Assembly: GCA_947631325.1 (NCBI GenBank)
Contig: CANRKX010000005.1
Span: 1-52,983, forward strand
Reading direction: 5' to 3'
Origin: an uncultured Clostridia bacterium
GTDB taxonomy: Bacteria; Bacillota; Clostridia; Christensenellales; Borkfalkiaceae
Length of the DNA: 52,983 nt
The notes beneath the pieces are model-generated. The model did not search any database. It saw nothing but the letters and a program-made list of their open reading frames with translations, and had not been told where the DNA came from. The position numbers and the translations under genes are program-made. Positions 1-52,983 of the stretch are shown piece by piece. Each line of letters begins with the position of its first letter. The first letter of the stretch is position 1.

Positions 1-767
1 ATGGGTTCGGCGCAGGCGAGATAGCCCAACCGCCAACCCGTCATCGCGTACGACTTGGAGACGCCGTTTATGACAATTGTGAGCTCCTTCATGGCGGGCG
101 AGCAGGCGGCTATCGAGAAGTGCTTTTCGCCCCCGTATATGAGCTTTTCGTATATTTCGTCGGAGAGGACGAGGATTTCGTGCCTTTCGCACACCTCGGC
201 AATCTTTCTTATCTCGCTCTCCACGTACACCGCGCCCGTGGGATTGGAGGGGGTGTTGAAGATGAGCATCTTCGTCTTGGGAGTTATCGCTTGCTCGAGC
301 TGCTCAGCCGTCATCTTATAGCCGCTCTCCCTCGTCGTCTTTACATAGACGGGCACGCCGCCGCAGCTCTTGACGACCTCGGGATAGGTCAACCAATAGG
401 GCGAGGGGATAATCACCTCGTCGCCGTCCTCTATCGTGGCGAATATCGCGTTGAAGATGGAGTGCTTGGCGCCGTTGGAAATTATTATCTGCGAGGGAGA
501 ATAGTCGAGATTGTTGTCCTCTTTGAACTTCTTGCAGACAGCCTTTTTGAGGGCGGGCAGACCCGCCGCGGCGACGTACTTCGTGTAGCCCTTATCGAGG
601 GCGTCCTTCGCCGCGTCTATTATGTGCGACGGGGTGTTGAAGTCGGGCTCGCCCACGCCGAAGTTGATGACGCGCTCGCCCGCGGCTTTGAGTTCGTTCG
701 CCTTTGCCGAGATTGCAAGGGTCATGCTCGGCGCAATCGCCGCGACCCTCTTTGAGACCTTTATCAT
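1..767 (-). CDS. Pyridoxal-phosphate aminotransferase class I/II (aspartate aminotransferase-like), 3' end truncated by window edge
   Basis: Minus-strand reading from ATG at 767: MIKVSKRVAAIAPSMTLAISAKANELKAAGERVINFGVGEPDFNTP...; near the window edge NGVSKSYAMTGWRLGYLACAEP, the PLP-lysine motif. RBS ggaggt just upstream. Confidence 0.9.
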   Translation of the reverse strand, partial: MIKVSKRVAAIAPSMTLAISAKANELKAAGERVINFGVGEPDFNTPSHIIDAAKDALDKGYTKYVAAAGLPALKKAVCKKFKEDNNLDYSPSQIIISNGAKHSIFNAIFATIEDGDEVIIPSPYWLTYPEVVKSCGGVPVYVKTTRESGYKMTAEQLEQAITPKTKMLIFNTPSNPTGAVYVESEIRKIAEVCERHEILVLSDEIYEKLIYGGEKHFSIAACSPAMKELTIVINGVSKSYAMTGWRLGYLACAEP

Positions 768-951
768 AGCAGTACCTCCCCCGCTCGCGCGGTATTCCGA
801 TTTTTTACCGTTTAAGTATACATTATACGCGCGCAATTTGCAATTGTTTGAAATAAAAATGCAGAGCGCGCCCGTTTTTGTGAATAATATAAATTTTTAT
901 GATAGTTTTTTATTATTTTACAGGCGGTGTTTTTAAGATTTTTGCCCCTCT

Positions 952-2955
952 TCAATTCAGAATGACGTCTTTTAACGCGCCGTACTTTTCGGCGGCGATT
1001 TTGCGGAGATTTTCGTCCGCGCCCCTTAAAAACGCCTCGTCGGAGACAGCCTTTGCCGTAAATATGACGCTGACGGGGAATTTTAAGTTTTTGAGTTCGG
1101 TCAGGATATGCCCACTCTGCCGCGTGCCCATGAAGTCTCCCCCGCCGCGCAATTTTAAGTCGGCTTCGGCAATTTCGAAGCCGTCCGCGCTGTTCTTTAT
1201 GACCGACAGCCGCTCGCGCGAGTCGGGAGAGTCGTTGCCCATCAAAAGGAAGCAATAGCTCTTTTTATCCCCCCTGCCCACTCTGCCGCGGAGCTGGTGG
1301 AGCTGGGCGAGACCGAACCTTTCGGCGTTGTAGATTATTATGGTGGTCGCCTCGGGCACGTCCACTCCCACCTCTATGACCGTGGTGGAAACGAGGCAGT
1401 CGTACCCCTCGCCCTTGAACTCCTCCATTACCCTGTTCTTCTCGGCTTCCTTCATCTTGCCGTGCAACAATCCCACCTTTAAACTTGGCAGGCGTCGTTT
1501 AACCTCGTCATATATCTCGGTGACCGACGACAGCGTGCCCTCGTCGTCGCCCTCAATCCTCGGGCAAACGAAATAGGTCTTTTCCCCCTCTTTCGCCCTC
1601 TCCGCGACATAGCCGAACATGTCGTCGTACTTCCTTTCGGGAATTATCGCCGTGGTGATGGGCAGGCGGCTTTGGGGCTTATCCTTTATGGTGGTGACGT
1701 CGAGGTCGCCGTAAAATATGAGCGAGAGAGTGCGGGGGATGGGAGTCGCGCTCATGACGAGCATATCGCACCCCTCGCCCTTTTGGGTGAGCGACGAACG
1801 CTGCGCCACGCCGAAGCGGTGCTGTTCGTCGCAGACCACGAAGGAAAGGTTGGAAAACTCCACGTCGTCCTGTATGAGGGCGTGGGTGCCGCAGACGATG
1901 GATATCTGCCCGCCCGCTATATACGCCTTTATTTTTCTCTTCTCAGCGGCGGGCGTCGAGCCCGTCAGGGTTGCGACGGGAAAATCGGGAAAGTACTTCT
2001 GAATTAATGCCGCGTTCTGCCGCGCGAGCACCTCGGTGGGGGCGATCATCGCCGCCTGATAGCCCGAGGAGACAGCCATGAATATCCCCGCGAGGGCGAC
2101 AGCCGTCTTGCCGCAGCCGACGTCGCCCTGAAGGAGCCTGTTCATTATGTGCGGGGACTTTATATTTTCGAATATCTCGTCCACCGCCGCCCGCTGACCT
2201 TGGGTGAAGGGGAAGGGAAACCTCTTTATGAATTCTTCAAGCTGTTCCCTCGTCACCGAATAGCGGTTTAAGCGCGCCTCGTCCCTGCCCCCCTTTATGA
2301 CTTTAAAGGCAGATATCAAAAGAAAATATTCCTCGAGCGCAATCCTCTCCGAAGCCCTCTTTATGTCCTCTTCGGACGTTGGGGAATGGAGTTTTTCAAA
2401 CGCCTCCTTTAAGGGCTGCAAATTGTACTTTTTTGCGATTGGTTGGGGGATATATGAGGGGCAATCCACCTTTGAAAGGGCGTTTTTTATTGCCGTTCTG
2501 ACCGCCCCCTGCGTAAGATTCCCCGACAGCGGATAGACGGGAATAATGCCCTTTAACCTTACGGCGTTGTCGGCGTTCTCAAACGAGGGGTTTACCATGC
2601 GGCAGCCCATGCCGTACTTGTTTTCCACCCTGCCGTAAAAAAGGTAGTTGCCCGGCTTTAACCGCGAAATTATATAGGGCTGATTGAACCAAATGGCGGT
2701 GAACAAAAAGCCCTGCTGCTGGCACAGAGCCTTGACATAGGGGTGCCTCGAATACTTGTTGGTCTCTACGTTCAACACCTCGCATGCCGTGAGCAACACG
2801 TCGTTGTGATAGGCGAATTTGAGGGGGGTGACCTTCCTTAAATCGAGGAAGTCGCGTGGATATAGCCTTATGAGCTGTTCCGCCGTATATATATTGAGTT
2901 TGTTGAAGTCCTTCTCCCTGTTTGAGGAGATTGACTTTACGTCTGTAAGCCGCAT
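952..2955 (-). CDS. recG: ATP-dependent DNA helicase RecG
   Basis: ORF 952..3000, likely start MRLTDVKSI at 2955. Motifs LLQGDVGCGKTAVA, CDEQHRFGVAQR, MSATPIPRTL, QLRGRVGRG. Confidence 0.93.
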   Translation of the reverse strand: MRLTDVKSISSNREKDFNKLNIYTAEQLIRLYPRDFLDLRKVTPLKFAYHNDVLLTACEVLNVETNKYSRHPYVKALCQQQGFLFTAIWFNQPYIISRLKPGNYLFYGRVENKYGMGCRMVNPSFENADNAVRLKGIIPVYPLSGNLTQGAVRTAIKNALSKVDCPSYIPQPIAKKYNLQPLKEAFEKLHSPTSEEDIKRASERIALEEYFLLISAFKVIKGGRDEARLNRYSVTREQLEEFIKRFPFPFTQGQRAAVDEIFENIKSPHIMNRLLQGDVGCGKTAVALAGIFMAVSSGYQAAMIAPTEVLARQNAALIQKYFPDFPVATLTGSTPAAEKRKIKAYIAGGQISIVCGTHALIQDDVEFSNLSFVVCDEQHRFGVAQRSSLTQKGEGCDMLVMSATPIPRTLSLIFYGDLDVTTIKDKPQSRLPITTAIIPERKYDDMFGYVAERAKEGEKTYFVCPRIEGDDEGTLSSVTEIYDEVKRRLPSLKVGLLHGKMKEAEKNRVMEEFKGEGYDCLVSTTVIEVGVDVPEATTIIIYNAERFGLAQLHQLRGRVGRGDKKSYCFLLMGNDSPDSRERLSVIKNSADGFEIAEADLKLRGGGDFMGTRQSGHILTELKNLKFPVSVIFTAKAVSDEAFLRGADENLRKIAAEKYGALKDVILN

Positions 2956-3048
2956 ATTCCACCGATATTTAAAAGGGCTTCGCAAAGTCGAACGCAACAT
3001 ACGGCGCAGCTTTGGGAAACCCTTTTTAGATACTTAACTTCTGAAACG

Positions 3049-4707
3049 TTATTCGAGGGATACCATGTAGTAGTACACGGGCTGCCCGCCGTAATGGAAA
3101 TCGACGTCGCAGTCGGGATAGGCTTCGGATATCTTGCCCGCAAGCTTCTCGGCGTCCTCCTCTTCAACCCCCTCGCCGTAGTAGAGGGTAATCATCTCGT
3201 GGTCGTCGTTTTTGAGGGCTTTGACGAGCTTTAAAGTCGTCTCCTCAATGTTGTCGCCCTTGGCGAGGATGCGCTTGTTGTCGAGACCTATGATATCGCC
3301 CTCTTTCAATTTGAAGCCGTTCATCGTCGTCTCGCGGACGGCGTAAGTCACCTGACCCGACGACACGTTGTCTATGGCGTGGGTCATGTTGGTCTTGTTT
3401 TCGGGAACGGAAGCTTCGGGGTTGAAGGCAAGCGCAGCCGCAAAGCCCTGCGGCACGTTCTTGGTGGGAATGACGTGAATGGTGCGCTTGTTGACGAGCG
3501 CCTTTGCCTGCTCCGCCGCCAAAATGACGTTGGAGTTGTTGGGGAACACAAAGACGTTGGAGGCGTTTATCTTCTGCACCGCGTCGGCTATGTCCTGCGC
3601 CGAGGGGTTCATGGTCTGACCGCCCTCTATCACCCTGTCGCACATCAAATCCTTGAAAATCTCTTCAAGACCGCTGCCCGCGCATATTGCGAGCATGCCC
3701 ATCTCCTTCTTCTCGGCTTCGAGCTTGGCTTTGAGGGCGCGGTTCTCCTCGAGCATGTTCTCAATCTTTATCCTGTCGAGCTCGCCGAGTTCGAGAGCGT
3801 AAGTTAGGGCAATGCCGGGGGTGTTGGTGTGGACGTGCACCTTTATCAATTCGAGGTCGCCAATACAGATGACGCTGTCGCCTATCTGCATGAGCTTTTC
3901 TTTGAGCTTGTCGATATCGGCAAGGGTGGTCATCTGCTTTAAATTTATGATGAAGAACTCGGTGCAATAGGCAAATTCGATATCGCCCAAGTCGAGATTT
4001 ATGATGTCGGAGTTGTCGCCGAATACGTCCTCGTCGCTCTTGCCCTTATCTGCCTGCACGTCGGTGGGGATTTCGCCCAATTCCGCCGTGTCGCCCGAGA
4101 GCGCCGCCAAAAAGCCGCGCATTATGGTCATGAGACCTACGCCGCCCGAGTCGACGACGCCCGCCTTCTTCAATACGGGCAGAAGTTCGGGGGTGCGGGC
4201 GAGGGCTTCGTCGCCCACTTCAATGAGGGCTGTCAGAAATTCGACGAAGTCCTTGTGCTTTGAAGCAAGCTTGCCCGCCGACTCGCTCATGAGCCTTACG
4301 ACGGTCAATATGGTGCCCTCTTTGGGTATGGAGACGGCGCCGTATGCAACCTTGGTGCCCGCTTCCATCGCCTTTGCGAAGGTCTTGGTGTCAAAACTGT
4401 CCTTGGTGTCCTTTATGACCGAACATATGCCGCGGAAGATCTGCGAGGAAATGACGCCCGAGTTCCCCCTTGCGCCCTTTAACGCGCCCTTCGAGACTGC
4501 GTCGCATATTTCCTGAAAGCGGTTTGAGGTGCAGGCGTTCATCTCGCGCACGGCAGACTGCAAGGTGAGCGACATGTTGGTGCCCGTATCTCCGTCGGGC
4601 ACGGGGAAGACGTTCAACGCGTCCACCTTTGCCCTGTTTATTTCAAGCATTCTTGCGCCCGAGGCAACCATTTTGCGGAACTCGGTGCTGTTGACTGTTT
4701 TTTGCAT
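3049..4707 (-). CDS. fakA: DAK2 domain/DegV-like C-terminal protein (FakA/YloV family fatty acid kinase catalytic subunit)
   Basis: N-terminal VDALNVFPVPDGDTGTNMSLT and GARGNSGVISSQIFRG (DAK2); adjacent to Asp23-family gene as in yloU-yloV. Confidence 0.88.
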   Translation of the reverse strand: MQKTVNSTEFRKMVASGARMLEINRAKVDALNVFPVPDGDTGTNMSLTLQSAVREMNACTSNRFQEICDAVSKGALKGARGNSGVISSQIFRGICSVIKDTKDSFDTKTFAKAMEAGTKVAYGAVSIPKEGTILTVVRLMSESAGKLASKHKDFVEFLTALIEVGDEALARTPELLPVLKKAGVVDSGGVGLMTIMRGFLAALSGDTAELGEIPTDVQADKGKSDEDVFGDNSDIINLDLGDIEFAYCTEFFIINLKQMTTLADIDKLKEKLMQIGDSVICIGDLELIKVHVHTNTPGIALTYALELGELDRIKIENMLEENRALKAKLEAEKKEMGMLAICAGSGLEEIFKDLMCDRVIEGGQTMNPSAQDIADAVQKINASNVFVFPNNSNVILAAEQAKALVNKRTIHVIPTKNVPQGFAAALAFNPEASVPENKTNMTHAIDNVSSGQVTYAVRETTMNGFKLKEGDIIGLDNKRILAKGDNIEETTLKLVKALKNDDHEMITLYYGEGVEEEDAEKLAGKISEAYPDCDVDFHYGGQPVYYYMVSLE

Positions 4708-4760
4708 GGTACTCCTTAATTTATATAACGCAATAAAGCCCCGACCAAATTATTATAAGG

Positions 4761-5111
4761 TCAAAGCTTTACCCCTATGACGTTGACGTTCACGGTATCC
4801 ACTATCATACCCGTGAAGCGTTCAACCCTGTATTTAATGCTCTCTTTAAGCGACTCGGCGACGGCGTTTATGGAGACGCCGTACTTTATTATGACGCTTA
4901 CGTCGATAAAAATCCTGTCGCCGTTTGTCGTAACTTTTATTCCCCTGCCGTCGGGCTGTTTTTTAAGTAGCTCGCCAAGCGAATCGGAAAGCTTGCGGGA
5001 AACGGTATCGACAATACCGTAACATTCGAGGGCGGCGTTCTTTGCCACCTTCGCTATCGCGGAATCGGATATTGAAATTTTCCCGTATACGTTGCTCGTG
5101 TTAACTGACAT
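4761..5111 (-). CDS. Asp23/Gls24 family envelope stress response protein (YloU-like)
   Basis: 116 aa; GKISISDSAIAKVAKNAALECYGIV...IDVSVIIKYGVSINAVAESLKESIKYRVE. Confidence 0.85.
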   Translation of the reverse strand: MSVNTSNVYGKISISDSAIAKVAKNAALECYGIVDTVSRKLSDSLGELLKKQPDGRGIKVTTNGDRIFIDVSVIIKYGVSINAVAESLKESIKYRVERFTGMIVDTVNVNVIGVKL

Positions 5112-5243
5112 AATTTCTCCCGTCTGACTGTTATTTTATACCATTGAAAAGGATTTTGCAAGTATTTCCCGACAAATATCTTGATTTCGTACATTTATTT
5201 TGCGGTTTATGCAAATTTTTTAAAAGTTTGCCTTGATTTTTGA

Positions 5244-5272
5244 TTGATTTTTTTGAAAAGCCGTGATATATT
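5244..5272 (+). promoter_or_regulatory. Sigma-A promoter for rpmB (TTGATT-N17-TATATT)
   Basis: TTGATT 5244-5249, 17-nt spacer, TATATT 5267-5272. Confidence 0.65.
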
Positions 5273-5279
5273 TAGAAAG

Positions 5280-5303
5280 GTCGTAATCTTTTACGGCTTT
5301 TTT
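5280..5303 (+). terminator. Terminator-like hairpin in the 5' leader of rpmB
   Basis: GTCGTAA-tctt-TTACGGC followed by TTTTTT, between the promoter and the rpmB RBS. Confidence 0.5.
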
Positions 5304-5335
5304 AATCGGACAATTATCCACGGAGGTGTAAAAAT

Positions 5336-5518
5336 ATGTCGAGAGTTTGCAGCGTATGCGGAAAGGGACAGACTTCGGGCAACAACGTCAGCCATTCCAA
5401 GAGAAGGACGAGAAGGACGTTCAAGGCAAACGTACAGAAAGTTTCCTACATTTCGGAAGGAAAGCAGGTGACGGGGTACGTCTGCGCGAGGTGCCTTAAA
5501 ACCGTCGAGAGAGTTTAA
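5336..5518 (+). CDS. rpmB: 50S ribosomal protein L28
   Basis: MSRVCSVCGKGQTSGNNVSHSKRRTRRTFKANVQKV...; RBS ggaggtg. Confidence 0.95.
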   Translation: MSRVCSVCGKGQTSGNNVSHSKRRTRRTFKANVQKVSYISEGKQVTGYVCARCLKTVERV

Positions 5519-5540
5519 AGTTCTTTAAGCTCCCCCTTTT

Positions 5541-5569
5541 AAGCGTGCTTTTATAAGGGCGCGCTTTTT
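5541..5569 (+). terminator. Intrinsic terminator downstream of rpmB
   Basis: AAGCGTGC...GCGCGCTT followed by TTTA. Confidence 0.7.
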
Positions 5570-5579
5570 ATTTTACCTA

Positions 5580-5611
5580 AAAATCGCCCCGACAAACAGC
5601 GGGGCGATTTT
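5580..5611. terminator. Bidirectional terminator hairpin between converging rpmB and LRR gene
   Basis: AAAATCGCCCC gacaaacagc GGGGCGATTTT, 11-bp stem. Confidence 0.75.
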
Positions 5612-5735
5612 CAATTTGCCGAGCCCTCTTTATCGGGGAACTCGGTGTGAACGATTACATATTCCGATGCCGAAACGCTCTCTTTCAACAATTCCAAGTC
5701 ATGTTGGGAAGCGCGATAAACGCTCACTACAGGTT

Positions 5736-6788
5736 TTACGGCTTATAGGGGCTGTTGAAGGTGAAAGAGGAATTCAAAAGAGGGGAGTTGTCGAAGTTTT
5801 CGCCCTTGACGTCTACGGTCTCGGAGACGACGTCTACGGCTGCCCACTCCTCTTCGCTGCCCGCATAATACACGTATTTCAAGGCGGAGTCGTGGTGGAA
5901 GGCGTGTCCGCAATAAAAGTCGCCGTTATCCTTGAACTTCGCGCCCCCGACCTTTTTTAAGGAACGGGGAAGATAGACTGTTTCGAGGGCGGTGCAGGAG
6001 CCGAACGCCCCCTCTCCCACCGTCGCTATCCCCTCGCCGAGGACGGCAAGGCTCAAAGAAGTGCAGCTGTGGAAGGCGGCGCAACCTATCGCGGGGATTA
6101 CCGTGGGGTCGCTTTTGCCCTCTTCGACGGTCTCGGTATCGTGCATGCCGTCGGGAAGAATAATCTTTTCAAGGCTGTCGCAGAGGTAGAAACACCGCTC
6201 GCCTATGGAAATCAGGGTGGACGGAAGATTAATATTTTCTATTTCGGCGCAGTTCTCGAAAGCCTGCGCGCCGATACTTTCCACCCCCTCGGGGAGGGTT
6301 ACCAAGCTCAGCGACGCACACTGGCAGAAGGCGAGCGGACCTATTTGCTTTACGCCCGCGGGAACTTTAATTGAGCTCAGCGCGGAGTAGGCGAAACAGC
6401 CGCGGGGGATCTCTTCAAGCTCTATCCCCTCTTCAAACACCACCTCGTTGAGAGAGGGCATGTAGGCGAACGCGCCCGCGCCAATCCTTTCGACGGTGGC
6501 GGGGATTGTGAGTTTGGTTATATCGGTGCCCGAAAAGCCCGAGACGGCTATCTCCTTGACGGGGGCGTAATTTTCGGTGCCCTCTTCGCCGTAATAGGCG
6601 GGAATGGAAACTTCGCCCTTGACCCCCTTGGTAAAGCCCGTGACGGAGGCTATATAGTACTTTGCGCCGCTGTCGTCCTCGGCGAGGGTATAAGCCGTCT
6701 CGCCCGAACAGCCCGAAAACGCGGGGACGAACGCCGCGCACGTCGTCGCCGCAAGAATGAGGGCGGCTACTTTAAACGCTCTTTTCAT
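5736..6788 (-). CDS. Leucine-rich repeat (BspA-like, LRR_5) lipoprotein
   Basis: Signal peptide with lipobox FSGC; repeated units such as LTIPATVERIGAGAFAYMPSLNEVVF and LPEGVESIGAQAFENCAEIENINLPSTL. Confidence 0.88.
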   Translation of the reverse strand: MKRAFKVAALILAATTCAAFVPAFSGCSGETAYTLAEDDSGAKYYIASVTGFTKGVKGEVSIPAYYGEEGTENYAPVKEIAVSGFSGTDITKLTIPATVERIGAGAFAYMPSLNEVVFEEGIELEEIPRGCFAYSALSSIKVPAGVKQIGPLAFCQCASLSLVTLPEGVESIGAQAFENCAEIENINLPSTLISIGERCFYLCDSLEKIILPDGMHDTETVEEGKSDPTVIPAIGCAAFHSCTSLSLAVLGEGIATVGEGAFGSCTALETVYLPRSLKKVGGAKFKDNGDFYCGHAFHHDSALKYVYYAGSEEEWAAVDVVSETVDVKGENFDNSPLLNSSFTFNSPYKP

Positions 6789-6877
6789 AACTTCATCATT
6801 GTATCACACGCGCGCGCAAATTGCAAGCGTAATTTATATGGGGTAAAAAGGACGGGCAGGCGGGGATTATATATAGG

Positions 6878-7834
6878 CTATCCGCATACCTCTTTGAATA
6901 CCCTTAAAAAGTTGCCGTAAGCCGCCTTTTCGACTACCCGCGGTGAAATCCCCAAATCACACAGAAAATTCAATAATCGCGGCATATCTTGGGGGCAAAT
7001 TGCCGAAGAGCCCTTTGGAACGCCGTCCCAATCGCTGCCGAAAGAGGGAGTGTCTTCGCCCGCGACGGAGATTATGTGCGCAATGTGCGCGGCGACCGAG
7101 CGCATATCCTTGCCGCCGAGAAATTTATCGTAAAAGTTTACGCCGACCACCCCGCCGCAGTCGGCGATAAGGCGCAAAAGGGGGTCGGTGAGGTTGCGCG
7201 GGTGGGGAAAAAGGGCGTCGGCGCAGGAGTGGCTGGCGACGGCGGGGAGCTTTCTGCCCCGCAAAATTTCATATGCGCCGCCGTCGGAGAGGTGGGATAT
7301 ATCGACGATTATGCCCTCTTCGTCGAGGGCGGCGAGGGCTTTCCTTCCCCTCTCTTTAAGTCCGCGGCTCTCCCGCCTGTTGTCGGGGCGGACGTTGGGA
7401 TATGCCAGAGAATTTTCATTATTCCAGACGAGCGACGCCATTATGACCCCGTCGCCCTTAAGCTTTGAAATCCTCTCAAAATCCCCGCCCGTAAAGCCGA
7501 TATTTTCGGCGGTGAGGGCTAATGAGATGAGATTTTTATTCTTGGCGGCGAGGTAGTCGCCGTAATTTTTGACGGCGCAAAATCCAAAATTTTTTGAAAT
7601 TTTTTTAAAGAGAGACGCCGCCGCAGTGTATTCTGCGGCGGCGTCGCCCTCAACGAACGCCGCAAGGCACTGCAAGGCAATGCCGCCCTTTTTGAGCGTC
7701 CGCAAATTCACCTGCCCCGCAAATGCCCTCGTGAGCGCGTCGCTGTGCAGATCTATCGCGATCTGCGGCACAGAAACCTCAGGACTTTGCGCACGGGCGC
7801 GGGCGGTTTGATGCAGATTATCGTCATTTTTCAC
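6878..7834 (-). CDS. Membrane dipeptidase (peptidase family M19)
   Basis: IDLHSDALTRA; LTAENIGF; VDISHLSDGGAYEIL; VASHSCADALFPHPRNLTDPLLRLIADCGGVVGVNFY; FGSDWDGVP. Confidence 0.9.
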   Translation of the reverse strand: MKNDDNLHQTARARAQSPEVSVPQIAIDLHSDALTRAFAGQVNLRTLKKGGIALQCLAAFVEGDAAAEYTAAASLFKKISKNFGFCAVKNYGDYLAAKNKNLISLALTAENIGFTGGDFERISKLKGDGVIMASLVWNNENSLAYPNVRPDNRRESRGLKERGRKALAALDEEGIIVDISHLSDGGAYEILRGRKLPAVASHSCADALFPHPRNLTDPLLRLIADCGGVVGVNFYDKFLGGKDMRSVAAHIAHIISVAGEDTPSFGSDWDGVPKGSSAICPQDMPRLLNFLCDLGISPRVVEKAAYGNFLRVFKEVCG

Positions 7835-8426
7835 CCCTTACGACTATTAAGAGGGCAACCCCGTCCACCTCAAGATAAGCGGAAGGACTTTCGACCACGT
7901 TGGAAATACCCCTGCACTCGCCGAGCGAAATGTACTCGGGATAGGAATATTTGACCCCTCCGAAATCCATTATATGCAACTTCCCGCCGAAGGGGAACAC
8001 CGAGAAGGTCTTGCCCATATATCCGCCCAACGAAATTCTGCCCGTCTCAACGGTTATAGCGGTGTAATTCGTAATCAGTTCGCAGGCAACTCCCGCAAGA
8101 TGGGCGCGATATATTAGCTGAAGATTGCCCAAGAAGTGGTCGTCGCGGCGACCGCCGCCGCCGTAAATTTCAATCTTCTCCACTCCCTCATTGAGCATTT
8201 TATTGAGGGCTATTTCGCCGTCGGTGAAGTCCTTTTCGGAGGGATAAATCTCCTCCGGCGGGGGATTCGGAGTACAGTCGAGACTATCGAAGTCGCCGAT
8301 ATTTTTATCAATCCTCACCCTGCCCTTCGCCCAATTGTAGGCGCCGTCGCAACAGTAGACGAGAGAGTCGCCAAAATCCATATCGCCCTCATAGGGCTCG
8401 CCGTTTAAAAGTATAATGCCCTTCAT
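7824..8426 (-). CDS. thiN: Thiamine diphosphokinase
   Basis: CDGAYNWAKG, IGDFDSLD, EKDFTDGEIALN, IYGGGGRRDDHFLGNLQL. Confidence 0.87.
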   Translation of the reverse strand: MKGIILLNGEPYEGDMDFGDSLVYCCDGAYNWAKGRVRIDKNIGDFDSLDCTPNPPPEEIYPSEKDFTDGEIALNKMLNEGVEKIEIYGGGGRRDDHFLGNLQLIYRAHLAGVACELITNYTAITVETGRISLGGYMGKTFSVFPFGGKLHIMDFGGVKYSYPEYISLGECRGISNVVESPSAYLEVDGVALLIVVRGEK

Positions 8427-9088
8427 CTCTTTAAGGCGGCAACCGTCGCCGCGGGGTTTGAAGAGCGGAAGAATGCGCTACCCGCCACGATGACGTTGGC
8501 GCCCGCCGCTTTTATGGTCTGCACGTTCTGCTCGGTGACGCCGCCGTCAACCTCGATATCCATGTCCGGACGACCCGAAAGTATGGCATATTCCCGCGCC
8601 TTTTTGATTTTTTCGAGCACTTCGGGGATAAATTTCTGACCGCCGTATCCGGGGAAAACGGACATTAAAAGCACCATGTCGCAAAGGGGAAATACGGGAA
8701 AGATTGCCTCGACGGGGACGTCTGGATTGACGACCGCGCCGCACTTTACGCCCATATCCTTTATGAGACGGAGGGTCTCCTCAAGATAGCTGTCGGATAT
8801 CCTTTTGCACGCCTTGTAGTGGACGGTGATTATGTCCGCGCCCGCGTCGGCGAAAAACTTAATCTGCGTCTTGGGGTGCTCAATCATGAGGTGGCAGTCG
8901 AGGGGAAGTTTTGTGAGGGGGCGGATGTTTTTGACCATCTGACCGCCGAAAGTTATGGGCTCGACAAAGCTGCCGTCCATTACGTCGCAGTGAATGAGGT
9001 CTGCGCCGCTGTCCTCGCAAAGTTTTATAGCTTCTCCCATGCGCGAGAAGTCCGCCGAAAGTATCGACGGAGCAATTTTTATGTTCAT
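8423..9088 (-). CDS. rpe: Ribulose-phosphate 3-epimerase
   Basis: Start MNIKIAPSILSADFSRMGEAI at 9088; HCDVMDGSFVEPITFGG; MSVFPGYGGQKFIPEVLEKI; EVDGGV. Confidence 0.93.
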   Translation of the reverse strand: MNIKIAPSILSADFSRMGEAIKLCEDSGADLIHCDVMDGSFVEPITFGGQMVKNIRPLTKLPLDCHLMIEHPKTQIKFFADAGADIITVHYKACKRISDSYLEETLRLIKDMGVKCGAVVNPDVPVEAIFPVFPLCDMVLLMSVFPGYGGQKFIPEVLEKIKKAREYAILSGRPDMDIEVDGGVTEQNVQTIKAAGANVIVAGSAFFRSSNPAATVAALKR

Positions 9089-9099
9089 AAAATCTCCCG

Positions 9100-9466
9100 A
9101 AAATTTAATTTTGGTGTGAAGTTTATATGTGGGGTGAAAATTGTAGAAATGCCAGCCGCATACCCGATGGGATATTTCGACTTCGACGCGTTCCGCGTCT
9201 CCGCTCAATATGACAGGTTGGGAGAAGCCGCTCCCCCCTGCTCATCACAAGCCTTGCCCATAGGACGCCGCGGTTCGGAGAAACGAGCGAGACAAAATGC
9301 TCATCATAAGCCCTGCTCATCACAAGACGCGGTTCGGAGAAACGAGCGAGACAAGGCGAACGAGCGACGACCGCAGGGAGTGTACAATGAAGTACACGAC
9401 CAAGGCGGAGCGATGTTCAACACAGTATCGCGACGTTTATACGAAGCGCGAAAGCGGGAGCCAGCG
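9100..9466. repeat. Noncoding repeat-rich interval between rpe and rlmN
   Basis: 27-nt unit CGCGGTTCGGAGAAACGAGCGAGACAA twice (9269-9295, 9328-9354); CTCATCA(C/T)AAG three times; GTGTAC aatgaa GTACAC dyad 9380-9397; minus-strand TGTCATATTGAGCGGAG...GTCGAAGTCGAAATATCCC resembles dispersed TGTCATTCTGAGC-type intergenic repeats. Confidence 0.75.
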
Positions 9467-10495
9467 TTAGCGCATATATTTTGCCCTCAACTGCCCGCAA
9501 GCGCCGCCAATCTCCGCCCCCATACTCCTCCTTATAGTGGCGGATATACCCAAACTTTTGAGCCTTTCCTCAAACCTTTCGGCGGAAAGTTTGCCCGTGC
9601 CCTTCAAATCCCTCTCCTTTACGGCGTTCAAGCCGATGAGATTGACATGGCAGGGTCTGCCTTTAAGGAGGGCGGCGAGCTCGTCGGCGTGGCGAAGATC
9701 GCTGTTTTCGCCCTCAATCAAGGTATACTCGAAGATATATCTTCTGCCCGTCTTTTCAAAGTAGTTTGAGCATGCCGCGAGAATTTCGGAAATGCCGTAT
9801 TTATTGGCAATGGGCATAATCCTCTGCCGCTCGGCGTCGGTGGTCTGGTGGAGAGAGACTGTAAGATTTATTGGCAATCCCTCGTCGGCGAGAGAGTACA
9901 TTTGGGGAACGAGACCGCAGGTTGAAAGGGATATATTGCGGGGTGAAATGTTAATTCCGCCCGCCGCGGAGACGTTTTTCAAAAAGGCGACGGTGTTTTC
10001 ATAGTTGTCGAGCGGCTCGCCGCTGCCCATAAGGACGACGTTGGTTATCGCCCGCGACTTTTTGTCGCTCTTCAAAGCGTTTACGACGAGGACCTGACTT
10101 AAAATTTCGCCCGAGGTGAGGTTGCGTATAAGCCCCCCTAACGTGCTTGCGCAGAACTTACAGCCCATTCTGCACCCCACCTGAGTGGAGACGCACTGGG
10201 TGTTGCCGTACGAGTGCTTCATCAGCACTCCCTCAATCATATTGCCGTCCGAAAGCCTGAAAAGATACTTCTCGGTGCCGTCCGCCGCGGTGAAAGTCTT
10301 TTCTATGGCGACGGGCTCGTCCTCGTACGTTTCGAGAAGTCTGTCTTTAAGATCTTTATCTATATTGATATCCGAAATGCGCTTGCCGCGCATTAGACCT
10401 TCATAGAGCTGTTTTGCGCGGAATTGCGGCGCGCCGAAAGAGACGGTTAAACTTTTAAGTTGTTCGAACGACAAGTCCTGCAAAATCTTCTTCAT
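9467..10495 (-). CDS. rlmN: 23S rRNA (adenine(2503)-C(2))-methyltransferase RlmN
   Basis: CVSTQVGCRMGCKFCASTLGG radical-SAM motif; NVVLMGSGEPLDNYENT; ISLSTCGLVPQM. Confidence 0.95.
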   Translation of the reverse strand: MKKILQDLSFEQLKSLTVSFGAPQFRAKQLYEGLMRGKRISDINIDKDLKDRLLETYEDEPVAIEKTFTAADGTEKYLFRLSDGNMIEGVLMKHSYGNTQCVSTQVGCRMGCKFCASTLGGLIRNLTSGEILSQVLVVNALKSDKKSRAITNVVLMGSGEPLDNYENTVAFLKNVSAAGGINISPRNISLSTCGLVPQMYSLADEGLPINLTVSLHQTTDAERQRIMPIANKYGISEILAACSNYFEKTGRRYIFEYTLIEGENSDLRHADELAALLKGRPCHVNLIGLNAVKERDLKGTGKLSAERFEERLKSLGISATIRRSMGAEIGGACGQLRAKYMR

Positions 10496-11712
10496 TTTCT
10501 TATCAACCGAGTGAGATAGAAGCCCGCGCCGAGCGATATGTGCGGCAAAAACTGCAATCCGTATTTCGTATTTATATGTTCGAGCGGCGATATGGGCGGG
10601 CAGACTTCGAAATCGCCGTTTTCCGAAAGAAAGCCGTCTATCGTGCCGTCGTTTTCCTCAAATAAAATCGAACAGGTGGAATAATACAGGCTGCCGCCCG
10701 ACTTTACGTAACGCGCGCAGTTGGAGAGAATGGCAAGCTGTATTTCCGTCAGCTCGAAGATATCTTCCTGTTTTCTGAAAAGCATTATGTCGGGATTTTC
10801 GTTGATTACTCCCGTGCCCGAGCAGGGCGCGTCCACCAAGACGGCGTTAAATTTCCCCTCGAAGGAGGGTTCGAACACCGAGGAGTCGCGCACCTCCACC
10901 TTGACGTTTTCGACGCCCATGCGCGAGAGATATGAATTGATGAGCTCAGCCCTGTGGGGATGAAGCTCGCAGGCGGTGATACGGTTGAATTTTTTTGATA
11001 AAAGCGCCGACTTCCCGCCCGGTGCGGCGCAGGCGTCGAGAAGGCTTCCACCGCCCTCGACGGCTTGGCATATGGCGGCAGAGCCGACGGAGCGGAAGGT
11101 GTAATCGCCCTTAAAAAAGCTTTCGTCGCGCACGAAATTGGGGAATATATAGGTATTTTCAAAGGGCGTGTCCTCATGGGGGGATGAGAGATAGCTCTCC
11201 GCGCCCCGCTCGAAGCAGACGCACAAGCCGTGACTTTTTGCAAGCAGAACGTCGCGCGCGGCGTCGCCGTAATATCTTTGCAATCTTTCGACAAGCCAAC
11301 GGGGGGCGGAGCACTCGAAGGCCAGCCGCTCAACGTCGCCTTGGGGGGTCGGGGGCGTTTGATAGGAGCGCAAGAAGGCGTTTACAAAGCCCGCCGCGCC
11401 GCCCTTGCCCAATTTTTTGGCGAGTTCCACCGCGCCGTCGACGACGGCATATTCCTTCAAATCGGTGAATTCGAGCATATATATCGCTATTTTCAGGATT
11501 AGCCTTATTGTCGCCTTGGGGGACTTGCGGCAATTAAAAGAGATTGCCGCGTCGAGAAAGACGTTCTTTTCGAGTACGCCGTAACACACCCGCACGGTGC
11601 GCGCCTTGTTGAGGGGCTCGATGGGCGTTTCGGCGAGCGAACGCTTCAAATATTTTCCGTCGCGGAATACGGGATGAAGGACGAAATAGGGATCGGCGAG
11701 GGGATTAGTCAA
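10492..11712 (-). CDS. rsmB: 16S rRNA (cytosine(967)-C(5))-methyltransferase RsmB
   Basis: NusB-like N-terminus; LLDACAAPGGKSALLS; VLVDAPCSGTGVINENPDI; YYSTCSILFEEND. Confidence 0.9.
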   Translation of the reverse strand: MTNPLADPYFVLHPVFRDGKYLKRSLAETPIEPLNKARTVRVCYGVLEKNVFLDAAISFNCRKSPKATIRLILKIAIYMLEFTDLKEYAVVDGAVELAKKLGKGGAAGFVNAFLRSYQTPPTPQGDVERLAFECSAPRWLVERLQRYYGDAARDVLLAKSHGLCVCFERGAESYLSSPHEDTPFENTYIFPNFVRDESFFKGDYTFRSVGSAAICQAVEGGGSLLDACAAPGGKSALLSKKFNRITACELHPHRAELINSYLSRMGVENVKVEVRDSSVFEPSFEGKFNAVLVDAPCSGTGVINENPDIMLFRKQEDIFELTEIQLAILSNCARYVKSGGSLYYSTCSILFEENDGTIDGFLSENGDFEVCPPISPLEHINTKYGLQFLPHISLGAGFYLTRLIRK

Positions 11713-12619
11713 GAACGTCGCCCGCCTTTATCTTTCTGCCGTTCACAAAGTCACAATAGGTCATCGCCTTTCCGCCCGCAAGCTGCAACAATTCGAGATG
11801 CAGCGCGCCCGAGCCGCAGGCGACGATAACTCCCCCCTTATCCGCGCGGATAACTTCGCCCGCGCGCCCGCTGTCGGCACAATATGAGGCGTTGAGAACG
11901 TTCAAAATTGCCCCGTTCAAGGTGCAATATGCCGCGGGGCTTGGGCTGAACGCCTTAATCTTCTTTAAAATTTCTTCGGCGGGGCGGCTCCAATCTATCT
12001 TGCAGTCCTCTTTTTTTATCTTCTTGCAGAAGGTCGCCGCGGCTTGGTCCTGCATCAAGAGCTGTATTCTGCCGCTCTCTATTATTTTGATTGCTTCAAG
12101 CGCGGCCTCCGCCGACAAAAAAGAGAGCTTTTCGGACAGTTCGCCGCAGGTCATATCGCCGATTTCGCACCTTTTGACGAGGAGGATATCCCCCGAATCG
12201 AGGGACTCCTCGGTCTTCATTACCGTTACCCCCGTGTGCGATTCGCCCGCAAGTATAGCCGATTGAATGGGCGACGCGCCGCGGAATTTGGGGAGAATGG
12301 AAGCGTGAAGATTCCATACCCCCTTTGGATATGCCGACAAAATTTCGCGCGTTAGAATCTGACCGTAGGCGCAGGTTATCATTATATCCCCGCCGATGGC
12401 TTTTACCTCGTCGGCGTGCTCCCCTATCCTTTCAAAGTCGCACACTTTTAGCCCCTTTGACAGCGCAAATTGCTTTACGGGCGTGGGGGTCAAAATTTTC
12501 TTTCTGCCGAAAGGTCTGTCGGGCTGGGTGACGACGGCGGCTATCTCATATCCGCCGTCATAAAGAGCCTTCAACGAGGGCAGGGAATAGGCGGGCGAAC
12601 CCGCAAACACTATCTTCAT
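11705..12619 (-). CDS. fmt: Methionyl-tRNA formyltransferase
   Basis: MKIVFAGSPAYSLPSLKAL; NLHASILPKFRGASPIQSAILAGESHTGVTVMKTEESLDSGDIL. Confidence 0.95.
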   Translation of the reverse strand: MKIVFAGSPAYSLPSLKALYDGGYEIAAVVTQPDRPFGRKKILTPTPVKQFALSKGLKVCDFERIGEHADEVKAIGGDIMITCAYGQILTREILSAYPKGVWNLHASILPKFRGASPIQSAILAGESHTGVTVMKTEESLDSGDILLVKRCEIGDMTCGELSEKLSFLSAEAALEAIKIIESGRIQLLMQDQAAATFCKKIKKEDCKIDWSRPAEEILKKIKAFSPSPAAYCTLNGAILNVLNASYCADSGRAGEVIRADKGGVIVACGSGALHLELLQLAGGKAMTYCDFVNGRKIKAGDVLD

Positions 12620-12620
12620 A

Positions 12621-13085
12621 TTACTCCTCGGGCGGAAGGTCGTACACCTCTTCCGCGACGTCGATATAGAGCTTGCCGTCGAGGTGGTCGAGTTCGTGGC
12701 ATACGGCGCGGGCGAAGAAGCCCTCCGCCGTCAGCTTGTGCTTTTTGCCGTGTCTGTCGCGATACTCCGCCTTGACCTTCTGCGGGCGGACGACGGTGCC
12801 CTGTTTGCCCTTCACCGAAAGGCACCCCTCGGGTCCGCGCTGTTCGCCCTTACAGGAGATTATGACGGGGTTTATAAGCTCGAAAAATCCCTCTTCCACG
12901 TCTATGACGACGGCGCGCACGGGCACCCCTATCTGGGGAGCGGCAAGACCTGCGCCGCTCTCCGCCCTGACCGTCGACTTCATGTCGTCGAGGAGAGCCC
13001 AAAGTTCTTTGTTGAAATTTTTGACGGGTTCGCAAACCTGCCTTAAAACGGGGTCGCCCGTCTGCACTACAAATCTTACTGCCAT
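12621..13085 (-). CDS. def: Peptide deformylase
   Basis: GAGLAAPQIGVPVR, GPEGCLSVKG, AVCHELDHLDGKLYID. Confidence 0.95.
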   Translation of the reverse strand: MAVRFVVQTGDPVLRQVCEPVKNFNKELWALLDDMKSTVRAESGAGLAAPQIGVPVRAVVIDVEEGFFELINPVIISCKGEQRGPEGCLSVKGKQGTVVRPQKVKAEYRDRHGKKHKLTAEGFFARAVCHELDHLDGKLYIDVAEEVYDLPPEE

Positions 13086-13094
13086 ACGTACTCC

Positions 13095-15263
13095 TTAAGA
13101 AAGATTGGCGGGATTTTCCTCGACGTAGACGAGGGAGTCCTGCGAGGTGTTCTCAACCGCGATATCGTAAATTCGGGGCAAGAGCTTGTGGCTCTTCAAC
13201 CTCATCAGCGCCTGATAGCGATATCTGCCCTGTATTCTCTTTATGGGCGAGTGCATCCTGTTCAAGAAGATGAACTCATCGGGATTTTCAGCCTGTAACT
13301 TCAATATTTCGCCGTACACCGAGCGCAAACTTTCGAGAGCGGCTCCGTCCTTTTCGGAGGTCACCATGACCCTGCATATCAGAGAAAAGGGCGGAAATAG
13401 GGTGGCTTTGCGTATGTCTGCCTCGTTCTCGAAAAAGGCATTGTAGTCATAGCGGGTGGCATAGCGGAGGATATAGTTTTCGGGGCAGTAGGTCTGCAAT
13501 ACCACCTTTCCCTTGCTATCCGCCCTGCCGCTTCTGCCCGCAACCTGAGTTATGAGCTGGAAGGTGCGCTCGCCGCTCCTGTAATCGGCAAAATGCAAGC
13601 TCATGTCGGCGTCGAGTATGCCGACGAGGGTTACGGAGGGGAAGTCGTGCCCCTTTGCTATCATCTGCGTGCCGACGAGGATATCCGCCCTTTTATCGGC
13701 AAACTGCTTCAGTATCTTATAGTGTCCGTCTTTGCCCGACACCGTGTCGTTGTCCATCCTTAAAATGCGGGCTTGGGGGAAGAGCGACTTCAAGTCGGCG
13801 ACTACCCGCTGCGTGCCCGTGCCCGAATATCTTATATGTCTTCCCCCGCACTCGGGGCAGGCGGTGAGCATCCTGTACTTTGCGCCGCAGTAGTGGCATT
13901 TCAGACAGTCGTCCTCGCTGTGATAGGTCAAAGAGACGTCGCAGTTCTCGCACTTGGCGACATACCCGCAGTCGCGGCAGATGACGGTCTGGGAATATCC
14001 CCTTCTGTTCAAGAATATTATCGCCTGATTGCCGCAACTCAAAGTATCCTCGAGCTCGTCCTTCAACGCCTTGGAAAAGGCGCCGTCGTTGCCCCTCTTC
14101 GCTTCCTCGCGCATGTCGGCGATTATTATTTCGGGCAGGGGTTTTTTGTTTATTCTGTCGGGCAGGGTGACGAGGTTGTATTCCCCCTCTTTGGCTTTGA
14201 GATAGCTCTCCACCGAGGGCGTCGCACTGCCCAAAATTAATTTGCAATCGTTGTATTCGGCGCGCATCTTGGCTATATCCACCGTCGAATATCGGGGAGC
14301 GGATTCTGATATATATGAGGAGTCGTGCTCCTCGTCGATGACAATAAGCCCCAAATTTTCGAGGGGGGCGAATATGGCGCTCCTCGCGCCGACGGCTATC
14401 TTCGCCTCACCCGAGCGCAGTCTCCACCACTCGTCAAACCTCTCACCCGCGGACAGCCCCGAGTGGAGAATGGCTGCCTCGCCCTTAAAGCGCGCGCGGA
14501 GTTTGGAGAGCATCTGCGGCGTCAACGAGATTTCGGGAACGAGGAATATCGCCGTCTTTCCTCGCGATATGGCGTCTGCAATGAGATTTAAATATATCTC
14601 CGTCTTGCCGCTCCCCGTGACGCCGTGAATCAAGTGCACCCGCTTGGGGCTTCTTTCTATATTTTCAATCGCCGCTCTCTGCGCGGGGGTGGGAACGATG
14701 GGCTTCGGGTCTCCCTCGACCGAGGGGAAAGGGCTTCGTTCAATCCTTCTCGACTCAACCTCTATTGCGCCCTTTTGGGCAAGCGAATTGACAGCCGCCC
14801 GTCCGAACTTTTCGGCAAAGGAAGTAAATTCTTCCTCTCCCCTATCCCTTATATATGCGAGGGCTTCCGCCTGCTTTTTGGCGGAGGACGAAAGGGGGAT
14901 ATCGCCCCTGAATACGGCATATCTTTTAAACGCCTCGCGCACGCGGCCTAAGCGCATTTCGGAGGGGAGAAAGAGACGGAGAGCCGCCGCCTTGGGCGAC
15001 CTGTATCTCCTTGAAATGGTCTCCATGAGCGCAAGGCACTCGGGGACGAGGGCGGGCTGTTCGGCGAACACCTCGCGCACGGGCTTTACCTTTTCGGGCG
15101 ATAGGGTGCAGCCGTCCGTCACCTTTATAACAAACCCGTCGACAAATCTTGAGCCGAAGGGCACCTTAACGCGGCTGCCCGCGACGACCTCTTCGCCGCA
15201 GGAGTACTCGAATATTCTGTCCACCTGACTGTGGGCTATGTCAACAATCACCTGTGCGTACAT
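13095..15263 (-). CDS. priA: Primosomal protein N' (PriA)
   Basis: GVTGSGKTEIYL, VIDEEHDSSY, Zn-cysteine cluster CRDCGYVAKCENCDVSLTYH...CHYCG...CPECGG. Confidence 0.94.
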   Translation of the reverse strand: MYAQVIVDIAHSQVDRIFEYSCGEEVVAGSRVKVPFGSRFVDGFVIKVTDGCTLSPEKVKPVREVFAEQPALVPECLALMETISRRYRSPKAAALRLFLPSEMRLGRVREAFKRYAVFRGDIPLSSSAKKQAEALAYIRDRGEEEFTSFAEKFGRAAVNSLAQKGAIEVESRRIERSPFPSVEGDPKPIVPTPAQRAAIENIERSPKRVHLIHGVTGSGKTEIYLNLIADAISRGKTAIFLVPEISLTPQMLSKLRARFKGEAAILHSGLSAGERFDEWWRLRSGEAKIAVGARSAIFAPLENLGLIVIDEEHDSSYISESAPRYSTVDIAKMRAEYNDCKLILGSATPSVESYLKAKEGEYNLVTLPDRINKKPLPEIIIADMREEAKRGNDGAFSKALKDELEDTLSCGNQAIIFLNRRGYSQTVICRDCGYVAKCENCDVSLTYHSEDDCLKCHYCGAKYRMLTACPECGGRHIRYSGTGTQRVVADLKSLFPQARILRMDNDTVSGKDGHYKILKQFADKRADILVGTQMIAKGHDFPSVTLVGILDADMSLHFADYRSGERTFQLITQVAGRSGRADSKGKVVLQTYCPENYILRYATRYDYNAFFENEADIRKATLFPPFSLICRVMVTSEKDGAALESLRSVYGEILKLQAENPDEFIFLNRMHSPIKRIQGRYRYQALMRLKSHKLLPRIYDIAVENTSQDSLVYVEENPANLS

Positions 15264-15286
15264 CTTCCGCCTTGTCGCCGTGAAAA

Positions 15287-15312
15287 TTAAAGCCGCTTTC
15301 GGGCGGCTTTAA
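15287..15312 (-). terminator. Hairpin downstream of rpoZ
   Basis: TTAAAGCCGC / GCGGCTTTAA stem with T-rich flank in minus orientation. Confidence 0.5.
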
Positions 15313-15317
15313 AAATG

Positions 15318-15536
15318 TCAGTCTTTTACGCAGATTATCTTGCCGTCGGCAATTTCCTGACTTGCTATCGCGAGCTCCTTTATAACTTCGGTGCTCGACG
15401 TCGAAGTGCCCTGCGTCGCCTCGATTATCTGGCGGGCGCGCTTTGCCGCAACCACGCACAGCGCATAGCGCGAGACGGGATGCCCGTCCGTGCCCAACTT
15501 ATCTATCAGAATGTCTACAGAAGGTTGATTTATCAT
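15318..15536 (-). CDS. rpoZ: DNA-directed RNA polymerase subunit omega
   Basis: MINQPSVDILIDKLGTDGHPVSRYALCVVAAKRARQI; upstream neighbours gmk and yicC. Confidence 0.85.
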   Translation of the reverse strand: MINQPSVDILIDKLGTDGHPVSRYALCVVAAKRARQIIEATQGTSTSSTEVIKELAIASQEIADGKIICVKD

Positions 15537-15541
15537 ACAAT

Positions 15542-16102
15542 TTAATCTCCTTTCTCCTTTTTAATTATTTGCTTAACTTCATCGACTGCCCTCTGAAGGT
15601 CGTCGTTTACGACAACATAGTCGTACATTTCCTTCTTTGACAGCTCGTATCTCATGCGCTTTACGCGCTCCTCGGCGTTGCCGTTCTTTTCAAGCCCCCT
15701 CTTTTCAAGTCTCCTTTTCAATTCCTCTTCGCTCGGGGGGACGATCATTATAAGCAGGGCTTCGGGGTGCGCCCTCTTTACCTGCAGCGCGCCGTCAACC
15801 TCTATCTCCAATATGACGTCGCCCTCCTTAAGCTTTGACTCGACGAAGGCCTTGGGGGTGCCATAGTAGTTTTCGAAGTGGTTGGAATATTCCAACAATC
15901 CCCCCTCTTTAATGAGCTTTTCGAACCTCTCCTTTGTGAGGAAGAAGTAGTGAACGCCCTCCCTTTCGCCGTCGCGAGGGGTGCGGGTCGTGCAGGAGAC
16001 GCTCAAAAAATACTTTCCGCTCTTTAAAAGCTCGCCCACTATCGTGCCCTTGCCCACGCCCGAGGGACCCGAGAGAACAATAAGTAAATTACGCATAATC
16101 AC
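15542..16102 (-). CDS. gmk: Guanylate kinase
   Basis: LIVLSGPSGVGKGTIVGELL; SCTTRTPRDGEREGVHYFF; LEIEVDGALQVK. Confidence 0.95.
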   Translation of the reverse strand: MIMRNLLIVLSGPSGVGKGTIVGELLKSGKYFLSVSCTTRTPRDGEREGVHYFFLTKERFEKLIKEGGLLEYSNHFENYYGTPKAFVESKLKEGDVILEIEVDGALQVKRAHPEALLIMIVPPSEEELKRRLEKRGLEKNGNAEERVKRMRYELSKKEMYDYVVVNDDLQRAVDEVKQIIKKEKGD

Positions 16103-16980
16103 TCCACGTTCTGCACCTGTTCGCGCACCTTTTCAATCTCGTTTTTGAGGGCGAGACCCAACCTCGTCACCTCTATGTCGTTGGACTTGGAGCAGATTGT
16201 GTTGGCTTCCCTGTTGAATTCCTGAACCAGGAAGTCGAGCTTTCTGCCCACGACCTCTTCCTTACAAATCTTTCTGAACTGCGAGATGTGGGATTTTAAG
16301 CGGGTCAACTCCTCGTCTATATTGCACTTGTCCGAAAAGAGGGCGGCTTCGGTCAATATTCTGCCCTCGTCTATCTCCACTCCCTCGAGAATTTTCTTCA
16401 TTCTCTCGGTGAGTTTTGCCCTGTAATTTTCGGCGACGACGGGAGCGCGGAGCTCTATTTGGGAGGTGATATCCTCTATCGTCTGCATGCGGGAGAGCAT
16501 GTCGGCTTCGAGCTTTTCGCCCTCGGTTTTTCGCATTGAGTTGAGCCCCAAAAGCGCGCCGTCAAGAGCTGAATACAGGGCGTCTTTGAGATTGCCGTCG
16601 AGCTCGTCCTCGTCGTCGCTTTTGACGACGTCGGGGAAGCGCAGAATGTTGAATACTGTGACGTCGTTTTGAAGGTCGGGAAAGAGGGCGGCGATTTTGT
16701 CGGCGGCTTCTTTATACGCCCTCGCAACGCCCTCGTCGAGGTTCAAATTTCTCTCCCTGTCGCGAAGGTCGCGGAAGGAGATAAATATATCGGCATGACC
16801 GCGGGTCAACCTTTCGCGCACGGCAGAGCGTATTCCCTCTTCCTCGCCCGAAAAGATGCGCGGGGCTTTGACGTTGACGTCGAGATAGCGGTTGTTGACC
16901 GTCTTTATTTCCACCGTAACGGTGACCCCGCCGTCGGTGCGGCTGTATCTTCCGAACCCCGTCATGCTGAACATCGGCAA
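16099..16980 (-). CDS. YicC family endoribonuclease (YloC)
   Basis: MFSMTGFGRYS...VEIKTVNNRYLDVNVKAPR; C-terminal KLDFLVQEFNREANTICSKSNDIEVTRLGLALKNEIEKVREQVQNVE. Confidence 0.92.
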   Translation of the reverse strand: MPMFSMTGFGRYSRTDGGVTVTVEIKTVNNRYLDVNVKAPRIFSGEEEGIRSAVRERLTRGHADIFISFRDLRDRERNLNLDEGVARAYKEAADKIAALFPDLQNDVTVFNILRFPDVVKSDDEDELDGNLKDALYSALDGALLGLNSMRKTEGEKLEADMLSRMQTIEDITSQIELRAPVVAENYRAKLTERMKKILEGVEIDEGRILTEAALFSDKCNIDEELTRLKSHISQFRKICKEEVVGRKLDFLVQEFNREANTICSKSNDIEVTRLGLALKNEIEKVREQVQNVE

Positions 16981-17012
16981 TACCTCAAAAAAATATACTT
17001 CAAGTACTTGAC

Positions 17013-17041
17013 ATTATATCAGTAAATTTTTCAAATTACAA
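17013..17041 (-). promoter_or_regulatory. Sigma-A promoter for yicC-gmk-rpoZ (minus strand TTGTAA-N17-TATAAT)
   Basis: -35 at 17041-17036, -10 at 17018-17013, TGA extended -10. Confidence 0.6.
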
Positions 17042-17105
17042 GCGATTAAGGGATAAAAACGCCAAAGCCGCAAAATAAAAAGGTTGACTTTTTTGAAAAC
17101 AGGTA

Positions 17106-17134
17106 TTGCAATGCGCCCCGAAAGGTGATATAAT
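17106..17134 (+). promoter_or_regulatory. Sigma-A promoter (TTGCAA-N17-TATAAT)
   Basis: -35 17106-17111, -10 17129-17134; RBS ggagga before ATG 17172. Confidence 0.65.
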
Positions 17135-17171
17135 TAATAGGCTTAAAAAGTTCTTTTTGAGGAGGAAAATC

Positions 17172-17789
17172 ATGGCACACGAAAAATTGATTGAACAGAT
17201 CAAGAAAATGAAGATTGTTCCCGTTGTAGTACTCAACTCCATCGAGGAGACCCTGCCCAAGATGCAGGCGCTCGTCAACGGCGGACTTCCCTGCGCGGAA
17301 ATAACCTTCCGCACACCCTGCGCGGCGGACGCTATCAAGCTGACTTGCGAAAAGTTCCCCGATATGCTCGTCGGCGCGGGCACGGTCATCAACCGCGAAC
17401 AGTGCGAAAAGGCGATTAAAGTCGGCTCGAAGTTCATCGTCTCCCCCGGCTTTTCGGAGGAAGTTGCAGACTGCTGCAAGGAACACGGCATGCTCTATCT
17501 GCCCGGCATAGTCACCCCCACCGAAGCTATGGCGGCGATTGCAAAGGGATTGACCACTTTGAAGTTCTTCCCCGCTTCCAACTACGGCGGGCTCAAGACC
17601 ATAAAGGCTATCTGCGCGGCGTTCCCCTATCTGCACATCATGCCCACGGGCGGAATTTCGACGGAGAACATTCTCGAGTACCTCGCATACGACAAGATCA
17701 TCGCCTGCGGCGGAAGCTGGATGATGAGCGGCACCCCCGCAGAAATCGAAGAGAAGACAAAGGCTGCCGTCGCCCTCGTCAACAAGTAA
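17172..17789 (+). CDS. eda: Bifunctional 4-hydroxy-2-oxoglutarate/2-dehydro-3-deoxyphosphogluconate aldolase
   Basis: MAHEKLIEQIKKMKIVPVVVL...EITFRTPCAADAI...VGAGTVINREQ...FPASNYGGLKTIKAICAAFPYLHIMPTGGI. Confidence 0.88.
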   Translation: MAHEKLIEQIKKMKIVPVVVLNSIEETLPKMQALVNGGLPCAEITFRTPCAADAIKLTCEKFPDMLVGAGTVINREQCEKAIKVGSKFIVSPGFSEEVADCCKEHGMLYLPGIVTPTEAMAAIAKGLTTLKFFPASNYGGLKTIKAICAAFPYLHIMPTGGISTENILEYLAYDKIIACGGSWMMSGTPAEIEEKTKAAVALVNK

Positions 17790-17808
17790 TTTAAAAAATA
17801 TTAATTTT

Positions 17809-17842
17809 GCCGCCGCGCCATTTGGCGCGGCGGCTCTTTTTT
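17809..17842 (+). terminator. Intrinsic terminator
   Basis: GCCGCCGCGCC attt GGCGCGGCGGC followed by TCTTTTTTTAC. Confidence 0.9.
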
Positions 17843-17922
17843 TACTGTCGATATCATAAAAAATACAGCAAGGAAAAACTGCGATTTTTTTAAATCGGTG
17901 CGGCAATATGCCGCAAATAACG

Positions 17923-18810
17923 CTACATCGCCGATTTAAAGCCCTTGCCCAAAATCTCGTTGGCGTCGGTTATTATGGTGAACGCCGTGGGGTCTGTTTC
18001 GCGCAGTCTCAACTTCAACTTCATCGCCTGCGAACGGCTGCATACCGTGATTATAATTGTGCGCTTATCGCCCGTGTAGCCGCCCTCGGCGTCGTACTTG
18101 GTGAAGCCGCGGTCGATATCCTCTATTATGACTTTGGAGACTGTTTCGGGATTGGCGGTTATAATCGTGACGTACTTGGTGCGCGCGATATTCTCTATAA
18201 TCCCGTCCACGACGAACGCCCGAAGAAGGAGCCCCAGGATGGATAAGAGCCCCGCCTCCGCGCCGAAGAAAAAGGCGAGCGCAGAGACGACGAGGTCGCT
18301 CACTATCACGGCGTTGCCTATATTTAGATTTGTATACTTTTTGACGATCAGGGCGATTATATCGCTGCCGCCCGAGGACGCCCCGCAGTGGAACATTATG
18401 GCGCATCCCAACCCTATCGTAAGGACGGCGTACACCGCCTCGAGGAGGGTTGCGTCGGTCAAGGGCGCGTCCATGGGGTGAATCAAACTCATCAACCATA
18501 CTTCAAGCGAATAGACGAGGGCGCAGTAGATGGTTTTAAAGGTCACCCCTCTCCCCAAAAAGATAAATCCTATTATAAGGAGAAGAATATTGAGCCCCAT
18601 GAGAAGGACGGGTTGGGTGAGCCAGCCGACGAGCGGGGTTATATAGTGGGCGAGAAGTATGGAAAGACCGCTCACCCCGCCCATGACGAAGAAGTTGGGG
18701 GCTTCGAAGAGATATACCCCTATCGACATGGAAAAAATGCCGAGGTTGAGTATGCCCCAATAGGCTATCCGACCCATTATTTTGTTGCGTTTTTCTCTAT
18801 CCTTGCACAT
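17923..18810 (-). CDS. YitT family membrane protein (DUF2179 C-terminal domain)
   Basis: Start MCKDREKR at 18810; GCAIMFHCGASSGGSDIIALIVKKYTNLNIG; TVCSRSQAMKLKLRLRETDPTAFTIITDANEILGKGF. Confidence 0.9.
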   Translation of the reverse strand: MCKDREKRNKIMGRIAYWGILNLGIFSMSIGVYLFEAPNFFVMGGVSGLSILLAHYITPLVGWLTQPVLLMGLNILLLIIGFIFLGRGVTFKTIYCALVYSLEVWLMSLIHPMDAPLTDATLLEAVYAVLTIGLGCAIMFHCGASSGGSDIIALIVKKYTNLNIGNAVIVSDLVVSALAFFFGAEAGLLSILGLLLRAFVVDGIIENIARTKYVTIITANPETVSKVIIEDIDRGFTKYDAEGGYTGDKRTIIITVCSRSQAMKLKLRLRETDPTAFTIITDANEILGKGFKSAM

Positions 18811-18811
18811 A

Positions 18812-19888
18812 TTAAATCCTTTCGGCAAAGCCCTTGCCCAAAATCTCGTTGGCGTCGGTTATGATGACGAAGGAGGTCGGATCGACCTCGTGAAGTCTCG
18901 CCTTCAATCTGACTGCCTGCGAACGGCGGCAGACGGTGATGACGACGGTGCGGGGCTCGCCCGTGTAGCCGCCCTCGGCGTTGATCTTGGTGTAGCCGCG
19001 GTGGATATAGTCGAGTATCACTTCCGAAACCTTGTCGGGATTGGAGGTGATTATGGTGACGTATTTGGTCTTTGCGATATTCTCGATTATGCCGTCTATC
19101 ACGAAGGATTTTGCGAATACGCCGAGCACCGAATAGAGACCTATTTCGGGTCCGAAAGTCCAGAAAGACAGCCCCGCAATGAGGAAGTCCGCCGCCAAAA
19201 GAGCGGCGCCTATGTTGATTTTAGCGAACTTTTTGACGATGAGGGCGATTATATCGCTGCCGCCCGTCGAGGCGCGGCAATTGAACACGATGGCATGCGC
19301 CGCACCCGAGATGATTATGGCATAGACGAGCTCGAGAAGGGGCTGTTGGGTCATGGGGCGCTGCAGGGGGATGAGGTCGAGAAGATAGACTTCGAGAGAG
19401 TAGGCTATCGTACAGTAAATTGTCTTTAAGGTCATCGACTTGCCCAAAAATATGAGACCGACTATCAGCAAAATGCCGTTCAAAATGGCGAGAATGACGG
19501 GCTGGGTGAGCCAGCTTATTTGCGGAGTTATATACTTTGCGAGGAGAATGGAGAGCCCGCCCATGCCGCCGAGCGCAAAGTTGTTGGGCGCGTTGAAGAG
19601 GAACATGCTTATCGCGAGCAGCAACACGCCCGCGTTGAGCGTGAGGAAATAGCCCGTCTTTTTGAGAAGGCTCGATTGTCCTTTCCCCTGCGGCGCCTGA
19701 GTCATCTGCGGGGGATTGGTTGTGTGCGGAGTTTTTGAGGAAGATTGCGACGGTGCGGGCGATACTTCGGGCGCGGGGCACGGAGTTTCTGCGGAGTTTT
19801 CAACCTCTTCGGCGGGCGCGGGTTGCGCCCCCTCTGCGGGTGCGACCCGCGCCTCTTTAATGGATGTGTCTTGAGTCTTTTTTTTCAT
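18812..19888 (-). CDS. YitT family membrane protein, tandem paralog with Pro/Ala/Glu-rich N-terminal extension
   Basis: AHAIVFNCRASTGGSDIIALIVKKFAKINIG; same C-terminus as neighbour; about 75-aa low-complexity N-terminus. Confidence 0.9.
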   Translation of the reverse strand: MKKKTQDTSIKEARVAPAEGAQPAPAEEVENSAETPCPAPEVSPAPSQSSSKTPHTTNPPQMTQAPQGKGQSSLLKKTGYFLTLNAGVLLLAISMFLFNAPNNFALGGMGGLSILLAKYITPQISWLTQPVILAILNGILLIVGLIFLGKSMTLKTIYCTIAYSLEVYLLDLIPLQRPMTQQPLLELVYAIIISGAAHAIVFNCRASTGGSDIIALIVKKFAKINIGAALLAADFLIAGLSFWTFGPEIGLYSVLGVFAKSFVIDGIIENIAKTKYVTIITSNPDKVSEVILDYIHRGYTKINAEGGYTGEPRTVVITVCRRSQAVRLKARLHEVDPTSFVIITDANEILGKGFAERI

Positions 19889-20095
19889 ATATATGAATAT
19901 TTTCCCCCGAAAACCCCTTATAAAACGGGATTTCCGATTTATGCTTTTTGTTGCGCCCTTCTATCCTCAGCCGCGTCCTAAAAAGGGGCGACGAGAAGAT
20001 TTCGGCGGCGACCTGCATTAAGCGCAAAAAATTACCGCCCCGCACGCCCCGAAAGCGCAAAGGGCGGAAAATTCCGCCATCCGAAAGGCACATAT

Positions 20096-20124
20096 AATAT
20101 AACACTTGCCGCCCTTCCTGTCAA
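20096..20124 (-). promoter_or_regulatory. Sigma-A promoter for the YitT pair (minus strand TTGACA-N17-TATATT)
   Basis: -35 at 20124-20119, -10 at 20101-20096. Confidence 0.7.
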
Positions 20125-20125
20125 C

Positions 20126-20162
20126 ATTTTTATGCGCATATACAGTATATGCGCATAAAAAT
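20126..20162. repeat. Perfect inverted repeat between divergent promoters
   Basis: ATTTTTATGCGCATATAC a GTATATGCGCATAAAAAT: 18-nt arms, 1-nt centre. Confidence 0.9.
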
Positions 20163-20246
20163 TTTTCGTTTTGTGGTGCTATAACTGTTTTATCCGCTGT
20201 GAATACAGGGGTGGCATTTAGCAATATCGGCACACTCCTCCCTCTA

Positions 20247-20275
20247 TTGACACTAATGGGCGGAAATGGTATAAT
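20247..20275 (+). promoter_or_regulatory. Consensus sigma-A promoter (TTGACA-N17-TATAAT)
   Basis: TTGACA 20247-20252, TATAAT 20270-20275. Confidence 0.8.
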
Positions 20276-20298
20276 TGAAATATCGGATAAGGTGATAT

Positions 20299-20550
20299 AT
20301 GAACAAACAGACCCGCTTAAAAATATTAATTGCAATTATTATCGGCTCGGTTTTGATTGCCGCCCTTGTGACGGGGCTCGTGCTTCACTTTGCGTTGCCG
20401 CACAACCGTGAAGAAAATAGTGATGCTGATTTTTCGGAACTGACATATGTAGCCATAGGCGACAGTATTACCGCAGGCGCAGATTCGACGAGAGGTTACG
20501 CCCCTATGGATTACCCATACCCCGAACTTGTAAAAGAGCGGGTTGCTTGA
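20299..20550 (+). pseudogene. Truncated SGNH/GDSL hydrolase with N-terminal membrane anchor
   Basis: MNKQTRLKILIAIIIGSVLIAALVTGLVL...ELTYVAIGDSITAGADSTRGYAPMDYPYPELVKERVA*; only block I (GDSIT) is present before the stop. Confidence 0.7.
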
Positions 20551-20587
20551 AAAATGCTTTAAATTTTAAATTTAACGAAATATTGAT

Positions 20588-20629
20588 TTTAAAATCCTCC
20601 GTGCGAATTTTCGCGCGGAGGATTTTAAA
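20588..20629. terminator. Bidirectional terminator hairpin at the 3' end of the polysaccharide operon
   Basis: TTTAAAATCCTCCGTGCGAA tt TTCGCGCGGAGGATTTTAAA, 20-bp stem. Confidence 0.85.
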
Positions 20630-20653
20630 TGTTCCGATAGGCATAAGATAATT

Positions 20654-21829
20654 TTACTTATTTGAAGTATTCCACGAATTTACTCCGCCGCCCGAGCGCA
20701 AGTCGCGCTCGAGAACGGAGCTTCTTATTGCCGCAATTTCAATGACTTTATCAAAGGTTGTTTTGATTATCTGCGCAATTTCGTCGGTATAGCCGGGAGC
20801 GACAATTATTATGCAATCGACGGGATGTTCACGGCTGTAATCGGGCGAAACTATTTTTATATGCGACGCGGGGGCGTATCTGCCCTGTTTAAAGGGAGCG
20901 GAATCTATTATATATTCTATCTTTTCACCCATTTCTGTCGTCGCCGCTATGGTGAACCCCTGATGACTTGCGCCCCATATGGCTACCTTTTTGCCATGTT
21001 GTATCTTTTCGTTTACAAATTCGGCGAAATCCTTTTTGAGAGCGCCCCTGTTCCTCTCCAATCCTTTTACATTTGGCGCGCTCTTTTTTTGCACTATCAC
21101 TTCGATCGTGTCAGGCAGACAGAGACGGCTTTCAAGGACCTTGAAACCGTTCTTTTCAAACAAAAATGCAAGAGTATCTTGTGTGAAATATACTATATGG
21201 TCATGCAAAAGCTCATAATATCCGTCGTTTTTGAGTATGTACTCAAAACTCGGCACGGTGATAAGCCCATAACCCCCTTCAGTAAGATTGTTGTAAATGC
21301 AACTAAGCATAGTGTTGGGATAGGGCTGATGCTCCAAAAAGTTAAATGACAAAAAGGCGTCGAAAGGTCCGCCCTCGATTACGGTATCCGTACTTTCGGT
21401 AAAATTCTTTTTTACGTTAAGACCGCTCTGCACGGCTATATCAACCAAACTTTCACGGTTTTCAATGCCGTACGCTTCTACCGGGAATTCGGTCAGAACC
21501 TTCAAAAATTCTCCTCTGCCGCATCCGACCTCAACAAACTTTTTACCCGTCAGATTATATTTTTTTATAAATCTGTCGTACTGCGAACGCCTTAAATCTA
21601 CCATTGTTTGAGTAAATCCGCCTGCGCGTATGGTATCCCTATAATAATCCACGGGTTCGCAATCAAACTGCACTAACCCGCATTTCGGACACGCGCAAAG
21701 ATCAAGGTCTATACCGGAATCGAACTTCACTTCACTCTCGTCGGGGATATTCTGCGCGCTGGCGGGCATGCCGCTGCACGTCAGAATGGGCTTACCGAGA
21801 GGCGCGCCGCAGACAATACATTTTTTCAT
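20654..21829 (-). CDS. Class I SAM-dependent methyltransferase, TylC3-like sugar C-methyltransferase architecture
   Basis: N-terminal CIVCG...CACPKCGLVQ zinc-type motif; VEVGCGRGEFLKVL; ELLHDHIVYFT; C-terminal domain with GASHQGFTIAATTEM. Confidence 0.8.
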   Translation of the reverse strand: MKKCIVCGAPLGKPILTCSGMPASAQNIPDESEVKFDSGIDLDLCACPKCGLVQFDCEPVDYYRDTIRAGGFTQTMVDLRRSQYDRFIKKYNLTGKKFVEVGCGRGEFLKVLTEFPVEAYGIENRESLVDIAVQSGLNVKKNFTESTDTVIEGGPFDAFLSFNFLEHQPYPNTMLSCIYNNLTEGGYGLITVPSFEYILKNDGYYELLHDHIVYFTQDTLAFLFEKNGFKVLESRLCLPDTIEVIVQKKSAPNVKGLERNRGALKKDFAEFVNEKIQHGKKVAIWGASHQGFTIAATTEMGEKIEYIIDSAPFKQGRYAPASHIKIVSPDYSREHPVDCIIIVAPGYTDEIAQIIKTTFDKVIEIAAIRSSVLERDLRSGGGVNSWNTSNK

Positions 21830-22902
21830 AAATCCACCTCGTTTATAATGACCGCCGCCTTTATCAGATCGGCAGGTTTTTCCTTAGTCAATAAAAATGC
21901 CTTTTCAATATTTTCAAAGCCGTAAAAGGTATGGGTGACGAGCGGCTCTGGGTCTATCCTGCCATACTCCACCATCTTCAACATGCGCTCGATACGCGCC
22001 CTGCCGCCCTTGGCGAGCTCGGTATGAATGGTCTTGCCAGCCATGCCCCTTCCGCCGCTGAATTTGGGGAAAGCGAGTGCGCCGTCGCCGCCGTAATAAT
22101 TAACGTTGGAAATCACTCCCCTGCCGTATTTCACCATGTCGACGGCTTGAGTGAACACCTCGTCGCCGCCTCCCGCTATAACGACACAATCGGGACCGTT
22201 GCCCGACGTCATGGCGAGTACCCGCTCGACCACATCGCCATCCCTATAGCTTATAACGTCGCTCGCGCCGTACAATTTTGCCGCCTCGACACATTTGGGA
22301 CGGCTGCCTACCGCTATAATGCGCGCGGCGCCCATATGTGCGGCGCCCGCAATAGCCATAAGCCCTATTGGACCTATGCCAAGTACGCAAACGGTATCTC
22401 CCGTATTTATCTCGGCGTATTCGGCTCCCGTAAGCCCCGTCGTCATCACGTCGACGCACATGAGCGCCTGTTTTAAAGTCACTCCTTGAGGTATATGCGC
22501 AAGCGTCGTATCGGCATCGGGAATTGCAAACCGTTCGGCAAAAACTCCGGGGATAGTCCTGCCTAACCTGTGCCCCGAAAAGTGCTCGCCGGCGTGTCGC
22601 TCGCATCCCTCTTGAGACGCTACTGCACGCCAATCGGGAGTTATAGCGGGAACGGCGACTATATCTCCCGCTTTAAAATCCTTGACCTGTGCGCCCGTTT
22701 TAACAACTTTTGCGACACATTCATGCCCCAAAACGTGATTTGTCTGCTTGGGTTTGCCGCCGCCGAAAACGGTATGCACGTCGGAAGTGCATGCGCACAC
22801 CGCTACAGGGCTCAGAATTGCGCCGTACGGCTCCGCAAGCACGGGTTCGGGCACTTCTCTCCATTCCGTTTTATACGGCTCAGAAAACACGAATGCTTTC
22901 AT
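21826..22902 (-). CDS. Zinc-dependent alcohol dehydrogenase, NADP-dependent secondary-alcohol (isopropanol) dehydrogenase-like
   Basis: CACTSDVHTVF, LGHECVAKVV, VPAITPDWRA, VDVMTTGLTGAE, VLGIGPIGLMAIAGA, AVGSRPKCVEAAKLYGASD, GFENIEKAFLLTKEKPADLIK. Confidence 0.88.
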   Translation of the reverse strand: MKAFVFSEPYKTEWREVPEPVLAEPYGAILSPVAVCACTSDVHTVFGGGKPKQTNHVLGHECVAKVVKTGAQVKDFKAGDIVAVPAITPDWRAVASQEGCERHAGEHFSGHRLGRTIPGVFAERFAIPDADTTLAHIPQGVTLKQALMCVDVMTTGLTGAEYAEINTGDTVCVLGIGPIGLMAIAGAAHMGAARIIAVGSRPKCVEAAKLYGASDVISYRDGDVVERVLAMTSGNGPDCVVIAGGGDEVFTQAVDMVKYGRGVISNVNYYGGDGALAFPKFSGGRGMAGKTIHTELAKGGRARIERMLKMVEYGRIDPEPLVTHTFYGFENIEKAFLLTKEKPADLIKAAVIINEVDL

Positions 22903-22935
22903 ATTTTTTTCTCCGTTGATCCATTAAGTTTATTT

Positions 22936-23022
22936 TCTTTGGTTACTGCGTAACCAAAGAAAAAGGGAGCTCCCTTTTTCTTTGGTTACTGCGTAACCAA
23001 AGAAAAAGGGAGCTCCCTTTTT
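22936..23022. repeat. Two perfect tandem copies of a 43-bp palindromic unit; 30-bp-arm perfect hairpin
   Basis: CTTTGGTTACTGCGTAACCAAAGAAAAAGGGAGCTCCCTTTTT at 22937-22979 and 22980-23022; arms 22960-22989 and 22993-23022 are exact reverse complements. Confidence 0.95.
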
Positions 23023-23043
23023 GCTGTTTTTGTTTAGATTATT

Positions 23044-23964
23044 TTAAAGAACGCAATTTATATGTTTTACGATTTCGCCGACGCCCTCTTTGAGGGAAGT
23101 ATGCGGCGTCCAACCCGTATCTTTTGTCAATTCGGACACATCCGCTTTCAAGTACATGACCTGTTTGTCCGCATAGGGCAAAGCGCCGAGTTTGACCAGT
23201 CCGCGCGTTCCGAAAAAGTCGGCTATTTCGTAAATTATATCCTTTAATTGCCGCGCCGTTCCGCTGCCTATAACGTACACTTTGCCGTCTATACCTCTAT
23301 CGCCCAAGAGTGCAAATGCTTCAGCCGCGTCGCCGTTATAAAGATAGTCCCACATCTGCTCGCCCTTTGTGAATTCCATGGCTTCGCCCGCCATCATTTT
23401 GGTGACGACCGAAGTTATCATACTCTTGCCTTCGCCGCCCTCGTAAGGACCGTATGTGCTGACTATCCTGCCCCAAACGTGTTTCATCCCCAAAGAATGG
23501 GCAAATTCACGCGTGAACTCGCCTGCGGCAAGTTTTGCTATGCCGTACCCGTTTTCGGGAAAGGCGGGCGTCGACGAGAGCAAGGTGCCTTCCACCCGCC
23601 CGTATTCGGCTTGAGAGCCCGCGCCGATAAAAGTTTTACAGCCGAACTTCGCAGCTGCGGCAACCGCGTCGATAGCGTACCTTATATTGTCGCATTGACT
23701 GTAAAAATCATTGCGCCTCGAACGGGCGGTATTCCAACCGAAATGATAGAATACGTCGTATTCTTTGCCCGTATCGTTCACTATATCGCACAGCTCGTCC
23801 AAGCCGCAATATTTTATAGTCACAAGCTTACTTGAAGGAATGTTGACGTTGCGTTTGGAATCCTTGCGGCAAAGCGCGAGCACTTCCATTCCGTTTTCAG
23901 TCAATCTCTTTATCAATGATATGCCTATCCCGCAAGTTGCGCCTGTGATAATTGCCCGTTTCAT
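23044..23964 (-). CDS. NAD(P)-dependent epimerase/reductase (extended SDR)
   Basis: MKRAIITGATCGIGISLIKRL; YGIAKLAAG (YxxxK); FYHFGWN; WDYLYNGDAAEAF. Confidence 0.85.
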   Translation of the reverse strand: MKRAIITGATCGIGISLIKRLTENGMEVLALCRKDSKRNVNIPSSKLVTIKYCGLDELCDIVNDTGKEYDVFYHFGWNTARSRRNDFYSQCDNIRYAIDAVAAAAKFGCKTFIGAGSQAEYGRVEGTLLSSTPAFPENGYGIAKLAAGEFTREFAHSLGMKHVWGRIVSTYGPYEGGEGKSMITSVVTKMMAGEAMEFTKGEQMWDYLYNGDAAEAFALLGDRGIDGKVYVIGSGTARQLKDIIYEIADFFGTRGLVKLGALPYADKQVMYLKADVSELTKDTGWTPHTSLKEGVGEIVKHINCVL

Positions 23965-24063
23965 ACTTACACCCTCTGACGTTGTTTCTGCTTTTTGATT
24001 ATTTCTTTGTATGTAAAGATAAATTGAGTTAAAATATGCTTAAAATTTCAGTGCAATATGTTC

Positions 24064-25908
24064 TTATTTTTTATTGATCAAGGGGTTGGCATCTTCCAAC
24101 ATACCTATCACCATAATGCTTTCAAGTTCTTCACGCGGGAGGAAAGGCGCAAGGTCCTCCAAGGGAGGAGAAATCAATGTGCCGTCATCCATCTTCTTTG
24201 TGGCTGACTTGGGTTCGAAATTTTGTGCGGTATCAACAAATATTTCCGTCAGGCAATATCCGTCAGATTGTAAAATTTCATCCAATTTGCTCATCTCGCG
24301 ATTGTTGTTTATGCAATAGTAGGGAATATCATAGGCATATGCAATTTTCTTCATGGACGGGAACGACAAATCAAAGCTATCGTTGGGTCCGACGCCGAAC
24401 TTGCTGTGTTCGGGGAACAAGTTGCTTTCGGTTTGACGCATGGAGTGATAGCCGTCGTTGTTTATAACGAAAATTTTAATGGGTAATTTATGATAAACTA
24501 TTGTCTGCAATTCCTGTATGTTCATCTGGATGGAACCGTCGCCCGAGACACAAATTATTTCTTCGCCCGAAGCAAAGGCTGCGCCTATAGCCGCAGGCAA
24601 ATCATAACCCATTGACGCGGCGCCGCTGTTTATTATAAATCTTTGACCCTTCTTAATTTCATAGGCATGACTGCCGACAACGCAAGCGCTGCCGTTTCCG
24701 ACCACCGTAATTTTATTTTCCGGCAATCTTCTGCTCAATTCTTTTATAAAGCAATATACGTTTGCAAGCGGCGCATTAAGATCGTAATGTTTTGGTAATA
24801 CGACAGGATATTTTTGCTTCCAACTGCGGCATAAATCCAACCAATCGTTTCCGTTGAATAACACTTGCCCGTTGAGCTTATTTATCAGTTTCGAAAGGAA
24901 AATTTTCGCGTCGGCGCAAATAGGAAGCTCGACATGGATTGACGGCTTACAGAGCTCATATTTATCAATATCCACCATTATAACAAAGGCTTTCCGCGCC
25001 CAATTTTCTTTGCTGTATCCGACCTGCCTTACGCCCAATCTGCTGCCGACCGACAATACAAGATCGCTGTTTTGCACAGCCCAGTTGCCCGCTCTGTCGC
25101 CCATGATTCCTGCACGACCGATATATAAAGGATTTGTATCTTCAATTAAATCGATACTGTCCCATCCTGTTACGACGGGGATATTGAGAAGTTTTGCGGC
25201 TTTTATAAATTCATCGTGCGCTCCCGCTATCCTTATTCCGTTTCCGGCATTGAAAACGGGTCTTTCAGACTTCTTTATAAGTTGTATGACTTGATCTATC
25301 ACGCTCTCATCGACGTCATAATTTTTTTCGTTATATCCTTCGGATATAGGGTCAAAATGGACAAAATCACTCTTCTCCATAATCGCGCTCTGTATATCCA
25401 AAGGCACGTCGAGCCAAACAGGACCCGGACGACCTTCTTTGGCTAAATATAACGCCTTTTCCAAATGGTACATTGCATATTTGGGATCCGAAAGCATTTC
25501 GGCATATTTAGTCATGGGATTGACAACTTTAACTATATCGAATTCCTGATCGCCCATGGCGCGCAGAGGCAAGCCGCTCGCCCTTGCAGTGGTAGCATAT
25601 CTGACTTGTCCGGAAATTATAAGCATGGGAATGGAATCAAGCCAAGCTCCCACAACCCCCGTCAGAGTGTTCGTTCCTCCCGGACCTGTCGTTACGCATA
25701 CCAGCGGTATTTGCTTATGCAACCTTGCGTAGGACTCTGCTGCTATGGCAGCCGCTTGCTCATGTTGGACAAATACACATTTCATCCCGGGCGTATGCGC
25801 AAAGGCATCGTCGAGGTGCATTGCACCCCCTCCGGGCAATGTGAAATCGGTGACGATTCCTTGCTCTACTAAGTATTCGCCGAAATAATCCGCAACTCTC
25901 TTTTTCAT
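24064..25908 (-). CDS. Thiamine-diphosphate-dependent enzyme, acetolactate-synthase large-subunit-like
   Basis: VFVQHEQAAAIAAESYARL catalytic Glu; TTGPGGTNTLTGV; GDGSIQMNIQELQTIVYHKLPIKIFVINNDGYHSMRQTE TPP motif. Confidence 0.9.
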   Translation of the reverse strand: MKKRVADYFGEYLVEQGIVTDFTLPGGGAMHLDDAFAHTPGMKCVFVQHEQAAAIAAESYARLHKQIPLVCVTTGPGGTNTLTGVVGAWLDSIPMLIISGQVRYATTARASGLPLRAMGDQEFDIVKVVNPMTKYAEMLSDPKYAMYHLEKALYLAKEGRPGPVWLDVPLDIQSAIMEKSDFVHFDPISEGYNEKNYDVDESVIDQVIQLIKKSERPVFNAGNGIRIAGAHDEFIKAAKLLNIPVVTGWDSIDLIEDTNPLYIGRAGIMGDRAGNWAVQNSDLVLSVGSRLGVRQVGYSKENWARKAFVIMVDIDKYELCKPSIHVELPICADAKIFLSKLINKLNGQVLFNGNDWLDLCRSWKQKYPVVLPKHYDLNAPLANVYCFIKELSRRLPENKITVVGNGSACVVGSHAYEIKKGQRFIINSGAASMGYDLPAAIGAAFASGEEIICVSGDGSIQMNIQELQTIVYHKLPIKIFVINNDGYHSMRQTESNLFPEHSKFGVGPNDSFDLSFPSMKKIAYAYDIPYYCINNNREMSKLDEILQSDGYCLTEIFVDTAQNFEPKSATKKMDDGTLISPPLEDLAPFLPREELESIMVIGMLEDANPLINKK

Positions 25909-25943
25909 TATTTTTTCACCTTTATTATTTTTTATAAATAAAA

Positions 25944-27575
25944 TTATTTATCTTCGTCAATTTGTTTTTCCGCTGTGTCGTCGGTGTTTGAACCTTTTCC
26001 CTCTGACGCTTCACCCTGAGTACAAATCATCGCCGTATTGCCGTCCTCATTGGTAATCCTGTTATCGGATACGGCGTTCCCCTCATTTCTATGTCCTGCG
26101 TTTTTTATTTTGCTTTTCAATGCTGACCGGACGGATTTGCATAAGTCGATAATAAATTTATCTCTCAAGATAATAAGCATTGTAAAATAAGCCAACACGC
26201 CGACGAAAGTAATCAATATAAATTGCCATATGCCGTTGCCCAAATATTTTTGCATAAAGAATATCGGGGCAAACATTACCGCGGCGGCTATCGCATATCG
26301 CCATATACTGCCGAAAATCGTCTTTAAAGAGACGAACTTTTTTGCAAGGGCGAGTATTGCGAGGATAGTAGTTACCGTTACCTCACACACAGCCGTAGAT
26401 ATTGCGGCGCCTGTTGCGCCATAGCGGGGAATCAACACCCAATTCAAGCCGACGTTCAAAGCTGCAGCCACAAATGTCGCTATCGTCGGATATATCTCCT
26501 TCCTCGCCGCTATAAACAGTTGATCTCCGAATACCGTTCCCAGCCCGGAGATTACAAATCTTACAGACATTATCTGCATTAAAAGGGGCACTTCCTCATA
26601 GCCGTCGCCCAAAAACCAACTGCTCAGATTGCCCGACAAGACGGCAAAGCCGACTATAAGCGGCAAACCCATCATCCAGACATATCTTATCGCCCGCGCG
26701 ATATGCCTTTTAAACTCATCCATATTACCTTGACTGAAGTCGCGCGCGTTGCGGGAGACCATGACCGAAGATATTATCGTGACGAGAAGGAGAGCCACGC
26801 TGTTTATCTTGTACGCCTGCTCATAACAGCCGTTTTCATAGTCGGGGTTTTCGGCGAGCAAGCCTATCATGGTCTTGTCAAAGACCGAATAGATGGTCAC
26901 GGCGAGCGTCGGCAGGAAGATTATCAAGGTGGGCTTGAGATGCCTTGTCAATTCCAGCTGCTTTGGCGGCACTTTCTTAATCTTGCCGATTATCGACGGC
27001 CACATGATAAGATTGGAAAAGACCATTGAGACCGCATAACAAAGGGTATATATCCATGTATCGTTCTCTGTCTTTACGAATACGAAGATGCAAATCAAAC
27101 CGACGACGCGCATTATGATTGTGCGGATGGCAATGGATTTGAAATTCTCTTCGCCCCTGAAATAGTACTGGATATCAAAGGGTATCGTTATTACCTGCAA
27201 CGACAATATGAGTATCAAAAGATTATAATTTTCGCCGAAACCGACGGTGAAGATTATAGAATATAGGACGGCAAGGGCGACAGAAGTGAATACGGTCTTT
27301 AATATAAAAACTTCCCAAAAGACCTTGCTTCTCTCCTCTTCATTCTTACAGGAAGCTATCTGTCTCTGCCCGTACATATCGAACCCGAGGTTTGCAAACA
27401 GGACAAAATATGAGATTATCGACGCCGAAAAACTGTACTGCCCATTACCCTCTTCGTGAAGCACGCGCGACAAATAGGGCGTGGTTATAAGCGGCACGAT
27501 AAGCGTGAGAATCTGGCTTATGAAGTTATATATAAAATTTGATTTTAAGCTTTTTATAGCCTGTTTTTGTTTCAT
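25944..27575 (-). CDS. Oligosaccharide flippase (Wzx family)
   Basis: MKQKQAIKSLKSNFIYNFISQILTLIVPLITTPYLSRVLHEEGNGQYSFSASIISYFVLFANLGFDMYGQRQIA; polytopic. Confidence 0.9.
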   Translation of the reverse strand: MKQKQAIKSLKSNFIYNFISQILTLIVPLITTPYLSRVLHEEGNGQYSFSASIISYFVLFANLGFDMYGQRQIASCKNEEERSKVFWEVFILKTVFTSVALAVLYSIIFTVGFGENYNLLILILSLQVITIPFDIQYYFRGEENFKSIAIRTIIMRVVGLICIFVFVKTENDTWIYTLCYAVSMVFSNLIMWPSIIGKIKKVPPKQLELTRHLKPTLIIFLPTLAVTIYSVFDKTMIGLLAENPDYENGCYEQAYKINSVALLLVTIISSVMVSRNARDFSQGNMDEFKRHIARAIRYVWMMGLPLIVGFAVLSGNLSSWFLGDGYEEVPLLMQIMSVRFVISGLGTVFGDQLFIAARKEIYPTIATFVAAALNVGLNWVLIPRYGATGAAISTAVCEVTVTTILAILALAKKFVSLKTIFGSIWRYAIAAAVMFAPIFFMQKYLGNGIWQFILITFVGVLAYFTMLIILRDKFIIDLCKSVRSALKSKIKNAGHRNEGNAVSDNRITNEDGNTAMICTQGEASEGKGSNTDDTAEKQIDEDK

Positions 27576-28630
27576 ACTTTAAGAAATTCTTTTATTTCCC
27601 TGTCCATTTCGACGGGAACATCTTTGGGGTTATCGAAATAGGTTTTAGTCCAACGAACGGTCAATTTGACCGCATCGGCGACGTGCAATCTCGGCTTCCA
27701 CCCCAAAATCTTTTTGAGTTTGCCGTTATCCAACTTTAAAAAGGCAGCTTCGTGGGGACCGCCGTCGTTTAAATTCACCCATTCAAGTCCGTTGCCCCAT
27801 TCCCTGCAAAACATTGTGACCAACTCGCCCGTATTCACGCAGTCGCAATCGTCGGGTCCCACATTGTAATAACCCGCATATTTTTTATCGGAATACTGTC
27901 TTTCGGCAATTTCGAGATAGACCGCAAGCGGTTCGAGGACGTGCTGATAGGGTCTTGTCGAAAAGGGATTTCTGACGACTATTTTTTCGCCGTGCGCAAC
28001 TGCCCGCACGCAGTCGGGTATAATCCTGTCGTTGGCAAAGTCGCCGCCGCCTATGACGTTGCCCGCGCGCGCAGTCGAAAGGGCGCAATCGCTGCTATTG
28101 AAAAAGCTTTTTATATAGCTGTGCGTCACCAACTCGCTGCACGATTTGGAATTGCTGTATGGATCGTAACCATCCAAAGGCTCGTCCTCGCGAAAGGCGT
28201 GGTTTGGCTCCTCGTCGTTTTGATAGACTTTGTCTGTCGTGACATTCAATAGACTTTTAACGCACCCCGAAAGCCGCGCACATTCAAGCACGTTGACCGT
28301 TCCCATCACATTGGTCTCATAGGTATATCTGGGATTTTTGTAAGAATCCCTGACAATGGGCTGTGCGGCAAGGTGAAATACAATCTCCGGTCTGAACTCG
28401 TCAAAGACCGACATAAGGGTATCATAGTCGCGTATATCGCCTATAACCGAATTGATTTTATCGTCTATCCCCGCAAGCGAATACAGATTGGGATTGGTCG
28501 GAGGTTCGAGGGCATATCCCGTAACAATCGCCCCCGCGCCCGTCAACATTCTGACGAGCCAGCTCCCTTTAAAACCTGTATGTCCCGTGACGAGGACTCT
28601 TTTATTTTTATAAAAATCAAGATTGAGCAT
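27572..28630 (-). CDS. rfbG: CDP-glucose 4,6-dehydratase
   Basis: KRVLVTGHTGFKGSWLVRML; VFHLAAQPIVRDSYKNPRYTYETNVMGTVNVLE; adjacent to cytidylyltransferase. Confidence 0.93.
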   Translation of the reverse strand: MLNLDFYKNKRVLVTGHTGFKGSWLVRMLTGAGAIVTGYALEPPTNPNLYSLAGIDDKINSVIGDIRDYDTLMSVFDEFRPEIVFHLAAQPIVRDSYKNPRYTYETNVMGTVNVLECARLSGCVKSLLNVTTDKVYQNDEEPNHAFREDEPLDGYDPYSNSKSCSELVTHSYIKSFFNSSDCALSTARAGNVIGGGDFANDRIIPDCVRAVAHGEKIVVRNPFSTRPYQHVLEPLAVYLEIAERQYSDKKYAGYYNVGPDDCDCVNTGELVTMFCREWGNGLEWVNLNDGGPHEAAFLKLDNGKLKKILGWKPRLHVADAVKLTVRWTKTYFDNPKDVPVEMDREIKEFLKV

Positions 28631-28631
28631 A

Positions 28632-29414
28632 TCAGTTTTTCCAAACCATCCAGGGCGCCGTGCCCTCGGTTATCATATTGTCAAGCTTGTCCATTTCCTG
28701 TTTGGTATCCATGCATTGCCAAAATCCCGTATGAAGATAACTCATGAGTTGTCCGTCTTTGACGAGCTTCTCCATCGGTTCCTTTTCGAATACCGTCTTG
28801 TCATCCTTGATATAATTGAAAATTTCGGGATTGAGCACCATATATCCCGCATTTATCACTGCTCCGTCCTGATTGCTCTTTTCGCGGAATGAACGGACGG
28901 CACTGTCGCCGCCTATGTCGAGCACGCCCTTTTGCTGCGCAAGTTTGACGGCGGTGAGCGTTGCGATTTTTCCGTGCGATTTGTGAAATTCGACAAGCTT
29001 TGAAATATTTACGTCGCACACGCCGTCGCCGTAGGTCATCATGAAGGGTTCATTGCCTATATATTTGCGCACGCGCTTTATCCTGCCGCCCGTCATAGTG
29101 TACAGTCCCGTATCGACGACCGTGACCTTCCACGGCTCACAATGCTGGTCGTGGATTATCATGTCGTTTTTGCCGCCCGTAAAGTCGAAAGTTATGTCGC
29201 TGTTGTGCAAGAAATAGTCGGCAAACCACTCCTTTATCATGTGCTGGCGATAGCCCGCGCAGATTATAAACTCGTTGAAGCCGTAAAATGAATACTCCTT
29301 CATGATGTGCCACAAAATGGGCTTGCCGCCGATTTCAATCATGGGCTTGGGTTTATATTGTGATTCTTCGGATATGCGAGTCCCGAACCCGCCCGCAAGT
29401 AAAACTACTTTCAT
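28632..29414 (-). CDS. rfbF: Glucose-1-phosphate cytidylyltransferase
   Basis: MKVVLLAGGFGTRISEESQYKPKPMIEIGGKPILWHIMKEYSFYGFNEFIICAGYRQHMIKEWFADY. Confidence 0.95.
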   Translation of the reverse strand: MKVVLLAGGFGTRISEESQYKPKPMIEIGGKPILWHIMKEYSFYGFNEFIICAGYRQHMIKEWFADYFLHNSDITFDFTGGKNDMIIHDQHCEPWKVTVVDTGLYTMTGGRIKRVRKYIGNEPFMMTYGDGVCDVNISKLVEFHKSHGKIATLTAVKLAQQKGVLDIGGDSAVRSFREKSNQDGAVINAGYMVLNPEIFNYIKDDKTVFEKEPMEKLVKDGQLMSYLHTGFWQCMDTKQEMDKLDNMITEGTAPWMVWKN

Positions 29415-30403
29415 GCCGTCTCCCTCTTTTTGAAAAGTCGAAGATAAATTTTATAGACGCCACGCATTACAAATGCAGGAATTAAAAGCGCAAAATAGAT
29501 ATAAGACATATGCGGAACGGTTTTCTTAATATAAAACTTGTATTTACGGAACAATTTATATGTGAGATTCCCCGTTACCCGCATTTTTAATACGCTTTTC
29601 AGTCTGAACAGTCCCGATAAATCGTTGTGTTTCTTTAAAAATTTGCTGTCCATAGCATTATAACATTCAGGCAATAAGCGCATGCTTTCATAATATATAT
29701 AGCAAAAAAACTCAATGGCTTGGCGCGACGCTATCCATCCAACGCTTTTCTTATTGGGATTAAATTCAAAAAACGGCAAAAAGGAAAAATAGCAGGGGCC
29801 GCCCACTTTTTCTAAAGCGCAGAAAACACTGCATATATACATGAACGGAGGCAAGGACTTATATTTTTCCGACATCTTAAATGCCGTTTGAGCTATTTCT
29901 CTGCTGATTATAGATGCCCCATACAAGGTCAGCATCCAAAAATAATCGTTAAAAAATTGCTGCTTGTTTTGGGTAGAACACTGTGCAGCTACTGAGCGTT
30001 GACTATATTTATGTATAGTATTCTCACGTATCCCTATAATTGAATATTTTTCAAAATCAATTGCAAGCAACCACTCTTCAAGCGCATTAAAGTCCATTAC
30101 AATGCCGTCACCCATTAAATACATATAGGGGGTACTCACATTGGAAATTGCTCGCATTGTCTTAACGTCACCGTTAAGTTCGGGGTCATAATGAAAATAG
30201 CGAAAGTTTTCGCCGAGACAGGCTTCATCAAGGATTTTTTTTGTGCTGTCGTCAGAGCTACTGTCATGAATTTCAAAACAGAATAAATTGCCACTATATT
30301 TACTGTAGCAATGCTCAACCAAATAGGAAATGCAAGCCGGACGATTATAAGTCGGCACAACGACCGTTATCTTTCTCTTATTCTCAATTTTATAATCATT
30401 CAT
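29411..30403 (-). CDS. Glycosyltransferase family 2
   Basis: KITVVVPTYNRPACISYLVEHC; HDSSSDDSTK; MYLMGDGIVMD. Confidence 0.82.
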   Translation of the reverse strand: MNDYKIENKRKITVVVPTYNRPACISYLVEHCYSKYSGNLFCFEIHDSSSDDSTKKILDEACLGENFRYFHYDPELNGDVKTMRAISNVSTPYMYLMGDGIVMDFNALEEWLLAIDFEKYSIIGIRENTIHKYSQRSVAAQCSTQNKQQFFNDYFWMLTLYGASIISREIAQTAFKMSEKYKSLPPFMYICSVFCALEKVGGPCYFSFLPFFEFNPNKKSVGWIASRQAIEFFCYIYYESMRLLPECYNAMDSKFLKKHNDLSGLFRLKSVLKMRVTGNLTYKLFRKYKFYIKKTVPHMSYIYFALLIPAFVMRGVYKIYLRLFKKRETA

Positions 30404-31412
30404 AGTTTTTACTCATAAAGCGGAGATATTCGCCCGAAATTATGTGGGCAAGCCAATCTTGATGGGTGAGATTCCATTCGATAGTGGGTCCGATGCCCGT
30501 TTCAAAGGTATATTGGGGACGCCAGCCGAGTTCCGTCATAATTTTCGTGGGATCCATGGCGTATCTCAAATCGTGCCCCGCGCGATCTTTTACAAATGTT
30601 ATCAGGCTTTCGGGCTTGCCGAGTTCTTTCAAAATACGTTTTACGACTTGCAGATTGGTCCTCTCGTTATGCCCGCCGATATTATAGATTTCCCCATCTC
30701 TACCTTTGCGCACAATCAAATCAATGGCAGTGCAATGGTCGTGTACATGCAACCAATCCCGCACATTAGCTCCTTTGCCGTAAACGGGAATGTTTTCATC
30801 GGCAAGAGCTTTTTTAATGACGAGCGGTATGAGTTTTTCGGGGAAATGATAGGGACCGTAGTTATTCGAACAACGGCTTATCGTCACGGGTAAGCCAAAA
30901 GTTCTATGATATGCAAGCACAAGAAGATCCGCCGAAGCTTTCGAGGCACTGTAAGGGCTTGAGGTATGAAGCGGCGTCGTCTCCGTAAAGAAAAGGTCGG
31001 GTCTGTCCAACGGAAGATCGCCGTACACTTCGTCTGTGGATACCTGGTGATAGCGCTTTATTCCGAACTTGCGGCAGGCATCCATCAAGGTCTGCGTACC
31101 GAGAATATTTGTTTCAAGAAAGATGCGGGGATTTTCTATGCTCCTGTCAACATGGCTTTCGGCTGCAAAATTGATTACATAGTCAAAATTCTCCTCTTTA
31201 AACAGAGAAAATACAGCTTCGGCATCGCATATATTTGCATGAACAAACCGAAAATTCGGCTTATCCATGACGGGCTGAAGAGTTTCGAGATTGCCGGCAT
31301 AAGTAAGAGCGTCTATGCAGACAAACCTATCCGAAGGATAGTTATTTACCATATAGTGGCAGAAATTTCCGCCTATGAATCCGGCTCCGCCGGTGATGAG
31401 AAAATTAGACAT
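30396..31412 (-). CDS. rfbB: dTDP-glucose 4,6-dehydratase
   Basis: MSNFLITGGAGFIGGNFCHYM; FAAESHVDRSIENPRIFLETNILGTQTLMDA; YSASKASADLL. Confidence 0.95.
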   Translation of the reverse strand: MSNFLITGGAGFIGGNFCHYMVNNYPSDRFVCIDALTYAGNLETLQPVMDKPNFRFVHANICDAEAVFSLFKEENFDYVINFAAESHVDRSIENPRIFLETNILGTQTLMDACRKFGIKRYHQVSTDEVYGDLPLDRPDLFFTETTPLHTSSPYSASKASADLLVLAYHRTFGLPVTISRCSNNYGPYHFPEKLIPLVIKKALADENIPVYGKGANVRDWLHVHDHCTAIDLIVRKGRDGEIYNIGGHNERTNLQVVKRILKELGKPESLITFVKDRAGHDLRYAMDPTKIMTELGWRPQYTFETGIGPTIEWNLTHQDWLAHIISGEYLRFMSKNYE

Positions 31413-31432
31413 TTTTTAAACTCCGCTAAATT

Positions 31433-32290
31433 TCAAGATTTAACCTTCGCCATAAATCTTTGCAGTGCGTCTTTCCATTCGGGCAATGCATTAAAACCTT
31501 CCTCCGCCAGTTTAGCCTTGTTCATTACGGAATTTTTGGGGCGCTTTGCCTGTTGGGGGACAAGTTTAAGATATTCTTCGGTAGTGACGGAGTGTACCTT
31601 TACATTCTTGCCTGCCAGACGAAAAATCTCACATGCAAATTCATACCAACTGCATACGCCTTCGTTTGTTGCATGGTAGACGCCGTATTTTTCCGTCTCT
31701 ATCATATCGGCAAGCAGTCGCGACAAATCGGGCGTATAGGTAGGCGAGCCAATCTGGTCGCAGACGACATTGAGTTCTGTCTTGCTTTCTGCAAGACGCA
31801 ACATCGTCTTGACGAAATTATTCCCGTTAATTCCGAACACCCATGAAATTCTAACGATGAAGAACCTATCGAGTGCGGCTTTCACCTGCGCCTCCCCTTC
31901 GGCTTTCGTCAAACCGTATACGGAGCGAGGTGATATGGGATCGTCGGGAAAATACTCTCCCTCTTTATTGCCGTCAAAGACATAATCCGTTGAAATATAA
32001 AGAAATTTTGCACCGATAGCCGCGGCAGCTTTTGCAAGATATCCTGTCCCCAAAACATTGACAGCTCGGCAAAGATTTTCCTCACTCTCCGCTTTATCCA
32101 CAGCGGTATATGCAGCGCAATGTATAACCGCCTGAGGTCGTACTTCTTCAAAAAGGGTATAAACGGCTTTTTCATCGGTTATATCCAACTCGTCGCGGTC
32201 TATCCCTATGACTTCATGCCCTCGCCTGTTCAATTCAATGCAGACGTCGGTTCCGAGCTGTCCTTTCGCACCGGTGACTATAATTTTCAT
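31433..32290 (-). CDS. rfbD: dTDP-4-dehydrorhamnose reductase
   Basis: MKIIVTGAKGQLGTDVC; VIHCAAYTAVDKAESEE; STDYVFDG; YGLTKAEGE. Confidence 0.94.
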   Translation of the reverse strand: MKIIVTGAKGQLGTDVCIELNRRGHEVIGIDRDELDITDEKAVYTLFEEVRPQAVIHCAAYTAVDKAESEENLCRAVNVLGTGYLAKAAAAIGAKFLYISTDYVFDGNKEGEYFPDDPISPRSVYGLTKAEGEAQVKAALDRFFIVRISWVFGINGNNFVKTMLRLAESKTELNVVCDQIGSPTYTPDLSRLLADMIETEKYGVYHATNEGVCSWYEFACEIFRLAGKNVKVHSVTTEEYLKLVPQQAKRPKNSVMNKAKLAEEGFNALPEWKDALQRFMAKVKS

Positions 32291-32853
32291 TTCTGTCCTC
32301 TGAATACAAATCGTATGTCGCTGTCTTTAAATAGAGGGGCATTTTTGTCCTTTTCCGACAGGATAGGGTTTTTTATTCCCCAATCAACGCCGAATGCGGG
32401 ATCATCAAACCTTACACTCCTGTCAGACGGCTTGTCATAATAATTATCTACCTTATACTGCACTTCCACGTCGTCGGTAAGAGTTACAAAACCGTGTAAA
32501 AATCCCTGCGGAATGTAGAGCTGACGAAAATTTTCTGCGGTGAGACGAACCTTTATCCACTTCATATATGTGGGTGAGCCCTCTCTCACATCGACAATGA
32601 CGTCGTCAATCTCTCCCCTCGTACAGCGTATCAATTTTGTCTGGCAAAAGGGATCTTTTTGGCAGTGGAGCCCGCGCACAATGCCCTTTTCCGCGCTGTA
32701 GCTTTGATTATCCTGAACGAAGGCGGGGACGTCAAGCCCTCCCTCTCTGAGCTTTTTTTCGCTGAAAGTTTCTGTAAACCAACCTCTGTTGTCGCCGAAG
32801 ACCTGAGGCTCTATTATATACGCCCCCTCAAGCTCAGTCTTTATGATTTTCAT
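32287..32853 (-). CDS. rfbC: dTDP-4-dehydrorhamnose 3,5-epimerase
   Basis: DNRGWFTETFSEKKL; VQDNQSYSAEKGIVRGLHCQ; YIPQGFLHGFVTLTDDVEVQYKVDNYY. Confidence 0.95.
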   Translation of the reverse strand: MKIIKTELEGAYIIEPQVFGDNRGWFTETFSEKKLREGGLDVPAFVQDNQSYSAEKGIVRGLHCQKDPFCQTKLIRCTRGEIDDVIVDVREGSPTYMKWIKVRLTAENFRQLYIPQGFLHGFVTLTDDVEVQYKVDNYYDKPSDRSVRFDDPAFGVDWGIKNPILSEKDKNAPLFKDSDIRFVFRGQK

Positions 32854-33800
32854 GTTTCCCTCCTCATAAAATCAGGGTAGTTTTGTAAAAATTCCTTAAA
32901 TATCTCACGCTTTTTGCGATATTGCCTAAACTTTTTTATGCGCAACATAAGTATACATAAGACCATAAATCTAAGATATGATTGTTTGCGGCGCTTTAAA
33001 AAATTGATTGCTACATTCTCCCCATAACATTTTTTCATATAAATAGCCAAACCTATGCTACTTAAACGAAATCTTCTCTCGCTGAATGAATTTTGCCTTG
33101 AAAAACTTGCCCCCTCAAGATGATAAATATGTGCGTAGGGAACGCAGAAAACTTTAAACGAAGTTTTCTGCTTCATGCGGAAAGTAAACTCACACTCTTC
33201 TGCATACATAAAGATATCTTCATCAAACGCGCCGATCAAATCAATCACATCGCGGCGTATCATCATATCTGCGCCCGTAACATACCCCACTTCCAATGGT
33301 TTATCTGTGTAATTGTATTCTGAGGACAATTGTTTTTTGAACAGCTTTCGGAATACTTTAACGCAGACACTCATATCTTTTTTATCGGTCTTAGGTGAAG
33401 GCAAATCGCGACGGAATGAATGAGCGGGATTGCCGTTAAAATCAAGTATATTACCTCCGCAAATGCCGCAATCCGGCGTTTTCTCCATAAAATCATATAA
33501 ATCTTTTATGAAATTATCCTTTAATAAGATATCCGTATTGAGCCAAAGCACATATTTGCCAAGCGATTTTTTAAGTGCAAGATTGAAGGCTTTTGAAGTG
33601 CCCAAATTCGCACCAGCCTGAATGTAGACTATCCTATCTCCATAGAGTTTATGCAATGACTCACCCGAACCGTCAGGACTGAGATTATCGACGAGGATAA
33701 TTTCATAAGAAATGTCATTGGGTTCCTTGAAAATACTTTCGAGCGCATTTTTTGTAAGCTCAAAAGTATTATAATTGATCATTATAACAGAAACGTCCAT
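32850..33800 (-). CDS. Glycosyltransferase family 2 (rhamnosyltransferase-like)
   Basis: Start MDVSVIMINYNT at 33800; ILVDNLSPDGSGESL; GANLGTSKAFNLALK; WLNTDILL. Confidence 0.85.
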   Translation of the reverse strand: MDVSVIMINYNTFELTKNALESIFKEPNDISYEIILVDNLSPDGSGESLHKLYGDRIVYIQAGANLGTSKAFNLALKKSLGKYVLWLNTDILLKDNFIKDLYDFMEKTPDCGICGGNILDFNGNPAHSFRRDLPSPKTDKKDMSVCVKVFRKLFKKQLSSEYNYTDKPLEVGYVTGADMMIRRDVIDLIGAFDEDIFMYAEECEFTFRMKQKTSFKVFCVPYAHIYHLEGASFSRQNSFSERRFRLSSIGLAIYMKKCYGENVAINFLKRRKQSYLRFMVLCILMLRIKKFRQYRKKREIFKEFLQNYPDFMRRET

Positions 33801-33804
33801 AATT

Positions 33805-34689
33805 TCAGTAAATTGTCCTTCCCTCCAGAACACGCATAAGATGCTGACCGTATGAATTTTTCTGCATAAGTTCAGCCTGTGCCTTTAATTCTTCCTTGGT
33901 AATCCAACCATAGCGATAGGCAATCTCTTCGGGTGCGGATATGGTTACGTCCTGCCTTTGCGACAGTACGCGAACAAACTCTGCTGCCTCGAACAGGCTG
34001 TCCATCGTGCCCGTATCGAGCCAGGCAAAGCCCCTGTCCAATAATTGTACGGTAAGATCGCCGGCTTCGAGATACATTCTGTTAAGATCTGTAATTTCGA
34101 GTTCGCCGCGCTTTGAAGGCTTAATCCTTTTGGCGAAATCGACAACACGGTTATCGTAAAAATACAGCCCCGTTATGCAATAATTGGATTTGGGCTTTTC
34201 GGGTTTTTCTTCCACTGAGATGACATTGCCGTCCTTATCGAATTCAACTATCCCGAAGCGTTGGGGGTCTTTGACTCCGTAACCGAATATCGTAGCTTTC
34301 CCATTAACCGCATTTGACGTTGCTTCTTTTAACATTCTCGAAAATCCGTGACCGTAAAAGATATTATCGCCCAAAACCATTGCGACATTGTCGTTGCCTA
34401 TGAACTTTTCACCTATAATAAACGCCTGCGCAAGCCCCTCAGGACGCTCCTGTACGGCATATGAAAGCCTTATCCCAAACTTTTTTCCGTCACCCAAAAG
34501 TTGTTCGAAACGCGGAGTATCCGCAGGAGTGGAAATAATGAGTATATCCTGAATCCCCGCGAGCATCAACGTGGAAAGAGGGTAATATATCATGGGTTTA
34601 TCATACACGGGCAACAGCTGTTTGCTTGTGACCGTGGTGAGCGGATAAAGCCTTGTGCCGCTTCCGCCCGCCAAAATAATGCCTTTCAT
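33805..34689 (-). CDS. rfbA: Glucose-1-phosphate thymidylyltransferase
   Basis: [46 protein letters not shown]. Confidence 0.96.
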
Positions 34690-34733
34690 TGAAATACTCC
34701 TCGCAATAATATTTGTCTTTTATTTTACACTTT

Positions 34734-36974
34734 TTAAATATTAATAGTCAGTACACTGCATTTGCCGCGGAGGGTGATGAGTTCCTTGCTGAGGGCAAAC
34801 CACGTGTCGCCGAAGCGCGCGGTGTATTTTTTTCTGCCGTCGCTTATCTCCGCCTCGCCGCTTAAGACGACTATCGCCTTGAAACTCGACTCGGTGACGG
34901 GCAGAAGGCACTCGCCGTCGATAAAGTAATTGGTAACGTTGAAGTACTTGCACTGACCTATCAACCTTCTGATAAAATCGGAGTTTATGATTGCCTCGTA
35001 CTGCGGGTTGGCGGTGGGCACGCTCTTTTTCATGTCCAACACGTCGAACGCCTTGTCGAGGTGAAGGTCCCTCGGCAGACCGTTCTTATCCAATCTGCCG
35101 TAGTCGTACAGTCTATATGTTATATTGGAGGACTGCTGAACCTCGCAGATAAGGCAGCCCGCGCCGATTGCGTGCACCGTGCCCGCTTCCAAAAAGTAGG
35201 ACTCGCCCTTATGGACGGGCACCTTATTCAAAACTTCCAAAATAGTGTTGTCGGCTATGCGGCGGCGGAGTTCCTCCTCGGTGACGTCGCGGTTGAAGCC
35301 CACATATATGCAGGCGTCGCCGTCGGCGTCCATTATATACCACATCTCGTTCTTGCCGTACTCGCCCTCCACCCTCAAGGCGTAATCGTCCGCGGGGTGA
35401 ACCTGTATGGAGAGATTGCGCTTGGCGTCGATGAACTTTATCATTAAGGGAAATCTGTCGTAAGTCTGGCTCTTCCAGCCCAACTTATCCTTGCCGACAA
35501 GGGATATATATTCGTTCAAGGTCTTGCCCTTGTACATGCCCGTGGCTATCTTGCACTCGCCGTCGGGATGGGCGGAGAGTTCCCAGCTCTCTGCGATTAT
35601 CTCCATCTTGCCGACGTTTTTGCCGAGCACGTCGCGTATCTTTGTGCCGCCCCAAAGATTATCCTTGAATACGGGGCGGAGTTTGACGAGTCCGTTGGGC
35701 TCCTCGTTTGAAGCCGCGTCCTCCGCGTTGCGCTCCTTTTCTATACATATCAATCCGAGGATATCCTTGCCGTTGTTCTCTATCTGATAGGTCTTATCTC
35801 CCCCTATCGTGAAGCTGCCGTTGAGGTCGACGTCCCTGTCCGTGAACTCCTCGGTGAGCTTTGCGCGCCCCGAGGACACGAAATAGCTCCTTATCGTCGT
35901 GGGCAGACCCGCCGCTTCCACCTTCATTCCGGGGTATATAACAAGTCTGCTTATCCTGCAGCCGCCCGACCGCGCGAGCAGTTCCTCGTTGCCCCAATCC
36001 TCATACTTTTTGGGCGGGGCGTAAAAGTATCTCGCCTTGTCGGAGCCGTGCTTGTCGGCGATGCTCTTTATGTCCGCCCCCAAGGGCTCGTTGGAGACGT
36101 AAATTGCGTCGCGCGTGTTGACGACGATGACGTTTTTCAACCCGTTGACGACGATGAGCTGGTCGTCGACCATGTTGACTATTTCAACTCCCTTGCCGTT
36201 GTTGCAGATGGCGTTGGAGTCGTCTGCCGAGTTGCTTTCGTAATATCTGTAAAATGAGGATATATCAGTTATCCTCGACCATTCGAAGGAAGCCTTGACG
36301 AGCACGCAATTCTCGGTCTTCATTATCTTTCCGAGGCTGACGGGCTTAATTTTCTTCGCCTGCTCCTTGGTTATCTCATAGTTCTCCAAATTGAGATTTT
36401 TGCATCTCTTTATGAATTCCTCGTCGAACGCCGATAAAAGAACGCCCGCCTTTGCCCCGAATATTCCGCAATCCCAATAGCTCGCCTTGCCCCGCTTTGA
36501 GCTGAACACGGGCTTTTTGCCCGCCATGGTGACAAAGTTATAGCCGCCGCTCTTATTGGTGGGCTTGGTGACGACGACGGCTATCTTGTCCTGCGCGACG
36601 GCCTCGCCTATATCGGATACCGTCTGCTTGTAGTCGCCGTCTATGATGCTGTCGGTGGATACTATTAAGAGCTCCTCCCCGGGCTGCGATTTGAGGGCAT
36701 AGGCTATGACGCCCGGCGCAGTCTTTAGGGGCACGTCCTCTAAAATAAAGGTGTATTTGAGACCCTGAAAGTCCTGCAACTGACCCTTGGCTATATTTTC
36801 GTATTTTTTATTGGTTATGACGACAAACTCGTCGCAAAAGGGCATATTGCGCAAAACCGCGTCCTGAAATATGGAACGGCCTTCGCGTATCTCCATAAAT
36901 TGTTTGGGATAATCCCTTCTCGAGAGAGGCCACAACCTCTCGCTGCTGCCGCCGGCAAGAACCAGACACTTCAT
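34734..36974 (-). CDS. Fusion: divergent mannose-1-phosphate guanylyltransferase-like domain + degenerate cupin-like domain + class I mannose-6-phosphate isomerase
   Basis: N-term MKCLVLAGGSSERLWPLSRRDYPKQF; C-term FKDNLWGGTKIRD, IQVHPADDYA, GKNEMWYI, GTVHAIG. Confidence 0.85.
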   Translation of the reverse strand: MKCLVLAGGSSERLWPLSRRDYPKQFMEIREGRSIFQDAVLRNMPFCDEFVVITNKKYENIAKGQLQDFQGLKYTFILEDVPLKTAPGVIAYALKSQPGEELLIVSTDSIIDGDYKQTVSDIGEAVAQDKIAVVVTKPTNKSGGYNFVTMAGKKPVFSSKRGKASYWDCGIFGAKAGVLLSAFDEEFIKRCKNLNLENYEITKEQAKKIKPVSLGKIMKTENCVLVKASFEWSRITDISSFYRYYESNSADDSNAICNNGKGVEIVNMVDDQLIVVNGLKNVIVVNTRDAIYVSNEPLGADIKSIADKHGSDKARYFYAPPKKYEDWGNEELLARSGGCRISRLVIYPGMKVEAAGLPTTIRSYFVSSGRAKLTEEFTDRDVDLNGSFTIGGDKTYQIENNGKDILGLICIEKERNAEDAASNEEPNGLVKLRPVFKDNLWGGTKIRDVLGKNVGKMEIIAESWELSAHPDGECKIATGMYKGKTLNEYISLVGKDKLGWKSQTYDRFPLMIKFIDAKRNLSIQVHPADDYALRVEGEYGKNEMWYIMDADGDACIYVGFNRDVTEEELRRRIADNTILEVLNKVPVHKGESYFLEAGTVHAIGAGCLICEVQQSSNITYRLYDYGRLDKNGLPRDLHLDKAFDVLDMKKSVPTANPQYEAIINSDFIRRLIGQCKYFNVTNYFIDGECLLPVTESSFKAIVVLSGEAEISDGRKKYTARFGDTWFALSKELITLRGKCSVLTINI

Positions 36975-36978
36975 ACTC

Positions 36979-38745
36979 TCACTGCCTTTGTAAAATCTTC
37001 AGAAGATCTCCCTCTACCTCTTTCAAAGCCCTGTCCGCGCCCGCCGTGCTTTGGCTTCTGACGCCGAAATACAGCTTTATCTTGGGCTCGGTGCCAGACG
37101 GACGCACACAGCACCAGCCGCCCTCTTCGAGAGAGAAATATATGACGTTGCTCTTGGGAAGCCCCGTCTCCTTTACGCTTCCGTCCGCATACTCTATCGT
37201 CCCCGTAAGGTAGTCCCTCGTCTCCTCGACCTTAAATCCGCCGATGGACTTCGGGGGCTGCCTTCTGTAACCTTCGCAGAGCTCAGCTATCCTCTTCGCC
37301 CCGTCCGCGCCCTCGAATACGACGCTCTTTAAGGACTCCTTGAAGTAGCCGTATTTTTTATACATCCGCTGCATTTCATCCCAAAGGGTTAAGCCCTCGG
37401 AGCGGTAGTATGCCGCGGCTTCGCACAGCATGGCGACCGCCGCAACTCCGTCCTTGTCGCGCGCGTACGTTGCGGGGAGACAGCCGTAACTCTCCTCAAA
37501 ACCGAACTCGTACTCATATGCGCCCTTTGATATGTCGCACTTTCCGCCGTTTTCACTTTTCGACTTCTCGAAGAGCTTTATCTGTTCGCCGATATACTTG
37601 AAGCCCGTCAGGACCTCTTTCACGGTCAACCCGTACTCGGCGGCGACGCTATACGCCATCTTGGAGGAGACAATGGTCGTGACGAGCGCGCCGCAGCCCC
37701 TTTCGGGCAGAAGCCCCTTATCGCGCTTTTGCGAGAGCATATATTCGGCAATGAGAAGCCCGCTCATATTGCCCGTAAAGGGCATATATTCGCCGCTCTT
37801 CGAGTCCTTGACGTATACGCCGAGTCTGTCGGCGTCGGGGTCGGTGGCGACGATAAGATCGGCGCCCTTCTCCCTCGCGAGCTTCAAAGCAAGGGTGAAC
37901 GCCGCGGGGTCCTCGGGGTTGGGATATTTCAAGGTGGGGAAAGTTCCGTCGGGATTCTCCTGTTCGGGAACCACCCAGAGCTTTTTAAAGCCAAGCTCGC
38001 CCAAAATGCGCTTGACGGGCAAATTCCCCGTGCCGTTCAACGGGGTGTAGACGATGCCGATATCCCCCGCATATTGTCTTAAAATATCGCCGTTTAGAAC
38101 GAGTTTTTTAAGTTCCGAAAAGTAGGCGTCGTCCACCTCTTTTTCTATCGTCTGCAACAGCCCCCTCTTTTCAGCCTCGGCGCGGGTTATGCGCTTGACG
38201 GCAAAATAGTCGGGCACTTCGTTTACTTTGGATATGATGAGTTTGTCATAGGGAGGAACTATCTGACCGCCGTCCGACCAATACACCTTGTAGCCGTTGT
38301 ATTGGGGGGGATTGTGGCTCGCCGTGATGACGACGCCCGCGGTTGCCTTAAGATATCTCACCGCAAAGGAGAGCTCGGGCGTGGGGCGGAGACTCTCGAA
38401 AAGGTATGCCTTTATGCCGTTCGCCGCGAGTATAAGCGCGGTGTCGAGGGCGAACTCGGGCGACATTATCCTGCAATCGTATGCAATGGCGACGCTGCCC
38501 TTATCCGTCCTTGTATTTATGAAGTCCGCAAGCCCCTGCGTGGCTTTGCCGACCGTGTATACGTTCATTCTGTTGGTGCCCGCGCCTATCTTGCCGCGAA
38601 GCCCGCCCGTGCCGAAAGTGAGGTCTTTATAGAACCTGTCCTCAATCTCCTTTCGGTCGGTTATTGCGGAAAGCTCAGCCTTTGTAGCCCCGTCGAAGTT
38701 GTCGTCCGAGAGCCACCTTCGGTATTCCCTTACGAAGTCGTTCAT
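36979..38745 (-). CDS. Phosphomannomutase/phosphoglucomutase (alpha-D-phosphohexomutase)
   Basis: Start MNDFVREYRRWL at 38745; GTGGLRGKIGAGTNRMN; TASHNPPQYNGYKVY; ATDPDADRLG; VRPSGTEPKIKLY. Confidence 0.93.
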   Translation of the reverse strand: MNDFVREYRRWLSDDNFDGATKAELSAITDRKEIEDRFYKDLTFGTGGLRGKIGAGTNRMNVYTVGKATQGLADFINTRTDKGSVAIAYDCRIMSPEFALDTALILAANGIKAYLFESLRPTPELSFAVRYLKATAGVVITASHNPPQYNGYKVYWSDGGQIVPPYDKLIISKVNEVPDYFAVKRITRAEAEKRGLLQTIEKEVDDAYFSELKKLVLNGDILRQYAGDIGIVYTPLNGTGNLPVKRILGELGFKKLWVVPEQENPDGTFPTLKYPNPEDPAAFTLALKLAREKGADLIVATDPDADRLGVYVKDSKSGEYMPFTGNMSGLLIAEYMLSQKRDKGLLPERGCGALVTTIVSSKMAYSVAAEYGLTVKEVLTGFKYIGEQIKLFEKSKSENGGKCDISKGAYEYEFGFEESYGCLPATYARDKDGVAAVAMLCEAAAYYRSEGLTLWDEMQRMYKKYGYFKESLKSVVFEGADGAKRIAELCEGYRRQPPKSIGGFKVEETRDYLTGTIEYADGSVKETGLPKSNVIYFSLEEGGWCCVRPSGTEPKIKLYFGVRSQSTAGADRALKEVEGDLLKILQRQ

Positions 38746-39815
38746 AGGTATTCCTCTTTTCCGCAAGTTCTGAGCCCCTCTGCAATCCTCTTGACTTCCT
38801 GCGCCCTGTCCTTGGGGCAGACGAGGACGGCGTCGGGCGTCTCCACAACAATCAAATTATCGACGCCGAGCACGGCGACGAGCCTGCCGCCCGAATATAT
38901 GACGGAATTCTTGCTGTCTGCGGCGTACACGTTGCCGACTTTGACGTTGCCGTCGCCGTCTTCGGGGTGTATTGCGCAGAGCACGTCCCAACTGCCCACG
39001 TCGTTCCAGCCGAAATCGCCGTAAACGGTGTATATTCCGTCCGTCCTCTCGAGTATTCCGTAGTCAATGGAGACAGAGCGGATATTGGGATATATCTCCT
39101 CTTTAATCTGCCTTTCGCGGGGCGTTCCGAACGCGGCGGCAATTCTTTCGAGGTCGGAATAGATATCGGGAAGAAGGGTCTTGAATTTTGAGAGTATCGT
39201 CGAGGCGCGCCAGACGAACATGCCGCTGTTCCAGAAGTAGCCGCCCTCTTTCAAATACTCCTCCGCCCGAGCGAGGTCGGGCTTTTCGACAAACCTTTCG
39301 ACGGGCTTTATTTCGCCCGCGCCGCCCGCCTTTATATAGCCGTAACCCGTGGCGGGGAAGGTGGGAGTGATGCCTATCGTTATGAGACCTTGCGTCTTTC
39401 TTGCGGCTTCAACCGCCCTTAAAAGAGTGCTTTTAAAGCCGTCGTTGTCGCGGATATACGCGTCCGACGGAGTGATAATCATTATGCCGTCGCCGTATTT
39501 TTTGAGTATTTCGAATGCGGCGTAACCTATACATGCCGCGGTGTTGCGCGCCGAAGGCTCGGATAAGATATGATCGCTATCCACCCTGCCCTTCATGACA
39601 TGCGCCATGTTCTCCGCCTGCGACGCGTTGGTGACGACAAACAGGTTGTCCTTGCCCGAAAGCGACAAAAGGCGGTCGGCGGCTTCGTTGACCATTATAT
39701 CTTTGCCGCTCAGATTGAGCAGCTGTTTGGGCGTATTCTTTCGCGACAGGGGCCAGAACCTTGTTCCGCCGCCCCCCGCCATTATCACTCCAAAAATTTT
39801 ATCGGTTTTCGCCAT
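38742..39815 (-). CDS. manC: Mannose-1-phosphate guanylyltransferase
   Basis: IMAGGGGTRFWPLSRKNTPKQLL; RFVEKPDLARAEEYLKEGGYFWNSGMFVW. Confidence 0.93.
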   Translation of the reverse strand: MAKTDKIFGVIMAGGGGTRFWPLSRKNTPKQLLNLSGKDIMVNEAADRLLSLSGKDNLFVVTNASQAENMAHVMKGRVDSDHILSEPSARNTAACIGYAAFEILKKYGDGIMIITPSDAYIRDNDGFKSTLLRAVEAARKTQGLITIGITPTFPATGYGYIKAGGAGEIKPVERFVEKPDLARAEEYLKEGGYFWNSGMFVWRASTILSKFKTLLPDIYSDLERIAAAFGTPRERQIKEEIYPNIRSVSIDYGILERTDGIYTVYGDFGWNDVGSWDVLCAIHPEDGDGNVKVGNVYAADSKNSVIYSGGRLVAVLGVDNLIVVETPDAVLVCPKDRAQEVKRIAEGLRTCGKEEYL

Positions 39816-39900
39816 ATTTTATCTCTATACGCATGGCGCACTTTGCGCACACGCCACCCGATACTCAAATTTATTATCCGAAAAATCTGTCCTCGAGCAT

Positions 39901-39954
39901 GAGACAGAGCGCATGATACACGGGCAAATGCAGCTCCTGTATCATATATGTCTC
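39901..39954. repeat. Nested inverted repeats in the manC/sugar-transferase gap
   Basis: GAGACA...ATGATACA...TGTATCAT...TGTCTC; second palindrome TTTTGCCG t CGGCAAAA at 39987-40003. Confidence 0.75.
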
Positions 39955-40007
39955 AGTCCATAAAAAATTTTTAAAATTTACACCTCTTTTGCCGTCGGCA
40001 AAACCTG

Positions 40008-40766
40008 TTATTTGGCGCCCGAACCCTTGAATACACTGACGATGGTTTTGAAAAGAATTTTTATGTCTAACCAAACAGAACAATGTTCGACATAATATAG
40101 TTCCATCTCTTGACGTTCGCCGCTTTCATAGGTTGCGTTGTTTCTGGCATAAGCCTGCCAATATCCCGTAAGCCCCGGCTTTACAGACTTGATTGCCTCA
40201 CGTTCATTTTCGTTGTAGTACTTGTTAATTTCATCCTTCAAAAGCGGTCTCGGTCCGACCACCGACATGTTGCCGAGTATGCAGATATTGAATAAAATCT
40301 GCGGCAATTCGTCGAGCGAGGTTCTGCGAAGTTTTGCGCCGAAACACTTTCCGTTACTGCAGTCGCCCGGTTTTTTATAGCCGATGAGACGGGGGTCGTC
40401 GTCAAGCTTATATTCACTCTTGTACTCCTCGAGCTGCTCGGGGGTGAGCCATTTTTCAAGTTGGTCGGCATGCTTTCTCATGCTGCGGAACTTATAGACC
40501 TTGAGGTCCTTGCCCTTTTTGCCGACGCGGTGTTGTCTGTAAAAGGGCGAACCCGGACTCTTACAAAAAATCACAATGGCAATGATAATCATCGGCAAGA
40601 GCAACAAAAGGCTGACAATCAAAGAGGAGATAAAATCAAAGAGTCTTTTGACTATCAGATAGCAGACATATCTGAACCCGTGCTTTTTCCGAAAGGGCTT
40701 TTCTTCGGGTCTTTCATCTTTATCGGAGACTATTTCGTCGTTGTTTTCCAAAGCTTCATCCATCAC
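40008..40766 (-). CDS. Polyprenyl-phosphate sugar-1-phosphate transferase (priming enzyme, bacterial sugar transferase family)
   Basis: KRLFDFISSLIVSLLLLLPMIIIAIVIF; YRQHRVGKKGKDLKVYKFRSM; LRRTSLDELPQILFNICILGNMSVVGPRPLL; KPGLTGYWQ. Confidence 0.93.
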   Translation of the reverse strand: MMDEALENNDEIVSDKDERPEEKPFRKKHGFRYVCYLIVKRLFDFISSLIVSLLLLLPMIIIAIVIFCKSPGSPFYRQHRVGKKGKDLKVYKFRSMRKHADQLEKWLTPEQLEEYKSEYKLDDDPRLIGYKKPGDCSNGKCFGAKLRRTSLDELPQILFNICILGNMSVVGPRPLLKDEINKYYNENEREAIKSVKPGLTGYWQAYARNNATYESGERQEMELYYVEHCSVWLDIKILFKTIVSVFKGSGAK

Positions 40767-40853
40767 AAATACTCCGTTTGTCGTAAATAAAGTAAAAATT
40801 GCCGTGAAAGCGGGGCGGCGAAAAGACGCCGTCGGGCAAAATCACACACCTAA

Positions 40854-40882
40854 ATATTATCATAAAAACGCATATAAATCAA
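40854..40882 (-). promoter_or_regulatory. Candidate promoter of the polysaccharide operon (minus strand TTGATT-N17-TAATAT)
   Basis: -35 40882-40877, -10 40859-40854 with extended TGA. Confidence 0.45.
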
Positions 40883-41009
40883 GCGTCTTTTTGCATATTT
40901 TAATTTAATAAATCGACAGTATACATTAATATGTCTATTTAGTCGGCTCCCCCGCTCAAACAGTATGCGCAATTTAAAACTATAATTATAGTTTTGGGCT
41001 TTAATGACT

Positions 41010-41384
41010 TCAAAAGCCGCCGTCGGGATAAAAGGCGTTTTCGATGTGATTTATTTTGCCCTTGAAGACCTCGATTATGTCGAAGCGGATTATATCATCG
41101 TCGCCGTGCTTGCCCTCGTAAAGCCTTGCCGCGCGGAAATACAGCCTCTGTTTTTGGGGGGTGACAGCCTCTTCGGGCAGACCGAAATTGTCGTTCACCC
41201 TCGTCTTGACCTCGACGAAGGCGACGACTTCGCCGCGCCTTGCTATGATATCAATCTCGCAAAAGGGTGTGCGCACGTTGCGCCCCAAAATTTTATAGCC
41301 CTTTCTTTTGAGATATCGGGCGGCGGCTTTTTCGCCCTTTCTGCCCAATTTTTTATTGTGCATGCCGTCTTCGGGCAGTTGCAT
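41010..41384 (-). CDS. YraN family protein (UPF0102, predicted endonuclease)
   Basis: NKKLGRKGEKAAARYLKRKGYKILGRNVRTPFCEIDIIARRGEVVAFVEVKTR. Confidence 0.93.
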   Translation of the reverse strand: MQLPEDGMHNKKLGRKGEKAAARYLKRKGYKILGRNVRTPFCEIDIIARRGEVVAFVEVKTRVNDNFGLPEEAVTPQKQRLYFRAARLYEGKHGDDDIIRFDIIEVFKGKINHIENAFYPDGGF

Positions 41385-41480
41385 ACCTATCCTCCCATAG
41401 GCGGGCGGGATTTCCCCCTTCCGTCCGAGTCAGATTATAGCATAGACGGCGACAGATTGCAACCGCATTTTTCCCGAGGG

Positions 41481-41509
41481 TTGACTTTTAAAGCCGTCCG
41501 TCGTATAAT
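41481..41509 (+). promoter_or_regulatory. Sigma-A promoter (TTGACT-N17-TATAAT) immediately 5' of a start codon
   Basis: TTGACT 41481-41486, TATAAT 41504-41509, ATG at 41516. Confidence 0.75.
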
Positions 41510-41515
41510 GACTGT

Positions 41516-42622
41516 ATGACAGATAGAAAGCGCGCGAGAAAGGGCGTTTTGATAAGCGCGGCGGGAATTGCCGCAAACATATGCCTTGCGGCGGCGAAGC
41601 TTGCCGTGGGAATCGTGACGGGGCTTGTCTCCGTTGTGGCGGACGGCTTAAACAATTTGGGCGATTGCGGCAGCGGCACAATTTCGCTCATCTCCTTTAA
41701 GGTGTCCGAAAAGCCTGCCGACGAGGAGCACCCCTACGGGCACGGGCGGGCGGAGAGCGTGGCGACGATGATGATTTCCTTCTTTATCCTTCTTCTCGGC
41801 GCGGAGACTTTGAGGGAGTCTTTGGAGAAGGTGATATCCGCCGAGGTTGCCGTCTGCACGAACATAGTATTTATAACGCTGGGCGTTTCGATAGCATTAA
41901 AGCTCGCCCTTGCGCTTATATACGGAATATCTTCAAAAAGACTTCACTCGGAAGCTTTGAAAGCCGCCTGCATAGACAGCGCGAGCGACTGCCTTTCCAC
42001 CCTGGCGGTCATTGCGGGGGGGATTATAGGATTGTATACGGACGCGCCCGCGGACGGATGGACGGGGCTTGCCGTGGGAATTTTCATACTGTTGCAAGGG
42101 GGCAAACTTGCCTTTGACGCGTCGTCCGAATTGCTCGGGCGGGCGCCCGACAGGGAGCTTTTGTCAAAGCTCGGCAAGCTCATTTTGCGCGACGGAGTTC
42201 TCGGGGTGCACGACGTGAAGATTTACGGCTACGGCAACGGCGTATACTTTGCCACCGCCCACGCCGAGATGGACGCCGAGATGGACGCCATAACCTCCCA
42301 CTCAATCCTCGACGAGATAGAGCACGAGGCTCAGACGACGTTGGGGGTGGCGCTCACCCTCCACCTCGACCCCGTGGACTTGAAGGACGGCGAAGGGATA
42401 GCGGCGCAGCACAGGGTTGCGGAGCTCACGGAAGGATTGGTCGAGGGGCTGGACTTGCACGATTTCAGATTGGTACGGGGCAAGAACAAAAAGCTCATTT
42501 TCGAGGCGGGCGTGCCCTTTTCCTGCCCGTTGAAGGACGAAGAGATTAAGGCGGAGATTGAGAAAAAGGTGCGCGAAGCGGGCGACTATGTGCCCGTCGT
42601 CACCGTGGAGAGGGAACTTTAA
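41516..42622 (+). CDS. Cation diffusion facilitator family transporter
   Basis: VVADGLNNLGDCGSGTISLISFKVSEKPADEEHPYGHGRAESVATMM; ACIDSASDCLSTLAV. Confidence 0.92.
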   Translation: MTDRKRARKGVLISAAGIAANICLAAAKLAVGIVTGLVSVVADGLNNLGDCGSGTISLISFKVSEKPADEEHPYGHGRAESVATMMISFFILLLGAETLRESLEKVISAEVAVCTNIVFITLGVSIALKLALALIYGISSKRLHSEALKAACIDSASDCLSTLAVIAGGIIGLYTDAPADGWTGLAVGIFILLQGGKLAFDASSELLGRAPDRELLSKLGKLILRDGVLGVHDVKIYGYGNGVYFATAHAEMDAEMDAITSHSILDEIEHEAQTTLGVALTLHLDPVDLKDGEGIAAQHRVAELTEGLVEGLDLHDFRLVRGKNKKLIFEAGVPFSCPLKDEEIKAEIEKKVREAGDYVPVVTVEREL

Positions 42623-42630
42623 AACATGAA

Positions 42631-42668
42631 AAGGGGCGCAAGTCTTTAAAAAAGACGTGCGCCCCTTG
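42631..42668 (+). terminator. Intrinsic terminator
   Basis: AAGGGGCGCAAGTCTTT aaa AAAGACGTGCGCCCCTT. Confidence 0.85.
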
Positions 42669-42865
42669 TAAATTGCCCCCGTAATATGCCTTAAATAACG
42701 GCATTTTACAGCTTATATTCCATCCCCTCGAATTTCGGCAAAAACTTTTTAACGTCAAGCCCGCATAAAAAGCCGCGCTGTCAATCCCGAAAACTCCGCC
42801 CGTTTAAGGCTGTTGAGAAAATCTGTGCTTTTTTACAATTTTTTTAAAATTTTATTCGACAGATA

Positions 42866-42894
42866 TTGCGCTTTATGTATGAATATGATATAAT
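42866..42894 (+). promoter_or_regulatory. Sigma-A promoter (TTGCGC-N17-TATAAT, extended TGA)
   Basis: -35 42866-42871, -10 42889-42894. Confidence 0.65.
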
Positions 42895-42917
42895 ATCCAA
42901 GTAACAGGAGAAGAAAT

Positions 42918-43817
42918 ATGGATTATAAGTTTACACTTTCAACAGACTCAACGTGCGACCTCTATCACGACTTTATAGTCGAAAACGATATAAAGCACGT
43001 ATCGCTGACCTTCACCGTCGAGCAAAAGGACGGAACCATGGAGGACAGGCTGGACAACTTCACACAGTATCAGCAGTACGTCGATTTCTATAACGAGCTG
43101 CGCGCGGGCGCATTTTCGCGCACATCCATGCTCAATTACGAGTCGCACTACAACCACTTTTTAAAGATGGCAAAAGAGGGCGCAGAGGACGTCGTTCACT
43201 TCACCATATCCTCGGGGCTTTCGCCCACCAAGGACGTTGCTGCAAAGGCGGCGGCGGAGATAAAGAAGGACTTCCCCAAGTTCAACGTCTATGTCGTCGA
43301 TCCCCTCACCGCGACGGTCGGACAGGGCGCGCTCGTGAGGATTGCCTTAAAATGCCGCAACGAGGGCATGGGCGCAAAGGAGACGCATGAGCTGTGCACC
43401 TCCCTCCGCCTGCATATTCAGCACTTTATCGTCGCGGACGACCTCTCCTACCTCAAGAGGGGCGGAAGGGTCTCGGCGGCGGCGGCAATGTTCGGCGGCA
43501 TGCTCGGCATAAAGCCCATTATAAGCTTCGATAAGGAGGGCAAGCTCTTCTCGCTTGCCAAAGTCAAGGGCACGAGAAAGGCGATATCCTTTATTAAGGA
43601 AAAACTCGAGATTGAGGGACCCGACCCCCAATACAACCACCTTTTCATAGTGCACACGGGCAACGAGCCCGTCGCCAACGAACTTGCGGCATATGTGCGC
43701 GAGAAGTTGGGGATTGAGCCCATTTTGCAGATAATGGGACCCGTCATAGGCTCGCACGTCGGACCCGGCGCATTTGCGCTCGGCTATATTTCAAAGAGCG
43801 AGAGAAACGACTTCTGA
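42918..43817 (+). CDS. DegV family protein (FakB-like fatty-acid-binding)
   Basis: KFTLSTDSTCDL; FSRTSMLNYESHYNHF; VHFTISSGLSPTKDVA; YVVDPLTATVGQGALV; YLKRGGRVSAAAAMFGGMLGIKPI. Confidence 0.92.
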   Translation: MDYKFTLSTDSTCDLYHDFIVENDIKHVSLTFTVEQKDGTMEDRLDNFTQYQQYVDFYNELRAGAFSRTSMLNYESHYNHFLKMAKEGAEDVVHFTISSGLSPTKDVAAKAAAEIKKDFPKFNVYVVDPLTATVGQGALVRIALKCRNEGMGAKETHELCTSLRLHIQHFIVADDLSYLKRGGRVSAAAAMFGGMLGIKPIISFDKEGKLFSLAKVKGTRKAISFIKEKLEIEGPDPQYNHLFIVHTGNEPVANELAAYVREKLGIEPILQIMGPVIGSHVGPGAFALGYISKSERNDF

Positions 43818-43868
43818 TTTCGCCGTCCACGCCTGCGCCGTAAAAAAAATTATATTTGCGGTGAAAAT

Positions 43869-45005
43869 ATGTGGGATATATTCGTAACTACCGTAAACGC
43901 CGTGCTGCCCATCGTGCTGTTGATAGTTTTGGGCTATGCGCTTAAACGGATAAAATTCTTAAATCAATCATTCGTAAAGACGGGCAACAAGCTCGTCTTT
44001 AACGTCTGTCTCCCCTGCATGCTGTTCATCAATATCTATGACAATATGGACAGCTTTGCCGACATAAGGTGGGACGTCGTGCTCTATTCGACGGCGGCTA
44101 TCCTCTTGATTTTCGGGCTGGGGCTTATAACCTGTATTCTGACGACAAAAGACAACAGGCGGCGGGGAGTTATACTGCAGTGTACATTTCGCTCCAATTT
44201 CGCGATAATAGGGCTTTCCCTCGTCGAGAGGTTGGGCGGCGACACGGCGATTGCGGGAATCGTATCCGCCTTTTCCATACCCCTATTCAACATACTCGCC
44301 GTAATCGCGTTGACGGTGTTCGCGGCCAAAGCCGAAGCCGCGCCCTCGCTTGAAGCCGCGAACGCAAATGAAGCAGTCGGCGGAAATCAAGAGAGTTTGG
44401 GGAATATTGATAGCGATAATTGCCTGCCCTCTCGCCCTTCCAAGTTAAAGAAATTTTCAGATTCGGCTGTCCATATATTGAAGGGAATAGTCACAAATCC
44501 CCTTATAATCGGCGTATTTTTGGGGCTCGTGTTCGTGGGAATACGCGAGATAGAGCGGCTGGCTTGCGCCGGCGACGTGCCCTTCCGCCTCGACACAAAT
44601 TTGAAGTTTTTATACACCTGCATATCCGATCTGCGCCTAATCGCCTCGCCCTTCGCACTCATAATTTTGGGCGGACAGTTTGAGTTTTCGGCTGTAAAGG
44701 GCATGACGAAGGAGATTGCCGTCGGCACGGTGTGGCGCATTGTGCTCACCCCCTTAATAGGCATTGGGCTTGCGGTGATTTTGAGCAAGTTCACCCCCAT
44801 TCTCGACTTCGGGCAGGAAGTCTACCCCACCCTCGTCGCGCTGTTTGCCACCCCCGTCGCCGTGTCGAGCGCGATAATGGCGGCGCAGATGGGCGCGGAC
44901 GAACAGTTGGGCACGCAGTACGTCATGTGGACGAGCATTTTCTCGGTTGCAACCATATTCATAACGGTATTCATACTCATGTCAACGGGGCTTATCGCCG
45001 CATAA
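43869..45005 (+). CDS. AEC family transporter (auxin efflux carrier-type permease)
   Basis: VLPIVLLIVLGYALKRIKFLNQSFVKTGNKLVFNVCLPCMLF; FRSNFAIIGLSLVERLGG; VALFATPVAVSSAIMAAQMG. Confidence 0.88.
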   Translation: MWDIFVTTVNAVLPIVLLIVLGYALKRIKFLNQSFVKTGNKLVFNVCLPCMLFINIYDNMDSFADIRWDVVLYSTAAILLIFGLGLITCILTTKDNRRRGVILQCTFRSNFAIIGLSLVERLGGDTAIAGIVSAFSIPLFNILAVIALTVFAAKAEAAPSLEAANANEAVGGNQESLGNIDSDNCLPSRPSKLKKFSDSAVHILKGIVTNPLIIGVFLGLVFVGIREIERLACAGDVPFRLDTNLKFLYTCISDLRLIASPFALIILGGQFEFSAVKGMTKEIAVGTVWRIVLTPLIGIGLAVILSKFTPILDFGQEVYPTLVALFATPVAVSSAIMAAQMGADEQLGTQYVMWTSIFSVATIFITVFILMSTGLIAA

Positions 45006-45008
45006 AGT

Positions 45009-45038
45009 AAAGGGGGTCTTTCAAAAAAGACCCCTGAA
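45009..45038 (+). terminator. Intrinsic terminator
   Basis: AGGGGGTCTTTcaaaAAAGACCCCT followed by T-rich flank. Confidence 0.75.
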
Positions 45039-45090
45039 ATTTTAATATATATTGATATTTTTGCCTTTTTTGCCCGATTTTTGAAGCGGC

Positions 45091-46077
45091 TCAATCTGCC
45101 GCGGCAACTTCTTCGGCATCTTCGGATTGAGAATTTCGGGAAGTATCTTTTTCTCCCTCCGCCGCAGCTTTTGCGGCTTTTTCTCTTTCGCGTTCGGCTA
45201 TCTTTTCGGCGGTCAGAATACTTATGTACGAGCCCGTATTTACGTCGATTATGTTCAGCGCGTATATGCCGAAGGGAATGGCGAGCAGTAACCCGATAAT
45301 GGGATTTATAAACATGAAAACTGCCGCAAACGCAAGGGTTATGACGATAATGAGCGCCGAGGACGCGAGATATTTCAATATATTTTTAATCGTCAGGACC
45401 TCTTTCAGCTTCAATCCGCCGCCGCGATAGACCGCCCACGAGGTGACGATCGCCACTATCCCCGCAAGCAAAAGCACCCCGACGAGCACGAGAAGGCTGT
45501 ATAACTTTATAAAGAACAATAAAGTAACTGCGACGGTCACGACAATTGACTGCATAAGAGGCGCGACGGTGTGCGCCGCGATGAAGTTTTTGACGTTGCG
45601 CTTTGCCGAGCTGCGCCTCACCGCATAGCCCGTAACGAAGTTGGCGATGACGATGCCCGTGACGCTTATGGTTATCAATACGCCGAAGTCGAGCTTGAGT
45701 TTGGAGACGCAAGAGGTGATTATCGAGCCGAACTGCTCGTCAAAGCCCGCCGTCGAGCCGCTTAAGGTGGAAAGAAAGCCCTCAATGGTCGTTCTTATCC
45801 AATCTGTATCGAGAATTTGCTTTAAGGTGTCGAGAAAGGGCGCGCTCCAATTTATCTGACCGAAGGAATAGTCGAGGAACTGCGTGACGGCTTCGGACGA
45901 CTGGGTTGCCGAATCGCCCACCAAAGCTCCGAGGGAATTCAAAGTTGCGGCGAGGTTGGAGATCGTCGACGACAAAAAGGTGAACGCCGCCAGAAGTAAA
46001 AAGAGATAGACGATGCCCATCGGGATAAACACGTAGATGAGATTTTTGAAGAAGTTTTTGAGCGAGTTCTTTATCAT
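45091..46077 (-). CDS. Hypothetical polytopic membrane protein with charged C-terminal tail
   Basis: Multiple hydrophobic helices; KIAEREREKAAKAAAEGEKDTSRNSQSEDAEEVAAAD tail. Confidence 0.75.
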   Translation of the reverse strand: MIKNSLKNFFKNLIYVFIPMGIVYLFLLLAAFTFLSSTISNLAATLNSLGALVGDSATQSSEAVTQFLDYSFGQINWSAPFLDTLKQILDTDWIRTTIEGFLSTLSGSTAGFDEQFGSIITSCVSKLKLDFGVLITISVTGIVIANFVTGYAVRRSSAKRNVKNFIAAHTVAPLMQSIVVTVAVTLLFFIKLYSLLVLVGVLLLAGIVAIVTSWAVYRGGGLKLKEVLTIKNILKYLASSALIIVITLAFAAVFMFINPIIGLLLAIPFGIYALNIIDVNTGSYISILTAEKIAEREREKAAKAAAEGEKDTSRNSQSEDAEEVAAAD

Positions 46078-46182
46078 GGGCGACCTTCAATACACCTTAT
46101 TTTATATTTTCCCTTATATTATAACCCTGCGGCGCAACATTGTCAACCTTAAAGATATCGGGAATTTTAAAGCGCTTAACGC

Positions 46183-46212
46183 TTGCGAAAATGTCTGCGG
46201 GAGTGCTATAAT
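46183..46212 (+). promoter_or_regulatory. Candidate promoter (TTGCGA-N18-TATAAT)
   Basis: -35 46183-46188, -10 46207-46212. Confidence 0.5.
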
Positions 46213-46274
46213 AATTTAAAATACGATAATTGCGGCATATGTGCGCGCCAATTGACTGAATTCAGGTGATTTTT

Positions 46275-46937
46275 ATGGATATATCCTCAATCTTCGAAAG
46301 GGGAAAAGCCGACGAAAACAAGCTTTTAAATTACGGCTTCAAGCCCATGGAGGGCGGCGGGCTGGAATATACAAGATATCTTGAAGGCTCGGGCTTTCGG
46401 CTGGCGGTGAGGTTTAAGGACGGCAAGGTGACCGCCCCCCTGTTTGACGACGGCGCGGGCGGGGAATACACCCTTCACCTCGTGGACGGCGCGGAAGGGG
46501 GATTTGTGGGCGAAGTGCGCGCGCAGTTTTCGGAGATACTCGGCGATATCTATAAAAAGTGCTTTGCCTTAGAGATATTCGGGGAGCCGACGATATCGGG
46601 CGCGATTGACTTTGCCAAGCAAAAATACGGGGATATGCCCGAGTTTTTGTGGAAGAACTTTGACGGGGCGGTGCTGAGAAGAAAGGACACGGGCAAGTGG
46701 TATGCCGTTATCATGAAGGTGCCCTACTCCAAATTCGGCTTATCTGACGGGGGCGTTGCAGACGTTCTCGATCTTCGCGTGGGCGACGCCGACCTCGACG
46801 AACTTTTGAAAATAAGGGGGATATTCCCCGCCTATCACATGAACAAAAAGAGCTGGATAAGCGTGCTCTGCGACGGCAGGGTGCCGCCCGAAGAGATATA
46901 TCCGCTGATGGAGACAAGCTATCTGTTTGCAAAGTGA
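46275..46937 (+). CDS. MmcQ/YjbR family DNA-binding protein
   Basis: RRKDTGKWYAVIMKVPYSKFG...VLDLRVGDADLDELLKIRGIFPAYHMNKKSWISVLCDGRVPPEEIYPLMETSYLF. Confidence 0.85.
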   Translation: MDISSIFERGKADENKLLNYGFKPMEGGGLEYTRYLEGSGFRLAVRFKDGKVTAPLFDDGAGGEYTLHLVDGAEGGFVGEVRAQFSEILGDIYKKCFALEIFGEPTISGAIDFAKQKYGDMPEFLWKNFDGAVLRRKDTGKWYAVIMKVPYSKFGLSDGGVADVLDLRVGDADLDELLKIRGIFPAYHMNKKSWISVLCDGRVPPEEIYPLMETSYLFAK

Positions 46938-46949
46938 TTTGAAATTAAA

Positions 46950-46985
46950 ATATTGCGGCGCGCGAAAATTCGCGCGCCGCAATAT
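46950..46985. terminator. Bidirectional hairpin between converging genes
   Basis: ATATTGCGGCGCGCGAA aa TTCGCGCGCCGCAATAT, 17-bp stem. Confidence 0.75.
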
Positions 46986-47035
46986 CTTATAAGGAAAACA
47001 GACCGTCCCAAAGGGACGAAATGAAAAAACCCAAG

Positions 47036-47446
47036 TTATACGGCAAACCCCGTCTTTTCGGCGAGCAGTTCGAAGGCGGAGTCGGGGTCGTCCACCTCGA
47101 GAACGGCGCTCTCCATGGGGCATATGTCCGTGTTGTCGTTATTCATAATATTTTTTACGACCTCTTTATGTATGCAGAGAACGCGGTGTTTTGCCAGCAC
47201 TTCGAGCGCGGGCTCGCTTATTACCTCGGCATATACTTCGAGTGCGCCGCCCCTGACCAAGAGGAGCGCCGCCGCCTTGCCCACTACCTTATCGGCGACA
47301 AACGCGCCGCCGAGAGAGCCGTGTTGCAGTTTTAAGAGGGTGACAATCCCCCTTTCGTCAAAGGTGAGTTCGCCGCCGCCGTTGACTATGGCAAGCGCAC
47401 AGCCGCTTTCGAGAAGTTGTTTCGCCCTATCAAGTCTTCTGTTCAT
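47036..47446 (-). CDS. DUF1893 domain-containing protein
   Basis: GVGVADKVVGKAAALLLVRGGALEVYAEVISEPALEVL-type sequence (GGAFVADKVVGKAAALLLV...). Confidence 0.78.
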   Translation of the reverse strand: MNRRLDRAKQLLESGCALAIVNGGGELTFDERGIVTLLKLQHGSLGGAFVADKVVGKAAALLLVRGGALEVYAEVISEPALEVLAKHRVLCIHKEVVKNIMNNDNTDICPMESAVLEVDDPDSAFELLAEKTGFAV

Positions 47447-47996
47447 ATTTTACCGCCAATGCAAAAATTATTACCAAAAGGGGAGCCAAAGCCGCCTGTA
47501 TATAGAGACCGGGAAGGCTCTCCGTCATAGATGCCAATAAATCGCCGAACGCCCTGCCCGAAATTAGATTTGAAAGGACGTACACCGCCCTGCCCGACAG
47601 CTGCGCCGAAATTACGGCGGGGAAGGCAAAGACGGGGCTTTTTGCGATTTTGTTTGCCCAAAGACCGGTTATAAGCCCGTTTATCGAGAGCTCAGCCACC
47701 ATTTGGGGCAGGCGGGAGAGCGCGGGCATCGCGTTGCCGAAGGCAAGGATTGTGAAGCCGTAACTGAATATCGGCGACAAGAGACCCGTGATAAGCCCCC
47801 ACCGCCATCCGAGCACACAGCCCGCAAGCAGCACGGGGAGATACATGGGCATATACTTCGTTCCTGCGGCTGCACCGCCGACCGCATGCGCAATCTGCGG
47901 CAATGCCACCGCGAGTACGCAGAAAAGCAGGCAAAGCGCGCCCTTTATGGTGAGACGGATATACAGCTTTTTGCCCTTCAACGCCCTGTCTAACAT
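47430..47996 (-). CDS. ECF transporter S component-like membrane protein
   Basis: KYMPMYLPVLLAGCVLGWRWGLITGLLSPIFSYGFT...MVAELSINGLITGL. Confidence 0.75.
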   Translation of the reverse strand: MLDRALKGKKLYIRLTIKGALCLLFCVLAVALPQIAHAVGGAAAGTKYMPMYLPVLLAGCVLGWRWGLITGLLSPIFSYGFTILAFGNAMPALSRLPQMVAELSINGLITGLWANKIAKSPVFAFPAVISAQLSGRAVYVLSNLISGRAFGDLLASMTESLPGLYIQAALAPLLVIIFALAVKYEQKT

Positions 47997-48045
47997 AATT
48001 CACCTCGACGCCGCACCAGCGGCGCATAAAAACCTATACGTCTAT

Positions 48046-48074
48046 ATTATATCATACGGTCGCGGTTAAATCAA
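48046..48074 (-). promoter_or_regulatory. Sigma-A promoter (minus strand TTGATT-N17-TATAAT) overlapping the MATE stop codon
   Basis: -35 48074-48069, -10 48051-48046. Confidence 0.65.
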
Positions 48075-49477
48075 GCGTCTTTTGCAATGTTGTCGGCGGG
48101 ATTTATCTTTTTTTCTTGCCCGTCGGGGGAAAATGAGAGCTTTTTATACAGCACGATAAAGAAAATAAGGTGACAGCCCGCCGTCATAACCCACGATATG
48201 GGATAGGACACGGCGAGCCACTCGATGTTGTGAAAGTAATCTATCGGGAACACGAAGAACACCCAAATGAGCCTGAAACCGCATGCCCCGACGAGAGATA
48301 TGACAGTCGGCAGGAGAGAGTAGCCGATAGAGCGCAGGGCATAGGCGAAAGTGTCCATATATCCGCACAGAAAATAGGTGGCGAGGATTATAAACAGCCT
48401 CATCTCCCCCGCCCGGATAGCTTGCTCTTCGTCCACATACAGTTTCAAAAGGGGTATTCGCGCGGCAAGAATTATGCCCGAAAACACCGCCCACACCGCC
48501 GTGACGAGCATAAGACAATATAAAATACACCTCTTTATATTCGCCTTGTTGCCCGCACCGTAATTTGCCGAGGCGAAGGTCACCGCGCCCTGTGCGCAGG
48601 AGTTCATGGCGGTATACACAAAGCCCTCCAAAGAGGACGCCGCGCCGTTGCCGCCCACCACCGCCGTGCCGAGCTTGTTTATACTCGACTGGATGAGCAC
48701 GTTGGAGAGCGAAAATACCGCCGCCTGCAATCCCGCGGGCAGCCCCACCCTTATAATCTCGGCGGCTTCAGCCCCCGAAAAGCGGAGCTCGCGCAGTCTG
48801 AATACGAAAAATCCGCCCCTTTTAATCAGCATATATATAACGCTCAGCGCCGCGGCAATAAATTGGGATATCGCCGTACATATGGCGACGCCCGCCACGC
48901 CGAGGTTAAAAACTATGACGAAGATCAAGTTGAGCACCACGTTGGCTGCGCCCGATATCGTTAGGAATACGAAGGGACGGCGCGTATCCCCCGTCGCCCG
49001 CAATATCGCCGAGGAGAAGTTATATATAAGCGTGAATGGCGTTCCCGCAAAGTATATTGCAAGATATTGAGTGGACAGGTCGATTATGTCGGCGGGCGTC
49101 TGCATCCAGATGAGGAAGTAGCGCGACAGCCCCGCGCCGAACGCGCCGACGGCGACGCCGAGAATGCAGGCGAGTATCATGGAGGTATACACCACTCTCT
49201 GCGCTCCCTCCCTATCCCCCGCGCCGAAACGCCGCGCCATAACGACGTTCGCGCCCACGGCAAGCCCCAAAAAGAGGTTGACGATGAGGTTAATGAGGGC
49301 GTTGGTATCGGATATGGCGGCAGTCGAATTTTCGGGACCGAAGCTGCCGCAGATTATGAGGTCGCTCGCGGTGTACAGAAGTTCCAACAGCCCCGTCAGA
49401 AGTATGGGAATTATAAAAAGGCACAGATTTTTAAAGAGTCCGTTGCCCGATATCATGTCTGCTTCTTTTGCGTTCAT
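48071..49477 (-). CDS. MATE family efflux transporter
   Basis: LCLFIIPILLTGLLELLYTASDLIICGSFG; VGANVVMARRFGAGDREGAQRVVYTSM; GFVYTAMNSCAQGAVTFASANYGAGN. Confidence 0.93.
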   Translation of the reverse strand: MNAKEADMISGNGLFKNLCLFIIPILLTGLLELLYTASDLIICGSFGPENSTAAISDTNALINLIVNLFLGLAVGANVVMARRFGAGDREGAQRVVYTSMILACILGVAVGAFGAGLSRYFLIWMQTPADIIDLSTQYLAIYFAGTPFTLIYNFSSAILRATGDTRRPFVFLTISGAANVVLNLIFVIVFNLGVAGVAICTAISQFIAAALSVIYMLIKRGGFFVFRLRELRFSGAEAAEIIRVGLPAGLQAAVFSLSNVLIQSSINKLGTAVVGGNGAASSLEGFVYTAMNSCAQGAVTFASANYGAGNKANIKRCILYCLMLVTAVWAVFSGIILAARIPLLKLYVDEEQAIRAGEMRLFIILATYFLCGYMDTFAYALRSIGYSLLPTVISLVGACGFRLIWVFFVFPIDYFHNIEWLAVSYPISWVMTAGCHLIFFIVLYKKLSFSPDGQEKKINPADNIAKDA

Positions 49478-49607
49478 TTAAAATAACCTTTGCCAACGCA
49501 ATATTATATCACCGCGCTCGCCAAAGTCAACATACTTCGCGCCCCGAAACTCGATTTTTTTTGCCGCTTTTTTTTATGAAAACGTTAATATATCTTAACA
49601 AATACAA

Positions 49608-49636
49608 AACCCGCCGCGGGTAGAACCGCGGCGGGC
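49608..49636 (-). terminator. Intrinsic terminator downstream of lgt
   Basis: CCCGCCGCGG gttcta CCGCGGCGGG-type stem (minus strand) followed by TTTTG. Confidence 0.65.
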
Positions 49637-49638
49637 TG

Positions 49639-50406
49639 TCATTCTGTCCGCTGGTCTCTGTTTTTTGATTTTTTTATTATCGCTCTTGCGGCGAGGTAGG
49701 CGCATGCGCCCGCAATCAATATAAGGGATATGACCTGTGCGGGGGAGAATATCCCAAGATATCCGCCCCTGTCGTCGCCGCGCAGAAATTCAATCATAAA
49801 TCTCGCCGCGGGATAGCAAATGCAATACGCCCAAAACGCATGCCTGACCCTCAAGAGGTTTAAGGCTATTAAGGCGATAGCCGCCGCCTCATAAAGCTGC
49901 GTCGGGAACACCTTCTCTCCGTTATGGAAGATGCCCGCCGCCTCGTTGTCGGGGAATACTATCCCCCAAACGCTGTCCGTCGGCTTGCCGAAACAACAAC
50001 CGCCGAGAAAGCACCCTATCCGCCCGAAAAAGTGAAAGACGAGAAAGGGCACCGTGAGGAGATTGAGCCACTCCTCAACACCGAGACTCGTGTTCTTTTT
50101 AAAGATTGCAAGCATAATAGACAACGCGGCGACGCCCGTTATTATGCCGCCGTAAAAGGTCATGCCCGAGAGCTTGAAGCCGCCGTTTTCGCCTATCTTG
50201 AAGAGTGCGTCGAAAAATATCGCGCCGACAAATCCCACTGCAAGGGCTATAAACAGTTTGGGCAATATATATGCCGCTTCCCTTGCGGAATTCTGAAGTT
50301 TGGAGACCCTGTATAGGGTAATAAGAATAAATGAACACGCCCCGACTATTGCCGCAAGCGTAAAGGCGGGGATTTCCGCCCCGCCTATACTTATTGTCGG
50401 GTACAT
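49639..50406 (-). CDS. lgt: Prolipoprotein diacylglyceryl transferase
   Basis: Start MYPTISIGGAEIPAFTLAAIVG at 50406; FHFFGRIGCFLGGCCFGKPTDSVWGIVFP; FPTQLYEAAA. Confidence 0.92.
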   Translation of the reverse strand: MYPTISIGGAEIPAFTLAAIVGACSFILITLYRVSKLQNSAREAAYILPKLFIALAVGFVGAIFFDALFKIGENGGFKLSGMTFYGGIITGVAALSIMLAIFKKNTSLGVEEWLNLLTVPFLVFHFFGRIGCFLGGCCFGKPTDSVWGIVFPDNEAAGIFHNGEKVFPTQLYEAAAIALIALNLLRVRHAFWAYCICYPAARFMIEFLRGDDRGGYLGIFSPAQVISLILIAGACAYLAARAIIKKSKNRDQRTE

Positions 50407-50762
50407 TACGCCGCGTCCTTCTGTACGCAGAAGGAGAGTATTCCGCCGACGGCAAACAGGATAAACGCAATTATCATAGCCCATTGCCAATACATGAGTA
50501 CGCAGACAACTATGCCCATGACCACGGCGATAAGCTGAAGCACGCCGCCGACCTTGGGCTTGCTGAAATCGAGTATAGCCCCTATGAGCCCCACTATTCC
50601 GCCGCCCAGCCCGAGGACGTAAGCCGCCCACGTATAGTCGACCGCGCCGTTAGACGAAGCGGAGACCACTTCCGCGCACAGCGCAAGCCCCAAGCCGCCG
50701 ATTATCGCAAATACAGCGCCGATTATTCCGAGCACCGCACCGGGAATTGACTTCTTTTTCAT
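50406..50762 (-). CDS. Small membrane protein (DUF4064-like), overlapping the lgt start by 1 nt
   Basis: MKKKSIPGAVLGIIGAVFAIIGGLGLALCAEVV...GLGGGIVGLIGAILDFSKPKVGGVLQLIAVVMGI; RBS aaaggaggt. Confidence 0.8.
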   Translation of the reverse strand: MKKKSIPGAVLGIIGAVFAIIGGLGLALCAEVVSASSNGAVDYTWAAYVLGLGGGIVGLIGAILDFSKPKVGGVLQLIAVVMGIVVCVLMYWQWAMIIAFILFAVGGILSFCVQKDAA

Positions 50763-50812
50763 CCGTATAACCTCCTTTGAAACCATGTATAGGTCTTTGG
50801 CTTCCGCAAATT

Positions 50813-50841
50813 ATTATAGGTGAGAAATCTTCACCTGTCAA
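50813..50841 (-). promoter_or_regulatory. Consensus sigma-A promoter with dyad operator as the entire 17-nt spacer
   Basis: Minus strand TTGACA GGTGAAGATTTCTCACC TATAAT: -35 50841-50836, operator 50835-50819, -10 50818-50813. Confidence 0.85.
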
Positions 50842-50848
50842 GTATTTA

Positions 50849-50863
50849 GGTGAGATTTCTCAT
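50849..50863 (+). promoter_or_regulatory. Second operator-like half/dyad (GGTGAGATTTCTCAT) next to the XRE gene -10 (TATACT)
   Basis: TGAGA tt TCTCA dyad sharing GATTTCTCA with the first operator; TATACT 50863-50868. Confidence 0.65.
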
Positions 50864-50877
50864 ATACTTTTTGTACT

Positions 50878-51081
50878 ATGATTATTGCACAGAGAATTAA
50901 GGAATTGAGAAAGGCAGGCGGAATAAGCCAAAAGAAGCTTGCGGAAGCCGTGGGCGTGGACAAGCGCGCCGTCATCTTCTGGGAGCAGGAAATCAACGAG
51001 CCCAAGGCGACGTATATAAGGAATATGGCGCAGTTTTTCGGGTGCTCGGCAGACTATCTCTTGGGGTTGACGGATATCTGA
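50878..51081 (+). CDS. XRE family helix-turn-helix transcriptional regulator
   Basis: MIIAQRIKELRKAGGISQKKLAEAVGVDKRAVIFWEQEINEPKATYIRNMAQFFGCSADYLLGLTDI. Confidence 0.92.
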   Translation: MIIAQRIKELRKAGGISQKKLAEAVGVDKRAVIFWEQEINEPKATYIRNMAQFFGCSADYLLGLTDI

Positions 51082-51157
51082 ACGGGCAAAAATCTTTTCC
51101 GCCTTGCCGCTGTAAATCGCAAATAAAATTCGCCGTCATATCCTCCCCCCAAATATC

Positions 51158-51186
51158 TTGATTTTTGCGGGGCGGGGTGATAGAAT
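51158..51186 (+). promoter_or_regulatory. Sigma-A promoter (TTGATT-N17-TAGAAT)
   Basis: -35 51158-51163, -10 51181-51186; the supplied ORF's TTG start coincides with this -35. Confidence 0.6.
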
Positions 51187-51235
51187 ATCTTACGGTCGGC
51201 GGACAGACGCCGACAAAATAACGGACTTTCAACGT

Positions 51236-52546
51236 ATGATAGCTGTAATTTGCATTGCCGCCGCGACGTGCGCGCTGATGATTGCGGGCGTTTTATTCTT
51301 TCCGCAGATAAAAATAGGCAAACTGACCCTCTCCACCTATTGGCTCATAACCCTTTTGGGCGCGATTGCGCTCATTGCGAGCTGCCAAGTGGACGTCGTC
51401 GGGCTGGGCAAGTCGCTCATTGCCGACACCGCCGTAAATCCGTTGAAGATACTCGTGCTCTTCATCTCGATGACGGTGCTGTCTGTATTTTTGGACGAGC
51501 TGGGATTTTTCGGCTTTCTCGCATCGGCGGTCTTAAAGAGGGCGAAATCGGGACAAAAGAGACTTTTCTTCTCGCTGTACGCCGCCGTATCGCTGCTTAC
51601 AATCGTCACCTCGAACGACATAATAGTGCTTTCCTTCACCCCCTTTATCTGCTATTTTGCCAAGAACGCGAAGATAGACCCAGTGCCCTATCTTGCCGCC
51701 GAATTTGTCGCCGCGAACACGTGGAGCATGCTGCTTATCATAGGCAATCCCACCAATATTTATCTTGCGACGGCGTGCGGCGTGGACTTCGTTACATACG
51801 TTAAATACAGCATATTTCCCACCCTTTTTGCGGGAACGGCGTCTCTCGGCGTGCTGTGGATAATGTTCAGAAAGAAGCTTTCCGCACCCATCACGGGCGA
51901 GGCGGACGACGCGAAGATAGGAGACAGATTGCAGCTTTGGGTGGGAATTGCCCACCTTGCAGTGTGCACCGTGCTGCTTGCGATAAGCTCATACATAGGG
52001 CTTGAAATGTGGTTGATTGCGCTGTGCTCGGCGGCAAGCCTTGCGCTGTTTGCGCTCGTCATTGCGGCGGCAAGGCAGCAAAAGCCGAGGGCGCTCGGCA
52101 GGTGCTTAATGCGCGCGCCGTGGCAGCTTATTCCCTTCGTGCTCTCCATGTTCGTGCTCATCGCGGGGCTCGAACAGAAGGACGTGACTGCGGCAATCGG
52201 CGGCTTTTTGGGCACAGATTTTGCCGCGTTGAAATACGGAGTGAGCTCATTTTTCGCCGCTAACCTTATCAACAATATCCCCATGAGCGTGCTCTTTTCG
52301 TCCATTATTTCCTCTGTCGAGGGCGCGGGCATCGAGGCGGTGTTTGCGACGGTGATAGGCTCCAATCTCGGCGCATATTTCACCCCAATCGGCGCGCTGG
52401 CGGGGATTATGTGGACGAAGATTCTGAACACGCACGGGCTGAAATTCGGATATACGGGCTTTTTGAAGATAGGCGTTTTCGTCGCCATTCCCGCGCTGTT
52501 TGCCGCAATCGGCGGGCTATATCTTTCACTATTCCTCTTCGCGTGA
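51236..52546 (+). CDS. ArsB/NhaD/SLC13-type ion permease
   Basis: Likely start MIAVICIAAATC at 51236; TIVTSNDIIVLSFTPFICYF; MLLIIGNPTNIYLATACG; GSNLGAYFTPIGALAGIMW. Confidence 0.85.
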   Translation: MIAVICIAAATCALMIAGVLFFPQIKIGKLTLSTYWLITLLGAIALIASCQVDVVGLGKSLIADTAVNPLKILVLFISMTVLSVFLDELGFFGFLASAVLKRAKSGQKRLFFSLYAAVSLLTIVTSNDIIVLSFTPFICYFAKNAKIDPVPYLAAEFVAANTWSMLLIIGNPTNIYLATACGVDFVTYVKYSIFPTLFAGTASLGVLWIMFRKKLSAPITGEADDAKIGDRLQLWVGIAHLAVCTVLLAISSYIGLEMWLIALCSAASLALFALVIAAARQQKPRALGRCLMRAPWQLIPFVLSMFVLIAGLEQKDVTAAIGGFLGTDFAALKYGVSSFFAANLINNIPMSVLFSSIISSVEGAGIEAVFATVIGSNLGAYFTPIGALAGIMWTKILNTHGLKFGYTGFLKIGVFVAIPALFAAIGGLYLSLFLFA

Positions 52547-52837
52547 AATTTTTTTGCGGGCGGAAGAATGAGAATTTGGGGATATGCGAAATTAAATTTG
52601 CGGGATTGAGATTTTGAATTTGCGGGCGGCGGCAAAATAAAAGGGATAAAATAAAAAAACAAGGCAAAATCGCTTGTTTTTTTCGGAAATTGTATATATA
52701 ATAATTAGGCAACTCGGGTTTAGCGCCCGCGCAGACGAAATGCGCCGATGAAAAACGGCGATAACGGCGACCGCGGTGAAAACGGCGATAGCGGCGGATG
52801 GATTTGGACGGCGAGCGCGAGTTGAAAATGTCAATAT

Positions 52838-52912
52838 TGGGGCGTCGCCAAGCGGTAAGGCAACGGACTCTGACTCCGTCATTCGGGTGTTCGAATCACT
52901 TCGCCCCAGCCA
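52838..52912 (+). tRNA. tRNA-Gln (anticodon CTG), CCA encoded
   Basis: TGGGGCG/CGCCCCA acceptor, GCC/GGC D-stem, ACGGA-CTCTGAC-TCCGT anticodon arm, TTCGAAT T-loop, GCCA 3' end. Confidence 0.95.
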
Positions 52913-52916
52913 ATCG

Positions 52917-52952
52917 GAACCGATAAGAACACTGCTTATCGGTTCTTTTTTT
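52917..52952 (+). terminator. Intrinsic terminator after tRNA-Gln
   Basis: GAACCGATAAG aacactg CTTATCGGTTC followed by TTTTTTTTG. Confidence 0.92.
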
Positions 52953-52983
52953 TGTTGTAAAAAAATCAATTTGAATATAAATA

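Follow-up and report, generated by a model that had tools for sequence, protein, structure and literature searches.

The question raised by this locus is whether a consensus promoter, the spacer of which is itself a dyad, is held by the small XRE-family protein encoded divergently from it, and which lgt gene would then come under its control. The window analysed here is a stretch of 52,983 nucleotides from an uncultured Clostridia bacterium of the family Borkfalkiaceae (assembly GCA_947631325.1, contig CANRKX010000005.1), the genome of which is referred to as G000.

Promoters and candidate operators of the divergent locus

The intergenic region carries two promoters and two candidate operators, A and B (Table 1). 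In agreement with the sequence-only reading, the minus strand presents perfect -35 and -10 boxes between which the dyad forms the whole spacer. The complete 29-mer occurs once, with zero matches in shuffled sequence; the dyad GGTGA-N7-TCACC is unique across the 1.46-Mb genome and is imperfect inside its arms. The related site described as touching the -10 box of the XRE gene has also been found: the 12-bp core of operator B, TGAGA-TT-TCTCA (50851-50862), abuts TATACT, and the centres of A and B lie about 29.5 bp apart. The half-site spacing differs by one base, being TGA-N7-TCA in A and TGA-N6-TCA in B.

Table 1. Coordinates of the divergent locus in the window and of the other dyad-spacer XRE systems of the same genome
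Feature	Position	Strand	Basis or remark
Intrinsic terminator after lgt2, 12-bp stem	49608..49637	-	Sequence; strong
Accessory lgt (lgt2), 255 aa, P0003	49639..50406	-	PF01790, E 4e-33, 115 bits
DUF4064-like membrane protein, 118 aa, P0002	50406..50762	-	PF13273, E 2.5e-6, below the curated cut-off
Shine-Dalgarno sequence AAGGAGG of the DUF4064-like gene	50771..50777	-	Conserved in 6/6 genomes
DUF4064-lgt promoter, 29-mer TTGACA-GGTGAAGATTTCTCACC-TATAAT	50841-50813	-	Sequence
-10 box TATAAT of the DUF4064-lgt promoter	50813..50818	-	Invariant, 6/6 genomes
Candidate operator A, GGTGAAGATTTCTCACC, filling the 17-nt spacer	50819..50835	-	Consensus RGTGAAGWWWTCTCACC in 6 genomes
-35 box TTGACA of the DUF4064-lgt promoter	50836..50841	-	Identical in 5/6 orthologous loci; TTGATA in G505
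Candidate operator B, GGTGAGATTTCTCAT, overlapping or abutting the XRE -10	50849..50863	+	14-16/16 identical, 6 genomes
-10 box TATACT of the XRE promoter	50863..50868	+	9 nt before the XRE ATG (50878)
XRE-family putative repressor, 67 aa, P0001, single HTH_3	50878..51081	+	Pfam HTH_3, orthologs, fold
Dyad-spacer XRE system L139	C38:3475		
Dyad-spacer XRE system L140	C22:18970		
Dyad-spacer XRE system L172	C34:11588		
Dyad-spacer XRE system L141	C34, ~2.2 kb		
Dyad-spacer XRE system L173	C57:5838		
Dyad-spacer XRE system L175	C11:39520		
Dyad-spacer XRE system L174	C7:1		

Six orthologous loci from two families were compared: those of G000, G505, G507, G508 (L002) and G510 (L003), and that of G091 from the other family. 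The consensus sequences over these loci are RGTGAAGWWWTCTCACC for site A (13-16 of 17 positions identical) and RGTGAGWWWTCTCAT for site B, with nearly invariant arms and an A/T centre that varies freely in both. Since the adjacent gene is saturated at its four-fold degenerate sites, with just 28-52% pairwise identity, the retention of A and B indicates strong selection on both, and such selected sites would most simply be binding sites. Operator conservation among relatives with DUF4064-lgt, proposed earlier as a check, is seen at both sites in all six genomes. The pattern GTGA-N0/1-GWWWTCTCA recovers the A and B pair at the module locus in six of six module genomes, with one extra match elsewhere among them (in G510) and between none and two scattered matches in each of 12 module-less relatives. 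A third operator-like match in the window genome (C11:16898) was rejected as a chance occurrence; it lies in AT-rich intergenic sequence without a TTGACA/TATAAT frame.

The promoter of the XRE gene is of a different kind, with a good -10 box and no recognisable -35 element on inspection of the sequence. Its mRNA leader is predicted to be about 3 nt long, i.e. the transcript would be leaderless. Leaders of 0-3 nt are predicted in five of the six genomes, with TATACT, TATAAT or TATTAT lying 6-9 nt before the ATG; the exception is G510, in which an insertion with a Shine-Dalgarno sequence precedes the XRE gene in place of the near-leaderless start. A -35-less promoter of this type is what would be expected if the XRE protein also, or mainly, activated its own transcription from site A, repression of the operon being a by-product; controller proteins and lambda CI (at PRM) activate their own promoters in such a way. 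However, site B is positioned immediately 5' of this -10 box and would be expected to block it; the centre of A, at about -48 relative to the XRE start, is more distant than the classical -42; and activation of the operon itself would be superfluous at a perfect promoter. Self-activation is accordingly considered unlikely, though it deserves to be kept in mind.

The XRE protein and the bicistron in front of it

The XRE protein matches HTH_3 (PF01381, E 6e-14) with 52.2 bits at a curated cut-off of 23, and its orthologs, 84-94% identical, occupy the same position in five other genomes. Its AlphaFold model (pLDDT 87.6) has a five-helix, lambda-repressor-like fold, which compares to 3jxb with a TM of about 0.83 at 1.3 Å and finds matches in P22 C2, SinR and ImmR; P22 C2 and SinR have been solved with operator DNA. 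The nearest solved relatives are the repressors P22 C2 and ICEBs1 ImmR, and the best NCBIfam matches are weak, RstR/DicA-like and below cut-off, as might be expected if the locus derived from, or were related to, a phage immunity region or a toxin-antitoxin pair and were not an envelope-gene switch. The surroundings of the gene speak against such an origin: (i) the neighbours are ion-transporter-like, MATE-like and lgt genes, in the same order in L003; (ii) the membrane protein remained unmatched in 50,697 phage records; (iii) viral contigs gave just two partial XRE relatives; and (iv) DUF4064-like/lgt2 is a recurrent operon and not a toxin pair. This origin is thus regarded as improbable. The window genome encodes 11 other XRE-like proteins, and the protein that binds the operators may be one of these.

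The promoter was said to fire into a DUF4064-like small membrane protein. A membrane protein gene does lie downstream, starting at the ATG at 50762 behind AAGGAGG and not at the upstream ATG at 50786, and its product is 74-91% identical in the closest relatives; the domain itself scores 28.1 bits against a PF13273 cut-off of 32.1, so that only the name DUF4064-like is kept. The overlap of its stop codon with the start of lgt2 is exactly 1 nt, as had been read from the sequence (TAATG, 50408-50404), and the same junction is found in G507, G508 and G510, with TAATTG in G505 and TAAATG in G091. A second internal lgt promoter, the search for which had been suggested, did not emerge, no promoter-like site being found on the minus strand inside the bicistron. 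Together with the 1-nt coupling and the terminator behind lgt2, this supports joint control of lgt and the membrane protein gene. The Rfam scan of the neighbourhood gave one tRNA and no other RNA family.

The description of this lgt as an otherwise housekeeping gene was not upheld. A second LGT gene is present in the window genome (C13:20393-21169), and at least two are carried by module genomes (C5 and C13 in G000), whereas the eight module-less genomes of the same genus in which lgt was counted have one each and a ninth, G024, one gene matched in two pieces. In the lgt tree, the universal copies fall outside the module clade (support 98/88); the C13 gene clusters with the lgt that module-less relatives carry as their only copy, and the window gene stands in a separate accessory clade. 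By this phylogeny the window lgt is assigned as an accessory copy, not the universal one. In G505 the module lgt appears to be in two pieces (L110, G505:C8:18957-19660), owing to a frameshift or an assembly error, and it is possibly a decaying accessory copy.

Lgt2 retains the equivalents of E. coli R143, R239, E243 and R246, by which, together with the LGT Pfam domain, family membership was judged. The E. coli-type signature of H103 and N146/E151 is absent from Lgt2 and the other type-1 module Lgts, which carry H103Y, N146C and E151C. Mutants of E. coli Lgt at H103, including H103Y, failed complementation (PMC4728403); Firmicutes Lgt proteins naturally have Y at H103, and in distant Lgt proteins position 146 is occupied by C and position 151 by C or D (PMC13251419). 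Of 40 universal Lgt sequences from the order, 39 have C where E. coli has N146 and E151, and most have I, Y or L in place of H103. The PDB search with Lgt2 as a single sequence gave no match, and that with the Lgt alignment (A2) found E. coli Lgt 5azb. Lgt2 is described as an LGT-family protein and a putative diacylglyceryl transferase; LspA is present in the genome, which indicates that a lipoprotein pathway exists. MSMEG_5408 of M. smegmatis is likewise an additional Lgt with N146C, and its activity is presumed to be low (PMC13251419). In contrast to MSMEG_5408, Lgt2 appears to have a repressor dedicated to it, and C is found at 146 and 151 in the other lgt of module genomes as well. The literature searched, the coverage of which was incomplete, contained no report of a second lgt under XRE control.

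Recurrence of the spacer dyad in relatives and across the genome

DUF4064-like proteins were searched in the order, family and class, and the DUF4064-like/lgt operon proved to be recurrent, though confined to a minority of the genomes. One clade (type 2) has as its divergent regulator an XRE of about 100 aa that is clearly different (LAMEAMLTQSTLNNLY); here the candidate operator, AACTCAAATGAGTT, again occupies the 17-nt spacer of a TTGACA/TATAAT promoter, extending one base into the -10. The dyad is kept in the spacer at 13 of the 14 loci with this unrelated XRE. Both arms have changed together at L055, from AACTC/GAGTT to AACCC/GGGTT. The exception is L065 (G580:C10), which keeps the type-2 XRE but has a degraded spacer-operator promoter; further downstream, ahead of a zinc-ribbon fusion, stands a new TTGACA-18-TATAAT that has no dyad. 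The two regulator types correspond to different clades within one accessory lgt group. No comparable dyad was present in the four DUF4064-lgt promoters without an adjacent XRE that were inspected. At L058, L062, L066, L067 and L068 a DUF4064-like protein with a long N-terminal extension precedes lgt, and no XRE gene is adjacent.

The spacer is exactly 17 nt long at all six type-1 loci and nearly all type-2 loci, and the hexamers are perfect or near-perfect, so no realignment of the promoter elements is needed. This bears on a MerR-like mode of action, in which a protein bound between the -35 and -10, where the operator indeed lies, would activate the operon through DNA distortion. MerR promoters have spacers of 19-20 nt, and the protein encoded here belongs to HTH_3 and not to MerR; neither the regulator nor the 17-nt spacers of the six type-1 loci are of the MerR kind, and this mode is held to be very improbable.

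The window spacer by itself is weak ground for an argument. Arms of at least 5 occur in 2.6% of its shuffled versions (p 0.026), and at a shuffle p of about 0.03 the sequence of one spacer is insufficient for a regulatory claim; taken alone, it would leave room for dyads being chance features of strong promoters, with no specific regulator. The genome-wide survey argues against this. A total of 48 perfect TTGACA-N17-TATAAT promoters were identified in the window genome, and 190 when up to one mismatch was allowed, as compared to 6 for a reversed control. Spacer dyads with arms of at least 6 are found in six of the 48, against a shuffle mean of 0.47 (none of 500 shuffles was as high), and there is no excess of spacer dyads among the listed one-mismatch promoters. 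With arms of at least 5 the number is seven, the window included, and all seven promoters are divergent from a small HTH gene, compared to two of the remaining 41 (Fisher 4.9e-7); the HTH model was partly built from these same proteins, earlier found by homology, and the genes were confirmed with Pfam HTH models. In view of this complete association, and of the conservation of both sites at saturated divergence, the chance explanation is hardly credible.

The operators differ between the systems, among them TAGACAAATATTGTCTA, TTAGGCATTGCCTAA, TTACCATTTTGGTAA, TAGGTCAAAAGACCTA and AGGCACATTGTGCCT. A second operator copy, 29-30 bp upstream from centre to centre, is present in five systems: the window, C11, C38, C57 and that at about 2.2 kb of C34. 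The copy in the window, which is the conserved site B, reaches a p of 0.06 by ungapped matching, a weak value explained by the one inserted base by which A and B differ. No good second copy at this distance was found for C7, C22, C34:11588 and C32. The systems of Table 1 outside the window have perfect or near-perfect promoters, each with an operator of its own, and several have lipoprotein targets. A further perfect promoter stands beside another XRE at G000:C6:23298 (L134), with the spacer AATGAAGTAATACCTCA, a second copy 43 bp upstream and a lipoprotein target.

Lipobox lipoproteins make up four of the eight readable targets, whereas the other perfect promoters give one in 35 (p 0.003, from a post hoc comparison of small numbers). 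The remaining targets include zinc-ribbon proteins, a hemolysin III-like membrane protein (named from its sequence) and DUF4064-lgt2. Two genomes of the same genus that lack the type-1 module were examined over 393 kb, and none of their spacers reached the strict arm threshold of 6 bp. Four promoters, perfect or near-perfect, were XRE-linked in this sequence, two having 5-bp and two 4-bp spacer dyads, and two of the four drive lipoprotein-like genes. For these two genomes the spacer-dyad rule receives qualitative support only.

Proposed mechanism and its place among known switches

The most probable reading, in which we have considerable confidence, is that the XRE protein represses DUF4064-like/lgt2 from site A and itself from site B. 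Presumably as a dimer, it would bind the two copies of the GTGA...TCAC operator. At A, in the spacer of a maximal-strength sigma-A promoter, it would exclude RNA polymerase and keep DUF4064-like/lgt2 off, while at B, adjoining the -10 box of the weak promoter of the XRE gene, it would limit its own level. Upon a fall in its level or activity, the very strong promoter would fire and the DUF4064-like protein and the accessory Lgt would be made together. Since the protein has no sensor domain, proteolysis, an antirepressor or dilution is the most likely means of release. The identity of the bound protein as this XRE, its action as a repressor and not an activator, its autoregulation and the leaderless start of its mRNA are inferred. 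The compact, autoregulated divergent switch that had been predicted is strongly supported by recurrence and by the conserved operators on both promoters, A between the -35 and -10 and B abutting the XRE -10 in six genomes; the binding remains a prediction.

By analogy, a dyad in the spacer of a perfect 17-nt promoter would act as a classical steric block. In the tetO-type arrangement, which is likewise divergent, the repressor site is located in the -35/-10 region of a strong promoter. The window repressor is of a different family, and each XRE of this genome appears to have its own operator, with the layout repeated across the genome. The small HTH_3 fold, dyad operators on divergent promoters and, as predicted here, autoregulation are shared with P22 C2, 434 and lambda CI-Cro and with ICEBs1 ImmR, and the repressor mRNA from lambda PRM is leaderless. 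In contrast to these phage and ICE repressors, the window XRE lacks a C-terminal domain for dimerisation or cleavage, neither phage nor ICE genes were seen next to it, its target is an envelope bicistron, and its operators occur essentially at this locus only. The controller proteins of restriction-modification systems (C.AhdI) are also tiny single-domain XRE proteins and match in fold; such systems show autoregulation and leaderless transcripts. The locus differs from them in lacking restriction-modification genes and in a perfect consensus target promoter that appears to be repressed, not activated. CylR2, the Enterococcus cytolysin repressor, is a 66-aa single-domain XRE that represses a divergent operon. 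It matches the window XRE in fold, whereas the window has no CylR1-like partner and differs in operator and target.

The single locus is well supported as an ordinary kind of switch, of a mechanism already known in kind. The fixed geometry found across the genome comprises a perfect promoter, an operator in the 17-nt spacer, a second operator 29-30 bp upstream and a tiny divergent XRE. A tentative extension, which we consider possible but doubtful, is that independent XRE switches of this geometry each lock one envelope gene, often a lipoprotein and in one case an accessory Lgt, and together would allow surface lipoproteins and their lipidation to be switched on and off in different combinations.

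In the window genome, a gene behind a perfect promoter with a spacer dyad is probably kept silent by its own neighbouring mini-repressor, and by this rule silent envelope genes of uncultured Clostridia, together with their operators, may be predicted from sequence alone. An accessory gene for lipoprotein lipidation would have a switch of its own, for which two clades use XRE repressors unrelated to each other. It is the repeated use of one fixed geometry on envelope genes that constitutes the part of interest and is worth following.
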